From NCBI GenBank assembly GCA_947460875.1, contig CANHGR010000011.1, positions 1 to 61,520 of the forward strand: a DNA stretch of 61,520 nt, in the 5' to 3' direction. A model generated the notes under the pieces. The model did no database searches. It saw only the letters and a list, made by a program, of their open reading frames with translations, and was not told where the DNA came from. Both the position numbers and the translations under genes were made by a program. The stretch is from Sphingobacteriaceae bacterium. GTDB lineage: Bacteria; Bacteroidota; Bacteroidia; Sphingobacteriales; Sphingobacteriaceae. Below, piece after piece: positions 1 to 61,520 of the stretch (positions are counted from its first letter, which is position 1; each line of letters opens with the position of its first letter).

Positions 1-395
1 ATAACACCTGTACTTGTATTGTACATCTTCCATGTAGCGTCATTGTAAAATGTAGCCAAATTTTTAACAAATGCACCATCTACATCATACACTTTGCCAC
101 CCTCTATCCAAATACCACCTTTGCTGGCATCATCAGTAATATTAGATGGGCACCAAGGTCCCATATTATGGTCAGTTGGGGTACTTTTGGCAACTATCTT
201 ATAGCAATCAACAGTTGCTCCTGTTGAAAGGGTTTTAGAAACAATTGTAATTGGTTCGGAAAGTCCCGCCGCAAGAAACTTCGTTTTGTCCACATTAATT
301 ACAATATCAGAAGATGCTACGGCTACATCATCATACTTGCTACAAGCACTCATTAGGTAGATAAATGATGCTAAGGCTAAAATTTTTAAGTTCAT
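1..395 (-). CDS. Lipoprotein, C-terminus cut by the window edge
   Basis: An open frame runs from an ATG at 395 off the left edge without a stop, giving about 131 residues. It starts with a lipoprotein signal peptide: a short hydrophobic stretch, then a lipobox ending M-S-A-C, so the mature protein should begin with a lipidated Cys at about residue 17 and be anchored in an outer-face membrane leaflet. The mature part has regularly spaced Gly, Trp and Asp (DHNMGPWCPSNITDD, then GGIWIEGGKVYDVDG). This recalls the N-terminal part of secreted YHYH-type proteins, but the diagnostic part lies outside the window, so that family name is only a guess. The frame and signal peptide are seen directly; the function is not known. 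Confidence 0.7.
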   Translation of the reverse strand, partial: MNLKILALASFIYLMSACSKYDDVAVASSDIVINVDKTKFLAAGLSEPITIVSKTLSTGATVDCYKIVAKSTPTDHNMGPWCPSNITDDASKGGIWIEGGKVYDVDGAFVKNLATFYNDATWKMYNTSTGV

Positions 396-510
396 TTTTA
401 TGATTTTTAAATGTTATATTTTATTAGACGCGAAAAAAATAATTTTCCTGCGGTCTGAATGTTATTTTTTTTGGTACGAGGCATCTTTCGAAATATCAGC
501 TAACTAAAAA

Positions 511-876
511 ATGAAAATCACCGATCACCTAAAAAACGCCGCAAGCAAAACCCTTTTCTCCTTTGAACTGCTTCCTCCGGTTAAAGGAAAAAGCATTCAG
601 GAAATTTCCTGAGCGATAGATCCTTTGATGGAATTTAGTCCGTCCTTTATTGATGTGACTTACCATCGGGAAGATTATATCTATAAGCAGCATGAAAATG
701 GTTTACTTGAAAAGGTTTCTTATCGGAACCGCCCAAGCACGGTATCAATTTGTGCAGTGATCATGAATCGTTATAAGGTGGATGCAGTGCCGCATCTAAT
801 CTGCGGAGGATTCACCAGGGAAGAAACCAAAAATGCTTTAATTGATCTTCAGTTCCTAGGAATAGATTTGGAATGA
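511..876 (+). pseudogene. metF: Truncated methylenetetrahydrofolate reductase remnant
   Basis: Reading from the ATG at 511, the frame gives the MetF N-terminus (TLFSFELLPPVKGKSIQEI). It hits an in-frame TGA at 610-612, then continues in the same frame with MetF-like sequence (DPLMEFSPSFIDVTYHRED, then VDAVPHLICGGFTREE) to a stop at 874-876. About 122 codons remain of a family that is usually near 300 residues, and the text ends at LGIDLE, where MetF normally continues into the FAD/folate-binding barrel. Intact MetF reduces 5,10-methylene-THF to 5-methyl-THF for methionine synthesis. This copy has both a nonsense codon and loss of its C-terminal 60 percent, so it should be dead; a complete metF probably exists elsewhere. 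Confidence 0.82.
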
Positions 877-920
877 CATGCTGTTAGACAGCATTTAATA
901 TAAGATTTTAAATGAGTTTG

Positions 921-989
921 TCATCCTGAGGAGGAACGACAAAATATCTTGGTAAAAGGATTTGAGAAATTTATCAAGATATCTCAGGA
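921..989. repeat. Nested imperfect inverted repeat after the metF remnant
   Basis: Outer arms TCCTGAG (924-930) and CTCAGGA (983-989) enclose inner arms ATATCTTG (944-951) and CAAGATAT (975-982). The segment starts TCATCCTGAGGAGGAACGAC, which resembles short dispersed intergenic repeats I recall from Bacteroidota. It lies between the metF remnant and the 3' end of the thr operon and could act as a terminator or be a repeat relic. Confidence 0.45.
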
Positions 990-1005
990 CATTCAGAATA
1001 AATCG

Positions 1006-1611
1006 CTAAAGTATTTCTTTCTCCTTCAATGCACGGTCCAATTCCTCCGGGGACGTAAAGTGAATTGACTCTATGCCCATTTCCCTCGCCGCTAGAATAT
1101 TTCTAAAATTATCATCTATAAACAAGGCTTCCTCAGCCTTAACCTCATATCTGTCTAGTAAAAGTTGATAGAAATCAGGAAACGGTTTTCTATTCTTTTC
1201 TACTCCGGAGACGACAATACCATCAAACCAGCCCAGGAAATCAAACTTGCTTAAAGCAACAGGAAAAGTCTCCGCCGACCAGTTAGTGAGTGCCAGCAGG
1301 CGATATTTTTTGCTTTCTTTTAGTTCCTTAAATATCTCTACCGAGCCGGATATTGCACCGCCCAGCATCTCTTCATACCTGCCGTAATAAGCCCTAATAT
1401 TTGCTTCATGTTCCGGAAATTGCGCAATCAGAATTTCTGTTGCTTCCTGCAATGATCTGCCCCCATCTTGAGCTTCGTTCCATTCCGGACTGCAAACGTG
1501 ATCTAAAAAGTGTTTAACTTCTTCTTCAGTATCGAAGATCGTGCGATAAACATAAGCCGGATTCCAGTCGATCAGAACATTACCTAAATCAAAAATTATG
1601 GTATTGATCAT
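1006..1611 (-). CDS. HAD-superfamily phosphatase (YihX-like)
   Basis: 201 residues with all four HAD motifs. Motif I is FDLGNVLIDW with nucleophile Asp8; the second Asp is replaced by Gly, as in YihX-type sugar phosphatases. Motif II is LTNWS (Thr109), motif III is RKPFPD (Lys142), motif IV is FIDDN (Asp166-Asp167). The region between motifs I and II looks like a small helical cap. It should hydrolyse a small phosphorylated metabolite in the cytoplasm. It follows thrC by 2 bases on the same strand, so it is probably the last gene of the threonine operon. That placement suggests, but does not show, a link to threonine metabolism; a phosphoserine or sugar-phosphate substrate is equally possible. 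Confidence 0.85.
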   Translation of the reverse strand: MINTIIFDLGNVLIDWNPAYVYRTIFDTEEEVKHFLDHVCSPEWNEAQDGGRSLQEATEILIAQFPEHEANIRAYYGRYEEMLGGAISGSVEIFKELKESKKYRLLALTNWSAETFPVALSKFDFLGWFDGIVVSGVEKNRKPFPDFYQLLLDRYEVKAEEALFIDDNFRNILAAREMGIESIHFTSPEELDRALKEKEIL

Positions 1612-1613
1612 AT

Positions 1614-2918
1614 CTAGCCCATCAAATAGTTTTTGAACGAGGCAAAATCAGTTCCTAGGCTATCAGCCTTTTTTGGCTTGCCTTCCAAGTCTTTCACTTG
1701 TTCAGGAATAACGATAGATTTCAAAATCTCATCTGGAAAAATATCGGGGAATTTACAGGGATGTGCCGTTGCTAAAAATATTGTTGCTGCGTCATCGTCG
1801 GGATGATCCCCCTGCCATTTTTGTGTTCCTAACCATGCTATCGCAGTATGCGGACAAGCAACATAATTATACGCTTTATAAATATGCTTGATAGCACGTA
1901 AAGTCTCCTCGTCCGTAAAACTGTACGCCGTAATCAGTTTAATTAACTCAGAGGGATCCTCATTGAAGAGATCCATAATCCGAACCCAGTTACTCGGATT
2001 GCCAACATCCATCGCGTTTGAATAAGTCTGAACAGATGGCATTGGCTCGTAGTTTCCAGTTGCTAAAAACCTAGGAACGGTATCATTAATGTTTGTAGAA
2101 GCAATAAATTGCCTAACCGGCAGGCCTAGCTTCCAAGCTAAAAATCCGGCACCTATATTGCCAAAATTACCACTCGGCACAGAGAAAACAACCTCGTGCT
2201 TACCTATTCTCAATAGCTGAGCATAAGCGTTAAAATAGTAGAAAGTCTGCGGAATCAACCTGGCAATATTAATCGAGTTAGCAGAAGTTAGTCGGTATTT
2301 TTTATTCAGCTCATTATCACCAAAAGCTTGCTTTACCAGTGCCTGGCAATCGTCAAATGTACCATCGATCTCAATCGCTCTGATGTTTTCACCGTTGGTA
2401 GTGAGTTGAAGCTCTTGTATAGGACTAACTTTACCCTTGGGGTAAAGAATGGTAACCAGTGTATTCGGAACGCCCAAAAAACCAAGGGCAACGGCACCAC
2501 CGGTATCTCCTGAAGTAGCGACCAGCACGTTTAGAGTTTTCTCTCCTTCTTCCAGAAAATATGACATGACGCGACTCATGAACCTTGCTCCGAAATCCTT
2601 AAAGGCTAAAGACGGACCATGAAAAAGTTCCAGCACATAGGAATTTTCTCCTACGAGGATAATTGGTGCCGGAAAATTGATAGAATCGTCAATAATTTGT
2701 TTTAAATCCGCGGACGGGATATCACCCTGCAACAAAGTTTCTGCTACCTTAAAGGCAATATCCTGTAAAGAGTATGTATCGAGATCTTTAATGAAATCAG
2801 CATCCAACGCTGGTATTTCATGCGGCATATATAACCCCTTATCCGCCGGAAGGCTGTTAAAAACAGCTTCTTTAAAAGACACTTCCAAGGCAGGGTTATT
2901 GGTACTGTATAATTTCAT
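1614..2918 (-). CDS. thrC: Threonine synthase
   Basis: 434 residues. It converts O-phosphohomoserine to threonine with pyridoxal phosphate. The PLP lysine is Lys107 in HGPSLAFKDFGARFM, the signature of the long threonine synthase class. The phosphate-binding stretch is near VATSGDTGGAVA, and a Ser/Gly-rich VPSGNFGNIGAGF loop follows. The N-terminal MKLYSTNNPALEVSFKEA is typical of the family, and length is normal. The gene overlaps or abuts thrB (thrB ends at 2920, two bases before this start) and is third in a thrA-thrB-thrC order, so expression should depend on the leader upstream of thrA. Confidence 0.95.
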   Translation of the reverse strand: MKLYSTNNPALEVSFKEAVFNSLPADKGLYMPHEIPALDADFIKDLDTYSLQDIAFKVAETLLQGDIPSADLKQIIDDSINFPAPIILVGENSYVLELFHGPSLAFKDFGARFMSRVMSYFLEEGEKTLNVLVATSGDTGGAVALGFLGVPNTLVTILYPKGKVSPIQELQLTTNGENIRAIEIDGTFDDCQALVKQAFGDNELNKKYRLTSANSINIARLIPQTFYYFNAYAQLLRIGKHEVVFSVPSGNFGNIGAGFLAWKLGLPVRQFIASTNINDTVPRFLATGNYEPMPSVQTYSNAMDVGNPSNWVRIMDLFNEDPSELIKLITAYSFTDEETLRAIKHIYKAYNYVACPHTAIAWLGTQKWQGDHPDDDAATIFLATAHPCKFPDIFPDEILKSIVIPEQVKDLEGKPKKADSLGTDFASFKNYLMG

Positions 2919-2919
2919 T

Positions 2920-3855
2920 TTAATCTAAGATCTTTGGACCATTCGCATTGATGGTAGAGATGTACTGATGGCTTTCGGTATCAAGCCATAAAAGATGTTT
3001 TCGCACAGCAGCAACAACATTGTTGGCAGTTTGTTCATCCCTACAAAAGGAAAAAACTGATGGACCAGAGCCTGAAATTCCAAAAGATACAGCGCCTTGT
3101 TCAAGAGCAAGCTCTCGTAGTCTATAAAAATCAGGTATAAGAATTGACCGTACCGGTTCGATAAGTACATCTTGCATGCTTCTGCCAATCAAATCGATAT
3201 CCTTCATGAAGAGTCCGCTCACCAATCCGGCAACGTTGCCCCACTGAGTAACAGCGTCTTTCAATAAAACCTTGCTTCTAATTAAAGCACGGGCATCGCG
3301 CGTAGGAACATCAATTTCCGGAAACACAATTGCACAATATAAATCTTCAGGATAAGGTAATCTGATGATGTCCAACGGCTCATAGCTCCTTACCAAAACA
3401 AAGCCTCCAAGTAGCGCCGGCGCAACATTATCTGCATGACCGTATCCACATGCTAGCTCCTCGCCTTTCATTGCAAAAGGAACAAGTTCATCCTGAGTTA
3501 ACAGATTGCCCATTAGGGCATTAATTGCAAATAATCCTGCAACGGTACTCGCAGAGCTTGAGCCAAGTCCGCTGCCAATTGGCATCTTTTTATGGAGTTT
3601 AATATCCACACCGACATCTTCCCGACCAATATGTTTAAGATAATACTGAACACTTGCACTAACTGTATTTTTTGCTGCGTCCTTAGGTAATCTACCATCA
3701 TCTCCGGTAATCTCCAAGATACGAACGTCGGTCCTATCTGTAAGATGCATCTCTACTTCATCCCCCGGCGCATCAACAGCAAAACCTAATACATCAAATC
3801 CGCAAACAACATTCGCAACGGTAGCCGGTGCAAAAACTTTTATAGATTCGCTCAT
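2920..3855 (-). CDS. thrB: Homoserine kinase
   Basis: 311 residues, GHMP kinase family. It phosphorylates homoserine with ATP, the step before threonine synthase. The N-terminal VFAPATVANVVCGFDVLG is the GHMP substrate-side motif, and the ATP loop is PIGSGLGSSSAST at residues 92-104. A C-terminal FGISGSGPSVFSF stretch matches GHMP motif 3. It lies between thrA and thrC. The 107-base gap to thrA holds an AT-rich stretch with TTTCGGATT/TTTCGAATCC-like short repeats and no obvious terminator, so cotranscription with thrA is likely. Confidence 0.95.
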   Translation of the reverse strand: MSESIKVFAPATVANVVCGFDVLGFAVDAPGDEVEMHLTDRTDVRILEITGDDGRLPKDAAKNTVSASVQYYLKHIGREDVGVDIKLHKKMPIGSGLGSSSASTVAGLFAINALMGNLLTQDELVPFAMKGEELACGYGHADNVAPALLGGFVLVRSYEPLDIIRLPYPEDLYCAIVFPEIDVPTRDARALIRSKVLLKDAVTQWGNVAGLVSGLFMKDIDLIGRSMQDVLIEPVRSILIPDFYRLRELALEQGAVSFGISGSGPSVFSFCRDEQTANNVVAAVRKHLLWLDTESHQYISTINANGPKILD

Positions 3856-3962
3856 TTTTTATTTCGGATTGCTGATTTTCGATCTCGGAATTTTGTTTCT
3901 TGACATAACATTGTAATTATCTTTTTAATTTCGAATCCAAATTTTCGAAAGCAGATATAAAA

Positions 3963-6413
3963 TTAATGTGCTCCAACATTGACGAGGTCTGAGAATACCC
4001 CGGCAGCAGTAACTTCCGCCCCAGCACCCGGACCTTTTACTACCATAGGACGTTCGCTATATCGATCGGTAGTAAACGAAATAATGTTATCGCTGCCGGA
4101 TAGCATGTAAAACGGATGATCTTCGCCGACCATTTGCAGGGTGATCGCCGCTTGCCCATTTTCCAATTTACCGATGTAGCGCAATACTCTTCCACCACTT
4201 TGAGCTTCATTTTTCAACTTTGCGAAGAATGGCTCATTAGCCTTTAGCTCATTATAAAACTCTGCAACAGTTTGAGCGTCAAGACAAGATTGAGGTAGCA
4301 TATTTTCTATTTCAATATCAGACGGCTCTAACTCATGTCCGGCGTCACGTGCAAGAATAAGCATTTTACGCATAAAATCTGTTCCTTTTAAATCATCACG
4401 AGGATCCGGTTCTGTATAGCCTTTTTCCTGGGCCATTTTTACGATATCGTAAAAAGTAGCATCGCCTTTATAATGATTAAAGATAAAAGAGATCGTACCC
4501 GAAAGCACTGCTTCGATCTTTGATATTCTATCTCCACTAACCATCAGATCTTTAAGCGTACGAATAATTGGCAAACCCGCTCCCACATTGGTTTCATAGT
4601 AAAAATCTACTCCATGTTTTCTGGCGGTATCTCTAAACAGCTTGTATTGGGCGTAGCTGGATGAGTTGCCAATTTTATTGCAGGTTACAATTGAGATATT
4701 CGACTTAAAAATTTCCTCGTAATATCCTATCGGATAACTACTTGCGGTATTGTCGATAAAAACACAATTGGGCAGGTTCATCGCCTTCATACGTTCGATA
4801 AAGGCAGGTAAATCTGCCTTCGCGGTTGACGCATCAAGCTTTTCCTTCCAATTGTCCAGAGGCAAACCATCTTCATTGAATACCATCTTACTGGTATTGC
4901 TAATGCCTGTGACTTTTAGAAGAATACCATTATGCTGTTTCAGAAAATCGATATGTTCATGAATTTGTCTGAATAATGTCTTGCCAATATTTCCGGTTCC
5001 AAGGCAAAATACGTGAAGAGTCTTTTTAAATTCAGTAAAGAAATCATCATGCACCGCATTCAATGCTTTTGCTAAATCCTGCTTAGAAATTACTACAGAA
5101 ATGTTATACTCCGAAGAGCCTTGAGCTATCGCTCTTACATTAATACCGTTACGCCCAAGCGCATGGAAAAGCTTGCCAGAAATGCCCGGAGTCTGTTTCA
5201 TATTTTCGCCAACAATGGCTAAAATTGAAAGCTTATCTTCGATAATAGGACTCTCTAATTTTCGAGCATTGATCTCTAATTCAAACTCTTGTTCAATCAT
5301 CTGCTTTGCTTTTAGCGCATCCGCGGGATGAACAGCAAAGGTGATGCTGTGTTCTGATGATGATTGGGTGATTAAAATAACATTAATCTGTTCTCTAACA
5401 AGCAAAGAAAAAAGTCTGCCGCTAAAACCTGCCTTGCCCACCATTCCACTTCCAGCGAGGTTAATAATACTGATATCATTTATCGATGAGATCCCTTTTA
5501 TGGGTAGGTTAGAAGGACTTACAGCATGCTTGATCACCGTGCCCGGATAGTCCGGTTGAAAAGTATTTTTTATAACAATCGGAATTTTTTTCAAAAAGGC
5601 CGGAATCATTGTCGGCGGATAAATAACCTTTGCACCAAAAAATGAAAGTTCCATCGCCTCTGTATAAGACAATTCTGCTAACGCGAAAGCCTTTTTGACC
5701 ATCCGCGGATCAGCCGTCATCATTCCATTTACATCGGTCCAAATTTGGATTTCGGTTGCATTCAACGCTGAAGCTAGGATCGCTGCTGTATAATCGCTAC
5801 CTCCGCGACCCAATGTAGTGATCTTCCCGGCGTCATTACTGGCGATAAATCCGGTTACAAAAAATAACTTATCCTTATTCGAGTTATAAAAATTACGAAT
5901 TAGCGTGTCTGTTACATCGGTCTGTATGATTGCCTTACCAAAATTGTCATCGGTCTTAATCAGGTCTGAGGAGTCGACAAAAATGGATTTCGGAAATTCC
6001 TGCTCAGCAATCTTACTGATCATATAAGCAGAGCAACGCTCGCCATAGCTTAAAATAAGGTCCTTTGTCCTTGGAGTCAACTCTTTCAAGCTACTCACAC
6101 CCTGAAGTAGATCTTCTAACTCATTAAAGAATAATTTCAGCTTCGTAAAAACAGGGTTCTGTCTGGATACTCCAATCAATTCTTTGATCACATCAAAATG
6201 TCTTTTCTCAAGTTCAACTAGCTGAGCCGAATAGCTTTTACTGGAAGCAGCGTTTTCAGCCATCTCAACCAACAAGTTTGTAACGCCTCCCATTGCAGAG
6301 AGTACAATGACCGGTGTCTCTGAATCGGAATTTTCCTTTTTAAGGATATCTAATAAGGTCTGGATGCTTTCTACCGAACCCACTGAAGTACCTCCGAATT
6401 TTAAAACTTTCAT
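3963..6413 (-). CDS. thrA: Bifunctional aspartate kinase/homoserine dehydrogenase I
   Basis: 816 residues, the usual length of the fused enzyme. The N-terminal aspartokinase domain (about 1-290) starts MKVLKFGGTSVGSVESI and contains GRGGSDYTAAI. A regulatory region of two ACT domains follows (about 310-455; GKAGFSGRLFSLL and GISGKLFHALGRNGINV). The C-terminal NAD(P)-binding homoserine dehydrogenase domain (about 465-816) begins HVFCLGTGNIGKTLF and has the substrate segment KGTDFMRKMLILARDAGHEL. It catalyses the first and third steps from aspartate toward threonine, and the ACT domains should give feedback control by threonine. It is the first structural gene of the operon, with a transcription attenuator in its leader. 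Confidence 0.96.
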   Translation of the reverse strand: MKVLKFGGTSVGSVESIQTLLDILKKENSDSETPVIVLSAMGGVTNLLVEMAENAASSKSYSAQLVELEKRHFDVIKELIGVSRQNPVFTKLKLFFNELEDLLQGVSSLKELTPRTKDLILSYGERCSAYMISKIAEQEFPKSIFVDSSDLIKTDDNFGKAIIQTDVTDTLIRNFYNSNKDKLFFVTGFIASNDAGKITTLGRGGSDYTAAILASALNATEIQIWTDVNGMMTADPRMVKKAFALAELSYTEAMELSFFGAKVIYPPTMIPAFLKKIPIVIKNTFQPDYPGTVIKHAVSPSNLPIKGISSINDISIINLAGSGMVGKAGFSGRLFSLLVREQINVILITQSSSEHSITFAVHPADALKAKQMIEQEFELEINARKLESPIIEDKLSILAIVGENMKQTPGISGKLFHALGRNGINVRAIAQGSSEYNISVVISKQDLAKALNAVHDDFFTEFKKTLHVFCLGTGNIGKTLFRQIHEHIDFLKQHNGILLKVTGISNTSKMVFNEDGLPLDNWKEKLDASTAKADLPAFIERMKAMNLPNCVFIDNTASSYPIGYYEEIFKSNISIVTCNKIGNSSSYAQYKLFRDTARKHGVDFYYETNVGAGLPIIRTLKDLMVSGDRISKIEAVLSGTISFIFNHYKGDATFYDIVKMAQEKGYTEPDPRDDLKGTDFMRKMLILARDAGHELEPSDIEIENMLPQSCLDAQTVAEFYNELKANEPFFAKLKNEAQSGGRVLRYIGKLENGQAAITLQMVGEDHPFYMLSGSDNIISFTTDRYSERPMVVKGPGAGAEVTAAGVFSDLVNVGAH

Positions 6414-6422
6414 GTTATTTCT

Positions 6423-6459
6423 AAAAAAAAGCGCCCTCCTCTTTTTGGAGGAAGGCGCT
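6423..6459 (-). terminator. thr operon attenuator terminator
   Basis: On the minus strand the arms AGCGCCTTCCT (6459-6449) and AGGAGGGCGCT (6440-6430) form an 11-bp GC-rich stem with one G-T wobble and a short loop. Eight T residues (6430-6423) follow, just before the thrA start. The 5' arm stretch CTTCCTCC (6454-6447) can instead pair with GGAGGGGG (6499-6492) inside the end of the leader reading frame. That gives two mutually exclusive structures, terminator or antiterminator. Confidence 0.88.
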
Positions 6460-6483
6460 ATATGGTTTGTATCAACTATTCCA

Positions 6484-6552
6484 TTACAGAGCCCCCTCCG
6501 AAATTCCGGTAGTGCTTGTTGTAATCGTCATCATTGATCTTTTGATTTGCAT
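6484..6552 (-). CDS. thrL: Threonine/isoleucine-rich leader peptide of the thr operon
   Basis: A 22-codon frame on the minus strand starts at ATG 6552 (or at the paired ATGs 6534/6531) and ends with TAA at 6486-6484. It reads MQIKRSMMTITTSTTGISEGAL. Five Thr and two Ile codons are packed into MTITTSTTGI, much like the ThrL peptide of E. coli. The stop lies a few bases before the antiterminator arm (6499-6492) is cleared. A ribosome reaching the stop would therefore cover that arm and allow the terminator at 6423-6459. A ribosome stalled on uncharged Thr or Ile codons would leave it free to pair and prevent termination. The peptide itself probably has no other role. The thrL name is by analogy in position and content, not shown homology. 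Confidence 0.85.
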   Translation of the reverse strand: MQIKRSMMTITTSTTGISEGAL

Positions 6553-6565
6553 AAGTTTGTTCGCG

Positions 6566-6597
6566 CAAAATAAGCAGTAAATTTTGGAATTAGCAAA
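6566..6597 (-). promoter_or_regulatory. Probable thr operon promoter
   Basis: On the minus strand a -33 box TTTG (6597-6594) is followed after 20 nt by TTATTTTG (6573-6566), one mismatch from the Bacteroidota -7 consensus TAnnTTTG. Transcription would start near 6560, a few bases before the leader peptide. Confidence 0.6.
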
Positions 6598-6634
6598 TAA
6601 TCATTTCAGTAGTTTTAAAATCCAAATCAATATA

Positions 6635-6651
6635 CTTATATTTGATATAAG
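6635..6651 (+). promoter_or_regulatory. Promoter with overlapping palindrome for the MazEF-like pair
   Basis: CTTATAT-TTG-ATATAAG is a perfect 7-bp inverted repeat with a 3-nt centre. It contains TATATTTG (6637-6644), a full match to the Bacteroidota -7 box TAnnTTTG. TTTT lies 20 nt upstream (6613-6616) as a weak -33 box. Ribbon-helix-helix antitoxins usually bind short palindromes over their own promoter, so this is a good operator candidate. Confidence 0.6.
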
Positions 6652-6661
6652 AATTGTATAT

Positions 6662-6907
6662 ATGAAAAGTATATTGCTAAAACTTGATGAAAAACTTCTA
6701 GAGGAGACTGAAGTGTATGTAAAAGAATTAAAGATCAGCAGGAATAACTACATCAAAAAGGCTGTGGAACGTTATAACAAACTGATGGATAGAAAAAAGT
6801 TAGAAAAAGAACTGGCTTATGAGTCCTTTATGGTACGCGAAGAGTCTATGGAAGTTTACAAAGCCTTCGAATCAACATTAAATGACGGATTGAAAGATGA
6901 ATATTAA
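6662..6907 (+). CDS. Ribbon-helix-helix antitoxin (MazE/CopG-like)
   Basis: 81 residues starting MKSILLKLDEKLLEETE. I chose the ATG at 6662 because it follows the promoter palindrome and gives a classic N-terminal ribbon (KSILLKLDEKLLE) plus two helices (KISRNNYIKKAVERYNKLM), the fold of CopG/MetJ-type DNA-binding antitoxins. A longer frame upstream would run through the promoter. The charged C-terminus (SMEVYKAFESTLNDGLKDEY) is the usual toxin-neutralising tail. Its last 11 bases overlap the start of the toxin gene, which implies translational coupling. The family role is clear; the exact RHH subfamily is not. Confidence 0.8.
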   Translation: MKSILLKLDEKLLEETEVYVKELKISRNNYIKKAVERYNKLMDRKKLEKELAYESFMVREESMEVYKAFESTLNDGLKDEY

Positions 6908-7247
6908 GCAGTTCGATCTTTGGGTGGCCAACCTTCATCCGGGCAAGGGCAATATTCCAGGAAAGGTCCGTCCGGTAGTTATCCTTCAAACCAATCTACT
7001 GAATAACGCGGGGCATCCAACAACATTAATTTGCCCCCTGACTTCAGACATGACCAAGGAATCAAAAATATTGCGAATAAATATTAGTGCCAATGCACTA
7101 AACGGCTTGGAAAAAGATTCGGCAATTCTCGCAGACCAGATCAGGACAATTGAAAATTTAAAGCTCCTAAACTGTATTGGAAACCTAGAAGAGAAATATC
7201 GTTCGCAGATAAAAAAGTCAATTTTAAGTATTCTTGACCTATCGTGA
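6897..7247 (+). CDS. MazF/PemK-like mRNA interferase toxin
   Basis: 116 residues. The N-terminus FDLWVANLHPGKGNIPGKVRPVVIL is the MazF/PemK beta-barrel signature; its Arg (in KVRPVVIL) is one of the catalytic or RNA-contact residues in the family, and CPLTSD follows as the second conserved block. Members cut single-stranded mRNA at short motifs and stop growth when the antitoxin is degraded. It overlaps the antitoxin by 11 bases and ends one base before the likely rsgA start, so it may be cotranscribed with rsgA. It looks intact. The cut-site preference cannot be read from sequence. Confidence 0.85.
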   Translation: MNIKQFDLWVANLHPGKGNIPGKVRPVVILQTNLLNNAGHPTTLICPLTSDMTKESKILRINISANALNGLEKDSAILADQIRTIENLKLLNCIGNLEEKYRSQIKKSILSILDLS

Positions 7248-7248
7248 C

Positions 7249-8169
7249 TTGAAAGGCTTAATCATAAAATCTACCGGAAGTTGGTACCAGGTCTTAACTG
7301 ATGATGGCGAGAGAATCAATTGCCGCATAAAGGGCAAATTCCGAACTAAAGGCATAACAACCACGAATCCTTTGGCAGTTGGCGACAAAGTGGAATTTGA
7401 AATGGAACCGGCACAAGACACTGGTGTTATCATAAAGCTTCAGCGGCGCAAGAATTATATTATCCGTAAAGCGATAAACCTGTCTAAACAAGCTCAAATT
7501 CTAGGTGCAAATCTAGATCTGGCTTTGTTGGTCGTTACACTCGCATCGCCAAGGACTTCTTTGGGTTTTATCGACCGCTTCTTGGTCACTTCAGAAGCCT
7601 ATGATGTTCCGGCGGGACTAATTTTTAATAAACTTGATTTGTTTAGCGATGAAGGACTTGAAATGCTCGAGGAGTTTGTTTTGATCTATACGAAACTCGG
7701 TTACCCTTGTTTTGAAGTTTCGGCACTTAATGGAACAAACGTTGAACAAGTGAAAGAAACATTGAAAGATAAAGTCACTTTGCTGAGCGGCCATTCGGGC
7801 GTTGGAAAATCAAGTTTGGTTAATACATTATTGCCCGACCTAAAATTACGCACGACCGAAGTTTCAGATTGGCATGATAAAGGTATGCATACCACCACAT
7901 TTGCAGAAATGTATGAATTGCCGTCGGGCGGGTTCCTGATCGATACCCCGGGAATTCGAGAATTGGGAATTATCGATATAGAGCCCCAAGAACTGGGTGA
8001 TTTTTTTCCTGAAATTCGAGACCGCAGACAAGATTGCAGATTTTACAACTGCCGGCATATCAATGAACCAGGATGCGCAATATTAGACGCGGTAGAACAA
8101 CGCCACATAGAATCATCAAGATATAATAGCTACTTGAGTATATATCATGGCCAGGATACTAGAGCGTGA
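7249..8169 (+). CDS. rsgA: Small ribosomal subunit biogenesis GTPase RsgA
   Basis: About 306 residues. RsgA is a circularly permuted GTPase that acts late in 30S subunit assembly. An N-terminal OB fold (LIIKSTGSWYQVL) is followed by G4 (FNKLDLF), then G1 (LSGHSGVGKSSLVN) and G3 (IDTPGIRELG), and a C-terminal zinc knuckle with Cys, Cys, His, Cys in CRFYNCRHINEPGC. No ATG is available near the N-terminus. TTG at 7249 (giving MKGLIIKSTGSW) fits the usual family start and lies just after the toxin stop; TTG at 7234 is an alternative that overlaps it. Confidence 0.93.
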   Translation: MKGLIIKSTGSWYQVLTDDGERINCRIKGKFRTKGITTTNPLAVGDKVEFEMEPAQDTGVIIKLQRRKNYIIRKAINLSKQAQILGANLDLALLVVTLASPRTSLGFIDRFLVTSEAYDVPAGLIFNKLDLFSDEGLEMLEEFVLIYTKLGYPCFEVSALNGTNVEQVKETLKDKVTLLSGHSGVGKSSLVNTLLPDLKLRTTEVSDWHDKGMHTTTFAEMYELPSGGFLIDTPGIRELGIIDIEPQELGDFFPEIRDRRQDCRFYNCRHINEPGCAILDAVEQRHIESSRYNSYLSIYHGQDTRA

Positions 8170-8246
8170 CGCGGTCTGAGGTTGGAATGGATCGAATATA
8201 AATAGTTTAATAGCTATCTTTAATGACTCATTTTTTAACCTTTAAT

Positions 8247-8705
8247 ATGCGTGCCGTTATCCAAAGGGTCTCCGAGGCTGAAGTTGTCGTTAATTTTAAA
8301 TCTGTAGGACGTATTAAAAACGGATTGCTGATTTTATTGGGGATAGAAGATTCTGATACAACTAAAGACATCGTTTGGCTTGCGCAGAAGATTGTGAATA
8401 TGCGAATATTTAGCAATGAAGCTGGTTTGATGAACAAATCGGTAAAGGACCTTGGGGGAAACATACTGTTGGTATCTCAATTCACTTTATTTGCTCAGAC
8501 TCGAAAAGGCAACAGACCTTCTTTCATTAAAGCGTCTAAAGCCGAAAAAGCTATTCCCTTATACGAACAAACTATTCAGATTTTAGAAGAAAACCTAGGC
8601 AAAAAAATTGCCACCGGCATTTTCGGCGCAGACATGAAAATTCGACTTATAAACGACGGGCCGGCAACAATCATTATGGATACAAAAGACAAAGAAAATC
8701 ATTAA
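8247..8705 (+). CDS. dtd: D-aminoacyl-tRNA deacylase
   Basis: 152 residues. The enzyme removes D-amino acids (and glycine mischarged on tRNA-Ala) from tRNA. The start MRAVIQRVSEAEV at 8247 is the conserved family N-terminus, so I prefer it to the frame that opens 8 codons earlier. The catalytic block is SQFTLFAQTRKGNRPSF, and the Gly-cis-Pro substrate loop is NDGPATI near the C-terminus; the family form is usually GPVT. It lies 5 bases before the MazG-type gene and downstream of rsgA, so these may form a small translation-quality cluster. Confidence 0.94.
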   Translation: MRAVIQRVSEAEVVVNFKSVGRIKNGLLILLGIEDSDTTKDIVWLAQKIVNMRIFSNEAGLMNKSVKDLGGNILLVSQFTLFAQTRKGNRPSFIKASKAEKAIPLYEQTIQILEENLGKKIATGIFGADMKIRLINDGPATIIMDTKDKENH

Positions 8706-8710
8706 CCCGC

Positions 8711-9037
8711 ATGACCATCGAAGAAGCACAACAGACAGTGGACGAGTGGATCAAAACCACCGGAGTACGTTATTTTAATGAGTTAACCAATACCGCAATC
8801 TTGATGGAAGAGGTGGGTGAAGTAGCAAGAATAATAGCTCGTAAATATGGGGAGCAATCCTTTAAAAAATCAGATAAAGATATCGACCTTGCGGATGAAA
8901 TGGCTGATGTTCTATTTGTCTTGATTTGTCTGGCAAATCAAACAGGAATTAACTTAACAACTGCTTTCGAAAAAAACCTGGAAAAGAAAAGTATTCGGGA
9001 TATCGAACGGCATAAAAAAAATGAAAAATTAAAATAA
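8711..9037 (+). CDS. MazG-type nucleotide pyrophosphohydrolase
   Basis: 108 residues with one MazG-like all-alpha NTP-PPase domain. The metal-binding pattern EExxE then ExxD is visible as MEEVGEVARIIARK and DLADEMADVLFVLICLAN. Such short single-domain proteins hydrolyse (d)NTPs, including damaged nucleotides, to monophosphates. It is coupled to dtd (5-base gap) and ends 7 bases from comB, which converges from the other strand with no clear hairpin between. Confidence 0.88.
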   Translation: MTIEEAQQTVDEWIKTTGVRYFNELTNTAILMEEVGEVARIIARKYGEQSFKKSDKDIDLADEMADVLFVLICLANQTGINLTTAFEKNLEKKSIRDIERHKKNEKLK

Positions 9038-9044
9038 GAAGTGG

Positions 9045-9758
9045 CTACATCTTAACCAAGCTATCGCCCTCAAGTATCGGGATCGCGGTAGTTACATCTA
9101 CATTCAAACAAAATTCAATATCCTTTTCTATTCCTAAAGCTTTTAGGCGCTCGCTATGTGAAGTCTTTTTTAGATAGCCGCTCAAATCATTTTTTGCCAG
9201 CACATACAAATCGTCGGCAGCAATACCCGGATCATCAAGTTTATAGCCCTCGACTTTTAGCTGATGCACAACGGCACCGGCAAATAATGTATCTTCCAGG
9301 TTAAAGTTGTTTTTCCAGCCGGAGCAAACTAGAAGAATATCATTGTTTTGCTGCTTTAGCCAAGTGCATAGTGCGGTAAGGTTCAAAAATGATCCGATAA
9401 CAATGTGTCTTGCACCTCTAGACATTTGAATAGCATGGGTGCCATTTGTTGTTGTTAAAACGATCGTTTTTCCGCTCACTTTTTCGCGTGTATAGGAAAA
9501 CGGAGAATTCCCAAAATCGAATCCGTCAACTACTTCACCATCACGTTCAGCTGCAAGTAAAAAGTCTTTCCCTTGGTAGGCGGCACACTCTTCTACATGC
9601 GAAACGGGAATAATGGCACGGGCGCCGTTCTGTATCCCATAACAAATTGACGTGGTTGCCCTGAAAATATCGATCACAACTACAATACTTTCTTTTACTT
9701 CATAAAGTGGCAACAGTGCAGGTGTCAGGCAAACTTCAATTCTCAATAAATCTTTCAT
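9045..9758 (-). CDS. comB: 2-phosphosulfolactate phosphatase family protein
   Basis: 237 residues. ComB hydrolyses 2-phosphosulfolactate to sulfolactate with Mg2+. Family blocks include [50 protein letters not shown] and [18 protein letters not shown]. In archaea this step leads to coenzyme M; bacteria without coenzyme M also carry ComB, and its purpose there (sulfolactate or another sulfonate) is unsettled. The gene overlaps gcvT by 4 bases (9755-9758), so the two are translationally coupled. Confidence 0.88.
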
Positions 9759-10846
9759 CGCGTACTAATCTTAATAAATGGCGGCTTAACAACTTTTGCT
9801 TTAACATTGGTTTCGCGAATGCGGACAAAAATTTCCGTTCCTTCTTTTGTATAGGCAGTATCAACATATCCCAAACCAATCGCTTTTTGCAAGGTCGGCG
9901 ATTGAGTGCCAGAAGTTACTTTGCCGATTAATCTGCCATTTTGATCGAAAATTTCGTAACCGTGTCTGGCAATCCCTCGTTCAAGTAGTTCAAATCCAAC
10001 TAACTGCCTGCTTGAGCCATTTTTCTTTTGTTCAATGAGATTTGCTGAGTTTACGAAATCCTTTGTAAACTTTGTAATCCAGCCTAAGCCGGCCTCCAAG
10101 GGCGATGTCGTATCATCAATATCATTTCCGTAAAGACAGTACCCCATTTCTAATCGCAGGGTATCACGAGCTCCTAAACCGATGGGCTTGATCCCGTAAG
10201 GTGCACCCACTTCAAAAATCGCATCCCAAAGCTGCTTCGCATTTTTATTTTCCACATAAAGTTCGAAGCCCCCGGCCCCAGTGTAACCTGTGGCTGAGAT
10301 CAATACATTCTCAATACCGGCGAATACGCCCTTTCTAAACGTGTAGTAGTCCATTCCGCTCAGATCAATTTCAGTCAGACTTTGTAACGCCATAGCCGCT
10401 TTTGGCCCCTGAACGGCTAACAAGGAAGTCCTGTCAGAGATATTCTTCATCTCGACGCCGAAATTATTGTGTTTTGATATCCAGTCCCAATCTTTTTCGA
10501 TGTTTGATGCGTTAACCACTAGCATGTAGGTATTTTCATCAATACGATAGACTAGAATATCATCGACGATACCGCCGGTTGCATTTGGCAAGCAGGAATA
10601 TTGAATTTTTCCGTCGAATAATTTTGATGCATCATTTGAGGAAACTTTCTGTATGAGATCGAGGACATTGTCACCCTTTAAGATAAACTCGCCCATATGA
10701 CTGACGTCGAAGACACCGAGCCCATTTCGCACGGTTTCATGTTCAATATTGATGCCCTCGTACAGCACGGGCATATTAAATCCAGCAAAGGAAACCATTT
10801 TTGCTTTTAACGCGACATGCGCATCCGTAAGGGCAGTATTATTCAT
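9755..10846 (-). CDS. gcvT: Glycine cleavage system T protein (aminomethyltransferase)
   Basis: 363 residues, normal length. It transfers the aminomethyl group from lipoyl-GcvH to tetrahydrofolate, releasing ammonia and making 5,10-methylene-THF. Family marks are the start [20 protein letters not shown], the folate-side [28 protein letters not shown] and [16 protein letters not shown]. The GcvH and GcvP partners are not in the window. The downstream overlap with comB suggests one transcript from the -7 box at 10855-10862. Confidence 0.95.
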
Positions 10847-10854
10847 GTTTGCGA

Positions 10855-10862
10855 CAAAATTA
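10855..10862 (-). promoter_or_regulatory. Probable gcvT -7 promoter box
   Basis: The minus strand reads TAATTTTG, a full match to TAnnTTTG, ending 8 bases before the gcvT ATG. The transcript would have almost no 5' leader. I see no -33 TTTG at the expected spacing. Confidence 0.4.
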
Positions 10863-10879
10863 AGAAAAAACCCGATAGC

Positions 10880-11650
10880 TCAGGCCTCGATTAGATTCAG
10901 ATAAAAGGAATGCAGCCGCGGAGCGAAAAGTTTGAAATTATATTTCCTCTCAACAAGCTTCCTCGCATTCTCGCCTAGTTGATCACACAAATTTCGGTCA
11001 GTAGTACATTGTACTATGTATTTATAAAACTCATCGGCAATGTCTGCGATAAGGATATTCCTTCGATACTCATAATTGATCCCTTGAGCACCCAGCGAAG
11101 TTGAAATAATACATTTTTTCATCGCTATTGCTTCAATAATTTCTACGCGTATCCCGCTGCCGGATTGAAGTGGAAGATGCTTGAAAATTCAACCTTGTTA
11201 GGATGTGCAGAATAATCCTCTGGATGTACTGCTAATGGAAAATTTTCCATCATCACTATGCAACCTAGAAATTTTAAATGACTCTGGTCAAAACTATTGA
11301 TTGTTAATACCGCGTCCGGCTTATTCATATTGAGCAACCCAAACCCATAGAGTTGCCTTTCAAGTAACCTGAGGCAGATTTTTCTTAAAATTGGACGCTC
11401 GGCGGTGACATTTAGTTCTGGTAACTGATATTCAATATTATGCGCTCGATAAACAACCCGTGCGTCGCTGTACTGTCTTATCACCTCCAGATAGGGCGCG
11501 ACCACTAATCCTTCAAGCCGGATAATGTCGAATTGATTGTGGTTTTAAAAATGTTTGAGTGTTGAGACGGTGGCCGATTGATAAAATCTTGAAATCTGAT
11601 AGGTGTTGGAAATAAACAGGCTCAAAAATGCTTTTCAACTGTTCAAATCC
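10880..11650 (-). pseudogene. Decayed family-4-type glycosyltransferase
   Basis: Pieces of one glycosyltransferase lie in order but in broken frames on the minus strand. Upstream of 11505 the frame reads ISRFYQSATVSTLKHF, then a TAA, then FDIIRLEGLVVAPYLEVIRQ. It continues through VVYRAHNIEYQL to FSSIF near 11180. The text then jumps frame to SGSGIRVEIIEAIA and CIISTSLGAQGINYE, ending at a stop at 10880. Intact relatives carry roughly 70-80 more residues between these blocks, so there has been an out-of-frame deletion near 11170-11185, besides the nonsense codon and a second stop upstream near 11633. A cell-surface sugar transfer role was likely once; it should now be inactive. The 240 bases from 11651 to 11889 hold no recognisable gene. 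Confidence 0.8.
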
Positions 11651-11889
11651 ACGCTTATGTGAGCTATAATAAGCTTGGCCCGATCGAGAATCGGCTAATT
11701 AACTATATCGCTAGTTCCACTAACAATTAGGCTAAATAGTGACGCAGCAACTCTCTGCTGACTTTTAATACTATTATATACCACAATATGATACCAACTT
11801 TTCGCCGGAAACGGGAACACGACGTGTTATCAGCAGAATCCTCATAGCCTAAGGAAGTTAAATTCAAACTAGCATCAGCCCTGCGCTGA

Positions 11890-12501
11890 TCAACGTTTCT
11901 CGTCAAAAATAACGCTATGTTGAGGGTCGCTTACACGGAATGACTTTCGATGAAATGGAGAAAATCCGTACATGATCACGGCTTCTCTGTGCTTTATCGT
12001 GGGATATCCTTTATTTTTAATCCAATCATACTCGGGATATTGCTGGGCAATCGATTTCATGTAATCATCCCGATAGGTTTTAGCTAGAATTGAAGCCGCT
12101 GCGATAGAAAAATATTTTCCGTCACCTTTAATAATACAAGCGTGAGGAATTTCTTTATAATTTTTAAACCTGTTTCCATCAACAAGTATAAACCCAGGTA
12201 ATACAGCTAAAGCATCCAATGCCTTATGCATTGCCTTTAAAGACGCATTTAAGATATTGATCCGATCGATTTCCAGGTGATCTATTTGCGCAACTGAGAA
12301 CGCTAGCGCATCGCGTTCAATTTCCTCACGCAAGATATATCTTTGGGCTGAAGACAGTTGTTTTGAATCAGTAAGTCTTTCGTGCGAAAAATTCTTTGGA
12401 AGAATAACTGCAGCAGCGAAAACGGGTCCGGCAAGACAACCACGCCCCGCTTCGTCGCAGCCCACTTCGATAAATTGGTCTTGATACTGAGCGAACATCA
12501 T
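11890..12501 (-). CDS. rnhB: Ribonuclease HII
   Basis: 203 residues. It nicks the RNA strand of RNA-DNA hybrids, including single ribonucleotides left in DNA. The active site DEAGRGCLAGPV carries the first Asp-Glu pair (with VGCDEAG at residues 13-19). The other acidic residues lie in ILVDGN and AKTYRDDYM. Two adjacent Met codons at the start leave the first residue uncertain by one. The PP2C phosphatase gene ends 45 bases upstream. Confidence 0.95.
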   Translation of the reverse strand: MMFAQYQDQFIEVGCDEAGRGCLAGPVFAAAVILPKNFSHERLTDSKQLSSAQRYILREEIERDALAFSVAQIDHLEIDRINILNASLKAMHKALDALAVLPGFILVDGNRFKNYKEIPHACIIKGDGKYFSIAAASILAKTYRDDYMKSIAQQYPEYDWIKNKGYPTIKHREAVIMYGFSPFHRKSFRVSDPQHSVIFDEKR

Positions 12502-12546
12502 AGCGAAAAAATCTAGTCCTAAATTAAGCGATTAACAGTATTTCTG

Positions 12547-13788
12547 TTAGAATATTTTCAGGGTAAACAAGGTAATATCGTCAGAATCCATATTAGCGTT
12601 TTGAGAAGTCCGGATATCTTTTAATATGTTTAAATTTAATTCATCAACTGGCAGGTACTGATTAGACTTTATACATTCAATGAGTTGATTATAAGATATA
12701 AATACATCTTCATCCGCACTTTCAACTAATCCATCAGTATAATTAAAGATTAAAGAGTTTGATTGAAGAGTTAGACATTCTGAATTAATAAAAGGAAGAT
12801 CTTCAAAGGCGCCAAGGATCGTTGTTCCTGTAGCCAATTGTGTTGCTTTGCCGTCCATCCATAATACAGGCGGATTATGTCCAGCGTTTATGTAGCTTAT
12901 TTGCCGGTTTTTATCGTTGTATTTCGCCAAAAACAACGTAATAAAGTAATCCCCGTTAGTATTTCGAATCAAGATTTGATTCAAATTGCAAACAATCTTT
13001 ATTAAATCACGTTCTGTCGACACTCGTGCCCGAATATTTGCCTGCAGGCTCGCCATGATCAAAGCAGCGGCAATTCCTTTACCTGACACATCGGCAATAC
13101 ACCACATGAACTCATGATCGTTTAGCCTAATAAAATCAAAGTAATCGCCGCTAATTTCCTGATTGGGAATGTATAAAGCCCCCACTTCCACTGAGCTGTC
13201 TTTTTGAAAATGAGTAGGCATCAACATCTTTTGAATCTCGGTGGCAAGCTTTAAATCGCGTTGAAATAATTCACGTTGTAAATGCTCTTTAACCAATTTC
13301 TTATTCTCTAGGGCAACGATAACCACGTTTAACAATGTCTCAATAAAATTCAACTCATACGAGAGCATGTCAGTATTGCTATAGACATCGCCAATAACGA
13401 CGAAAGCCAGAAGGCTGTCGTTATGAACCATGGGTATAAGATAATCGTACTCCTGTACGCCTTCATGTAGGCAGGCTGATAGTGACCTGACATCTTTGAT
13501 ATCTTTGATATTTTTAACAAAATGCGCTATTTCTTGTAGATTGTCGTCGCTCTCATAAACTCCCCCAAACGTCGCAACACAGTTAAAACGATCGCCTTCT
13601 TTTACTAAAAGACGCATTTTCCGGACTTCTAAGTGGGCCTGAAAAATAATCTGAAGCATCTCAAAAAGCACCATGGAGGGGCTATTTCGGTTTATTGCCT
13701 GCGTAACTTCGAGAAGCGAATTAAGTTCAGCCTGCTTCTTTAACAAGAGATCTGTGAGAGTAATTTTTGGTATCGCGCGGGATTTCAA
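12547..13788 (-). CDS. GAF-domain PP2C (SpoIIE/RsbU-type) serine phosphatase
   Basis: 413 residues from a TTG start, as no ATG is nearby. The N-terminal half (about 20-165) looks like a GAF sensor domain. The C-terminal half (about 175-413) is a PP2C phosphatase of the RsbU/SpoIIE type. Metal-binding acids sit in ISGDYFDFI, CIADVSGKGIAAALIM and YTDGLVESAD. Proteins of this type dephosphorylate anti-sigma factor antagonists or similar partners in stress signalling. No partner kinase or antagonist gene lies beside it, so its target is unknown. No membrane segment is evident, so it should be cytosolic. Confidence 0.85.
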   Translation of the reverse strand: MKSRAIPKITLTDLLLKKQAELNSLLEVTQAINRNSPSMVLFEMLQIIFQAHLEVRKMRLLVKEGDRFNCVATFGGVYESDDNLQEIAHFVKNIKDIKDVRSLSACLHEGVQEYDYLIPMVHNDSLLAFVVIGDVYSNTDMLSYELNFIETLLNVVIVALENKKLVKEHLQRELFQRDLKLATEIQKMLMPTHFQKDSSVEVGALYIPNQEISGDYFDFIRLNDHEFMWCIADVSGKGIAAALIMASLQANIRARVSTERDLIKIVCNLNQILIRNTNGDYFITLFLAKYNDKNRQISYINAGHNPPVLWMDGKATQLATGTTILGAFEDLPFINSECLTLQSNSLIFNYTDGLVESADEDVFISYNQLIECIKSNQYLPVDELNLNILKDIRTSQNANMDSDDITLFTLKIF

Positions 13789-13939
13789 TCTAAAAATCTA
13801 TTTCTGGTAAAACGTTGCGGCACGCATCTTCGCTAAAAATATCATTTAAAATCGAAGGCTGAGATCAGTTACATAAATATAAGTCATATTTAAACCGATT
13901 TAAGGTGAAATGCGATTTTTTCTAACGCTGGAAGATGAT

Positions 13940-15076
13940 TTATTTTACAAGCCGACCTTTCCAAACATATTTGCCACTATTTCCGGCAAAACCGATATAT
14001 GCCACATAGAACGGATGAATAATTGTAAGATAAACAATATGGGGCAAGAGCTCGGTACGTTTGACAAACCGAGCTACAGGGATCATAAAGATCATTTCTA
14101 CGGTAAACTTAGATGCAATAGAAACGGCAGCAACAATCCAGCAATTGGAGCTAACGAACCCTAAAAGCAAATTGACACAGATAGAAAGATTTGTTAACCA
14201 AATCATTATCCCTAAAAGGATGATTAGTATATTCTTATAGCGAGTACTTTTCGACGACCATCGCTTACGCTGATTAATAAATGATGCTAGATCAGGCATT
14301 GCATGGGTGTAAACTATTGCATCAACCGCCTTACAATAACCGATATGGCCGGGATACTTGGATGCCACTTTATGCAAGAATAGCTCATCGTCACCTGAAG
14401 CAAGATCGTCTATTCCTCTAAACCCGCCAAGTTCGTAGAATAAGTCTCTTCTATACGCTAGATTGGCGCCATTACAAGTTGATGGCATCTTATTTCCAAT
14501 TGCCGATGCACCAAGCCCATTTAGGAACAGAAAATCTAGGGTTTGCCATTTTTCAAATACGCTGCTTTCTTCATGATATACAACTGGTGAAGATATCATC
14601 TTCAAGTTTTTTTCTTCGTAAAACGATACAATAGTTGAAAGCCAATTAACATTCATTCGACAGTCTGCATCAGTTGTAATAATCAACTCGCCTTTAGAAA
14701 AGTCAATCGCTCTCGATATCGCCTTTTTTTTATATGAATTTAGCACTTGACTTTCATTCAGCTGGATAAGAATAACCTTTTGATTGGCAAATGATCGAAC
14801 GATATCTGCCGTACCATCAGTTGAATGATCGTCTACGACAATCAGTTCTATTAGTTCTGCCGGATAATTTTGCGCTAGTATATCTAGTATTGTGTAATAG
14901 AGCTTTTTTTCTTCGTTTCGCGCAGCGATGAGGATACTTACCTTTGTTTTAGGTACTCTATGCTCATCTCGGTAAAATGGCTTTACTCGACTCCATCCTA
15001 CTCTAAAAATTAACAGTGATGTAACGAAACAGAATATTAAAAAAAAAGAAAAGCAACTAATTACGAGTAGGGCCAA
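13940..15076 (-). CDS. Family 2 glycosyltransferase, membrane bound
   Basis: 378 residues. One N-terminal membrane segment (about 4-25) precedes a GT-A domain: KVSILIAARNEEKK, the VVDDHSTDGT loop, the DXD-type TTDADCRM, and a QRKRW motif (QXXRW-like) near FINQRKRWSSKSTRY. Two or three C-terminal hydrophobic segments follow. These are marks of processive or membrane-anchored GT2 enzymes that extend a surface glycan or glycolipid. The start is a TTG and is uncertain. It overlaps the upstream flippase-like gene by 20 bases, so the pair probably works together on a lipid-linked sugar. Confidence 0.85.
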   Translation of the reverse strand: MALLVISCFSFFLIFCFVTSLLIFRVGWSRVKPFYRDEHRVPKTKVSILIAARNEEKKLYYTILDILAQNYPAELIELIVVDDHSTDGTADIVRSFANQKVILIQLNESQVLNSYKKKAISRAIDFSKGELIITTDADCRMNVNWLSTIVSFYEEKNLKMISSPVVYHEESSVFEKWQTLDFLFLNGLGASAIGNKMPSTCNGANLAYRRDLFYELGGFRGIDDLASGDDELFLHKVASKYPGHIGYCKAVDAIVYTHAMPDLASFINQRKRWSSKSTRYKNILIILLGIMIWLTNLSICVNLLLGFVSSNCWIVAAVSIASKFTVEMIFMIPVARFVKRTELLPHIVYLTIIHPFYVAYIGFAGNSGKYVWKGRLVK

Positions 15077-16091
15077 AAAAATTGAGTTTAAGTACGAAAA
15101 CCGATCCTATTATTGCCGGTAAAACCAAATTTGTAAACCAAATACAAGCTGTTGCAGCGATGACCGCAACTTCCTGGTGAGTAATATAACTAAAAAAATA
15201 AGTTGCTGTTAAACTCCGCACCCCGATATCTAATAAATCGACGGAAGGCACTACCGAATACACAAAAAACAAGATAAATACCATCATGCAGGCGTCGCTT
15301 ATGTCAATGGCAGGCAATAATAAGTTTATGGCCAGGCAATATTGTGAGGTAGAAATACAAAACCGTAGAAGCGAAAGCATAGAAACTTTAAAAAGTGCCT
15401 CTCCTCTGTAACGCGTTAAAATACCAAGCAACTGCCTGAAACGCTTAAAAAAATCAAAACTTAAAAGCAGATTATTAAGCCAGCGAATATTAAAATAAAA
15501 CAAAAGAAAAAATAAGCAAAATGCCATTACAAGCACTGCTATAGCATAATGAAGCCAGAAATTGAGTGGAATAAATCTGCCAATAAACCAAATCAAGGCA
15601 AGAGAACCTGCAACATTGATGATCATCAGCTGACTTAAACTGCCGATCAACATCGAGATCGCACCAAGTATTCGCTTTCGCGGCGATAGAAAAAAAACCC
15701 TACCACCGTACTCACCTATTCTATTGGGGGTAAAAATTGCCCAGGTTAGTCCGCAAAAAACAGATTCAATGGATTTCCAAATAGTAATTTTTTCAATAGG
15801 CTTTAAAAGATATCGCCACTTAATTGCTTCTATAGTCCAATTAACAAACATTAAAATTAAAATAAAGCCAAAGGTAAAATAGATCTGAATAGCAGGGAGA
15901 TCTTTTATGAGCGTCTGAAAATTACTGAGATTTTCATTATTGGTCAGCTTCCAGTAAATAAAAATGAAAGCCAATGTAATAATCGTGGCTTTTATTAAAA
16001 TAGTGATTAACTTTTTACTATTGGGACTCAAGATTTCCGGCTTTGCTGCAATGTTAAGAAAACCCAAACATATTCCCAATGTTTGGGACAA
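15057..16091 (-). CDS. Flippase-like/lysylphosphatidylglycerol synthase-type membrane protein
   Basis: 344 residues, mostly hydrophobic, with about 8 membrane segments. It resembles the UPF0104/AglD-like membrane domain family, with the conserved FTPNRIGEYGGRVFFL stretch following the second to third segments. Members are thought to move or modify lipids. The neighbouring GT2 gene supports a role in moving a glycolipid. No ATG lies near the N-terminus; TTG at 16091 is the longest option and the true start may lie later, before KKLITILIKATIITLAF. It diverges from ruvC with about 58 bases between. Confidence 0.75.
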   Translation of the reverse strand: MSQTLGICLGFLNIAAKPEILSPNSKKLITILIKATIITLAFIFIYWKLTNNENLSNFQTLIKDLPAIQIYFTFGFILILMFVNWTIEAIKWRYLLKPIEKITIWKSIESVFCGLTWAIFTPNRIGEYGGRVFFLSPRKRILGAISMLIGSLSQLMIINVAGSLALIWFIGRFIPLNFWLHYAIAVLVMAFCLFFLLFYFNIRWLNNLLLSFDFFKRFRQLLGILTRYRGEALFKVSMLSLLRFCISTSQYCLAINLLLPAIDISDACMMVFILFFVYSVVPSVDLLDIGVRSLTATYFFSYITHQEVAVIAATACIWFTNLVLPAIIGSVFVLKLNFFGPTRN

Positions 16092-16149
16092 AGCAATATC
16101 GTGAAATTATACAAGCAATTTGCAGCCTAAAAACGTAATATTGCTTTGT

Positions 16150-16719
16150 ATGTTAAAGGGAAAGTCGAAAGAACGAATTATTTTAGGGATTGACCCCGGT
16201 ACCACGGTGATGGGCTATGGGCTTTTAAAAGAAATAAATAATAAGCCAGAGCTTATCTGTATGGGTGTAATTAAACTGGAGCACCTCAGTGACCATGCAC
16301 TCAAGTTGCAACAAATCTTTGAAAAGACTGTATTGCTGATAGATCAATATCATCCAGACTGTATGGCGTTGGAGGCGCCATTTTACGGAAAAAACATACA
16401 AGTTATGCTCAAACTTGGTCGCGCACAGGGCGTAGCAATGGCTGCCGGCCTTTCCCGAAACCTGCAGATTGTAGAATATTCACCTCGCAAGATCAAACAG
16501 GCCATCACGGGAAACGGAAACGCCGGCAAGGGCCAAGTTGCAGCAATGCTACAAACTCTTTTAAATTTCAAGGAAACGCCGGAGTTCTTGGATGCAACTG
16601 ATGGCCTGGCTGTTGCTGTTTGTCACTCATTCCAGAGAATCAGCGCAGGTGCTGATAAAAAAAGCTATTCGGGTTGGGAATCGTTTGTGAAGGACAATCA
16701 AAAGAGAATTAAAAAATGA
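16150..16719 (+). CDS. ruvC: Holliday junction resolvase RuvC
   Basis: 189 residues from the ATG at 16150, which I prefer to an in-frame TTG 30 bases earlier because family members start a few residues before IILGIDPGTT. It cuts four-way DNA junctions with RuvAB during recombination repair. The four catalytic acids are visible: Asp15 (GIDPGTT), Glu75 (ALEAPFYG), Asp148 and Asp151 (FLDATDGLA). The gene converges on the HIT gene, leaving only 5 bases between stops. ruvA and ruvB are not in the window. Confidence 0.95.
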   Translation: MLKGKSKERIILGIDPGTTVMGYGLLKEINNKPELICMGVIKLEHLSDHALKLQQIFEKTVLLIDQYHPDCMALEAPFYGKNIQVMLKLGRAQGVAMAAGLSRNLQIVEYSPRKIKQAITGNGNAGKGQVAAMLQTLLNFKETPEFLDATDGLAVAVCHSFQRISAGADKKSYSGWESFVKDNQKRIKK

Positions 16720-16724
16720 TGATT

Positions 16725-17120
16725 CTAAAAAATCTTTGCCTTTATCTTATCAGCAGTTGCAGATAATTCTTCGTTAGAGGGATGTAGTTTTGGTCGACTA
16801 AAATTAATATCGTCCATTTGATTTAGTGGCACCAAATGTATATGCGTGTGCGGCACTTCCAATCCAATAATTGCAACTCCTATCCGTTTGCAAGGAATTG
16901 CTTTTTTGAGAGAGATTGCAACGGATTTAGCAAACAACATCAATTCTCTATATTCTTCGTCTTCGAGGTCAAAAATATACTCGACTTCTTTCTTCGGTAT
17001 AACTAAAACATGACCTTCAACAAGCGGATTGACATCAAGGAAAGCTAGAAATTTTTGGGTTTCAGATATTTTATATGCGGGTATTTCTCCTGATATAATT
17101 TTTGTGAAAATAGTTGCCAT
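16725..17120 (-). CDS. HIT family nucleotide hydrolase
   Basis: 131 residues. The HIT motif HTHIHLV is present (in GLEVPHTHIHLVP), with N-terminal FTKIISGEIPAYKI and HVLVIPKKEVE typical of the Hint/PKCI branch. These proteins hydrolyse nucleoside phosphoramidates or related AMP conjugates. It starts 1 base after greA ends, so greA and this gene form a small operon. Confidence 0.92.
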   Translation of the reverse strand: MATIFTKIISGEIPAYKISETQKFLAFLDVNPLVEGHVLVIPKKEVEYIFDLEDEEYRELMLFAKSVAISLKKAIPCKRIGVAIIGLEVPHTHIHLVPLNQMDDINFSRPKLHPSNEELSATADKIKAKIF

Positions 17121-17121
17121 T

Positions 17122-17595
17122 TTATCTGGTAATTTCTAGGACTTCAAATTCTATTTTACCTGCGGGCACTTCAATTATAGCTTTCTCTCCAACAGATTTA
17201 CCCAGAAGTCCTTTGGCGATAGGAGATTTTACTGAAATTCTACCCGATTTCATATCAGCTTCACTTTCTGAGACTAATTGGTAGGTCATAGTAGCACCGT
17301 TGTTAGTATTCTTAATCTTTACAATCGATAAGGCGAGTACTTTAGAGGTGTCTAGTTTAGATTCATCAATAATTCTAGCGCTAGACAGTGTATTCTTTAA
17401 TCTAGATATTTTTGTTTCATGATGACTTTGAGCCTCTTTAGCAGCTTCATATTCAGCATTTTCGGACAAATCTCCCTTATCACGCGCTTCGGCAATAGCC
17501 TTTGCGATATTCGCCCTGCCAGCTGTTGTCAGATAGTGTAATTCTTCCTTTAACTTATCTAGTCCTTCTTGTGTGTAATAAGTTACCTCTGTCAT
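17122..17595 (-). CDS. greA: Transcription elongation factor GreA
   Basis: 157 residues, normal length. It rescues backtracked RNA polymerase by stimulating transcript cleavage. The N-terminal coiled coil (about 1-75) holds the acidic tip GDLSENAEYEAAKEAQ, with Asp and Glu residues that reach the polymerase active site. The C-terminal FKBP-like domain ends ISVKSPIAKGLLGKSVGEK. It is first in an operon with the HIT gene and lies below a terminator that closes the upstream transcript. Confidence 0.96.
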   Translation of the reverse strand: MTEVTYYTQEGLDKLKEELHYLTTAGRANIAKAIAEARDKGDLSENAEYEAAKEAQSHHETKISRLKNTLSSARIIDESKLDTSKVLALSIVKIKNTNNGATMTYQLVSESEADMKSGRISVKSPIAKGLLGKSVGEKAIIEVPAGKIEFEVLEITR

Positions 17596-17624
17596 GTCTA
17601 CTAAAAATTAATGAACTACCATAA

Positions 17625-17666
17625 AAAACAAACAAGACTACATCAGCAACGGCCGACATAGTCTTG
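17625..17666 (-). terminator. Intrinsic terminator after the dehydrogenase gene
   Basis: On the minus strand CAAGACTA (17666-17659) pairs with TAGTCTTG (17640-17633), and the inner TGTCGGC/GCTGATG extends the stem with wobble pairs to about 15 bp. TTTGTTTTTT follows. It should end the rsmA-dehydrogenase transcript before greA. Confidence 0.8.
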
Positions 17667-17697
17667 ATTAGTTTAATACGAAGATAGTAGCCCTGAT

Positions 17698-18630
17698 CTA
17701 TAAATGCAAATTTTTAAGTTTCTCTGCTAATACCGTCGATATCTTCCTATATGATTCAAATGTCCAGCCAGCAACATGCGGGCTGAGCAGAACTTTACCT
17801 GAATCAACAAGTTCAGCAAACCATTGTTGTTCGGTCAACGCAGGAAATTTTTCAACTTCGATCACGTCAAAGGCGGCTCCTAACACCTTTCCTTGTTTTA
17901 TACTATTTAAAACCGCTTGCGTATTAACGATTTCGCCTCGGGCCGTATTGATCAAGAATATAGGCTTCCGGAAATGAAATAAGTATTCATCGTCTACAAG
18001 CTGACGCGTTTCGCGGGTCAGTGGAATATGAAAACTAATAATATCTGCAAACTTGACTATTTCGTCCATACTTACTTCCCGCCCAAAATCATCAGAATAC
18101 CCTGTTTTATATTTATCGAAAACAATTACATCAACTTCAAAGCCCCTCAGCTTGCGTGCAAAGCTTCGCCCGGTATTGCCATAGCCGATGATCGCTACTG
18201 TTTTGTCTTTAAGCTCATAACCCCTATTGCCTTCACGATCCCAGATTCTGTTTCGCACCTCATTATCCGCTTTTCTAAGATTATTCATTAAAGACAGTAG
18301 CATGCCCATGGCGTGTTCGGCTACAGCGTCACGATTGCCCTCAGGAGCATTAAGACAAACAATCCCCTTCGACGTAGCGTATTCTTCATCAATGTTGTCC
18401 ATCCCAGCGCCTGCTCTGGCAATAAACTCCAGATTTTCAGCCGCATCGATAAGTGGCTTATCTACTTTAAATTTTGTTCGTATAGCCACTCCTTTATATT
18501 GACTGATGATTTCTAACGTTTGACTATAGGTTAAGTCTGGAAGATCGTCAACGACATACCCTAATTTTTCTGCTTCCTCTTTAAAAGAGGGATGAAGATC
18601 ATCAGCTATTAAAATTTTTTTAGGGTTCAT
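17698..18630 (-). CDS. D-2-hydroxyacid dehydrogenase (phosphoglycerate dehydrogenase-like)
   Basis: 310 residues, an NAD-dependent enzyme of the D-isomer 2-hydroxyacid dehydrogenase family. The Rossmann loop is VAIIGYGNTGRSFARKL (GxGxxG), and the catalytic set is Arg in INTARGEIV, a Glu about 30 residues later, and His in LSPHVAGW. There is no ACT domain, so it is shorter than full-length SerA. It could make 3-phosphohydroxypyruvate for serine synthesis or act on another 2-keto acid. It overlaps rsmA by 4 bases (18627-18630). Confidence 0.85.
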   Translation of the reverse strand: MNPKKILIADDLHPSFKEEAEKLGYVVDDLPDLTYSQTLEIISQYKGVAIRTKFKVDKPLIDAAENLEFIARAGAGMDNIDEEYATSKGIVCLNAPEGNRDAVAEHAMGMLLSLMNNLRKADNEVRNRIWDREGNRGYELKDKTVAIIGYGNTGRSFARKLRGFEVDVIVFDKYKTGYSDDFGREVSMDEIVKFADIISFHIPLTRETRQLVDDEYLFHFRKPIFLINTARGEIVNTQAVLNSIKQGKVLGAAFDVIEVEKFPALTEQQWFAELVDSGKVLLSPHVAGWTFESYRKISTVLAEKLKNLHL

Positions 18631-19409
18631 TGTTTATTTGCGGATATTACGTTAGTTAATTTAATGAAATCTTCAACGTTCAAGCGTTCTGCTCGAAGAT
18701 CAAATACTGGATCATTAGGCATATTTTCTTTACTAATTAACGATGAAAGGGCATTTCGAAGAGTCTTCCTTCGTTGATTAAATCCAGCTTTCACGACCTG
18801 CCAAAACAGTTTTTCGTCACAATTTAGGGCAAATGTCCCATTTCGAGTTAAGCGCATCACTGCTGACGTAACCTTTGGAGGAGGATTGAATACGCCTGGC
18901 TTAACACTAAACAAATATTCTACTTTGTAGTACGCTTGTAAAAAAACGCTTAAAATTCCGTATTCCTTGCTTCCCGCATTGGCATTACATCGCTCCGCTA
19001 CTTCCCTTTGAAACATCCCTACCATTTCTACAACTTGATTGCGGTTTTCAAGTATCTTGAAAAGGATTTGCGATGATATATTGTACGGGAAATTGCCAAT
19101 GATGGCGAAGTTCTCTTTAAAAATCTCTTTAAAATCAAGATCGAGAAAGTCGCCATTTATCAGCCTTGAACCAAGCTCAGGGTATCGTTCTTTAAGGAAA
19201 CTATACGACTCGGCATCAATATCAATAAGTGAGACCTCGTATTCGTTACGCCGAACAAGGAAATCAGACAAGATGCCCATTCCGGGGCCAACTTCTAATA
19301 CTTTATCATACAAATGAACAGCTATCAAACTGTTCACTATTTTTTCGGCGATATTTTTATCCGTAAGGAAATGTTGCCCCAGATGCTTTTTTGCTCTTAC
19401 CAAACTCAT
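18627..19409 (-). CDS. rsmA: 16S rRNA dimethyladenosine transferase
   Basis: 260 residues (also called KsgA). It dimethylates two adjacent adenines near the 3' end of 16S rRNA with SAM. The start VRAKKHLGQHFLTDKNIAEK is characteristic; the SAM loop is EVGPGMGILSDF (about 39-50), and the catalytic motif is NFPY at 106-109 (IGNFPYNIS). It heads the minus-strand pair with the dehydrogenase and diverges from pdxA. Confidence 0.96.
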   Translation of the reverse strand: MSLVRAKKHLGQHFLTDKNIAEKIVNSLIAVHLYDKVLEVGPGMGILSDFLVRRNEYEVSLIDIDAESYSFLKERYPELGSRLINGDFLDLDFKEIFKENFAIIGNFPYNISSQILFKILENRNQVVEMVGMFQREVAERCNANAGSKEYGILSVFLQAYYKVEYLFSVKPGVFNPPPKVTSAVMRLTRNGTFALNCDEKLFWQVVKAGFNQRRKTLRNALSSLISKENMPNDPVFDLRAERLNVEDFIKLTNVISANKQ

Positions 19410-19535
19410 ATAAAAGCTTTAGGCGCACAAAATACATAAAGTTTAGCAAGTTAATCGGGAACATTCAGCGCAAAAAGCTTTAATTTGTATTGTATTCCAC
19501 ACTGCATTAACAGATCAGAAATGAATCTATAACTT

Positions 19536-20591
19536 ATGAGCGATAAAATAACGGTAGGTATTTCAATTGGAGATATAAACGGAATAGGCCTTGAGATAAT
19601 TATTAAGACCTTGTCTGATAGCAAGATATATGAGTATTGCACCCCAATTGTATATGGGCAGACTAAGGTTGTATTGTTTCACCGAAAGACTCTGGAAATA
19701 AACGATTTTAATTTCAATGTAATTGCCCAAGCATCGCAAGCAATTGCTAAACGTGCCAATTTAATCAACTGCTGGGAAGAAGATGTTAAAGTAGAACTCG
19801 GGGAGGACAATGAAACAGGCGGAAAATATGCGTTTTTATCGTTAGAGAAAGCAGTTAACGACCTTGTAGCTGGCAACATTGATGCACTAGTTACGGCGCC
19901 CATCAATAAACATAACATTCAAAGCGAAAACTTTCAGTTTCCCGGTCACACAGAATACATTCAATCAAAAACAAGTGCCCATGATTCATTGATGTTTATG
20001 GTAAGTGACGACTTGAAAGTTGGAGTAGCAACCGGCCATGTGCCGGTTACCGCGATTGCAGGGAAAATTACTAAAGAAGGGATTCTATCCAAACTTGGAC
20101 TGATGAATCAATGTTTGAAAAATGATTATTGGATTCAGAAACCTAAAATTGCGGTTTTAGGACTAAATCCGCACGCGGGCGACAAAGGGGTCATCGGTCA
20201 AGAGGAGCAGGACATAATTACTCCAGCGATCGAAACAGCAAATGAACATGGAATATTTGCGTTCGGTCCATACCCCGCAGATGGTTTTTTTGGCAACAAT
20301 ACCTATCTAAAGTTTGATGCTGTACTGGCTATGTATCATGATCAAGGCCTAATCCCCTTCAAAAATATTGCATTTCACAATGGGGTAAATTTCACGGCGG
20401 GCTTATCTGTTGTCCGCACATCACCTGATCACGGCACCGGATATGATATTGCAGGCAAGAATATCGCCTCTGAAACATCCTTTAGAGAGGCGTTATATAC
20501 AGCTATTCATATCGTAAAACGAAGACGAGAAAACAAAGAGCTAACTTCAAAGCCTCTAAAAATCAGTAAATTGTCTGTAGATAGAGATTAA
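19536..20591 (+). CDS. pdxA: 4-hydroxythreonine-4-phosphate dehydrogenase
   Basis: 351 residues. It oxidises 4-phosphohydroxy-L-threonine in pyridoxal phosphate synthesis. The start TVGISIGDINGIGLEI, the substrate block FPGHTEYIQ, and metal-site histidines in AMYHDQGLIPFK and RTSPDHGTGYDIAG all match. The product route supplies PLP used by enzymes such as ThrC, though no physical link is implied. pdxA next to rsmA is a common arrangement; here they are divergent. Confidence 0.95.
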   Translation: MSDKITVGISIGDINGIGLEIIIKTLSDSKIYEYCTPIVYGQTKVVLFHRKTLEINDFNFNVIAQASQAIAKRANLINCWEEDVKVELGEDNETGGKYAFLSLEKAVNDLVAGNIDALVTAPINKHNIQSENFQFPGHTEYIQSKTSAHDSLMFMVSDDLKVGVATGHVPVTAIAGKITKEGILSKLGLMNQCLKNDYWIQKPKIAVLGLNPHAGDKGVIGQEEQDIITPAIETANEHGIFAFGPYPADGFFGNNTYLKFDAVLAMYHDQGLIPFKNIAFHNGVNFTAGLSVVRTSPDHGTGYDIAGKNIASETSFREALYTAIHIVKRRRENKELTSKPLKISKLSVDRD

Positions 20592-20708
20592 TTTCATATC
20601 GTCGCTGTTAAACGTTAAAAACGAGTATGTAAACTAGCCGACATCGGCAGTCAATGCGATTAAACTACGCTATCTCAAAAAACTTTTTTTCACTAAGCAA
20701 ATTTACTT

Positions 20709-20716
20709 TATCTTTG
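20709..20716 (+). promoter_or_regulatory. Probable promoter of the DUF177-rpmF-lipid operon
   Basis: TATCTTTG matches TAnnTTTG in full, and TTTT lies 20 nt upstream at 20685-20688 as a weak -33 box. Transcription would begin near 20721, about 15 bases before the TTG start. Confidence 0.55.
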
Positions 20717-20735
20717 CGGGCTTAATTGTCGTGCT

Positions 20736-21275
20736 TTGAAATCGCTGCAACAGTACCATATTCCGTTTACTGGATTAAAATCAGGCAAACATCATTTTTC
20801 ATTTGAAGTGAATGATGATTTTTTTGGAGAGTTTGAATATTCTCTTGTGAAAAATGCCAAGTTGATTGTAGAACTAGAGTTAGATAAACAGGATACGATG
20901 CTGATGTTGAATTTTCAAATTACTGGAAGTATTTTTGTTAATTGCGACACTTGCCTAGCCGCTTTCCCGCTCGAAATAGAAGTTAAAGAGCGGCAAATTG
21001 CAAAATTTAGCAATGACGTTACTCTTGAAGATGATTCAGAAGAGATCATGGTGCTAAATAAGAATGAGCATGCATTCGATATTTCCGGGCTCATTTATGA
21101 ATATATTAATCTAGCAGTACCTTATATTAATCGTTGTGATAATGAAGGAAATGCAGAATGGTGCGATCAGGAAATGATAGAAAAACTGAAAAGTTTTTCA
21201 GTTAAAGTTGAAGACAAAGAAAATGACATTGCCGACCCACGCTGGGACGCATTGAAAAAAATAAAAAACAATTAA
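20736..21275 (+). CDS. DUF177 (YceD-like) protein
   Basis: 179 residues from a TTG start (reading MKSLQQYHIPFTGLKSGKH). DUF177 proteins sit just before rpmF in most bacteria and are linked to 23S rRNA or L32 production. Two pairs of Cys (VNCDTC, then CDNEGNAEWC) look like a zinc site. It is followed by rpmF after 9 bases. The pairing is well known, but the exact molecular role is not settled. Confidence 0.85.
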   Translation: MKSLQQYHIPFTGLKSGKHHFSFEVNDDFFGEFEYSLVKNAKLIVELELDKQDTMLMLNFQITGSIFVNCDTCLAAFPLEIEVKERQIAKFSNDVTLEDDSEEIMVLNKNEHAFDISGLIYEYINLAVPYINRCDNEGNAEWCDQEMIEKLKSFSVKVEDKENDIADPRWDALKKIKNN

Positions 21276-21284
21276 AAACAAAAA

Positions 21285-21476
21285 ATGGCACATCCGAAAC
21301 GAAAAATATCCAAATCAAGAAGGGATAAAAGAAGAACCCATTATAAAGCAGAAACTCCAGGTTTGACCACCTGTAAAATTACAGGCGCAGTGCATTTGCC
21401 ACACCGTGCATACAATGTTGACGGCAACTTGTACTATAATGGCAAGTTGGTAATTGAAAACACCTCTATCGCATAA
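21285..21476 (+). CDS. rpmF: 50S ribosomal protein L32
   Basis: 63 residues, starting [19 protein letters not shown], the conserved L32 N-terminus. One Cys remains (TTCKITG), so the four-Cys zinc form is absent. It lies between DUF177 and plsX, an arrangement that ties ribosome and membrane lipid production. Confidence 0.96.
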
Positions 21477-21494
21477 TCAGACATCTTCCTCTGA

Positions 21495-22433
21495 ATGAAG
21501 ATTGGATTAGATATAATGGGTGGCGACTTTGCTCCAAAAGCTACGGTTTTGGGAGCAATTAAGGCTTACAAGTCATTATCCGCCGAGCAAAAAATAGTAC
21601 TCATTGGAGATCGCACTCTCGCTGAGCCTTATTTTGCCGAAGCTGATTTCAATATTGATCATTTTGAGTTCGTACATACAACCGAAGTAATCGGAATGGG
21701 CGAACATCCTACCAAGGCTGTTGTTCAGAAGCCTAATTCCAGCATAAGTCTAGGCTTTAAATTATTAAAGGACGGGCAAATTGACTCATTCGCGTCTGCT
21801 GGAAATACCGGTGCGATGCTCGTGGGAGCGATGTTTAGCATCAAAACAATTCCTGGCATCATGCGACCTGCAATAGCAGCAATGGTTCCAAAGCTTAAAG
21901 GAGGCTATGGTATTATACTGGACGTCGGCGCAAACTCAGATTGCAAACCTGATACTCTTCTTCAATTTGGTTTGCTGGGCAGCCTTTTTGCAGAGAATAT
22001 TCTAAATATCAAAAATCCGCGTGTAGGGTTAATGAATATTGGCGAAGAAGAAGAAAAAGGCAATCTTCTTTCACAAGCTACCTACCCTTTAATGAACGAT
22101 ACGACTCTTTTTAACTTTATAGGTAATATCGAGGGCAGGGATATGTTTAACGATAAAGCTGATGTGATTACCTGCGATGGCTACACTGGCAATATCATAT
22201 TGAAACTAGCTGAAACTTTTTACATTTTAACGCTGAAAAAGGGATTTCGAGACGAATTTTTCGATCGTTTCAATTATGAACAATATGGTGGAAGTCCGAT
22301 TTTAGGTGTTAATGCTCCGGTTTTAATCGGACATGGCATATCCAGTCCGGAAGCAATAAGCAATATGTTACTACTTTCCCGTCATATGATCGAATCGAAT
22401 TTAGTTGACAAGATCAAGGCAGCATTTAACTAA
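21495..22433 (+). CDS. plsX: Phosphate acyltransferase PlsX
   Basis: 312 residues. It converts acyl-ACP to acyl-phosphate for phosphatidic acid synthesis by PlsY. Family blocks are LDIMGGDFAPKATV, SAGNTGAMLVGAM, NIGEEEEKGN and CDGYTGNIILK. It follows rpmF by 18 bases and precedes fabH by 7, so lipid genes should be cotranscribed with L32. Confidence 0.96.
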   Translation: MKIGLDIMGGDFAPKATVLGAIKAYKSLSAEQKIVLIGDRTLAEPYFAEADFNIDHFEFVHTTEVIGMGEHPTKAVVQKPNSSISLGFKLLKDGQIDSFASAGNTGAMLVGAMFSIKTIPGIMRPAIAAMVPKLKGGYGIILDVGANSDCKPDTLLQFGLLGSLFAENILNIKNPRVGLMNIGEEEEKGNLLSQATYPLMNDTTLFNFIGNIEGRDMFNDKADVITCDGYTGNIILKLAETFYILTLKKGFRDEFFDRFNYEQYGGSPILGVNAPVLIGHGISSPEAISNMLLLSRHMIESNLVDKIKAAFN

Positions 22434-22440
22434 TACCTGC

Positions 22441-23430
22441 ATGCAAAAAATACACGCTGCTATTACAGCAGTCCATGGCTACGCTCCAGACTATATTTTA
22501 ACAAATCATGAGTTAGAAACCATGGTTGATACCAACGATGAATGGATCATGAGCCGCACCGGTATCCGCGAACGTCGCATTTTAAAAGGCGAAGGATTAG
22601 GAACTTCAGACATGGCAGTGCCGGCGGTGAAAGGTTTACTCGCCAAACGCGGTATTACAGCTGACGAAATCGATCTGATCATTTTCTGTACCGTTACTCC
22701 CGATATGCCCTTTCCTGCTACGGCAAATATTCTTGCAGACAAAATTGGTGCAAGCAAAGCATGGGGTTTTGATCTTTCAGCAGCTTGCTCAGGATTTATT
22801 TACGGCCTTACTACCGGCGCACAATTTATCGAATCAGGAATGCACAAAAAAGTACTCGTAATCGGCGGAGACAAGATGTCTTCGATTATCAATTATGAAG
22901 ATCGTGCTACCTGTATTATTTTCGGTGATGGATGTGGCGCTGCATTACTTGAGCCAAACAATGAGGGGAATGGAATTATCGACTCTATATTAAAAAGCGA
23001 TGGTTCAGGCTGTCAGTTTTTACATCAAAAAGCTGGGGGCTCAGTTCGACCGGCATCGCACGAGACCGTCGACGCCAAAGAACATTATGCATTTCAGGAA
23101 GGGCAATCTGTATTTAAATTTGCGGTAACAAATATGGCAGATGTTGCAGCTGAAGTAATGGAACGCAATAACCTTACGTCTGATGATATAGACTGGCTTG
23201 TGCCGCATCAGGCTAATAAAAGAATTATAGACGCAACCGCCATCCGCACCGGCGTGGGACCGGAAAAAGTCATGGTCAATATTGAACGTTACGGCAATAC
23301 TACTAATGGCACAATACCGTTGTGCTTATGGGAGTGGGAGACTAAACTTAAAAAGGGCGATAATCTGATTTTAGCGGCCTTTGGTGGCGGATTTACCTGG
23401 GGCTCTATTTACCTAAAATGGGCATATTAA
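22441..23430 (+). CDS. fabH: 3-oxoacyl-ACP synthase III
   Basis: 329 residues starting MQKIHAAITAVHGYAPDYIL at ATG 22441; a start 36 bases earlier would overlap plsX and lacks family support. FabH condenses acetyl-CoA (or branched acyl-CoA) with malonyl-ACP to begin fatty acid synthesis. The Cys-His-Asn triad is Cys116 (LSAACSGF), His256 (VPHQANK) and Asn286 (YGNTTNG). Sphingobacteria make many iso-branched acids, so a branched primer is plausible but not shown. Confidence 0.95.
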   Translation: MQKIHAAITAVHGYAPDYILTNHELETMVDTNDEWIMSRTGIRERRILKGEGLGTSDMAVPAVKGLLAKRGITADEIDLIIFCTVTPDMPFPATANILADKIGASKAWGFDLSAACSGFIYGLTTGAQFIESGMHKKVLVIGGDKMSSIINYEDRATCIIFGDGCGAALLEPNNEGNGIIDSILKSDGSGCQFLHQKAGGSVRPASHETVDAKEHYAFQEGQSVFKFAVTNMADVAAEVMERNNLTSDDIDWLVPHQANKRIIDATAIRTGVGPEKVMVNIERYGNTTNGTIPLCLWEWETKLKKGDNLILAAFGGGFTWGSIYLKWAY

Positions 23431-23508
23431 TTTTTCATGTATTCTAAATTCATATTTTGTATTAATTTAGATTAATAAACCAAGCAGCCGATCATCAAAA
23501 AGGAAAAA

Positions 23509-23985
23509 ATGGATATAAAACAAATACAGGAACTAATAAAGTTTGTTGCTAAATCAGGAGTGAACGAGGTTTCTATAGAAGAGCAAGATTTTAAAATAAC
23601 AATAAAAACGAATCAGGCGCCTACTTATGTTAACGCTAGTATACCCGCGCCTCTGCCAGCGGCACCGGTTCAGTCTCAGGTTGTGGCAGCAGCACCTATT
23701 ATCCCTTCGATTGTAAGTTCGGATAAAGATGAGATAGCATCAAATTACATTACTATCAAATCGCCAATGATTGGAACTTTTTACCGCGCTGCTAGTCCTG
23801 ATAAACCTTCGCTCGCAGATATTGGCGATGAAATAAGCGCTGGCCAGCCGGTTTGTATCATAGAAGCTATGAAACTATTCAACGAAATTGAATCGGAAAT
23901 ATCTGGCCGTATTGTAAAGGTGCTTGTTGAAAATTCAAGTCCCGTAGAATACGATCAGCCCCTGTTCCTTGTAGACCCATCATAA
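23509..23985 (+). CDS. accB: Biotin carboxyl carrier protein of acetyl-CoA carboxylase
   Basis: 158 residues. An N-terminal helix segment, an Ala/Pro-rich linker (about 37-70) and a C-terminal biotinyl domain are visible. Biotin attaches to Lys122 in EAMKLFNEI. It carries CO2 between AccC and the carboxyltransferase. accC follows after a 68-base gap that contains a hairpin. Confidence 0.96.
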
Positions 23986-24000
23986 TTCAATTTTTCAATC

Positions 24001-24026
24001 TGCTCAAAATTCAATTTTGCTGAGCA
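24001..24026 (+). promoter_or_regulatory. Hairpin between accB and accC
   Basis: TGCTC and GAGCA enclose AAAATT-C-AATTTT, giving a stem-loop in the accB-accC gap without a following T-run. It may set message stability or the AccB:AccC ratio rather than end transcription. Confidence 0.4.
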
Positions 24027-24053
24027 AATTGACGAACTAACAAATTGAAATAC

Positions 24054-25394
24054 ATGTTTAAAAAAATACTAATTGCAAATCGCGGCGAAATAGCATTACG
24101 GATTATCCGTACTTGCAAAGAGATGGGTATCAAAACTATCGCCGTTTATTCAACTGCCGACCGCGAAAGCCTACACGTCCGTTTTGCAGATGAAGCCGTT
24201 TGTATCGGTCCCCCGGCTAGCAAAGATTCTTACCTCAATATCCCCAATATTATAGCAGCTGCAGAATTAACTAATGCTGATGCTATCCATCCCGGATACG
24301 GTTTCCTATCGGAAAACTCGAAATTCTCTTCCATTTGCCGCGATTACGGTATCAAATTCATTGGAGCCACGCCCGAACAGATTAATGGCATGGGCGACAA
24401 AGCATCGGCAAAGGAAACCATGAAAATAGCAGGAGTGCCTACTATTCCCGGATCTGAAGGATTATTATCGGACATAAAAGAAGGAATCAAAATAGCGAAC
24501 GAAATTGGTTATCCGGTGATACTTAAGGCTACGGCTGGAGGCGGTGGCCGTGGAATGCGCATTGTTTGGAAAGATGAAGACTTTGAGGCAGCCTGGGATT
24601 CCGCTCGTCAGGAATCTGACGCAGCTTTTGGGAATGACGGCTTATACCTGGAAAAATATATTGAAGATCCTCGCCATATCGAGATTCAAATAGTTGGAGA
24701 CCAATATGGAAAAGTATGTCACTTATCTGAGCGTGATTGTTCCATCCAGCGTAGACACCAGAAGCTTGTTGAAGAATCACCTTCGCCCTTTATGACCAAC
24801 GCTTTACGTGAAAAAATGGGCGCTGCAGCGATAAAGGGTGCACAATCTGTTAATTACGAAGGTGCGGGAACAATTGAGTTTCTTGTTGATAAGCACCGGA
24901 ATTTTTACTTCATGGAGATGAATACCCGCATCCAGGTTGAACACCCCGTAACGGAAGAAGTAATCAATTTCGACTTGATTAAAGAACAAATCAAAGTGGC
25001 AGCAGGCATCCCTATTTCAGGGAAAAACTATACGCCAAACATGCATGCCATCGAATGTAGAATTAATGCAGAAGATCCGTTTAATAATTTTCGGCCTTCA
25101 CCGGGAAAGATTACTCATTTTCACTCACCCGGAGGCCATGGGGTTCGGGTGGATACACACGTGTATGCTGGTTACCAGATTCCGCCGAACTATGATTCGA
25201 TGATAGCTAAGCTTATCTGCACTGCTCAAACCCGCGAGGAAGCGTTGTCAACGATGGAGCGCGCACTAAGTGAGTTTGTTATTGAAGGAATAAAAACGAC
25301 AATCCCGTTCCATCTACGCTTACTGAAAGACCCAAATTTCCGAGCCGGTAATTTTACCACTAAATTTATGGAAACATTCGATCTAAACAAATAA
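24054..25394 (+). CDS. accC: Biotin carboxylase subunit of acetyl-CoA carboxylase
   Basis: 446 residues starting [17 protein letters not shown] at ATG 24054; the TTG three codons earlier is less likely. It is an ATP-grasp enzyme that carboxylates biotin on AccB. The ATP loop [14 protein letters not shown], the metal-binding [15 protein letters not shown] and the substrate EESPSPF block are present, and length is normal. A clear terminator follows at 25431-25466. Confidence 0.97.
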
Positions 25395-25430
25395 TTTTGA
25401 CGACAAGTCCTAATTTCAAATAATTTCTAA

Positions 25431-25466
25431 AATACCATTCTCTATTCAAACAGAATGGTATTTTTG
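25431..25466 (+). terminator. accC terminator whose T-run doubles as a tatC -7 box
   Basis: AATACCATTCT (25431-25441) and AGAATGGTATT (25452-25462) form a perfect 11-bp stem followed by T residues, closing the lipid operon. The end of the stem plus its T-run reads TATTTTTG (25459-25466), a full match to the Bacteroidota -7 box, 11 bases before the tatC ATG. No -33 TTTG is seen at standard spacing. Confidence 0.75.
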
Positions 25467-25477
25467 TTTCAAACGTA

Positions 25478-26359
25478 ATGGCAAAAGAACGCAAGACGGA
25501 CCTCATACAGTCAATAAAGGAAAAAGGCACTACCATTGAAGCCGAGATGTCTTTCTTCGATCACCTTGAGGTACTTCGCTGGCATTTGATTCGGGCCGCT
25601 ATCGCTATAATTGTATTTGCAGGCGTAGCTTTCACCTATTCTCGGGTTATATACGAGAAAGTCTTGATGGGACCTAAACAACCCGATTTCTGGACCTACA
25701 GAATGCTATGTTTAGTTGGCGAAAAATTCAATATGGGTGCAGAGCTTTGTGTCAAAGAACTGCCTTTCACTATCATCAATACTTCAATGGGCGGGCAATT
25801 CATGCTCGACATGAATTCATCCCTACTGATCGGAATTGTATTTGGAATACCGTATCTTCTTTTTGAGATTTGGCGTTTTATCAAACCGGGATTAAAAGAT
25901 ATTGAGAGAAAATCTGCGAGTGGCTTTGTGTTCTATACCAGCATGCTGTTTATGATAGGGTTGCTGTTTGGATATTACGTCGTTACTCCCCTTTCCATAA
26001 ATTTTTTAGCCAATTATACTATAAGTGACGATATCGTGAACTCCATCACGATAGATAACTATCTCTCGTTCATGGCTACCTTGACAATTGGAACTGCTCT
26101 AACTTTTGAGTTGCCGATAGTGATATATATACTCTCTCGAATGGGGATAATGACTCCTGGATTTATGCGCTCGTCACGGAGATATGCTACGATACTGATC
26201 TTTTTGATTGCTTCTATCGTAACACCAGGAGGCGATGTTCTGACAATGTTAACAGTAAGTCTCCCGCTTTTTGTTTTGTATGAGGTTAGCATTATTGTAT
26301 CATCTCGAGTAGAAAAACGAAAGAAGAAAGTGGAGTCAGATTTTTATAGCGGAGCCTAG
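25478..26359 (+). CDS. tatC: Sec-independent (Tat) translocase subunit TatC
   Basis: 293 residues with six membrane segments. TatC recognises the twin-arginine signal and exports folded proteins. The family start MSFFDHLEVLRWHLIRA and the FEIWRFIKPGL block are clear. A periplasmic insertion (about 65-110) lies between the first two segments, and an N-terminal extension of about 25 residues precedes the core. One likely client, a Tat-signal protein, lies at 45164-47911. tatA is not in the window. Confidence 0.95.
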   Translation: MAKERKTDLIQSIKEKGTTIEAEMSFFDHLEVLRWHLIRAAIAIIVFAGVAFTYSRVIYEKVLMGPKQPDFWTYRMLCLVGEKFNMGAELCVKELPFTIINTSMGGQFMLDMNSSLLIGIVFGIPYLLFEIWRFIKPGLKDIERKSASGFVFYTSMLFMIGLLFGYYVVTPLSINFLANYTISDDIVNSITIDNYLSFMATLTIGTALTFELPIVIYILSRMGIMTPGFMRSSRRYATILIFLIASIVTPGGDVLTMLTVSLPLFVLYEVSIIVSSRVEKRKKKVESDFYSGA

Positions 26360-26454
26360 GCTTGCAGTGATCCGAGGAAGTCTTGTGCGAAGAACATCAC
26401 AACAGATCACTAAAAACCATTGAACCAATTATAATTAACCCTAAATTTACTCTT

Positions 26455-26892
26455 ATGGACTTTAAAAACATCAGCATCGCTATTGGTGGAGACCACGCGG
26501 GTTTTGAATACAAAAAAATCCTAATTGATTTTTTAGAAGGATACAAAGTCAAAGACTTTGGCACTTATTCAGAAGATTCGGTTGATTATCCAGACATTGC
26601 TCATCCCGTTGCAACGGCAGTGGAAACTAATGAATTTAATTATGGCATCTTAATCTGCGGAAGTGCTAACGGTGTCGCAATAACAGCAAATAAGCATCAG
26701 AAAATACGTGCGGGACTTTGCTGGAATCCTGAAGTAGCACAAATTGTGCGTAAACACAATGATGCGAATATATTATGTATTCCAGCAAGATTTGTTTCTT
26801 CAGAAGATGCAAAAGAGATTGCAACAAAATTTCTAAATACAGCGTTTGAAGGTGGGAGACACGCTACCCGGGTAGGAAAAATTTCCTGCTGA
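26455..26892 (+). CDS. rpiB: Ribose-5-phosphate isomerase B
   Basis: 145 residues starting MDFKNISIAIGGDHAGFEYK at ATG 26455; a longer frame opens 72 bases upstream but adds unconserved sequence. It interconverts ribose-5-phosphate and ribulose-5-phosphate. The catalytic Cys is in ILICGSANGVAI, and substrate residues lie in CWNPEVAQIVRKHNDANIL. It is 95 bases after tatC. Confidence 0.94.
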   Translation: MDFKNISIAIGGDHAGFEYKKILIDFLEGYKVKDFGTYSEDSVDYPDIAHPVATAVETNEFNYGILICGSANGVAITANKHQKIRAGLCWNPEVAQIVRKHNDANILCIPARFVSSEDAKEIATKFLNTAFEGGRHATRVGKISC

Positions 26893-26905
26893 ATATAAAA
26901 TAATT

Positions 26906-28510
26906 ATGATGAAAAGAATACTTTTTTGGTTATTCGCTTTGGGAGGCACGTTGCCGTCTATAGCACAACAAACCGCAGCGGTAGATCCGGCAGCACTAAA
27001 ATATGCCGGTTTAATTAACCCGAATGACGCTCGCAAACATTTAAGCATATTAGCGTCTGACGAGTTTGAAGGGCGCGAAACGGGGCAGCCGGGAGCAGAA
27101 AAAGCTGCCAACTACATTGCTGCAGAATTTAAAAAACTAGGCCTAAGCGCCCCTGTTAATAGATCCTATTTTCAAAAAGTACCTTTGATTGAAACAGCGT
27201 TTATTGTAAATTCTTTTGTTGTTAATCAAACCGCTCTAAGCAATTGGAAGGATTTCTATTTTTCTGGTAGTCCAGCGCCGAAAACGATTAAAACAAATGA
27301 AATTGTCTTTGTAGGATACGGCATTACAACTGATGTGTACGATGATCTTAAAAATCTAAATATTAGCGGGAAAGTAGTGATGTTGATCAACGGTGGTGAG
27401 CCTGTAAAAGCAGGTATCTCTGCTATCACTAATACCGCTGAACTTTCAAATTGGAGCAAAAATCGTGCACAAAGGCTGTCGATGTTACAGAGTAAAAACC
27501 CGGCATTAATTGTTGCTGTGAGTGCAGACGCGACTGCAACAATTGACAGATACAATGGCAGAGGACCGGAACCAAGAATGTCAATCAAACCCACTACTCC
27601 AACCCCAGTTTCAACGTTAAGTCCAGTAATGAATATTACACCGACTGTTGCAAATTTGATTATCAAAAACAGCGGGCAAACTTTCCAATCACTTAAAGCA
27701 GCGATCGATAGTACCTCTACTCCGAAAAGCCAATCGATTAAAGCTGAACTTTCAGCCGACTTCGGCGTTAAAATTACAGAAGTAAATGCCGTCAATGTAA
27801 TGGGCTATTTGGAAGGAGCAGACCTGAAAAATGAGATTTTAGTGCTATCTTCTCATTATGATCATATCGGCCTAGATTCAGATGGTCCGGATAAAGTAAA
27901 CAATGGGGCAGATGATGATGGGTCTGGAACAACCGGTGTACTGGAAATAGCCAGAGCATTTGCAACGGCCAAAAAAGAAGGAAAAGGCCCGCGACGGAGT
28001 ATCTTGTTCTTGACCGTAGTTGGCGAAGAGAAAGGCTTACTTGGCTCAGAATGGTATTCTCAAAGTCCGATTTTCCCGTTGGCAAGCACCATTGCAAATC
28101 TCAATATTGACATGATCGGGCGCATAGATCCGGCACACACTGTTGATTCTAGCTATTGTTACCTTATTGGTTCTGATAAGCTTAGTACCGACTTACATAA
28201 GATCAGTGAGACGGCAAATGCAACGTATACTAAAATGTCTATCGATTATAAATACAATGCCCCAAATGATCCAGAGCGTATTTATTACCGTTCAGATCAT
28301 TATAACTTTGCGAAACACAATATTCCGATAATTTTTTACTTCAACGGCGTTCATGCCGATTACCACGCTCCCAGCGACGAGGTTAGCAAGATTAATTTCA
28401 ATATGCTTGTAAAGAGATCACAGCTGGTCTTTTATACTGGGTGGGAATTAGCCAATCGAGACAAGCGCCCTGTTGTTGATGTAGTAAGCAATATGCCCAA
28501 TAGCAGATAA
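26906..28510 (+). CDS. Secreted M28 zinc aminopeptidase with inserted PA domain
   Basis: 534 residues. A signal peptide covers about residues 1-20 (cleaved near SIA-QQ). An M28 fold is interrupted by a protease-associated domain (about 120-290). The two-zinc ligands are His317 (SSHYDH), Asp337 (NGADDDGSG), Glu375 (VGEEKG), Asp402 (NIDMIG) and His487 (ADYHAPSDE), a complete set. It should release N-terminal amino acids from peptides in the periplasm or outside the cell. It follows rpiB by 13 bases. Confidence 0.92.
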   Translation: MMKRILFWLFALGGTLPSIAQQTAAVDPAALKYAGLINPNDARKHLSILASDEFEGRETGQPGAEKAANYIAAEFKKLGLSAPVNRSYFQKVPLIETAFIVNSFVVNQTALSNWKDFYFSGSPAPKTIKTNEIVFVGYGITTDVYDDLKNLNISGKVVMLINGGEPVKAGISAITNTAELSNWSKNRAQRLSMLQSKNPALIVAVSADATATIDRYNGRGPEPRMSIKPTTPTPVSTLSPVMNITPTVANLIIKNSGQTFQSLKAAIDSTSTPKSQSIKAELSADFGVKITEVNAVNVMGYLEGADLKNEILVLSSHYDHIGLDSDGPDKVNNGADDDGSGTTGVLEIARAFATAKKEGKGPRRSILFLTVVGEEKGLLGSEWYSQSPIFPLASTIANLNIDMIGRIDPAHTVDSSYCYLIGSDKLSTDLHKISETANATYTKMSIDYKYNAPNDPERIYYRSDHYNFAKHNIPIIFYFNGVHADYHAPSDEVSKINFNMLVKRSQLVFYTGWELANRDKRPVVDVVSNMPNSR

Positions 28511-28681
28511 TTTCACTACTTACTTTTTAGAATACATATCTTCAGTGTTAGTGAGTTATTAGATGCAAATTTAAACCAGATGGTTGCAGCCTCATTATTC
28601 CTTCAAACCTATGGATATCGGTAGCGCCTTGGTTTAACTTAACCTTTCACTCGGGAAAATAGCCAATAACAACAAAATCAC

Positions 28682-28689
28682 TAACTTTG
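28682..28689 (+). promoter_or_regulatory. -7 box placing a transcript start at the LutB-like ATG
   Basis: TAACTTTG matches TAnnTTTG in full and ends only 4 bases before the ATG at 28694. The predicted transcript would have almost no leader. I see no -33 TTTG at the usual spacing. Confidence 0.5.
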
Positions 28690-28693
28690 CATC

Positions 28694-30067
28694 ATGACAA
28701 ATTTTGCCGAAGAATTTCAGGTAGCATCTGCAGAGAAGGCTTTTGATCCTGGACACCGGAAGATCATCAATTACAATATTGGCAAATACAATGCAGCTGT
28801 TGAGCGTGGAATTTCAAAATTTCACAATCTGGAGAATTCAAGAAAAAAAGCCCATGTAATAAAATGGAGGGTAATGGAAAACCTCGATAGGCTACTTCCG
28901 GAATTTGAAGCAAACTTCCAAAAGAAAGGCGGCAAAGTGATTTGGGCAAATGATGCAGAAGAAGCCAATAGAGAGATTCTTAGCATCATTAAAAAAGCAA
29001 ATGGAAAAACGGTCATTAAGTCGAAATCGATGACCACAGAAGAACTCGACCTAAACGAGTTTCTTGAAAAAAACCAGATTGAAACAGTTGAAAGCGATTT
29101 AGGAGAATATATCGTTCAGCTTTTGGGGCAAAAGCCTTATCATATTGTCACCCCCGCCATGCACCTCAGCAAAGAGGACATTGCAAAGCTTTTTCACGAA
29201 CGGTTTCAAACAGATATTCACTCTACGCCAGAGCAGCTTACTCAAAAAGCGCGCGAACTTTTGCGCGAAAAATATACTACTGCGGATATTGGCATTACTG
29301 GAGGAAATTTCTTAATTGCAGATACCGGCAGCATCGCTTTAACTGAAAATGAAGGGAATGCCCGACTTACAACAACCTTCCCTAAAATTCATATTGCTGT
29401 AGTTGGAATAGAGAAGATTATCCCATCAATAACTGACCTTGATTTATTCTGGCCGATTCTTTCATCACATGGTACAGGCCAAAATTTAACAGTCTATAAC
29501 ACAATTTTGGGCGGTCCACGTCAGGAAAATGAGACCGACGGTCCGGAGGAAATGTACGTCATTCTGTTGGATAACGGCCGCACCAACCTGCTTGCTAAAA
29601 AAGAGGAACGCCAAGGCCTATATTGCATCAGATGCGGAGCCTGCTTAAATGCTTGTCCTGTATACAAAAACATTGGCGGACATACTTACGAAACAACATA
29701 CAGCGGCCCTATTGGCTCGATAATTACGCCTTCACTTAGGGGGGTGGAAAAATTCAAACACCTGAGCTATGCCTCCAGTCTTTGCGGAAAATGTTCGGAA
29801 GTGTGCCCTGTAAAGATAGAAATCCACAAAATGCTGTTGCTTAACCGTCGAGATGCCGTGGAAAAAGGGTTCAGTACCACCGTAGAAAAATGGGGATGGA
29901 AAGGCTGGAAGAATGCAATGATGAAACGTAGCATGATGGACATGTTCGGCGGCCGATGGAAGAATCGATTTATGAAGACTTTTTTTAAGAAAAGCTGGGG
30001 GCAACATAGAGCCTTACCGGAAGTGGAAAAGCAATCTTTTAGCAAGTTGTGGGCTGAGCGAAAATAG
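28694..30067 (+). CDS. LutB-like lactate utilisation iron-sulfur protein, stand-alone copy
   Basis: 457 residues. An N-terminal LUD domain (about 60-300) is followed by two 4Fe-4S motifs: CIRCGACLNACP and LCGKCSEVCP. This is the LutB architecture of the L-lactate oxidation complex. Here it stands alone, without LutA or LutC beside it; the full set lies at 40498-43400, whose LutB is a clear paralogue with different flanks. Possible roles are an extra subunit, another 2-hydroxyacid oxidation complex, or electron transfer. It has its own -7 box and does not look decayed. Confidence 0.85.
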   Translation: MTNFAEEFQVASAEKAFDPGHRKIINYNIGKYNAAVERGISKFHNLENSRKKAHVIKWRVMENLDRLLPEFEANFQKKGGKVIWANDAEEANREILSIIKKANGKTVIKSKSMTTEELDLNEFLEKNQIETVESDLGEYIVQLLGQKPYHIVTPAMHLSKEDIAKLFHERFQTDIHSTPEQLTQKARELLREKYTTADIGITGGNFLIADTGSIALTENEGNARLTTTFPKIHIAVVGIEKIIPSITDLDLFWPILSSHGTGQNLTVYNTILGGPRQENETDGPEEMYVILLDNGRTNLLAKKEERQGLYCIRCGACLNACPVYKNIGGHTYETTYSGPIGSIITPSLRGVEKFKHLSYASSLCGKCSEVCPVKIEIHKMLLLNRRDAVEKGFSTTVEKWGWKGWKNAMMKRSMMDMFGGRWKNRFMKTFFKKSWGQHRALPEVEKQSFSKLWAERK

Positions 30068-30084
30068 ATGATCTTGAAATGATT

Positions 30085-30131
30085 TCATCCGATTCTATCG
30101 TCATACGATGACTTCAATAATGATCGGATGA
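30085..30131. repeat. Palindromic repeat, diverged member of a dispersed family
   Basis: Outer arms TCATCCGAT (30085-30093) and ATCGGATGA (30123-30131) enclose CGTCATACGATGACT (30099-30113). That 15-mer differs at two positions from AGTCATCCGATGACT, found at 40338-40352 and, reverse-complemented, at 40387-40401. It lies just after the stand-alone LutB-like gene. Confidence 0.55.
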
Positions 30132-30193
30132 GAAAAAGTCCGGTTGGTTCCGAAGACTTCAATCGTCGACTAAACTTATTCTTACGTTTTCTT

Positions 30194-30677
30194 TTATTGA
30201 TCTGTTAATGTGTACTGGAAAGTTACTGCATAAGTACCAACCTCATAGCTGTAACGCGGAGTCGCTTTGTAATCGATATAGAAGTCACTTGCTCCGATTG
30301 TTAGTTCCTGATCTAAAGAAGAAACTGCTACATAAGGAGTTATTTCCCTTCTTTCTTACTTTGATTACGCTAGCCGGCATTGGAGTAGCTAATGTTCCAA
30401 CTGTAAAATCAGAAGTTCACGCTTTTACGCTTACTTTCCATGCTTTGTTTGTTTTGTAGTTGATCGTGTTTGCGTTTAATACGTCAATACCATTGTCATA
30501 ATCCGTTAGGGCATCAAAGCTGAAACGTCGAGGGGTCGAAGAGCTCAAGTTCATATCAAACAGATTTTTGACAACAAAACTAAGAAACTGATTTTGAGAT
30601 GGTTAACGAAAATTTTGAGCATTAGCAAACATTGTTGCTGAAACTAATAGAACTGCGATTGATAATAATTTTTTCAT
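30194..30677 (-). pseudogene. Decayed secreted protein gene
   Basis: The minus strand starts with a good signal peptide (MKKLLSIAVLLVSATMFANA). It then has TAA at codon 25 (30605-30603), TGA at codon 87 (30419-30417), and a frame change near VIKVRKKG. Between them the text still reads as one protein: FSFDALTDYDNGIDVLNAN and INYKTNKAWKVSVKA. After the shift it ends SYEVGTYAVTFQYTLTDQ and a stop at 30194. Relatives I recall are small secreted beta-sandwich proteins of unknown role in Bacteroidota (perhaps DUF4402-like). The repeated lesions show this copy is inactive. Confidence 0.75.
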
Positions 30678-30797
30678 CTTGATTTATTTTTATGGTTTTA
30701 ATTTTTCGTTTACGATTTTATATTCAACGCTAAAGCCAAAGATGAAAAACGCAATAAAAGTTCCTAAAAGCATATTTAATAAAAATCAAAATTGGGG

Positions 30798-30834
30798 AAT
30801 TGGGGCTGTAGGATTGTAGAGATGCGCCCCAATT
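30798..30834 (-). terminator. Possible terminator after the SprT-like gene
   Basis: AATTGGGGC (30798-30806) and GCCCCAATT (30826-30834) form a perfect 9-bp stem with a 19-base loop. T-rich sequence follows on the minus strand. It could end the feoA-feoB-SprT transcript. Confidence 0.5.
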
Positions 30835-30862
30835 TGATCGGTTGACGAATAAATTGGTGCAC

Positions 30863-31474
30863 TTAGTCATCCACTAAACTAACTTCCGCAAGTGGACTAA
30901 ATAAATAAATCCTTCCGGTTGCGATCTCGGTGCAGCGATAGCGTTTCCGGAGGATCGCATCTTTTCTAAATACTCGTCCATTTTTCATTTTAAACAGGCT
31001 GTTTGTGGGCAGACTTTCAACGCTGACGATATGTTGAGGGCGAGTATCATACTTCTGCAGAATACGGAAGAGATTCATATCGGTACAGCTGGATGCCGAT
31101 GGATTGTCTAAATATCTAACAATTACCTGTTGAACATCCTGGGGAAAAATACTTTTGTCATAGAATGTCCGCATCATCTTCTTAAAATTAGCTTTCCACT
31201 CGGCACCATGAGGTTTTGCTTTGCGCTTATGCTCGTTCCATGTAAGCAAGTGAGCAAACTCATGAACCGTTGTAACTAAAAAAGCGTAGGGATTAAGATT
31301 ATAATTAACAGAAATGCGATGACCTTTACCCTGGTATGGGTGTCGATAATCTCCATATTTTGTATCCCTACTTCTCGAAACCTTGAACTCGCACTGGAAA
31401 TAATCTATCCAACGGGCAATTACCGGCGCAGCCTCTGGAGGCATATAACTTGAAAGTACCTCTACTTTGTCCAC
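30863..31474 (-). CDS. SprT-like zinc metalloprotease-domain protein
   Basis: 203 residues. The zinc motif HEFAHLL is followed by a possible third ligand in KPHGAEWKANF, the pattern of SprT/Spartan-type domains. The C-terminal stretch (about 150-200) is basic with a repeated RYRC-type strand. Bacterial members are poorly characterised; eukaryotic Spartan cleaves DNA-protein crosslinks. It starts 20 bases after feoB ends, so it may be carried on the iron-uptake transcript, but no functional link is known. Confidence 0.8.
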   Translation of the reverse strand: MDKVEVLSSYMPPEAAPVIARWIDYFQCEFKVSRSRDTKYGDYRHPYQGKGHRISVNYNLNPYAFLVTTVHEFAHLLTWNEHKRKAKPHGAEWKANFKKMMRTFYDKSIFPQDVQQVIVRYLDNPSASSCTDMNLFRILQKYDTRPQHIVSVESLPTNSLFKMKNGRVFRKDAILRKRYRCTEIATGRIYLFSPLAEVSLVDD

Positions 31475-31493
31475 AGCTATGAATATGGAAAAA

Positions 31494-33605
31494 TTATTTT
31501 AAAATTTGATACACGATTAAACCGGCTAGGTAGGCCATCCCAGTCATGTAAACAATTTGTATCACCGGCCATTTCCAACTTTTTGTTTCCCTGTAGACGA
31601 TAGCTACGGTGCTCATACACTGCATCGCGAAAGCATAAAATAACATTAATGACCACGCAACAGCGACCGTAAAAACGGGCTGTCCGGTAGTATCGTTACG
31701 TGCCCTGCTCATCTTTTGTCTAACAGATTGCTGATCATCACCATTGACACTGTAAATAGTCGCCATGGTGCCCACGAATACTTCACGCGCTGCAAATGAA
31801 GTAATCAAAGCAATACCGATTTTCCAGTCAAAGCCAAGGGGTTTAATTGAAGGTTCGATTAGTTTGCCAAGAATTCCTGCATATGAGTTTTCCAGTTTGG
31901 CGGATGATTGCAGACTTTGAATCTCTTCCGCTGAATATTTTTGCACGTAATCCTGAGACAAATATTGCTGTTGTGCAGCGGCCTGTCTTCCCGGTGGACC
32001 GTAGGTGGCTAAAACCCAAAGGACAATTGAAACTGCAATGATTACTTTCCCGGCCTCGAAGACAAAAGTCTTCACCTTTTCATACATAGTAAGCGCTACG
32101 TTACTCCAGCGCGGTATACGGTAAACGGGCAGCTCCATGATAAAGTATCCGCGCTCGCGGGATCGGATCACCTGCTTCATGATCCATGCAACCAAGATGG
32201 CACTTACAAATCCAATAAGATACATCCCCATCATTGCTAATCCCTGCATATTTATTAAGCCCCAGACCTTTGTATCTGGCACTACTAAAGAAATGAGCAA
32301 TGTATAGACCGGCAAACGCGCCGAGCAGCTAACCAAGGGCGTAACCATAATCGTGATGATCCTATCCTTCCAACTCTCGATGTTCCGCGTACTCATGATG
32401 GAAGGTACCGCACAAGCAAGGCTACCAATCATCGGCACAACAGATTTACCGCTCAATCCCACTTTTTTCATAATTCGGTCCATCATGAAAGTCACCCTTG
32501 CCATATAGCCTGTATCTTCAAGGATCGAAATAAAGGCGAATAGGATCGCTATTTGAGGGATGAAAATAAGTACACCACCCAGACCCGCCAGAACACCATC
32601 AATTAAAAGATCTGCCAAAACACCCGAGGGAAGCCAGGTTCGCGAGATGCCTGCAGCCCAAACAAAGAAATTTTCGATCAGAGTCATTGGAAATTCCGAC
32701 CAAGCGAAAATGGCTTGAAATATTAAAAATAAGATGCCGAAAAAAATGGTAAATCCCCATATTCTATGGGTCAGCACTTCGTCAATTCGGTTGCTGATCG
32801 ATTCTTTTATAACTTCTTCCTTCCGAATAGTCACAGCATCAAAAAGGACATCGTTAATAAAACTATAACGGGCGATCGTTTCCTCCGCCTGCAATTTCTG
32901 CGAATAAAATAACGATTGATCCAACAGTTCACTGATTCTTTGTGATTGCCGAGCAGTTAGAAAATGAATATTTTGATGTTGGTGAGCAATCTGAAGTGCC
33001 GCATAAGAATTAGCAATCCCCAATTCATGTTTTATTTGACTGATTAACTCCGGCGCCAGAGCCTCAACTTCTATCGTGTCAATCTGTAACGCGACGCTGG
33101 AAGCATTAGAAATCGCTTCTTTTAATTTGTCTATATTCTCTTCCTGACGGGCTGAAATCGGCACTACTTGTACCCCCAAGCGTTTGGAAAGTTCGTTAAC
33201 ATCGATATCGATCCCGCCTTTACGAGCCATGTCCATCATATTTAAAGCAATGATGACCGGGATCTTCAAATCCGCTAGCTGGGTGTAAAGAAGCAGGTTG
33301 CGCTTTAGATTAGATGCGTCAGCGATTATAATCACAAGATCAGGATGAACCGGATGTTTTTTGTCCGCCAGTACTTCAAAAACAATCGTTTCGTCTTTAC
33401 TTTTGGGATAAAGACTATATGTTCCAGGAAGATCTAATAATTGTACATTTCGTCCATCGGGCAACCGAAAGAATCCAACTTTTTTATCGACGGTGACTCC
33501 GGGGAAGTTCCCAATTTTTTGTCGAAGACCTGTTAAAACATTAAAAAGGGTAGATTTTCCAGTGTTGGGGTTTCCAACAAGCGCAACTTTCAAATCACCA
33601 TTCAA
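31494..33605 (-). CDS. feoB: Ferrous iron transporter FeoB
   Basis: 703 residues. An N-terminal G domain has the P-loop GNPNTGKST (Lys17), VTVDKKVG, DLPGTYSL and NMMD (G4). A helical spacer (about 170-275) follows. The membrane part (about 280-703) holds two Gate-type repeats with Cys-bearing motifs (ACAVPSIMSTRN and SCSARLPVYTLL). It carries Fe2+ across the inner membrane. It starts 3 bases after feoA, and its promoter region has a palindrome that fits an iron or metal regulator. Confidence 0.96.
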   Translation of the reverse strand: MNGDLKVALVGNPNTGKSTLFNVLTGLRQKIGNFPGVTVDKKVGFFRLPDGRNVQLLDLPGTYSLYPKSKDETIVFEVLADKKHPVHPDLVIIIADASNLKRNLLLYTQLADLKIPVIIALNMMDMARKGGIDIDVNELSKRLGVQVVPISARQEENIDKLKEAISNASSVALQIDTIEVEALAPELISQIKHELGIANSYAALQIAHQHQNIHFLTARQSQRISELLDQSLFYSQKLQAEETIARYSFINDVLFDAVTIRKEEVIKESISNRIDEVLTHRIWGFTIFFGILFLIFQAIFAWSEFPMTLIENFFVWAAGISRTWLPSGVLADLLIDGVLAGLGGVLIFIPQIAILFAFISILEDTGYMARVTFMMDRIMKKVGLSGKSVVPMIGSLACAVPSIMSTRNIESWKDRIITIMVTPLVSCSARLPVYTLLISLVVPDTKVWGLINMQGLAMMGMYLIGFVSAILVAWIMKQVIRSRERGYFIMELPVYRIPRWSNVALTMYEKVKTFVFEAGKVIIAVSIVLWVLATYGPPGRQAAAQQQYLSQDYVQKYSAEEIQSLQSSAKLENSYAGILGKLIEPSIKPLGFDWKIGIALITSFAAREVFVGTMATIYSVNGDDQQSVRQKMSRARNDTTGQPVFTVAVAWSLMLFYAFAMQCMSTVAIVYRETKSWKWPVIQIVYMTGMAYLAGLIVYQILK

Positions 33606-33607
33606 AT

Positions 33608-33829
33608 TCAGGGCTTTTGCAGAATAATAGTAGATGCTTCTTTCTTACGTAAACTAAGCTGATAACCAGATACGGTGATCGCTATCGGATCGCCAAAAGG
33701 AGCGTAGCGCTCTACGACGATAGATTCTCCGGGAAGACAACCCATTTCCATCAGCTTCACTGACATTTCAAGGTCGGTAAACTCTTTGATTATGCCGGAT
33801 TGTCCTGGTTCAAGTTGAGAAAGTTTCAT
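33608..33829 (-). CDS. feoA: FeoA-family ferrous iron transport accessory protein
   Basis: 73 residues forming a small SH3-like barrel. The start MKLSQLEPGQSGIIKEF and KLMEMGCLPGESIVVE are typical of FeoA. It is a cytosolic accessory that probably binds FeoB. First gene of feoA-feoB, with a strong promoter 20 bases upstream. Confidence 0.93.
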   Translation of the reverse strand: MKLSQLEPGQSGIIKEFTDLEMSVKLMEMGCLPGESIVVERYAPFGDPIAITVSGYQLSLRKKEASTIILQKP

Positions 33830-33848
33830 GTTTAAGAATAAACTGATA

Positions 33849-33884
33849 CAAAAATAAAGCTTATTTGTAATAAATCCAAATAAG
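33849..33884 (-). promoter_or_regulatory. feoAB promoter with overlapping palindromic operator candidate
   Basis: On the minus strand a -33 TTTG (33880-33877) lies exactly 20 nt from TATTTTTG (33856-33849), a full TAnnTTTG match. A perfect inverted repeat CTTATTTG-N9-CAAATAAG (33860-33884) covers the -33 box and spacer. A repressor bound there would block transcription. A Fur- or DtxR-type metal sensor is the obvious candidate; the sequence does not show which. Confidence 0.72.
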
Positions 33885-33912
33885 AAAAGGAATAAATCAA
33901 AGGAATTTTAAT

Positions 33913-35022
33913 CTAATTTTTGAGATATTTAATCATCAGTTTTGCGGCCCGACTTGATGCTCCAGGTGCGCCCATAATTGCCTCCAAATCATCATACCCA
34001 ATCAGTACTCTTTTCCGGTACATGGGGTCATGCAATAGGTTACCGAGTTCTTCAGTAATCTTCCCAGGAGTACAATTTTCTTGGATTAATTCTTTTACAA
34101 GCGCCTGATCCATAATGAGGTTAACCAGCGATATAAATCTGATTTTAACAAACATTCTTGCTATTGCGATAGAGATGGCATTACCTTTATAAACGACTAC
34201 CTGAGGAACTTTCAATAATGCCGTCTCTAGAGTTGCTGTACCTGAAGCAACAACAGCTGCTTTCGAATTTAAGAGAAGATTATACGTATCGTTAAAAATG
34301 ATCGGTAGCTCTTTATCTCCAATCAGAGGTTTGTAATCACTTATATTAAAATTTGGAGCACCAGCTATAACAAACTGATAATCAGGGAATTTTGATATTG
34401 CCGCCACCATAACCGGCAAAATCTTTTCAAGTTCTTGTCTCCTGCTTCCAGGTAATAAAGCAATAATAGGCTTTACGCTCAAAAAATGGTTTATTTGAAA
34501 AAGCTCATCAGACTTGTTGGCAGCAATTGCATCAAGTAACGGATTTCCAATATAATCGACGTCCATGCCCCACCCTTTATAAAAATCTACTTCAAAAGGC
34601 AAAATACAGAACATTCTGTCTACAAGCCTTTTGATTTTTAGAACTCGTTTTTGATTCCAAGCCCAAACTTTTGGAGAGATGTAATAAAATACTTTTATCT
34701 GCTGCTTTTTTGCAAAGTCTGCAATTTTAAGGTTGAATCCTGGAAAGTCGATCAGAATGACAACATCCGGTTGAAAGAATAAAATATCAGCTTTAGCCTG
34801 CTTCAAATTTCGCATAATCACCCTAATATTCTTCAACACCTCTACAAAACCCATAAAAGCAAGATTCGAAATATGCTTAGTAAGGGTTCCGCCTTCTGCC
34901 TTCATCATCTCTCCTCCAAAATAACGGAATTCCGCTTCCGAATCCTCAACCTTTAGGCTTCGCATAAGGTTTGCTCCATGTAGATCGCCCGAGGCTTCAC
35001 CCGCTATTAAGAAGTACTTCAT
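33913..35022 (-). CDS. lpxB: Lipid-A-disaccharide synthase
   Basis: 369 residues, family GT19. It joins UDP-2,3-diacylglucosamine and lipid X in lipid A synthesis at the inner membrane. The start YFLIAGEASGDLHGANLM and LLPGSRRQELEKILP are diagnostic, with ASGTATLETALLKVPQVVVY in the C-terminal domain. It overlaps the upstream small membrane protein gene by 4 bases, making a surE-small protein-lpxB operon. Confidence 0.95.
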   Translation of the reverse strand: MKYFLIAGEASGDLHGANLMRSLKVEDSEAEFRYFGGEMMKAEGGTLTKHISNLAFMGFVEVLKNIRVIMRNLKQAKADILFFQPDVVILIDFPGFNLKIADFAKKQQIKVFYYISPKVWAWNQKRVLKIKRLVDRMFCILPFEVDFYKGWGMDVDYIGNPLLDAIAANKSDELFQINHFLSVKPIIALLPGSRRQELEKILPVMVAAISKFPDYQFVIAGAPNFNISDYKPLIGDKELPIIFNDTYNLLLNSKAAVVASGTATLETALLKVPQVVVYKGNAISIAIARMFVKIRFISLVNLIMDQALVKELIQENCTPGKITEELGNLLHDPMYRKRVLIGYDDLEAIMGAPGASSRAAKLMIKYLKN

Positions 35023-35285
35023 TGACGAAATTTAAGGAAAAAGAAAAAAATAAAAACGCATAGAAAAGTTGATAAAAAAATTCCGTTGCCGATATTATCC
35101 CGTTCTGCCTTAAAATAATAACGCAACAACAATAAGTTAATCGCCGCACTGATAACATACAAAATATCATCCTTTGCTAACAGGCGCAGGTTCCGTTCGA
35201 ATTGTGATGTACTTAAAAAAGCTACTATCGGCGAGAGTAAACCGATACATATCCCGAGCCAGATATTATTTCTTTTTAACATCAA
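35019..35285 (-). CDS. Small membrane protein between surE and lpxB
   Basis: 88 residues with three probable membrane segments (about 8-25, 40-56 and 66-84); the last is very rich in Phe. It overlaps surE by about 20 bases and lpxB by 4, so it should be translated with them. I do not recognise a family. The tight overlaps suggest a real gene with a membrane role in the lipid A neighbourhood. Confidence 0.7.
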   Translation of the reverse strand: MMLKRNNIWLGICIGLLSPIVAFLSTSQFERNLRLLAKDDILYVISAAINLLLLRYYFKAERDNIGNGIFLSTFLCVFIFFFFLKFRQ

Positions 35286-36048
35286 AATCCCAGGTATTTA
35301 AAGTTGGAATAGCATGGTGGGCTGTCATATCAAACTGCACTGGCACAACAGAAACGTATTCGTTATTAATTGCCCAAACGTCTGTATCCTGACCATGATC
35401 GTTTAACTGAAACACGCCTGTAAGCCAATAATAATTCCTATTGTGAGGATCTTTGCGCTCATCAAATTCTTCAGCGTATTTTGCATTTGCTTGTCTACAA
35501 ACCTTAATACCTTTTATAGAAGCGGAATTTGGAATGTTTACATTCAAGAGTGTTCCAGACTGTAATCCGTGCTCGAGCACTTGCTCTGCAATAGCCTTTA
35601 CGTAGGGAAGGCATTTTACAAAATCGGCATCGTAAGAGAAATCATCATATGAGAACCCTATCGATGGAATACTTTCTATCGCCCCTTCAACCGCTGCAGA
35701 CATCGTACCTGAGTAGATGACGTTAATGGAATAATTAAGTCCGTGATTAATACCTGACACACAAAGATCAGGCTTCTTTCCCTTAAAAACTTGATTCACA
35801 GCTAGTTTAACACAATCCACAGGCGTCCCCGAGCTTTTATACATGTCGACTCCGGGATAAAGATCAACTTTATCTAGTCTGAGGGGCTTAGCGATGGTTA
35901 TAGCATGGCCCATACCAGATTGCGGACTATCTGGTGCGACGACAACGATGTTCCCCAACTCTTTCATCGCCCCAATCAGCGCGCGGATACCGGGGGCATC
36001 GATACCATCATCATTAACAATAAGAATGTTTGGCTTGCTTTTGTTCAT
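35266..36048 (-). CDS. surE: 5'/3'-nucleotidase SurE
   Basis: 260 residues. A metal-dependent nucleoside monophosphatase linked to stationary-phase survival. The N-terminal ILIVNDDGIDAPGIRAL holds the Asp-Asp metal site. SPQSGMGHAIT and CVSGINHGLNYSINVIYSGT complete the active site. First gene of the minus-strand surE-small protein-lpxB operon. Upstream, 36049-36166 holds only degenerate purine-rich sequence. Confidence 0.95.
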   Translation of the reverse strand: MNKSKPNILIVNDDGIDAPGIRALIGAMKELGNIVVVAPDSPQSGMGHAITIAKPLRLDKVDLYPGVDMYKSSGTPVDCVKLAVNQVFKGKKPDLCVSGINHGLNYSINVIYSGTMSAAVEGAIESIPSIGFSYDDFSYDADFVKCLPYVKAIAEQVLEHGLQSGTLLNVNIPNSASIKGIKVCRQANAKYAEEFDERKDPHNRNYYWLTGVFQLNDHGQDTDVWAINNEYVSVVPVQFDMTAHHAIPTLNTWDFDVKKK

Positions 36049-36166
36049 GATGCGAAATTACGAAAAGGTATGGAGCTTGGAAGAGTTGATGAGGAAAAGG
36101 AGGAGATCTGAGGTAAGAGGCTTGAGGTAGTGGGGCTGAAGTAGGAAGACGATCGGGACTGACATT

Positions 36167-36212
36167 GATCAATTAAAAAGCTCCACTTTTCTGCAGAGCT
36201 TTTTAATTGATC
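36167..36212. terminator. 17-bp perfect hairpin terminator after the CsbD gene
   Basis: GATCAATTAAAAAGCTC (36167-36183) and GAGCTTTTTAATTGATC (36196-36212) are perfect inverse complements with a 12-base loop. It begins 2 bases after the CsbD stop on the minus strand. The stem includes its own T-runs on both strands, so it can end transcription either way. Confidence 0.85.
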
Positions 36213-36213
36213 G

Positions 36214-36399
36214 TTATAACTTGTTTAACCAAGCGACAACTTCATCTCGGGCCTTACCAGTTTTTTGCTGTATTTTACCGAGTAGCTCATCGTCTTTACC
36301 TTCCTCATGTTTAAGATCATCATTGGTAAGATTTCCATAAGATTGTTTCACTTTCCATTTGATCTCATTCCATCGGCCTTGCCATTTAATGGCAGACAT
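36214..36399 (-). CDS. CsbD family stress protein
   Basis: 61 residues, hydrophilic and helical. The start [19 protein letters not shown] and [23 protein letters not shown] end are marks of CsbD/YjbJ proteins, which accumulate under general stress in other bacteria with no known activity. It is a single-gene transcript with a strong terminator. Confidence 0.88.
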
Positions 36400-36466
36400 A
36401 GTTTTTTATTTTAGGTTAGAAATTTATCTAACACATTAACATTCTATATCGACATTGGTTTCAATG

Positions 36467-38374
36467 CTATAGCGCACCCGCTTTAATTTCTTCGACCACA
36501 GCAGGATCTAACAAGGTAGTAGTATCTCCGAGATTTGAAGTCTCGCCTTCCGCAATTTTTCTAAGGATTCGCCGCATGATCTTTCCTGATCTTGTTTTCG
36601 GCAATCCCGTAACGAACTGAATTTTGTCTGGCTTGGCAATCGGCCCGATAATTCGGGAAACTGTCATAATGATATCCTTGCGAGTTATTTCATCATTCTC
36701 ATGCTTTTTCGGACAGATTACAAAAGCATAAACTCCTTGACCTTTTATTTCGTGAGGATAACCTACCACGGCCGACTCTATTACGCCCGAATGCATGTTA
36801 ATGGCATTTTCTACTTCTGCTGTACCGATTCGATGCCCCGAAACGTTGAGCACATCATCTACCCGGCCAGTGATACGGTAGTAGCCATCCTCATCACGCA
36901 TACATCCATCTCCGGTAAAATAAAGATTATCGTAGGTTGAAAAATAAGTGAGGCGGCATCGCTCATGGTCTCCAAATGTAGTTCTTAACATTCCTGGCCA
37001 CGGAAATTTAATGCAGAGATTTCCATTAACTCCGTTACCCTGGATTTCAACACCGTTCTCATCGACCAAAATTGGCTGAATTCCCGGAAGGGGAAGCGTT
37101 GCAAAACTTGGTTTTGTATCGGTAACATTCGCAATCGGCGAGATCATTATTCCTCCAGTTTCGGTTTGCCACCATGTGTCTACGATCGGACAATTCTTTT
37201 TTCCGATTTCCTCATCAAACCAATGCCATGCTTCTTCGTTAATGGGCTCGCCAACAGAGCCTAATTTTTTAAGCGAACTTAGATCTTTGCCTTTTAACAG
37301 ATTGGTACCAAAACTCATTAAGGAACGAATCGCAGTCGGCGCGGTATAGAGGATGTTTACCTTAAACTTATCTACAATATCCCAGAGACGACCCGCATCG
37401 GGCCAGGTTGGAATACCTTCGAACATTAACGTAGTGGCGCCTTGTGAAAGTGGTCCATACACAATGTATGAATGCCCCGTAATCCATCCGATATCTGCAG
37501 TACAGAAATAAACCTCCCCTGGTTGGTATTGAAAAACGTTTGCGAACGTATAGCCTGTATAAACCATATATCCACCACAAGTATGCACCACACCCTTCGG
37601 TTTCCCAGTTGAACCGGAAGTATAGAGAATGAAGAGTATATCTTCGGCGTCCATTTCTTCTGCCGGAAAATCTGGATTACCTTGTGTCTCTACTTTTCTT
37701 AATTCATCTTCCCACCAAACATCGCGACCTTTAATCATTGATACCGGCATGCGACTACGTGTAAGTACGATCACTGTTTTCACCGTAGAACATTGAACTA
37801 GTGCATCATCAATTACCGTTTTGAGCGGAATTTCCTTATTTCCTCTAAAGCCCGCATCGGCAGTAATCACCATGGAGCATGTTGCATCATTTATCCGATC
37901 GGCAATAGATTGCGCAGAAAAACCACCAAACACCACCGAATGTATCGCGCCAATTCTCGCACACGCCATCACAGCAATTGCCAATTCAGGAACCATCGGC
38001 ATATAAATACAAATTCGATCGCCTTTTTTTACACCGTTATTCTTTAGAACATGACAGAATTGGCAAACTTTTTCATAAAGCTGGCGGTAAGTCAACGTTC
38101 GGTAATGCTCGCTCGGATCGTTGGGCTCCCAAATAATTGCTGGCTGATCTCCAAGTTTGTGCAGATTTCTATCCAGGCAGTTCTCTGTGATGTTAAGTTT
38201 TGCTCCTTCAAACCATTTTACCTTTGGTTCTTGAAAATTCCAATCGAGCACCCTATCCCACTTTTTACGCCAAAAGAAATTTTTTGCAATATCGGCCCAA
38301 AATTTTTCTGGTTCCGCTACGCTTTCTTTATACACCTGCTGGTATTCTTCAAATGATTTGACCTGTAAGCCCAT
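36467..38374 (-). CDS. acs: Acetyl-CoA synthetase
   Basis: 635 residues. It activates acetate with ATP to acetyl-AMP and then acetyl-CoA. The AMP-binding loop is YTSGSTGKPKGVVHT, with VDTWWQTETGG for acyl-AMP contacts. The regulatory lysine is Lys598 in PKTRSGKIMRR, a known acetylation site in the family. Its neighbours include malate synthase and lactate genes, which fits growth on two- and three-carbon acids. Confidence 0.96.
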   Translation of the reverse strand: MGLQVKSFEEYQQVYKESVAEPEKFWADIAKNFFWRKKWDRVLDWNFQEPKVKWFEGAKLNITENCLDRNLHKLGDQPAIIWEPNDPSEHYRTLTYRQLYEKVCQFCHVLKNNGVKKGDRICIYMPMVPELAIAVMACARIGAIHSVVFGGFSAQSIADRINDATCSMVITADAGFRGNKEIPLKTVIDDALVQCSTVKTVIVLTRSRMPVSMIKGRDVWWEDELRKVETQGNPDFPAEEMDAEDILFILYTSGSTGKPKGVVHTCGGYMVYTGYTFANVFQYQPGEVYFCTADIGWITGHSYIVYGPLSQGATTLMFEGIPTWPDAGRLWDIVDKFKVNILYTAPTAIRSLMSFGTNLLKGKDLSSLKKLGSVGEPINEEAWHWFDEEIGKKNCPIVDTWWQTETGGIMISPIANVTDTKPSFATLPLPGIQPILVDENGVEIQGNGVNGNLCIKFPWPGMLRTTFGDHERCRLTYFSTYDNLYFTGDGCMRDEDGYYRITGRVDDVLNVSGHRIGTAEVENAINMHSGVIESAVVGYPHEIKGQGVYAFVICPKKHENDEITRKDIIMTVSRIIGPIAKPDKIQFVTGLPKTRSGKIMRRILRKIAEGETSNLGDTTTLLDPAVVEEIKAGAL

Positions 38375-38431
38375 TGAGGAGGTTGGAGTGTAAGATTATA
38401 AGTAATACGTTGTAAGTTAGTGAATGGGCAT

Positions 38432-40315
38432 TTAAACCTTAAAATCTAAATTCTCGGTAGTGCGCGTACCATCCTTTTTAAAAGCGTCGACATACAACTT
38501 AATTCTGTTTTTAGCTACCTCGAGGTCCGTATTATTGAGGTTGATATTGAGCAGATCAATGAACCAAGGGAACTTTACATCACTTAGGGTATAAATCTCG
38601 GCAATTTCCCGCGAAATTGGTAAAGTAGTGCTTTTAGACGATTCATAAACATCTTTCGTGTCTGCCTTGAGCAACTTATCGTACTCTTCTTCAAGCAGTT
38701 GCTTAAATATCGCCGCTGAAAACACATCGCCTTTTTTCGTTCCTGTTGCGCCATCGTCTTCGGTCAGAATTGCACCCTTACTAATCCATTCCCAAAGGAT
38801 ACTTAAGCGGATCTCGCCGGTTGCCATGTCTTCCATCAAGTAAAGAATATCGTCATTGCCGAAAAAATCTGCAGCTTTTAAAGCCGCGGCCTGCATACCT
38901 TGCCCGAAAGCATTTCCATATTGAAGGGCAACACTCAATAAATTACGTGCTCCGCGGATGGTTGTTTCCGCGGGCTCAATCAGGATTAAACCGTCCGAAT
39001 CTTGCTTCGTATAGGTTAGCCTAGGGAAATTTCTACCAAGCTGATTTGCTTCTCCAATTTTCTCCCAAACCGGCCTAACAATATTAACCATTTTCCAATG
39101 TGCTACCCATTTCCCACTGGCGCCATCGCGCTGCTCGCGCTCGGCTCCGGCCACTGCTTTTTTCATACTTGCAGAAACGCCTTCGGCAGAACCTACCGGG
39201 ATGTTAGGCTCCATTCCTCCCTGCCAAAGGGCAAAATTTCCATTGATATCGGGTGTATTAACAGCGCAGCGCACCCTGTTTTCGTAGTTGCGCATATAGC
39301 CATAAGTCATCAAAATAGATTCAATATTTGGATTAACGAAGCCTTCGTCCCATGTCATCGCATCTGAAACACTATTAATATAATCCCAGCGACCCGTGTT
39401 GTATCCCACAAAATGCTTGCCCAAAGCCGCCCGAATTTCCATCAATTGATAGGTTTCTTCCAATTGCTCAACTAACACGTATACTTTAATTGTTCCATTA
39501 GCTAAGCTAAGTTTCCCTTCAAGTGCCGTGATCATATCATTCCACAGCGCCGCTTCTCCTGCAGTTTGAATCTTTGGAAGGTACAACACAACAGATGAAC
39601 CATTCTTCTGTAACTCTTTATAGTTATTTACCACGTAAAGGGTTAGATCAACAATGGATGCCGCCATAGCCACCCCGTCCGAATTACGGATATGACGGTC
39701 ATCTAAATGCAATCCACGCGCTCTAAATATCTTGGTTGTAAAATCTAGTTGCTTTTGCCAGTCGGCGATAAGTTTCTTGCCAAAAAATCCCTGCGCCCAT
39801 TTATTCATTTCTGCTGCTACTTGCTCTGCTACTTTTAAGAAAATAGGGTCCTTGTGGATCGCCAGCTTAAGATTTCTTTGATTGTCAAGCGACATAGTCT
39901 CGGTTTGCCCTAGTGCGTCTTCGCCATCAAACATCCAGCCGTCTGCACCTGAAAGCAAAGCATAAGCGGCGTTGCGGATACTATTTTCAAGTGGAGCATT
40001 CGGCTTGGCGGCCGGACCCGTTCCCTGTATCCATTGTCTCTGCAGATCTGCAGGTATAATTGCACCCTCGAATTGCCCGTCGCGAGCATCTTGTACTTTA
40101 ATATTTGTACGCGGAATAATACTTTCTGGATCTAAAAAATCGATTCTTTCTTTATTTTTTTGACGTTCGGATCTCTGTTTAACTCTTTGAGACATCGCTT
40201 CTTTAACATCCTTATTAAAATTAGACAGTAACGAAAGTGCTTCTAAAGCTTCGTTCGTGTAAATATCACTGTAGGCTTCTTTCAGTCCTTCGCGGATCTT
40301 AATAGTATTAGTCAT
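38432..40315 (-). CDS. aceB: Malate synthase, enlarged form
   Basis: 627 residues, about 95 longer than the usual malate synthase A. It joins glyoxylate and acetyl-CoA to malate. Matched active-site blocks are MFDGEDAL (129-135), FRARGLHL with its Arg, VLVEQLE with the Mg ligand Glu283, GRWDYI with Mg ligand Asp311, GKWVAH, and LMEDMATGEI, whose Asp496 fits the catalytic base. The pattern differs in detail from classical AceB (WVAHW where WVAHP is usual). Isocitrate lyase is absent here, so the bypass partner must lie elsewhere or glyoxylate comes from another route. The symbol rests on function, not close identity. Confidence 0.82.
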   Translation of the reverse strand: MTNTIKIREGLKEAYSDIYTNEALEALSLLSNFNKDVKEAMSQRVKQRSERQKNKERIDFLDPESIIPRTNIKVQDARDGQFEGAIIPADLQRQWIQGTGPAAKPNAPLENSIRNAAYALLSGADGWMFDGEDALGQTETMSLDNQRNLKLAIHKDPIFLKVAEQVAAEMNKWAQGFFGKKLIADWQKQLDFTTKIFRARGLHLDDRHIRNSDGVAMAASIVDLTLYVVNNYKELQKNGSSVVLYLPKIQTAGEAALWNDMITALEGKLSLANGTIKVYVLVEQLEETYQLMEIRAALGKHFVGYNTGRWDYINSVSDAMTWDEGFVNPNIESILMTYGYMRNYENRVRCAVNTPDINGNFALWQGGMEPNIPVGSAEGVSASMKKAVAGAEREQRDGASGKWVAHWKMVNIVRPVWEKIGEANQLGRNFPRLTYTKQDSDGLILIEPAETTIRGARNLLSVALQYGNAFGQGMQAAALKAADFFGNDDILYLMEDMATGEIRLSILWEWISKGAILTEDDGATGTKKGDVFSAAIFKQLLEEEYDKLLKADTKDVYESSKSTTLPISREIAEIYTLSDVKFPWFIDLLNINLNNTDLEVAKNRIKLYVDAFKKDGTRTTENLDFKV

Positions 40316-40337
40316 GTTGGATTTTGTTTTATCGGCA

Positions 40338-40401
40338 AGTCATCCGATGACTCACGAAGCTTTCTAAATTTACGGTTTAATCTACTAGTCATCGGATGAC
40401 T
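40338..40401. repeat. Pair of inverted 15-bp palindromic repeats
   Basis: AGTCATCCGATGACT (40338-40352) and its exact reverse complement (40387-40401) lie 34 bases apart. Each copy is itself nearly palindromic. A two-mismatch relative is at 30099-30113. They lie between lutC and malate synthase, where they might form a hairpin. Confidence 0.65.
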
Positions 40402-40414
40402 ACTATTCAATGCT

Positions 40415-40492
40415 CCGTCAGACTGAGCTTGTTGAACTCTACTTGATATTCCGGCACTCTGAGCTTTGACAAGTACCTTTGGGGCATGACGG
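40415..40492. repeat. Repeat element with CCGTCA/TGACGG ends
   Basis: CCGTCA (40415-40420) and TGACGG (40487-40492) flank two related blocks, GACTGAGCTTGTTGAACTCT and CACTCTGAGCTTTGACAAGT. This resembles dispersed intergenic repeats of Bacteroidota that I recall; it ends just before the lutC stop. Confidence 0.5.
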
Positions 40493-40497
40493 TTGCA

Positions 40498-41085
40498 CTA
40501 TTTCATAATAATTACTGTCATTGTCAAAGGCCCATGCGCTCCAAGAACCAATGCTTGCTCAATATCGGCTGTTTTTGAAGGCCCTCCAATAAACCCTGCA
40601 AATCCATAGCTATCTTCTACTCCGATCTTTTCGTAGGCATTATGCAGTGTAGAAACGATGTCCTCTGCTTTTACAAGTACCGCCAGATGCTGACAAATAT
40701 AGGGTATCACACGATGCCCCATATCCTGTTCTGTTAGCCAAACAGCACCATTTTCAGCGACTGCCAAACCGGATTGTATTACCGCCACTTCCACATTGTC
40801 ATAGCTATGTGCTGTTTGCTCTTTAGAAACAAGCTCAGCAATATCTTGTAGTTCAGGCAACGTTGTGACCACACGTTTCGTAAAATCAAAATCAGCTTTG
40901 AGAAGAGCTTTTAAGCCCGCAACGTCATCTGCAATCCGCACAGTCCCACTGATTTCAGTAAAAGTATCGACATATTGCTTCAAAATATCATCGTACTGCA
41001 CCTTGAATTTTGTTATATCCGGCAAGGGACTAAATTTAGGCTGATTTTGCAGAACGGCGGATAGTATTTTTTCTCTGGTGTTCAA
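40498..41085 (-). CDS. lutC: LutC-type LUD-domain protein
   Basis: 195 residues with a single LUD domain (IADDVAGLKALL, then VAENGAVWLTEQDMGHR and GFIGGPSKTADIEQALVLGAHGP). It is the third subunit of LutABC, which oxidises L-lactate to pyruvate. The gap from lutB is 189 bases (41086-41274) and holds no gene, only AT-rich sequence with TTATAAGTGGTAAGTTATA-like short repeats, so lutC may be weakly separated from lutAB. Confidence 0.88.
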   Translation of the reverse strand: MNTREKILSAVLQNQPKFSPLPDITKFKVQYDDILKQYVDTFTEISGTVRIADDVAGLKALLKADFDFTKRVVTTLPELQDIAELVSKEQTAHSYDNVEVAVIQSGLAVAENGAVWLTEQDMGHRVIPYICQHLAVLVKAEDIVSTLHNAYEKIGVEDSYGFAGFIGGPSKTADIEQALVLGAHGPLTMTVIIMK

Positions 41086-41274
41086 GTTATAAGTGGTAAG
41101 TTATACGTTATTAAGTTGTATTAATGCCTGGCATTTAAATTTTGGTTTGAGTAAAATGCAAAAAGCATGGAGCAAAGAATCAAAGCACTTAAACAGCTTG
41201 CCAATCGGGACGTTCCACACTTCTTTTTTCACTTTTCCTTGCATAGTAATCATTAAAGTACGGAACCACAGTCC

Positions 41275-42666
41275 TTACTCCTTTCCATCCTTTTTTCCGT
41301 TCTTCTCATACCATTCGCCAAATGATTCTTTCGGACCATACGGCATTTCTCTCTGCTTATACCATGGGTTAAATTTATTGTTAACCGCAAAAGGAGCATG
41401 TTTTAAAAGCCACCTTCCGGTTTTTCCAGTTGCTTTGTATAGCGCCGGCGATGAAAGTGTTAGAGTCATCGCCTTCATACTTACTGATTTAGAATTAGAG
41501 ACATAACCGCTTTTCACAATCTCTTGGCGCCATTTGTAAAGCTGGACATGAATATCAATCTTTACCGGACAAACATTTGAGCATGATCCGCAGAGCGTGG
41601 AGGCAAAAGGAAGGTCTGCTTGACGCTTCATATCCAAGTTAGGCGCCAAGATTGCGCCTATCGGACCGGTAATAGTATTGTGGTAGCTCAACCCGCCACT
41701 CTTACGGTAGACAGGGCAAGTATTCATACACGCGCCGCATTTAATACACTTTAAGGAGTCTCTAAAATCCTTAAGGCCAAGCAAACGACTTCTACCGCAA
41801 TCCACAAGGATTAGATGCATTTCATGACCCGGTCGAGGCTTTTTATGGTGACTAGAATAGATCGTGATTGGTTGCCCGGTTGCGCTTCTTGCCAACAATC
41901 TTAAAAAGATCCCAAGATGCTTCTTTTCCGGAATTATCTTTTCCAATCCCATTGAGGCAATCTGCACTTCTGCAAGATGAGCACCCATATCTGCATTGCC
42001 CTCGTTGGTACAAACCACATATTCGCCGGTTTCTGCCACCGCGAAATTTACACCGGTGAGATTCGCTCTACGACTATGAAATACGTTACGCAAATGTTTC
42101 CTCGCTGCACGCGTAAGCAACGTGGGATCAGACATGCCTTTTTCGGTACCTAGGTGAGTATGAAACAACTCTGCAATTTCTTCCTTTCGTTTATGAATAC
42201 ACGGCAGCACGACATGACTAGGCGGCTCATTGTCAATTTGTTGTATATATTCCCCCAAGTCAGAGTTGATCACTTCGATCCCTCGCTCCTGAAGATATTC
42301 ATTCAGGTTAAGTTCTTCCGTCAACATTGATTTGCTCTTCACCATCTTGTCAATTTCCTTTGCTTTCAGAATAGAATAGACAATTTCATTATGTTCTTCT
42401 GCACTATCGGCCCAATAGACTTTTACTCCATTTTTGGTGAGGTTTTCTTCAAATTGAATAAGATATTGTTGAAGATTAGAGATTACATTGGATTTAATGT
42501 CAGATGCTGCCTGCCGCAGTTCTTCCCATTGCGGAGTTTTATTTGCCTGAATATCCCGCTTCTGGCGGATCCACCATAAAGCTCCATCGTGCCAGCTCGC
42601 CTTTTCATCGTCCTTTATAAAATCTTCAGCGAGTTCTGAATGTTCTTTCGTCGTATCGATTCTCAT
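41275..42666 (-). CDS. lutB: LutB lactate utilisation iron-sulfur protein
   Basis: 463 residues. LUD domain (about 60-310), then 4Fe-4S motifs CIKCGACMNTCP and LCGSCSNVCP. It is the central subunit of the LutABC lactate-oxidising complex. It overlaps lutA by 4 bases, so the two are coupled. A stand-alone paralogue at 28694-30067 shares the layout. Confidence 0.92.
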   Translation of the reverse strand: MRIDTTKEHSELAEDFIKDDEKASWHDGALWWIRQKRDIQANKTPQWEELRQAASDIKSNVISNLQQYLIQFEENLTKNGVKVYWADSAEEHNEIVYSILKAKEIDKMVKSKSMLTEELNLNEYLQERGIEVINSDLGEYIQQIDNEPPSHVVLPCIHKRKEEIAELFHTHLGTEKGMSDPTLLTRAARKHLRNVFHSRRANLTGVNFAVAETGEYVVCTNEGNADMGAHLAEVQIASMGLEKIIPEKKHLGIFLRLLARSATGQPITIYSSHHKKPRPGHEMHLILVDCGRSRLLGLKDFRDSLKCIKCGACMNTCPVYRKSGGLSYHNTITGPIGAILAPNLDMKRQADLPFASTLCGSCSNVCPVKIDIHVQLYKWRQEIVKSGYVSNSKSVSMKAMTLTLSSPALYKATGKTGRWLLKHAPFAVNNKFNPWYKQREMPYGPKESFGEWYEKNGKKDGKE

Positions 42667-43400
42667 AAGTTGGCATTTAATATTTCAGCAATATGGATGA
42701 TCTTAACTTTACTCTTGCTTCTGTGAAGAATTCCCTCCAAATGCATCAAACAAGAGAGATCAGCGGACGTAATATACTCGGCGCCATTTTTTGTATGATC
42801 TGATACGCGATCCTTGCCCATTTTTACGGAAACCGCTTCTTCAGCAACGCAGAAAACGCCACCAAAACCACAACAATCATCTTGCCTATCGAGCTTAACA
42901 AGCTCTAAACCCTGCACCATATCTAAAAGTTGTTTAGGCTTAGAAAAACCGGGCGCTACCAACTCGCTCATCTGTGCAAGATGCAAACCGCGAAGTCCGT
43001 GGCAACTTTGATGAATTCCGACTTTATAGGGGAAACTTGCGTCCAGCTTCTCGATTTTGAGCACATCAGTCAAGAACTCAATCAGCTCATAAACTTTGCC
43101 CCGAAGGCTTTCCGCTGCGAGATGATCTTTCTGAGAATGTAGATGATCCTTGATATGCAGCACACAGCTGGCTGAAGGAGAAACTACATACTCAAATTCA
43201 GCGAAATTTTCGATAAAAAGGTCGTCGCAACCTTGGGTTAGGTGTTCAAAACCAGAATTCGCCATAGGTTGCCCACAACATGTTTGCCGACTAGGATATA
43301 CAACCTTGATTCCTAATTTTTGAAGTAGCTCAAGCGTAGCGATTGCTGCACCAGGATAAAATTGGTTAACATAACAAGGTATAAAAAGCCCAACGGTCAT
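42663..43400 (-). CDS. lutA: LutA lactate utilisation protein
   Basis: 245 residues with two CCG domains, QTCCGQPMANSG and DDCCGFGGVF, which bind iron-sulfur clusters as in LutA and heterodisulfide reductase subunit B. It starts 70 bases after the lactate permease gene ends and overlaps lutB. Together with lutB and lutC it should form the cytosolic L-lactate dehydrogenase complex. Confidence 0.93.
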   Translation of the reverse strand: MTVGLFIPCYVNQFYPGAAIATLELLQKLGIKVVYPSRQTCCGQPMANSGFEHLTQGCDDLFIENFAEFEYVVSPSASCVLHIKDHLHSQKDHLAAESLRGKVYELIEFLTDVLKIEKLDASFPYKVGIHQSCHGLRGLHLAQMSELVAPGFSKPKQLLDMVQGLELVKLDRQDDCCGFGGVFCVAEEAVSVKMGKDRVSDHTKNGAEYITSADLSCLMHLEGILHRSKSKVKIIHIAEILNANL

Positions 43401-43470
43401 ATATTACTTTAGATTTTTTGGTTCAGATTACAAATAAACAATAAAACCATTTTATCACAAAAATTCTAGC

Positions 43471-45132
43471 CTATTTTATCAGCATATGCGAGAAAGGGAT
43501 GACATAGGCCTGCAGGTACACTAAAATTCCCACAAGGGAAGCTAAGGCAATACTATGAAAAAACACATATCTCAATATCTCTCCTTCATGGCCGTACCAG
43601 TTTGTAGCGGTACTCGCAACCACAATACTTTGAGCATCAACCATTTTTCCCATTACTCCACCAGAACTGTTTGCGGCGGCCATTAGTATCGGATCAACTC
43701 CAGTTTGTTTAGCAGTAATGGTTTGCAGACTTCCGAAAAGCACATTAGAGGCAGTATCGGAACCTGTTAAAGCGACTCCCAACCATCCAAGCATTGTACC
43801 AAAGAAGGGATATAAATATCCCGTCTTCGCTAAGGCAAGACCTAAAGTTGCGTCGGTACCCGAATATTTGGTAACATAGCCAAGTGCCAGCATTGCGGCA
43901 ATGGTAATCAACGAAAACCGGACACGCCACAAAGTTTCGGTATATACCTGCAGCATTTGTTTAAAGGAATAACCAATTGCAAAGCCGGCAATAATAGCTG
44001 CCAAAAGTATCCCGCTTCCTGTTGCTGAAAGCCAATTTAATTTAAAAATAGCTTCTTCCGGTTTCGTCGGTGCATCGGCTGTGGGCTGAGGCACAATTGG
44101 AGCTGTACGCTGAATTTCATTATGTAAATAAGCTACTTTAAACTCCGGAGCAGAAATAGAATTAAGAGATGATTTTACGGCCGGTATTCCCCAAACAAAA
44201 ACAAAAAAGGTAAGTAACATCCATGGCATCCAAGCCCTCAGCATCGCCTTTCTAGGCACATTAGCTTCAACCTCAACGGAAGAAATATCATAATCTGGGA
44301 GCTTCCATAAAATTTTCGGCTGCCAGAATTTAAGCAAAATAATTATAGCAATCATCGAACAGATGGAGGCGATAATATCAACCAGCCAGGGACCGTGATA
44401 GTTTGAAACTAAGAACTGCGGAACAGCAAAAAATACTCCCGCCACCAGCGCCGCAGGCCAAACACCCAACATATTCTTGAACCCACACATAGCCCAAACT
44501 ACCCAGAATGGTACAATAAGAGAAAAAAATGGCAGCTGTCGTCCAATCATTGCCGAAAGATCCAATAAGTCCAATCCCGTAACTGCAGCCAATGCAATGA
44601 CCGGCGTCCCCAACGCACCAAAGGCGACCGGAGCAGTGTTGGCAATAAGCGACAATCCCGCGGCAGCGAGGGGCCGAAAACCCAGTTGCATCAATATCGC
44701 TGCAGTGATTGCCACCGGTGTACCAAAACCTGCCGCACCTTCAAAAAATGCCCCGAATGCAAATGCAATTAGGATGACCTGTATCCTTGGATCTGGCGCA
44801 ATCGATGCAAGATGCTGACGGATAAGTGAAAATAATCCCTTATTAACAGTGAGTTGGTATAAAAAAATTAGGTTTAGCACGATCCATCCGATCGGAAATA
44901 AGCCGTATCCCGCTCCATAAACGGCGGTAGCCGCTGCAGCCTGCACCGGCATTTGATATATTACTATGGCAACGAAAAGCGCAGCCAATAGACCGAACAA
45001 GGCTGCATAGTGGATCTTTATTTTCAAAAGAGCAATGAAACCCAAAAGAATAACTATTGGAAGCGCCGCAAAAACAGTAGACAGAATTGCATTATTTAAG
45101 GGATCGTAATTTTGGGACCAGATTGTTTCCAT
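43471..45132 (-). CDS. lctP: L-lactate permease
   Basis: 553 residues with about 12-14 membrane segments, LctP family. FGAFFEGAAGFGTPVAITAAI and TGSDTASNVLFGSLQ are family motifs. It imports lactate with protons. A hydrophilic loop of about 50 residues near 315-355 is Pro/Thr-rich. It directly precedes lutABC, which gives uptake plus oxidation in one block. Confidence 0.93.
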   Translation of the reverse strand: METIWSQNYDPLNNAILSTVFAALPIVILLGFIALLKIKIHYAALFGLLAALFVAIVIYQMPVQAAAATAVYGAGYGLFPIGWIVLNLIFLYQLTVNKGLFSLIRQHLASIAPDPRIQVILIAFAFGAFFEGAAGFGTPVAITAAILMQLGFRPLAAAGLSLIANTAPVAFGALGTPVIALAAVTGLDLLDLSAMIGRQLPFFSLIVPFWVVWAMCGFKNMLGVWPAALVAGVFFAVPQFLVSNYHGPWLVDIIASICSMIAIIILLKFWQPKILWKLPDYDISSVEVEANVPRKAMLRAWMPWMLLTFFVFVWGIPAVKSSLNSISAPEFKVAYLHNEIQRTAPIVPQPTADAPTKPEEAIFKLNWLSATGSGILLAAIIAGFAIGYSFKQMLQVYTETLWRVRFSLITIAAMLALGYVTKYSGTDATLGLALAKTGYLYPFFGTMLGWLGVALTGSDTASNVLFGSLQTITAKQTGVDPILMAAANSSGGVMGKMVDAQSIVVASTATNWYGHEGEILRYVFFHSIALASLVGILVYLQAYVIPFSHMLIK

Positions 45133-45163
45133 ATAGTTTTAAAATTTTTAGTGAAAATATACG

Positions 45164-47911
45164 TTAAGCTTTACGAACTACAAAATAAGGTTGGTTCATC
45201 AAATCTGTCTCAAAACCGGGGTATAACCAAGCCTTTGCAGGCGTTTCACGAAGTTCAACATAATACTGCAACGGATATGGCGAATTGGTGTATTCTCCCG
45301 GAATAGTCGCGGTTAGATTTTTACCTGATATTGTAAGGTCCAACGACTCAAAACGCTCGCCCTGATTTATATGCCGATAGAACAAAATGGCAGATTTCGG
45401 CATCTTATCAAACGAAAACTGAAGATTGAGAGCTTGTCCACTTTGAAATTTCGCTGCGACAGTATGTCTTCCAACTACGGCAGGCCGTTGTGGACGTCCT
45501 AAAGCCTCAGAGATTGCGAGTTTTACATGATCAGTCTGAGGAATGGCGGCAGCTTTAGCGTTCTCTGTATCGAGCTTTTTAGCCATATCTTCAATATCCA
45601 AATCCATGGTCGGCAAACGATCAAGCCAGTGGCCGCGCAGATGCGTGTTTTCTCCGATAGTAACATCCGATTTGTAAACATCTTTTAGCTTATTGGCCAT
45701 TACCGCCCAAATTTCTCTTGCCTTACGATAAGCTTTTACAGCTTCATCGAGCGCGACACGATCGCCGGTTTGTTGAAAAATCGCGTAAAGCACTCCAGAC
45801 CTAAACTTGGTTCCGAAGAAACGACCTAAAGCAATTTGCGCAGATACGTCGATCGACATTCTTCTGAATGCTATACTTTGCTTATTTAACGTTTTTGCTT
45901 CTGCCTGGGCGAGCGATTTCGCGGTAGATTCAGCAAGATCTTCGATCCAAACCGCAGCTTCTATCGGCGAATATTTTCCACTTCGTTCACCTTTCAGCAA
46001 TTCTGCAGCATAATTATTAATTCCAATAAAGAGTTGAGGATCCATCGGACTAACATTTCCGAATACCCTGGGTGAAGGCGTATCGGTATACGGATTTCTA
46101 ATACCAGCATTGGATATCGCATGGTTAACATACATTTCCGGCCAATAAGTATTGTTACCGGCAGACGTTCCATGAGCAGTCAATACAATAGGTAAAATTC
46201 GAGTAGCAGTAGCAAGTGCTTGCTCTATCGGCTCGGCCGAAGAAGAACCGTACGTTGTTCTAGTATGACGTTTCCACACTTCCGGATCCGTTGAAGGATT
46301 ATACAACAGTCTACCAAAAAGACGCAGTCCGTATTCATATTTCTGCCAATCCCATGTTGGTTTTAGTGAGGAATCCAGATACGCACATCGATCACCCGCA
46401 ATACCTGAACCGCGTCGACCTTTAAAGGAAAGCGGCTCCATCAATTCGGCACCAATACTCCCGCAAAAGTTGAACGCTCTAGAGAGCTCTGCAGTCATTA
46501 ATGGGTCTCCCGACATTAATATCCGTTGAGTTCCAGGCCAGATGCGATGGATCATCTTGTAAGGACGTTCTTCCTTTAAAAGATCGCCATATCCGTACCT
46601 CATAAAACTCCGTGAGCCATCGCTCAAGTTCATTAAACCTGAGGTTTGCTTGTTGGGGACAGGAACCTCCAGGTTGCGGATATCTGCCTGATGATAGGGC
46701 AAGCCGAGGTGCTCTGCCCAATACTTAGGCGAAAGCGCAAAAGGCACTCCACTTGCAATTGCCGTATTAATCATTGGTTCATCTATACCTTTGGTGTGCA
46801 AGTCCATCTCGACTTTACGACCGCAACTTGCCACGCCGTCGAAAACATATTTCCAAAAATCATAGCTCCCTTCTGTGACCCCACTTTCTCCGTGAATTCG
46901 GAGCGTGACTCCGCTGATATCCGGACAAGCCTGAAGGAGAGCGCGCATCGCGTCGCGACAATAGGGACCATGGTTAGCCGCCGACAATCCTTGTATAGTA
47001 TAGTTAGGATTCGGACTATTTTCCCATACATATCCGTGCATCCAAATGCCTAATCTAAATTCCATTCCTCTCGAAACGGTTTCCTTACTAATAAATTTGA
47101 GCATCTCCAGATTTCTATCGCGCTCAGCATCAGATAATTCTGGCACTGTGACATTATATCCGGGCACCGGAAGGAGGAAAGGATATGGAAAAAGGAAATA
47201 TCCGTCTGTCACATTTCTAAGGAAATCATAGCCAATTCCCATGCTTAGGTTGAAACGGTTGTACCGCTGCCCCGCCAGCATGGTTAAATATTTTGGCCAC
47301 ATTTCACGGTCGTTGTACCAAGGCTTGTCTTCGATGTCACTACAAAAAAGCCTATTGAGGCTTCGCAACTCATTCGCCGGATGTTCAACAATCGCCCTCT
47401 GAACGGTTAATGATGGAATTGCATCTGTTGCATTGTTAACGCGGTCTGCAAGCTCAAGAACGGCATATACTAAACCTCGATTATCAAATCCGCTAGCTAA
47501 CAAAACAGGTATACCCGCAGATTTTATAGAGAATAAACCGAGCGCTTCAGGCACCGCCGGAATCTTAGTTTTTACATCTTTAAGAAGTTCTTTGGACATA
47601 GCCGACGTCGATCCGGATAGCACAATACAGAGATCACCCGAGGCAGTACCCGATATTTTATCAGATCGCTTTACCCCAATACCTTTCGAACTAAGTGCGG
47701 CTTCAAGCTCTTTTGCCGCCCACTGTACCGGTCCCGACATCGCGGTAGCATCTACAGAATCAATAATGATATTTACACCTTGCGCAATGAAATTTCCAAA
47801 CCCCGCTAAGGGGATACTTAGTGTTGTAATTCCAGCAATTTGTAAAAAACGTCTGCGACTAACACTAGCAGAGTCTGACGAAACCGACCTTCCGTTTGAA
47901 TTCTTTTTCAT
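45164..47911 (-). CDS. Large Tat-exported protein, glycoside-hydrolase-like
   Basis: 915 residues with a twin-arginine signal (SRRRFLQIAG at 18-27, then a hydrophobic stretch). An N-terminal domain (about 45-170) with QWAAKELEAALSSKGI resembles the substrate-side domain found ahead of alpha-glucuronidase-type hydrolases. A long central region (about 175-560) with RFNLSMGIGYDF, RLGIWMHGYVWE and LRIHGESGV looks like a TIM barrel with Glu and His near strand ends. The C-terminus (about 790-915) looks like a beta-sandwich. I cannot assign a family with confidence or name the catalytic residues. It ends 31 bases before lctP, so the two may share a transcript, which is unexpected for a lactate operon. 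Confidence 0.6.
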   Translation of the reverse strand: MKKNSNGRSVSSDSASVSRRRFLQIAGITTLSIPLAGFGNFIAQGVNIIIDSVDATAMSGPVQWAAKELEAALSSKGIGVKRSDKISGTASGDLCIVLSGSTSAMSKELLKDVKTKIPAVPEALGLFSIKSAGIPVLLASGFDNRGLVYAVLELADRVNNATDAIPSLTVQRAIVEHPANELRSLNRLFCSDIEDKPWYNDREMWPKYLTMLAGQRYNRFNLSMGIGYDFLRNVTDGYFLFPYPFLLPVPGYNVTVPELSDAERDRNLEMLKFISKETVSRGMEFRLGIWMHGYVWENSPNPNYTIQGLSAANHGPYCRDAMRALLQACPDISGVTLRIHGESGVTEGSYDFWKYVFDGVASCGRKVEMDLHTKGIDEPMINTAIASGVPFALSPKYWAEHLGLPYHQADIRNLEVPVPNKQTSGLMNLSDGSRSFMRYGYGDLLKEERPYKMIHRIWPGTQRILMSGDPLMTAELSRAFNFCGSIGAELMEPLSFKGRRGSGIAGDRCAYLDSSLKPTWDWQKYEYGLRLFGRLLYNPSTDPEVWKRHTRTTYGSSSAEPIEQALATATRILPIVLTAHGTSAGNNTYWPEMYVNHAISNAGIRNPYTDTPSPRVFGNVSPMDPQLFIGINNYAAELLKGERSGKYSPIEAAVWIEDLAESTAKSLAQAEAKTLNKQSIAFRRMSIDVSAQIALGRFFGTKFRSGVLYAIFQQTGDRVALDEAVKAYRKAREIWAVMANKLKDVYKSDVTIGENTHLRGHWLDRLPTMDLDIEDMAKKLDTENAKAAAIPQTDHVKLAISEALGRPQRPAVVGRHTVAAKFQSGQALNLQFSFDKMPKSAILFYRHINQGERFESLDLTISGKNLTATIPGEYTNSPYPLQYYVELRETPAKAWLYPGFETDLMNQPYFVVRKA

Positions 47912-48204
47912 AATCGTTTAAGCGTGCGTGAGTATTAAAACCATGTCCGCATTGAAATTCCCTTCTTCAATGGCAGCGCAGGAATAGACCAGATTGTTCA
48001 AACTCGTGTTCCAACAAATCTTATTGCACGAGCTGGTTCAAAGCTTTCTTAACAAGAAAAACTTTCAAAAAATAAATAAGTACGTGTATTCTGGTTTAAA
48101 CTGGGCAGAAATTTAAAACTATAAAATCAAAATTGCAATTTTATATAAATTATTGCGTCTGATTATTCGGCACTTTGCTGGAAACTGAAATCTGGTAAAT
48201 TTCT
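47912..48204. other. Intergenic stretch without a gene
   Basis: 293 AT-rich bases between the Tat protein gene and the small membrane protein. I see no ORF of note, no RNA gene and no full TAnnTTTG box on the minus strand. The Tat gene promoter may lie here in a weaker form. Confidence 0.5.
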
Positions 48205-48429
48205 TTAATTGCTTTCGCGATACTCCCCCTTAAATGCATAATATCCAAAAAGAATAAAACCTGCAATTATTGGGATGAAAATAGTAATGATTACGATCCA
48301 AAAAATATAGTCCTCCGACGTTGCAGTACTAGAACCGAGTCTGTTGATGGCATTATAGGGCAGATAAAAGGCAAGAGCGATGCCAAGAAGCAAAAAGACT
48401 ATCCCAAAATATTTTTTTACGTTGTCCAT
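48205..48429 (-). CDS. Small two-helix membrane protein
   Basis: 74 residues with two membrane segments (about 7-26 and 42-65) and a short polar loop. It follows the MHS transporter by 5 bases, an arrangement I recall from other Bacteroidota (possibly the family named DUF6814). It is likely a small partner or regulator of the transporter, which is inference. Confidence 0.7.
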   Translation of the reverse strand: MDNVKKYFGIVFLLLGIALAFYLPYNAINRLGSSTATSEDYIFWIVIITIFIPIIAGFILFGYYAFKGEYRESN

Positions 48430-48434
48430 GTTCT

Positions 48435-49943
48435 TTAGTTTTCAAGGCCACCGGCTGGCGACTGTTTAATGTAGATTAGTCCAATAATAAGTGTAATTGC
48501 AGTTACCGCGATCGGGTACCAGAGTCCGTCAAAAGGTGTTGCCCCCGGCATTGATGTTAAGCTAATTGCGATGAAGGGTGTAAGACCACCAAAAACACCG
48601 TTTCCGATGTGATACGGAAGAGACATCGAGGTATACCGGATACGGGTTGGGAATAACTCAACGAGGAATGCTGCTATCGGACCATAAACCATTGCAACAA
48701 ATAGTACCTGCACGGCAATTAAGGCAATCAGGAGCCAAAAAGATTTAGCAGGAAGTGTGATTTCTTTCTTTAGCTCTGGTGGCGCAGAACCGTCTAATGA
48801 TTCTATTTTTACTTCTTTGTATACCATACCATCAGAATAGGTTCTTAAGGTGGTAGAACTTGTTGAGTTTGGTCGGGCAGAATTGATGTCGGTCTTAGTC
48901 TGGGCAGTAATTTCCTGCTTTTTTGTTAGATCCGTTATCGCATACATTTCTTTATAGATCGGTCTGTATAGCAAAATACTAAGTAACATCCCGGTCATCA
49001 TTATTCCCTTTCTACCGATTTTGTCAGACCATCCCCCGAAAATAATAAAGAAAGGGGTAGCGATTAGAAGTCCGATTGCGATAATATAATTCGACTGTAC
49101 AAATTCTACATTCATCACTTTTTGGATAAAAGAAAGAGCATAAAACTGCCCGGTATACCATATAACGCCTTGTCCGGCGGTTGCACCGAATAAAGCCAGT
49201 AGCACCATTTTCAAGTTTTCCTTTTTACCGAATGACTCCTTTAGTGGATTAGTAGACGTTCTACCTTCTGCCTTGATCTTTGAAAATAAGGGTGATTCTT
49301 GCATTTTCATGCGAATTACAATAGATACAACTACAAGAAGCGAAGAAAGTATAAAGGGTATTCTCCAGCCCCAGCTGTTAAATGACTCAACTCCTACAGA
49401 TTGACGCGTAAGCAAAATCACGCCTAAAGACAAGAATAAACCTAGCGTTGCGGTAGTCTGAATAAAACTTGTGTAAAAGCCACGCTTATTTTTTGGCGAA
49501 TGTTCTGCCACATAGGTTGCTGCGCCGCCATATTCGCCGCCAAGAGCAAGACCTTGAAGCAAGCGTAGCAGCAGAACAAGCACAGGAGCGGCATAACCAA
49601 TACTTGAATAGCCAGGCACTAATCCGATGGCAAATGTAGAACCGCCCATTAATACTAACGTAACCAGGAATGTATATTTCCGACCGATAATATCACCGAG
49701 ACGTCCGAAAAATAAGGCTCCGAATGGCCTAACTATAAATCCGGCAGCAAACGTTGCCAAAGTTGACAAGAACGCCGCAGTGGGGTTATCTTTCGGAAAA
49801 AACTGAGCTGATAGTATCGTTGCAAGGCTCCCAAAAATATAAAAATCGTACCATTCTATCAGCGTACCAACTGATGAGGCGGTGATAACATTTCTTAGTT
49901 TTTTCCCCTCAGAAGGTGAAACACTTTGTAGATTTGGCTCCAT
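48435..49943 (-). CDS. MFS transporter, metabolite:H+ symporter type
   Basis: 502 residues with 12 membrane segments. The signature ASSVGTLIEWYDFYIFGSLA and the loop GRLGDIIGRKYTFL place it in the MHS (proline/ketoglutarate/shikimate permease-like) branch, with FGGWSDKIGRKGIMM as the second-half copy. A 70-residue hydrophilic insertion (about 325-395) separates segments 8 and 9. Substrate cannot be told; a small organic acid would suit the neighbourhood. Confidence 0.85.
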   Translation of the reverse strand: MEPNLQSVSPSEGKKLRNVITASSVGTLIEWYDFYIFGSLATILSAQFFPKDNPTAAFLSTLATFAAGFIVRPFGALFFGRLGDIIGRKYTFLVTLVLMGGSTFAIGLVPGYSSIGYAAPVLVLLLRLLQGLALGGEYGGAATYVAEHSPKNKRGFYTSFIQTTATLGLFLSLGVILLTRQSVGVESFNSWGWRIPFILSSLLVVVSIVIRMKMQESPLFSKIKAEGRTSTNPLKESFGKKENLKMVLLALFGATAGQGVIWYTGQFYALSFIQKVMNVEFVQSNYIIAIGLLIATPFFIIFGGWSDKIGRKGIMMTGMLLSILLYRPIYKEMYAITDLTKKQEITAQTKTDINSARPNSTSSTTLRTYSDGMVYKEVKIESLDGSAPPELKKEITLPAKSFWLLIALIAVQVLFVAMVYGPIAAFLVELFPTRIRYTSMSLPYHIGNGVFGGLTPFIAISLTSMPGATPFDGLWYPIAVTAITLIIGLIYIKQSPAGGLEN

Positions 49944-50117
49944 GTTAGGTTTATAGCGGTTGTGTTCAGAAGCGAAAGTTATAAAAAAGGGCGGACTTTA
50001 AATCCAAACGAATTCATAAATACCTTACAGAATCATATTTAAAAAAACATATTGATTATAAAAAAATATTTCAGATATTTGCAAACTCTTTAAAAAAGCT
50101 GATAATAATATTTAGTC

Positions 50118-50351
50118 ATGTCAAGAATTTGTGATTTAACAGGAAAAATGCCAATGAATGGTTTTCACGTATCTAATTCGAACGTTAAAACCAAAAGGAA
50201 ATTCTATCCTAACTTGAAGATGAAAAGATTCTTCATACCAGAAGAAAATCGTTGGATTACGCTTAAGGTAAGTACTTCGGCAATAAAGACCATCAATAAG
50301 AATGGCATCAGCGCTGTAATAAGTAAATTCCTTAAAAAAGGATACGTATAA
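50118..50351 (+). CDS. rpmB: 50S ribosomal protein L28
   Basis: 77 residues starting MSRICDLTGKMPMNGFHVS, typical L28. First gene of rpmB-rpmG-DUF4295-ftsY-rimO. A weak promoter lies upstream (ATTG, 19 nt, GATATTTG near 50076-50083), one mismatch from the -7 consensus. Confidence 0.96.
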   Translation: MSRICDLTGKMPMNGFHVSNSNVKTKRKFYPNLKMKRFFIPEENRWITLKVSTSAIKTINKNGISAVISKFLKKGYV

Positions 50352-50427
50352 AGGTAAAAGTTGGAAGTTGTAGGTTATAAGTACCGAACTAGGTAAAGTT
50401 AACAGACAACGCAAATAAATAAGAAAA

Positions 50428-50610
50428 ATGGCAAAGAAAGGAAACAGGGTTCAGGTTATTCTAGAATGTACCGAACATAAAGAAAGCAATATGCCGGGTA
50501 TGTCGCGGTACATTACCACAAAGAACAAGAAAAATACAACTGAGCGCCTAGAGTTGAAAAAATTCAATCCTATCCTTAGAAAGGTAACTGTTCATAAAGA
50601 AATTAAATAA
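50428..50610 (+). CDS. rpmG: 50S ribosomal protein L33
   Basis: 60 residues: [18 protein letters not shown], then [20 protein letters not shown]. It lacks the second Cys pair of zinc-binding L33 forms. It follows rpmB by 76 bases; the gap carries a TAGGTTATAAGT-like short repeat. Confidence 0.96.
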
Positions 50611-50658
50611 ATCAGCTGACAATTAAGAGTTTAATCCTCTTTATTTAAATATAAAACA

Positions 50659-50829
50659 ATGGCAAAGAAGGTAGTTGCAACACTAAAAACCGGCAAAGGG
50701 AAAGAGTTTTCAAAAGTGATCACCATGATCAAATCTCCGAAAACAGGTGCTTACTCTTTCAGAGAGGTTATCACACATAACGATCATATTAAAGATGCTA
50801 TCGATGCTGCTAAAGCAGCTAATCAATAG
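50659..50829 (+). CDS. DUF4295 small ribosome-associated protein
   Basis: 56 residues, basic, starting MAKKVVATLKTGKGKEFSKV and ending AIDAAKAANQ. DUF4295 proteins lie beside L28 and L33 in Bacteroidota. I recall a Bacteroidota-specific ribosomal protein, bL38, from Flavobacterium ribosome structure work and believe it is this family, but I cannot confirm that here. Position alone supports a ribosomal role. The gene is shorter than many automated cut-offs. Confidence 0.85.
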   Translation: MAKKVVATLKTGKGKEFSKVITMIKSPKTGAYSFREVITHNDHIKDAIDAAKAANQ

Positions 50830-50850
50830 TGTTTTTTAAAAATATTTAGG

Positions 50851-50882
50851 AGCCGTCCCGATTGTATCAGGAGGGCTTTTTT
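50851..50882 (+). terminator. Terminator between the ribosomal genes and ftsY
   Basis: AGCCGTCC (50851-50858) and GGAGGGCT (50870-50877) form an 8-bp stem with one mismatch, followed by six T residues. It should end or reduce read-through into ftsY. Confidence 0.7.
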
Positions 50883-50940
50883 CATTAAGAGACTCTTTTT
50901 AATCTGCTTATTTCACCTCTGCATATTTGCAAATTTTACC

Positions 50941-51906
50941 ATGGGACTATTCGATTTCTTCAAATCAAAACCGGTTTCAGAACAGGAGCAGTACTCACTC
51001 GAGAAAGGCCTGGAAAAAACAAAGGAAAGTTTATTCTCGAAAATAACTAAAGCGGTTGTTGGAAAGTCTGTAGTCGATGAAGGTACATTAGACGATTTAG
51101 AGGAAATTCTGGTGAGTTCTGATGTCGGTGTTAGCACAACTTTAAAAATCATTAGTCGCATAGAAGAAAGGGTAGCACGCGATAAATACATCAATACATC
51201 CGAATTAAACACCGTTCTTCGTGATGAGATCCAAACCCTGTTAGCCGAAAACAATAGTAGCGACTTCAGGAGTTTTGAATATGGGAGTCACAAACCGTAT
51301 GTAATCATGGTTGTTGGTGTAAATGGAGTGGGCAAGACAACAACAATCGGGAAATTGGCGCATAAGCTTAAACAGTCGGGCAATAAGGTAGTTCTTGGCG
51401 CTGCGGATACATTTAGAGCCGCTGCGGTAGATCAATTAAAATTATGGGGGCAACGCGTTGATGTACGAGTAGTTGCGCATTCCATGGGTTCTGATCCTGC
51501 ATCTGTTGCGTTTGACACCTTGCAATCTGCAGTTGCCAATGGCGATGATGTGGTAATTATTGATACCGCAGGCCGTTTGCACAACAAGATTGCATTGATG
51601 AATGAGCTTACCAAAATAAAGAATGTGATGCAAAAGGTAGTTCCCGGTGCGCCACATGAAATACTGCTTGTTTTAGATGCTTCAACCGGTCAAAATGCAA
51701 TCGAGCAGTGTAAGCAGTTTACCGAAGCTACAGATGTTAATGCGCTGGCTTTAACCAAATTGGATGGAACAGCAAAGGGCGGAGTAGTTATTGGCATATC
51801 TGATCAATTCAAGATACCGGTAAAATATATCGGGGTTGGAGAATCTATTAATGATTTGCAGCTCTTTGACAAGAAGGAATTCGTGGAGAGTCTTTTTAAA
51901 TCATAG
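50941..51906 (+). CDS. ftsY: Signal recognition particle receptor FtsY
   Basis: 321 residues. It docks SRP-ribosome complexes at the membrane. An N-terminal helical N domain is followed by the G domain: P-loop GVNGVGKTTT (126-135), DTAGR, TKLDGTAKGG. The acidic A domain seen in E. coli is almost absent. CATATTTG at 50922-50929 could be its own -7 box (one mismatch). Confidence 0.96.
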   Translation: MGLFDFFKSKPVSEQEQYSLEKGLEKTKESLFSKITKAVVGKSVVDEGTLDDLEEILVSSDVGVSTTLKIISRIEERVARDKYINTSELNTVLRDEIQTLLAENNSSDFRSFEYGSHKPYVIMVVGVNGVGKTTTIGKLAHKLKQSGNKVVLGAADTFRAAAVDQLKLWGQRVDVRVVAHSMGSDPASVAFDTLQSAVANGDDVVIIDTAGRLHNKIALMNELTKIKNVMQKVVPGAPHEILLVLDASTGQNAIEQCKQFTEATDVNALALTKLDGTAKGGVVIGISDQFKIPVKYIGVGESINDLQLFDKKEFVESLFKS

Positions 51907-51912
51907 CGCCAG

Positions 51913-53244
51913 ATGAAAACAAAGCCTCTTAAACATCCTACAGAATCGATTCCAAGAGTTAACGTCATCACCCTCGGATGTTCCAAAAATATCTATGACT
52001 CGGAAGTTCTGATGGGTCAGTTGCGCAATAACCAAATGGATGTAGTGCATGAATCAGACAAAATCAGAGACAACGACATAATTGTGATCAACACCTGTGG
52101 ATTTATAGATAATGCTAAGCAAGAGTCTATCGATACCATTTTACAATACAGCGAACTCAAGGAACAAGGCAAAGTAGGAAAGGTTATAGTCACCGGCTGT
52201 CTATCTGAACGTTATAAACCTGAACTTGAGGCGGAGATAACAAATGTTGATGCCTATTTTGGCACGAACGACCTTAAGAGTATTCTCGCAAACTTAGGGG
52301 CAGATTACAAGCATGAACTGATCGGCGAACGCTTGCTTACCACTCCATCACATTTCGCATACCTAAAAATTGCTGAAGGATGCAACCGACCATGCTCTTT
52401 TTGTGCCATTCCGCTAATGCGAGGAAGGCACCTCTCTAGAACCATTGATGACCTTGTCAAAGAAGCCGCGATACTAGCGAAAAAAGGCACTAAGGAGCTG
52501 ATTCTTATTGCTCAGGACCTTACCTATTATGGAATTGACATCTACGGTAAACGTAAGTTAGATGATTTGCTCCGTCGCCTCTCGGATGTTGAAGGCATAG
52601 AATGGATAAGGCTTCAATACGCCTATCCATCAGGATTTCCGATGGAGATTCTAACAGTCATGAATGAGCGTTCAAACGTTTGCAACTATCTAGATATGCC
52701 TTTACAACATATCAGCGATAATATGCTAACGTCCATGCGGCGTGGTATTACAAAGCAAAAAACAATTGATCTGGTTAATTCGATCCGAGATAAAGTTCCG
52801 AATATTGCGATGCGAACGACTCTGATTTGCGGGTATCCCGGCGAAACAGATCAAGATTTTGAAGAAATGAAAAGTTGGGTTGAAGAAACCCGTTTTGAAC
52901 GGCTAGGATGCTTCACCTACTCGCACGAGGAGAAGACACATGCGCATCGCCTTGTTGATGATGTTCCTTCAGAGGTTAAAGAATATCGGGTAGAAGAAAT
53001 CATGAATAGTCAACAAGAAATTTCGCTTGAGAAAAACGAGCGAAAAATTGGGAATAGCTATAAAGTACTCATTGATAAAAAAGAAGGAGATTATTTTGTT
53101 GGCAGAACTGAATATGATTCACCCGAAGTCGACAATGAAGTACTACTTGACGCAGCTGTTGATTATGCAGGTTTGGGAAGTTTTGTAACGGTCAAAATAG
53201 ACCGTGCTGATGATTTTGATTTATATGGACATATTGTCAAATAA
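51913..53244 (+). CDS. rimO: Ribosomal protein S12 methylthiotransferase
   Basis: 443 residues, radical SAM. It adds a methylthio group to an Asp of S12. N-terminal UPF0004 cluster cysteines are Cys23, Cys62 and Cys96, the radical-SAM motif is Cys157, Cys161 and Cys164 (CNRPCSFC), and a C-terminal TRAM domain ends the protein. It starts 6 bases after ftsY. Confidence 0.95.
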   Translation: MKTKPLKHPTESIPRVNVITLGCSKNIYDSEVLMGQLRNNQMDVVHESDKIRDNDIIVINTCGFIDNAKQESIDTILQYSELKEQGKVGKVIVTGCLSERYKPELEAEITNVDAYFGTNDLKSILANLGADYKHELIGERLLTTPSHFAYLKIAEGCNRPCSFCAIPLMRGRHLSRTIDDLVKEAAILAKKGTKELILIAQDLTYYGIDIYGKRKLDDLLRRLSDVEGIEWIRLQYAYPSGFPMEILTVMNERSNVCNYLDMPLQHISDNMLTSMRRGITKQKTIDLVNSIRDKVPNIAMRTTLICGYPGETDQDFEEMKSWVEETRFERLGCFTYSHEEKTHAHRLVDDVPSEVKEYRVEEIMNSQQEISLEKNERKIGNSYKVLIDKKEGDYFVGRTEYDSPEVDNEVLLDAAVDYAGLGSFVTVKIDRADDFDLYGHIVK

Positions 53245-53289
53245 CGAATACCACAGTATTAATTTAACTATTTCAGCTATTTTCGTTTT

Positions 53290-54876
53290 GTGAAGTCAAT
53301 AAGCATCGATTATCATGAGACAGGAGCATTCGCTCCGATGGTACTCAGCTATCTAGATCAGACCCCAAAACTGAGTCCATTTTATAGCTTTCCTCCCACG
53401 ATAGATGGATTCAAACAACTTATCGCCAGTAAAAAAAATACTTGCAACCGACCATTACTAACAACTATTTTAAAAGACCAATACTCAAGGAGCGGCTTAA
53501 ACTATGAAGCAGTTATTAGCCACATAAATCTACTCGAAAAAAACAGCACGTATACTATTACAACTGGACATCAGCTCAATATATTTACCGGACCGCTGTA
53601 TTTTATTTATAAAATTGCAACCGCGATAAAATTAGCTTCAGATCTGAAAAAAGAGATCCCTGAAAATGATTTTGTTCCTGTGTACTGGATGGCCACAGAA
53701 GACCATGATTTCGCAGAGATTAATCATACAACGCTTGGAAACACGGAGCTTAGATGGGAGCACGAGCCAGGGGGCGCTACAGGCAGGATGGATCTTAAGG
53801 CAATTGGACAAACCGTTAGAAAATATCTCTCTATACTCGGAATATCGCCGAATAGCAACAAACTTGCAGACATTATTAAAGAAGCCTATTCCAACAATTC
53901 TACGCTTTCAAATGCCACACGCTCACTGGTTCATGCATTGTTTGGCGAATATGGTTTGGTCATAATTGATGCCGACGACAAACGACTGAAGCAAGATTTC
54001 TCCGCAATCATCGAAAAAGATATTATTGAAAAAAATAGCTTCCGCGAGATTATCGAAACCAGCAAATCTCTTGAAAGCGAAGGATTCTCTACCCAAGTAA
54101 ATTCTCGGGAGATCAATTTTTTCTACCTCGCCGAGGGCTTGAGAGAACGTATTGTCTATAAAAACGGAAAATATGTCGTTCTAAATACAACGTTTGAGTT
54201 TTCAACAGAAGAACTTAGAGCAGAAATTAATAAAAACGCTGATAAGTTTAGTCCGAACGTGGTTATGCGTCCGGTGTACGAGGAATTTATCCTTCCAAAC
54301 CTTGCGTATATCGGCGGTAGCGCTGAAATCGTCTACTGGTTACAGCTTAAAGGTGTTTTTGATTGTTATGGCATTGATTTTCCAATACTTGTACTTCGCA
54401 ATTCTGCACTTATATCTGATGAAAGCACACATGTAAAGCTTTACAAATCCGGACTAACATTTAAAGATTTATTCAAGAATATTGATAACTTGAAGAAAGA
54501 CTGGGTGTTAAAATATTCTGATAACAACCTATCTTTAAACCTCGAATGGCAGGAATTGCAGCTCAGCTTCGAAAAGATCAAATCAAAAGCCGCTAAAATA
54601 GACCCAACTCTTGGGCCTAGTGCTGAAGCAGTAAGTGCAAGACTGCACAAGGCATTATTAAAGCTCGAGCAAAAATTAATCCGTGCAGAAAAGCGAAATT
54701 TTTCGACTGATCTTTCCAAGATTGAACTTGCCAAACTACAACTATTTCCCGGCGGAACATTGCAAGAACGTAAAGAAAACTTCGGATTACTTTATGTGAA
54801 ATATGGCGACGAACTAATAGCTGAGTTGATCAAGCATTTTAAACCTCTGGACTTTAAATTCACAATATTGTATTAA
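53290..54876 (+). CDS. bshC: Bacillithiol biosynthesis cysteine-adding enzyme
   Basis: 528 residues from a GTG start. It adds cysteine to glucosaminyl-malate in the last step of bacillithiol synthesis. ITTGHQLNIFTGPLYFIYK and PVYWMATEDHDFAEI are family marks, and a long coiled coil sits near residues 410-475. BshA and BshB are not in the window. This implies a bacillithiol-based thiol system. Confidence 0.93.
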   Translation: MKSISIDYHETGAFAPMVLSYLDQTPKLSPFYSFPPTIDGFKQLIASKKNTCNRPLLTTILKDQYSRSGLNYEAVISHINLLEKNSTYTITTGHQLNIFTGPLYFIYKIATAIKLASDLKKEIPENDFVPVYWMATEDHDFAEINHTTLGNTELRWEHEPGGATGRMDLKAIGQTVRKYLSILGISPNSNKLADIIKEAYSNNSTLSNATRSLVHALFGEYGLVIIDADDKRLKQDFSAIIEKDIIEKNSFREIIETSKSLESEGFSTQVNSREINFFYLAEGLRERIVYKNGKYVVLNTTFEFSTEELRAEINKNADKFSPNVVMRPVYEEFILPNLAYIGGSAEIVYWLQLKGVFDCYGIDFPILVLRNSALISDESTHVKLYKSGLTFKDLFKNIDNLKKDWVLKYSDNNLSLNLEWQELQLSFEKIKSKAAKIDPTLGPSAEAVSARLHKALLKLEQKLIRAEKRNFSTDLSKIELAKLQLFPGGTLQERKENFGLLYVKYGDELIAELIKHFKPLDFKFTILY

Positions 54877-54883
54877 TCAAGAC

Positions 54884-55966
54884 ATGCAATATCAAACTTT
54901 TTCGGAAATTGATTTACGCGACTTTACTAAGAAAATATTCTTAAAGATCGGATGTTCTGAAGCGCATGCAGTTTTGGCGACCGATGTTTTAGTAAAGTCT
55001 GATCTGAGAGGCATTGATTCTCATGGCGTTGCCAGATTAAGCGGATATATCCGCTTATGGGAAAAGAAGCGCATAAACAGCAATCCACATATAAAAATTG
55101 TGCATGAAACAGCTACGACGGCTACAGTTGATGGGGATGGCGGCTTAGGTTTAATTGTGGCTCCTTTTGCTATGAAAATAGCAATTGAAAAAGCAGAAAA
55201 ATTTGGCTCGGGATGGGTTGCCATTAAAAATTCGAATCACTTTGGCATCGCCGCTTATCATGCTCTAATGGCGGTTGAAAGAGACATGATCGGCTTTGCA
55301 ATGACCAATGCCAGCCCGCTGGTAGCCCCGACTTTTACAAATGAACGCTTGTTAGGAACCAATCCAATGTGCTATGCCTTCCCCGCAGGAAAATACCCCC
55401 CAGTGGTTGTCGATATGGCCACTTCGGCCGCTGCAAACGGCAAGCTCGAGATCGCTCAGCGTCAGCACAAACCTGTACCCGAAGGCTGGATCATTGATAA
55501 AAACGGCCAGACATCTATCAATCCTCATGAGTTAAAGGATGGAGGAGCTTTGGTTCCCCTTGGGAGCGATAGAGATCATGGAAGTCATAAAGGCTTTGGA
55601 CTTGGAGCCACTGTCGATATCCTATCTGCAGTCTTATCAGGCGCAAATTACGGCCCCTGGGTGCCGCCATTTGTTGCCTTTTTAGAACCCTCAGCAAATC
55701 CGGTTGGAGAAGGTATCGGCCACTTTTTGGGTGCTTTGCGAGTGGATGGCTTTAGACCAATCGATGAATTTAAAAACCACTTAGACAATTGGATAGAACG
55801 CTTTAAATCAGCAAAGCCGATTGATTCGGAGCAGCCCGTTATAATTCCTGGCGAGCCAGAGCTTGCAGCGGAAAAGGAAAGAAAAGTCAAAGGAATTGCG
55901 ATTATTGATACAGTGGTAAAAGATTTAAATGAAGTAGCTGTTAAACTAGGTGTTCCTACTTTGTAA
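54884..55966 (+). CDS. Ldh-family (malate/L-lactate/ureidoglycolate-type) dehydrogenase
   Basis: 360 residues, NAD(P)-dependent, of the malate/L-sulfolactate dehydrogenase-like fold distinct from the Rossmann LDHs. Conserved blocks are DLRGIDSHGVARLSGYI, IKNSNHFGIAAYH with the catalytic His, NPMCYAFPAG and GSHKGFGLGATVDILS. The substrate could be malate, lactate or sulfolactate. The last would link to comB at 9045, but that is speculation. It starts 7 bases after bshC. Confidence 0.88.
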   Translation: MQYQTFSEIDLRDFTKKIFLKIGCSEAHAVLATDVLVKSDLRGIDSHGVARLSGYIRLWEKKRINSNPHIKIVHETATTATVDGDGGLGLIVAPFAMKIAIEKAEKFGSGWVAIKNSNHFGIAAYHALMAVERDMIGFAMTNASPLVAPTFTNERLLGTNPMCYAFPAGKYPPVVVDMATSAAANGKLEIAQRQHKPVPEGWIIDKNGQTSINPHELKDGGALVPLGSDRDHGSHKGFGLGATVDILSAVLSGANYGPWVPPFVAFLEPSANPVGEGIGHFLGALRVDGFRPIDEFKNHLDNWIERFKSAKPIDSEQPVIIPGEPELAAEKERKVKGIAIIDTVVKDLNEVAVKLGVPTL

Positions 55967-56012
55967 ACAGCTTCGACCTTTTACTGCACATGTCTATTTC
56001 ATGCCATCCTTA

Positions 56013-56057
56013 AGAATATTCATGGAGATAAAATTATTTTATATCCATGAATATTCT
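56013..56057. terminator. Near-perfect 45-bp palindrome between Ldh and lepB
   Basis: AGAATATTCATGGAGATAAAAT (split: 56013-56023 and 56024-56034) and its reverse complement at 56036-56057 match at 21 of 22 positions around a single central base. The right half lies inside lepB and encodes its last codons and stop. It sits between convergent genes and should form a long hairpin in either transcript, though no T-run follows. Confidence 0.75.
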
Positions 56058-57482
56058 ATCCCACCTAATCTTACTCAAGAGGCTTCCATTTGTATTCCAA
56101 CTCATCCATACAAAAATTGCTTTCCCTACGATATGATCTTCAGGAACAAAGCCCCAGAAACGTGAATCGAGAGAATTGTGCCGATTATCCCCCATCATCC
56201 AATAATAATCCATTTTAAATGTATAGCTAGTGGCCTTCCGTCCATTGATTAGAATATCCTTCCCTATCTGTTGAACAACATTTCCTTCATAGACGCTAAT
56301 CGAACGCCGATAAAGCGGTAAATTCGTATCGTCTAGCCGTACAGTCCAGCCTTTCTTGGGGATAATAATAGGACCGAAACTATCTTCATTCCATTTAAAG
56401 TTAGAGTCATTCGGAAAGACTTGGGAATAATAATCGCCTTCCATACGAATTTGAGGAGTTACTGATCGCACATTCGGCCAAGCTTTGATTTGTTCGGCCT
56501 GTTCGCGCGTCATCGTAAACAAAAATTCATCCGCATCATACGAGGCTTGAGCTTCAATATTCATGTCCTGCAAAGTCTGGGGGTTAAAGGATGTACCGTC
56601 AGATTTTACAAAATAGCTTGTCTGTCCAAACCGTAAATCCTCTGTTGCAGCACCATTTACGTATACTTGAGCGTTAATTATTCGAACCGTGTCTCCGCCA
56701 ATTGCTATACAGCGCTTGATATAATTTTCACGCTTATCCACCGGACGATACCAAGGAGCATCAGCCTCCATCGGCCAATTAAAAACCACTACGTCATTCC
56801 GTTCGATTTTTTCAAAGCCAGGAAGTCTGTGATAATTAAGTTTAATTCCCTCCCAGTATGCTTTCGTTCCAGTTACAGGCATTGTATGATGTGCAAAAGG
56901 AAAAGCAATCGGTGTCATTGGCACACGCGCGCCATAATTTACCTTGCTAACAAAGAGAAAATCTCCAATTAAAAGAGATTTTTCCATCGACCCTGTTGGA
57001 ATTGTATAGGCTTCTAAAAATAAACCTCTGATCAGCGTAGCCGCTACAACGGCGAAAATTATAGCATCGGCCCATTCGCGGGTTCCTGATTTTTGAAAAG
57101 GGTGCTTTTTACGAAATTCATCTGTGGCTGATCTTCCAAGGTATTTAGTCGTCGTATCAAATCCCCAAAAGGGAAAAACTAAAAAAGGAACGATAATCGT
57201 CCCGAAATGTGAAAGAAAAGATGTTTTGCCATAGCTTTTAGCAAAATCGATCATCAAGCCCATCGACACAATAAAATTTACAATCGGGATAAAGAACAAA
57301 ATCAGCCACCACATCGGCCGGCCGGTCAACTTTATCATCAAGTAAATATTATAAATAGGAATTATCGCTTCCCAGCCCTGTCTTTCTGCTTTAACGAATA
57401 ATTTCCAAAGACCAATATGAAACAGGATAAATAGGATACTAATAATTATAATACTACCCTGGTAGTCTGAAAAATCCATCAT
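56034..57482 (-). CDS. lepB: Signal peptidase I with an N-terminal membrane domain
   Basis: 482 residues, longer than most LepB. An N-terminal region (about 9-107) has three or four membrane segments with a GWEAIIPIYN block like DUF5684, then one more segment (138-154) leads to the peptidase. The catalytic Ser is Ser165 (PTGSMEKSL) and the Lys is Lys256 (ENYIKRCIAIGGD). GDNRHNSLDSRFWGFVP ends the fold. It removes signal peptides at the inner membrane. The final codons lie in a palindrome. It follows dapB in an operon. Confidence 0.93.
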   Translation of the reverse strand: MMDFSDYQGSIIIISILFILFHIGLWKLFVKAERQGWEAIIPIYNIYLMIKLTGRPMWWLILFFIPIVNFIVSMGLMIDFAKSYGKTSFLSHFGTIIVPFLVFPFWGFDTTTKYLGRSATDEFRKKHPFQKSGTREWADAIIFAVVAATLIRGLFLEAYTIPTGSMEKSLLIGDFLFVSKVNYGARVPMTPIAFPFAHHTMPVTGTKAYWEGIKLNYHRLPGFEKIERNDVVVFNWPMEADAPWYRPVDKRENYIKRCIAIGGDTVRIINAQVYVNGAATEDLRFGQTSYFVKSDGTSFNPQTLQDMNIEAQASYDADEFLFTMTREQAEQIKAWPNVRSVTPQIRMEGDYYSQVFPNDSNFKWNEDSFGPIIIPKKGWTVRLDDTNLPLYRRSISVYEGNVVQQIGKDILINGRKATSYTFKMDYYWMMGDNRHNSLDSRFWGFVPEDHIVGKAIFVWMSWNTNGSLLSKIRWDRIFMDIK

Positions 57483-57503
57483 AATTTTTTTCTAATATAA
57501 AAC

Positions 57504-58247
57504 TTAAACGGTAAAATCAAACATATCCTTGACTGAATAGAATCCTTTTTTGCCCTCAAGCCATTCGGCAGCCAATACCGCGCCAAGAGCAAATCCTGCT
57601 CTGCTGTGTGCTGTATGCTTGAACTCTATATCATCTACTTCAGAACTATAAATAACCGTATGTGTGCCCGGCACATTTTCTATCCTATGTGATTCGATTA
57701 GCAACTGTTCAGGTTTCGGCACTATTTCGTTGTGATCTCCCATTAGTTCATTGACCCATTCTGATTTTCTTTCAAGCCCTTCAATTACTCCTTCTGCTAT
57801 CGTCATTGCCGTACCGCTTGGCGCATCGAGCTTTTGAGTATGATGAATCTCCTCCACCTGTACTTCATATTGAGGATAACGATTCATTATCTTTGATAAG
57901 ACTTTGTTGACAAAGAAAAAGACATTCACGCCAACACTGAAATTAGATGCATATAGAAGCGAGTTATTACCGTTTTCGCATTTATCCTTAACCTCTTGAA
58001 GACTTCCATACCAACCGGTGGTACCAACAATTATGGGTGTGCCCACATTAAAACAGGCTTCAATATTTCTCAGCACAGTATCTGGAGTAGTAAAATCGAT
58101 TGCAACATCTGCTTCACGGAGATTCTCTGAAGTCATCTGATCCAGATTGAATTCATCAATTTTAAGAACCACTTCATGGCCGCGATCTATTGCAAATTGC
58201 TCAATAATGCGCCCCATTTTTCCGTAACCTAATAAAGCTATCTTCAT
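57504..58247 (-). CDS. dapB: 4-hydroxy-tetrahydrodipicolinate reductase
   Basis: 247 residues. It acts in lysine and diaminopimelate synthesis. The start ALLGYGKMGRIIEQFA is the nucleotide loop, TTGWYG contacts substrate, and HHTQKLDAPSGTA is the catalytic signature. It overlaps the upstream DUF5683-like gene by 4 bases. Confidence 0.95.
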   Translation of the reverse strand: MKIALLGYGKMGRIIEQFAIDRGHEVVLKIDEFNLDQMTSENLREADVAIDFTTPDTVLRNIEACFNVGTPIIVGTTGWYGSLQEVKDKCENGNNSLLYASNFSVGVNVFFFVNKVLSKIMNRYPQYEVQVEEIHHTQKLDAPSGTAMTIAEGVIEGLERKSEWVNELMGDHNEIVPKPEQLLIESHRIENVPGTHTVIYSSEVDDIEFKHTAHSRAGFALGAVLAAEWLEGKKGFYSVKDMFDFTV

Positions 58248-58813
58248 AAAGCTAATTTAAATTTGAAAGTATATGCCTGTGTTAAAGTCGGCTGATTATA
58301 CAATGTTGGATATGCTTGAATACTGAGATCGTCGCTAATATCAAAACGGAAGAATTTTGCATCAATATACGCATCGAGGATGTTTAGCGCATGCATTCCA
58401 ACAAATCCAAGAATACTCAAATCTCTATTACGACGATAAGTGTCTTTTACTCTAACCATTCCTTCATAGCTATACCCGGCATAGCGAGGATCCTTGGGTT
58501 TGTTATTATTTTCTAAGCGATATTGAACTTCACCCAGAAATTCCTTGTAGTAGCGTTGATTAAACTCGTACGCAAGACCTATCGAAATAAATCCCGCGTA
58601 AACCATCGGAACTTTCCACCAACGCTTGTTGTAAAGCTGCCCCAGACCGGGCAAAATCGCAGAGCGGATCGCCGCCTGCTTGGGCATCTTTTCGATCGCC
58701 AATCGTGCAGAATCTTTTATGACAGAATCTTGTTGAAGTGGCGACATCTGTTGCGCATAAGAAGAAAAGCTGAATAACAAACAGGTTAAAATTAAAAGGA
58801 TAAAGGCTCGCAT
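58244..58813 (-). CDS. DUF5683-like membrane-associated protein
   Basis: 189 residues from the ATG at 58813, which shares its A with the parB stop (TAATG). A signal peptide or anchor covers about 1-20 (cleavage near SYA-QQ). Then RSAILPGLGQLYNKRWWKVP, a conserved block with a hydrophobic stretch, matches DUF5683-type proteins. A long charged region and the hydrophobic GFVGMHALNILDAYIDAKF follow. It always seems to sit with parAB-dapB-lepB in relatives I recall; its role is unknown. Confidence 0.8.
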   Translation of the reverse strand: MRAFILLILTCLLFSFSSYAQQMSPLQQDSVIKDSARLAIEKMPKQAAIRSAILPGLGQLYNKRWWKVPMVYAGFISIGLAYEFNQRYYKEFLGEVQYRLENNNKPKDPRYAGYSYEGMVRVKDTYRRNRDLSILGFVGMHALNILDAYIDAKFFRFDISDDLSIQAYPTLYNQPTLTQAYTFKFKLAL

Positions 58814-59718
58814 TACCAATCTAATAACTCCAGAATACGGCTTAGATCATCTTCCGACATGAAGGGTATTTCGATGGCTCCCTTACCCTTGCCCTGTACT
58901 TTTAAAAGTACCCTTGTTGCAAATTTTGAAGCTAGATCATCTTGGATTTTTTGATATTGAAACGAGATACCCTCATTTTTCTTTGATGTTCCCTTTTTGA
59001 TGTTTAACTTTTGAATATCCCGAACAAGCTCTTCTACCTTCCTTACCGAAAGTCCTTGGGAAATTATTTCCCGATGTATATATAATTGCTTTTCAACGTC
59101 TTCCACACCAAGAAGGGCACGTGCGTGCCCCATCGATATTTTGTTATCTCTAACGGAAGCCTGAATGCTTGGCGGCAGTTTTAGCAATCGAAGGTAATTA
59201 GTTACCGTCGATCTATTTTTGCTCACGCGATCACCCAGCTCTTCTTGCTTCAAATTACATTCTTCCAACATTCTCTGAAAGCTGAAAGCAACTTCCAAAG
59301 CGTTGAGATCTTCTCGCTGGATGTTCTCGATGAGCGCCATTTCCAACATTTGCTGATCATTGGCTGTGCGAATGTAAGCCGGAATTTCGGTTAAACCAGC
59401 CATTTTTGACGCCCTAAGTCGGCGTTCCCCCGAAATAAGCTGATAACTATTATTACTGGCGCCCAGCTTTCTAACAGTTATAGGCTGAATTAATCCTTGC
59501 AAACGTATCGAGTCTGAAAGCTCAGTAAGGGCAGTCATCTCAAATTCGGATCGCGGCTGAAAAGGATTTACCTCTACCTGACTAATTTTAATAGAACTAA
59601 TATTTCCGGGAGAAATCTCTGTATTCAGATCCGTCTGTAGAGTCCGACTACTTTCTAAGTCATTATTCAGCAGTGCGCTTAATCCTCTTCCCAGGCCTGT
59701 CTTCTTAGGATACGTCAT
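58813..59718 (-). CDS. parB: Chromosome-partitioning protein ParB
   Basis: 301 residues. It loads on parS sites and forms the partition complex. An N-terminal ParA-contact tail (KKTGLGRGLSALLNND) is followed by the ParB CTPase domain with SGERRLRASKMAG and NIQREDLNALE, then an HTH (LGDRVSKNRSTVTNYLRLL). No parS site with the classic TGTTTCACGTGAAACA form was seen in the window. Confidence 0.95.
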   Translation of the reverse strand: MTYPKKTGLGRGLSALLNNDLESSRTLQTDLNTEISPGNISSIKISQVEVNPFQPRSEFEMTALTELSDSIRLQGLIQPITVRKLGASNNSYQLISGERRLRASKMAGLTEIPAYIRTANDQQMLEMALIENIQREDLNALEVAFSFQRMLEECNLKQEELGDRVSKNRSTVTNYLRLLKLPPSIQASVRDNKISMGHARALLGVEDVEKQLYIHREIISQGLSVRKVEELVRDIQKLNIKKGTSKKNEGISFQYQKIQDDLASKFATRVLLKVQGKGKGAIEIPFMSEDDLSRILELLDW

Positions 59719-59719
59719 C

Positions 59720-60523
59720 TTAGGCTGTTACTTCGTTAGCAATCATCTTTTCTGTTCCCAATCCATTTTTTCTGACGATTTCACGTGCCAGATTTAGATA
59801 ATTAATAGCACCCTTACAACTTGCATCGTGCATGATTACAGACACCCCAAAGCTTGGTGCCTCACTTAGTCTTGTGTTTCTCTGTATAATCGTGTCAAAC
59901 ACTAAATCCTGGAAATGTGTTTTTACCTCTTCAACTACTTGATTGGAAAGTCGGAGACGAACATCATACATCGTTAGCAGTATACCTTCAATTTCCAGCT
60001 CAGGGTTCAGCCTAGTCTGAACGATCTTGATAGTATTCAAGAGTTTGCCAAGTCCCTCTAAGGCAAAATATTCGCACTGCACCGGTATTATAACCGATTG
60101 AGCGGCAGTAAGAGCATTAATTGTAATCAGACCTAACGAAGGCGAACAATCAATGATGATAAAATCATACTTCGCTTCAATTTTAGCCAACACAGTTTTC
60201 ATTTTGTACTCACGCTCAGGCAAATTGATCATCTCAATTTCTGCGCCTACAAGGTCGATATGTGCCGGCATAAGATCCAAATAAGGCGTATCAGTTTTCT
60301 GGATAGCATCATTAGGATCAATGCCGTTTATGATGCATTCATAAATACTCGCTTTAACCGACCTGGGATCAAGGCCTAAACCCGAGGTAGAATTTGCTTG
60401 CGGGTCGGCATCGATCAGCAAAGTGCGAAACTCTAACACTGCCAAACTTGCGGCAAGGTTGATTGATGAAGTCGTTTTTCCAACCCCGCCTTTTTGGTTT
60501 GCTAACGCGATGATTTTAGCCAT
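59720..60523 (-). CDS. parA: Chromosome-partitioning ATPase ParA (Soj)
   Basis: 267 residues. Deviant Walker A KGGVGKTTSS (Lys11 and Lys16), Walker B IIDCSPSLG, no N-terminal HTH, so a chromosomal-type ParA. It forms dynamic gradients that move ParB complexes. It lies one base ahead of parB and heads parA-parB-DUF5683-dapB-lepB. Confidence 0.96.
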   Translation of the reverse strand: MAKIIALANQKGGVGKTTSSINLAASLAVLEFRTLLIDADPQANSTSGLGLDPRSVKASIYECIINGIDPNDAIQKTDTPYLDLMPAHIDLVGAEIEMINLPEREYKMKTVLAKIEAKYDFIIIDCSPSLGLITINALTAAQSVIIPVQCEYFALEGLGKLLNTIKIVQTRLNPELEIEGILLTMYDVRLRLSNQVVEEVKTHFQDLVFDTIIQRNTRLSEAPSFGVSVIMHDASCKGAINYLNLAREIVRKNGLGTEKMIANEVTA

Positions 60524-60618
60524 TTTATCGTATTATTTATTTATGACAATTAAATGCTTATTAGCCCATTATCTATTAGCCATGAAAATGCTATTTTTAC
60601 GCTAATTCCAAGCTCCAA

Positions 60619-60626
60619 CAAAGCTA
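60619..60626 (-). promoter_or_regulatory. Probable parA operon -7 box
   Basis: The minus strand reads TAGCTTTG, a full TAnnTTTG match, about 96 bases before the parA ATG. I see no -33 TTTG at 20 nt, so the box is only moderately supported. Confidence 0.4.
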
Positions 60627-60690
60627 AGTTACAAACTTAACAATTTTAATTGTCGCTTGCTTAGCTCGTTTTAAACACCTTATCAACATT

Positions 60691-61212
60691 ATGACTACCA
60701 TTATTGCCTCGACAAACCGCCCTAATAGTTATACATTTAAACTAGCAAGCTATTACCAAAAAAAGCTGCAGGAAAAAGGATTAGAGACATCTATATTTTC
60801 ACTTACTGATCTGCCCGACAATATTCTAAAAACAGACATGTATGGCAAACGTAGTGCCGAGTTCCAGCCTATACAAGATTTGGTCACGGCAACAGAAAAA
60901 TTTTTGTTTATTGTACCAGAATATAACGGAAGCTTTCCTGGCGCGCTAAAGGTCTTTATCGATGCTTGTAAGTATCCTGAAAGTTTTTATGGCAAGAAAG
61001 CCGGTCTAGTAGGCCTCTCAACCGGAAAATACGGAAATGTCAGAGGCATTGACCAATTGGTAGGTATTTGCCATTATATCAACTTAAATGTGATGTCTTT
61101 GAGACTTCATATCCCAGCCATCGATAAGGAAATTGACGAAAATGGAAATATTTTCGAAGAAGATACTTTGAAATTTACGAATGAACAGATCAGTCGGTTT
61201 ATTGATTTTTAG
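60691..61212 (+). CDS. NADPH-dependent FMN reductase family protein
   Basis: 173 residues with a flavodoxin-like fold. IIASTNRPNSYTFKLA binds FMN phosphate, and VPEYNGSFPGALKVFIDA is the family signature. It probably reduces quinones, azo dyes or metals with NAD(P)H. It diverges from parA. Confidence 0.9.
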   Translation: MTTIIASTNRPNSYTFKLASYYQKKLQEKGLETSIFSLTDLPDNILKTDMYGKRSAEFQPIQDLVTATEKFLFIVPEYNGSFPGALKVFIDACKYPESFYGKKAGLVGLSTGKYGNVRGIDQLVGICHYINLNVMSLRLHIPAIDKEIDENGNIFEEDTLKFTNEQISRFIDF

Positions 61213-61250
61213 GATTGCTATTTGCTTTAACAAATGGCAACAAGCCTAGC

Positions 61251-61520
61251 TCAAAAGTAAATGCTTGGTTCGCTTACATTAAATCTAATCCAACCTTCGT
61301 TCTCATACCCAAAAGAGAACATTTTCGGATTGATGATTTCCGCTAAGATTTCAATGCTATCAACAATTCGAGGGCCAGAACGGTTAAAGTATTGATTACC
61401 ATCTGCGATGTAAACCTTATTATTTTTTACGGCATTCAAGTTCTTCCATCCCGGTAGGTTAAGCAAGAAATTGATTTCTTGCAATGTGCGACTGATGGAA
61501 AAACCACAAGGAATAATTAC
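61251..61520 (-). CDS. BtuF-like periplasmic binding protein, N-terminus off the edge
   Basis: 90 codons in frame from the right edge to the stop at 61251. The stretch VIIPCGFSISRTLQEI, LLNLPGWKNLNAVKNNKV and NQYFNRSGPRIVDSIEILAEII matches the C-terminal lobe of the cobalamin/iron-siderophore binding family (TroA/BtuF-like). It likely captures vitamin B12 or a metal complex for an ABC transporter. The signal peptide and N-terminal lobe are outside the window. Confidence 0.8.
   Translation of the reverse strand, partial: VIIPCGFSISRTLQEINFLLNLPGWKNLNAVKNNKVYIADGNQYFNRSGPRIVDSIEILAEIINPKMFSFGYENEGWIRFNVSEPSIYF

Follow-up and report, generated by a model that had tools for sequence, protein, structure and literature searches.

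Attenuation is a textbook mechanism, and leader-peptide attenuation has already been reported for Bacteroidota. In Escherichia coli, thrL encodes a 21-residue leader peptide in which GGUGCGGGC, located in the last codons after Thr-Thr-Gly, is complementary to GCCCGCACC of the terminator (pairing by eye). The Bacteroid-trp RNA precedes trp genes and includes Trp codons and a terminator. It was described as a cis-regulatory candidate from Bacteroidetes (RF01692; Weinberg 2010, PMC2864571). For Flavobacterium psychrophilum, attenuation by leader peptides in front of amino acid operons is reported on the basis of strong clues (PMC9723704), and short ORFs in long 5′ UTRs of Bacteroides thetaiotaomicron have been likened to leader peptides (PMC7366714); the main texts of these two papers do not name a thr attenuator. 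Attenuators were also surveyed by Lopatovskaya et al. 2010 (as cited in PMC4833913). Our literature search, covering papers accessible without subscription, found no publication naming a thr attenuator of the Sphingobacteriaceae. The Lopatovskaya survey reportedly covers Bacteroidetes/Chlorobi.

The locus described here lies on the minus strand of the window, i.e., the whole 61,520-nt stretch of Sphingobacteriaceae DNA that was analyzed. NCBIfam equivalogs identify the genes downstream, in the order thrA-thrB-thrC, as thrA (bifunctional aspartate kinase/homoserine dehydrogenase I; 3963..6413; NF006959 equivalog, 1036 bits against a cut-off of 726), thrB (homoserine kinase; 2920..3855; TIGR00191, NF002288), and thrC (threonine synthase; 1614..2918; TIGR00260). 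Upstream of them, the minus strand reads, 5′ to 3′, TTTG, 20 nt, TTATTTTG, 13 nt, a 22-codon ORF, a 24-nt spacer, a 12-bp hairpin, and U8, with the thrA ATG ten nucleotides beyond the U8. With a probability of about 0.93, we interpret this element as a ribosome-mediated transcription attenuator of the threonine operon, which would sense charged tRNA-Thr and probably also tRNA-Ile. This reading builds on the observed anatomy, conservation, covariation, and geometry; transcription from the predicted promoter, translation, and regulation in the cell are inferred.

The initial annotation had compared the geometry with classic E. coli thr attenuation, and the layout of thrL does match. Operon and gene order are the same, the Thr/Ile leaders have 21 to 22 codons with a Thr-Thr-Gly motif, and an antiterminator segment from the last leader codons pairs with the terminator 5′ arm. 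The differences lie in sequence and expression signals. Translation in Bacteroidota starts mostly without Shine-Dalgarno sites, and their promoters differ. The window has a Bacteroidota promoter and a different sequence from E. coli thr, and the short distance between the −7 box and the leader ATG (13 nt) leaves little room for a Shine-Dalgarno site. Against the enterobacterial Thr_leader family (RF00506), the window scores 24.8 bits (E 0.012) where the gathering score is 55; it would work like a Thr_leader yet is not a member by Rfam score. The ThrA proteins of the window and E. coli are only about 37% identical, and the latter sits on a long outside branch. Transfer of operon and leader from gammaproteobacteria is unsupported, the E. 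coli protein being about equally distant (35 to 39%) from all Bacteroidota ThrA; the leader of the window may or may not share an ancestor with the enterobacterial one. The Bacteroid-trp RNA serves another operon than thr, and a search of the window with RF01692 gave no match at the gathering score, which places the window outside that family by this measure.

Promoter, leader peptide, and terminator upstream of thrA

The predicted promoter (6566..6597, minus strand) consists of TTTG at 6597-6594, a 20-nt spacer, and TTATTTTG at 6573-6566, and is of the Bacteroidota type. Among 96 distinct loci of relatives, 84 have its pattern, TTG-N19/20-TTACTTTR, in the equivalent position, compared to 0.7 expected from shuffles. 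The putative transcription start would be about 5 nt downstream of the promoter, giving a very short 5′ UTR of about 10 nt. In relatives the −7 box is most commonly 12 to 14 nt from the leader ATG; the 13 nt found in the window fit this spacing, which favors a start at 6552 over the internal ATGs.

The leader ORF (6484..6552, minus strand; ATG at 6552, TAA at 6486-6484) has 22 codons plus the stop and would be translated into MQIKRSMMTITTSTTGISEGAL. It carries the end-product codons characteristic of such leaders, with five Thr (codons 9, 11, 12, 14, and 15) and three Ile (codons 3, 10, and 17) among the 22. A short ORF with at least five Thr in ten codons appeared within 260 nt upstream of thrA in 5 of 2,000 shuffles. 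Thr-rich leaders precede about 98 related thrA loci; these are 16 to 35 residues long, contain runs such as TIITTIITTG, and end at or just after GGAGGAAG. Nearly all of them also have Ile codons, suggesting that the element probably senses both Thr and Ile, by analogy with E. coli.

As in a classic attenuator, an intrinsic terminator lies between the leader and the first gene. The hairpin (6430..6459, minus strand) has 12 pairs and a 6-nt loop (stem 6459-6448/6441-6430) and runs into a U8 tract (6423..6430), the first U of which (6430) also closes the stem. In relatives, the terminator begins 17 to 48 nt from the leader end, its 5′ arm holds CUUCCUCC, and 7 of the 12 pairs show two-sided changes (RNAalifold). 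The 175-nt block as a whole folds at −45 kcal/mol, compared to −32.8 ± 3.9 kcal/mol for shuffles (z = −3.1).

The terminator is the strongest part of the element, and the leader ORF taken alone is a 5-in-2,000 event; both would fit an ordinary intrinsic terminator between genes, next to a Thr-rich ORF that arose by chance. There is no minus-strand gene upstream of the terminator, however, for such a terminator to serve. The upstream neighbors are divergent, so that the terminator can act only on a transcript starting in the gap upstream of thrA. This explanation is refuted by the joint conservation of leader, promoter, segment 2 (see below), and terminator in about 98 loci, and we consider it extremely unlikely.

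The divergent neighbors, on the plus strand at 6662-7247, are a PemK/MazF-like toxin (PF02452) and, upstream of it, a short partner with no Pfam match, probably its antitoxin. From the TTG start listed for it (6584), this partner would extend into the thr promoter, making the ATG at 6662 the likelier start.

The thrA upstream region across the Sphingobacteriaceae

The thrA loci compared were taken from 60 genomes of relatives, from a second collection that contributed 80 loci, and from roughly 270 additional genomes belonging to the class and phylum. Two rows (L028 and L030) proved false and were removed, leaving 98 thrA loci with the same arrangement, some of them near-identical pairs across the two collections. 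Nearly every Sphingobacteriaceae locus with the thrA type of the window has a leader, GGAGGAAG, and a terminator with CUUCCUCC. The window carries all the features that define these loci as class I, i.e., promoter, Thr leader, GGAGGAAG-like segment 2, CUUCCUCC arm, terminator, and class I thrA. The corresponding ThrA proteins, that of the window included, form one clade with 100/100 support.

Aligning thrA upstream regions had been proposed as a check by the initial annotation, and leader Thr/Ile codons, stems, and promoter are indeed conserved across the Sphingobacteriaceae. Its individual claims of a TTTG-20-TTATTTTG promoter, a 22-codon Thr/Ile-rich leader, and an intrinsic terminator with eight T residues hold for the window itself and are borne out in relatives, where the promoter is kept (84/96 loci), the Thr/Ile codons recur across thrA loci of the family, and the terminator stem covaries.

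The Sphingobacteriaceae thr attenuator is a conserved family of its own, absent from Rfam as searched here. It would represent a well-defined conserved attenuator in Bacteroidota, a phylum in which control by coupling of transcription and translation has received little attention, and its approximately 98 aligned members provide a ready test bed. L121, a locus from a different family within the class (ThrA 61% identical), has a terminator and segment 2 of the class I type with a Thr-poorer leader. It falls within the 100/100 ThrA clade and represents either a transfer or a deep branch. A plasmid search with the attenuator of a relative returned no matches.

Predicted antiterminator pairing and ribosome position

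The last leader codons contain segment 2, GGAGGGGG (6492..6499, minus strand), the 5′ arm of the predicted antiterminator; the 3′ arm is segment 3, CUUCCUCC (6447..6454), which also makes up most of the terminator 5′ arm. As in a classic attenuator, the two structures share this arm and are mutually exclusive. In the window, GGAGGGGG (6499-6492) pairs with CTTCCTCC (6454-6447) through eight pairs, two of them G-U. By itself this helix is marginal and not significant, 17 of 200 shuffles being equally good, and its weight therefore comes from relatives. Because several rows of the MAFFT alignment (A1) have segment 2 out of place by two or three bases, the 2:3 pairing was scored sequence by sequence. 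In most loci segment 2 forms 8 to 12 pairs with the terminator 5′ arm, and the complementarity is within the top 5% of shuffles in 82 of 100 scored loci, a set that still contained the false rows L028 and L030.

Changes in the arm are compensated in segment 2 in L020 (GAGGGGAGU with GCUUCCCUC), in L023 (CGAGGGAAGU with GCUUCUCUCG), and in L017 and L019 (CGGGGC with GUCCCG). The core of segments 2 and 3 is nearly invariant, so that only a small number of sequences attest to 2:3 covariation. In most loci the C that ends segment 3 (6447 in the window) sits unpaired in the terminator loop, yet 60 of 65 loci keep it, and in 53 of the 65 a G stands opposite it in the antiterminator. The pair next to the 2:3 core seemed by eye to covary strikingly, but this was not significant (276/5,000; next pair, 893/5,000).

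Three further elements add to the initial description, among them a conserved mini-ORF (see below). Of the remaining two, one is a predicted inner helix extending the antiterminator, formed in the window by AUGG (6481..6484) and CCAU (6462..6465), both on the minus strand, with UGGU:ACCA as the counterpart in Mucilaginibacter and UGUU:AACA-type pairs in other genera. The other is a probable protector, segment 1 (CUACCG; 6507..6512, minus strand), which lies in the Thr-Thr-Gly codons and can pair with CGGAGG of segment 2. Of 72 distinct leaders, 63 have ACC-ACC as their final pair of Thr codons; the earlier ones are mostly ACA, with ACC accounting for 28%. Compared with synonymous-codon permutations, the part of the leader reaching to segment 2 has the more stable fold in 83 of 92 cases (mean, −6.7 versus −5.1 kcal/mol), with only 16 of the 92 folds reaching the lowest tenth of the permutations. 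Relatedness inflates both counts, and we thus call the 1:2 pairing probable.

In the proposed mechanism, with sufficient threonine the ribosome would reach the leader stop and cover segment 2, leaving segment 3 free for segment 4, and the terminator would form before thrA. With threonine scarce, it would stall at the Thr codons and cover segment 1 too; the 2:3 pairing and the inner AUGG:CCAU helix would then form before segment 4 is made, pre-empting the terminator and allowing transcription of thrABC. Without translation, 1:2 pairing would favor termination, the weakest of the three steps.

Positioning of the ribosome was examined by a masking calculation in which the footprint was assumed to end 11 nt downstream of the first base in the A-site codon. 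With a ribosome at any of the Thr codons (9 to 15), 5 to 8 nt or all of segment 2 would remain accessible, and the transcript, as long as segment 4 has yet to be made, is computed to fold into the 2:3 antiterminator; a ribosome at the stop, given the same assumed footprint, covers segment 2 and the 2:3 helix cannot form. By computation, the antiterminator would thus be masked from the stop and not by a stall at the control codons. This supports the earlier suggestion that the leader stop is close enough to the antiterminator arm for masking, just as the 8-bp pairing of 6492-6499 with 6447-6454 that had been put forward is present, with two G-U pairs, and conserved in relatives. At full-length equilibrium the terminator wins (−30.2 versus −24.2 kcal/mol for the antiterminator), meaning that antitermination must be kinetic, during RNA synthesis. 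Known attenuators likewise act while the RNA is being made. Even when no ribosome is present, the transcript as far as segment 3 adopts the antiterminator fold, making the default without translation uncertain.

A terminator with an alternative helix is common to all attenuators, including those in which a protein or a metabolite-binding fold would control termination and the Thr-rich ORF would be incidental. A permissive Rfam scan gave weak, sub-threshold matches to the PyrG, trpB, and PyrR leaders that could point this way, but they are far below the gathering scores; they have mainly a hairpin and a U-tract in common with the window and were discarded. What is conserved upstream is instead a Thr/Ile reading frame, with its stop adjoining segment 2 and with synonymous-codon constraint, and no conserved aptamer-like fold was seen among the aligned relatives. 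Such control is, in our view, very improbable.

The leader stop is followed by a mini-ORF, ATG-GAA-TAG (6476..6484, minus strand), that overlaps it (UAAUG) and reads ATG-GTG-TAA in most relatives. The form NTG-NNN-stop occurs in 81 of 91 distinct spacers after the leader stop, compared to 4.5 expected from shuffles, the start (ATG, TTG, GTG) and the stop (TAA, TAG, TGA) each varying within their own sets. In Pedobacter- and Arcticibacter-like loci, the main leader itself runs in frame into the mini-ORF stop (…MV*). The mini-ORF lies 10 to 11 nt downstream of a Shine-Dalgarno-like GGAGG in segment 2. The inner helix accounts for its UGG part, so that the conservation is partly explained, and the remainder may stem from common descent. 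That the mini-ORF is a second working part, at which the terminating ribosome would be held or reinitiate, keeping segment 2 covered and sharpening termination, seems to us rather unlikely. If true, this would place a working part near a Shine-Dalgarno-like GGAGG in a phylum that otherwise uses few such sites.

The mini-ORF, together with the terminator-less leaders of some relatives (see below), could also suggest that the leader acts through translation, by reinitiation or coupling into thrA, and not through termination. The leader stop is nevertheless 70 nt from thrA in the window and 62 to 229 nt in most relatives, and the covarying intrinsic terminator stands between the two. We regard action through translation as having very little chance of being correct, and retain transcription attenuation as the most likely function of the element.

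Other leaders in the Bacteroidota

Family searches located leader peptides also upstream of trpE, ilvD, and hisG of Sphingobacteriaceae, which suggests that attenuation would be routine in this family. The genome of the window itself has a MTLTIYTNKWCWPANVLRNGIIC leader with a terminator before trpE (L259) and a MASVLVYSYYFILTLLVLKQNQAL leader with a terminator before the ilvD operon (L228). The trpE leaders of most relatives contain WWW; no match to RF01692 at the gathering score was found in the Sphingobacteriaceae trpE loci scanned.

Within the Bacteroidota, there is a contrast between one thrA lineage that uses a terminator and others with Thr leaders lacking a visible one. The latter (L130-L133, L136, L140, L143, L152, L161, L162, L166, L168, and L170; for example L132:4074-4156, minus strand) are Thr-rich, with ACCCC-NNN-GGGG around the leader stop followed by a conserved CATAT(A/C)ATCC; an intrinsic terminator was not seen at any of these loci. 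Among 148 genomes, the exact pattern is present in 7, once in each; every copy lies upstream of thrA, and none is reversed. No Rfam match was obtained for these leaders, which are possibly a more novel finding than the attenuator of the window. A structure for class II is not claimed; RNAalifold gives only two pairs on the class II alignment.

Upstream of hisG (e.g., L207, L213, L215, and L274-L293), there are leaders with His runs. A few nucleotides past their stop comes TATGTTTCTACGTGAARC, a motif capable of forming a small hairpin; no obvious terminator was seen at these loci. Of 101 family genomes, 25 carry this motif, each in a single copy, and it lies at hisG wherever both positions were available. 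Like their Thr counterparts, these terminator-less His leaders, located outside the window, may be more novel than the window attenuator. A similar motif, TTTCTACGTGA, follows the thr leaders of L155 and L156.
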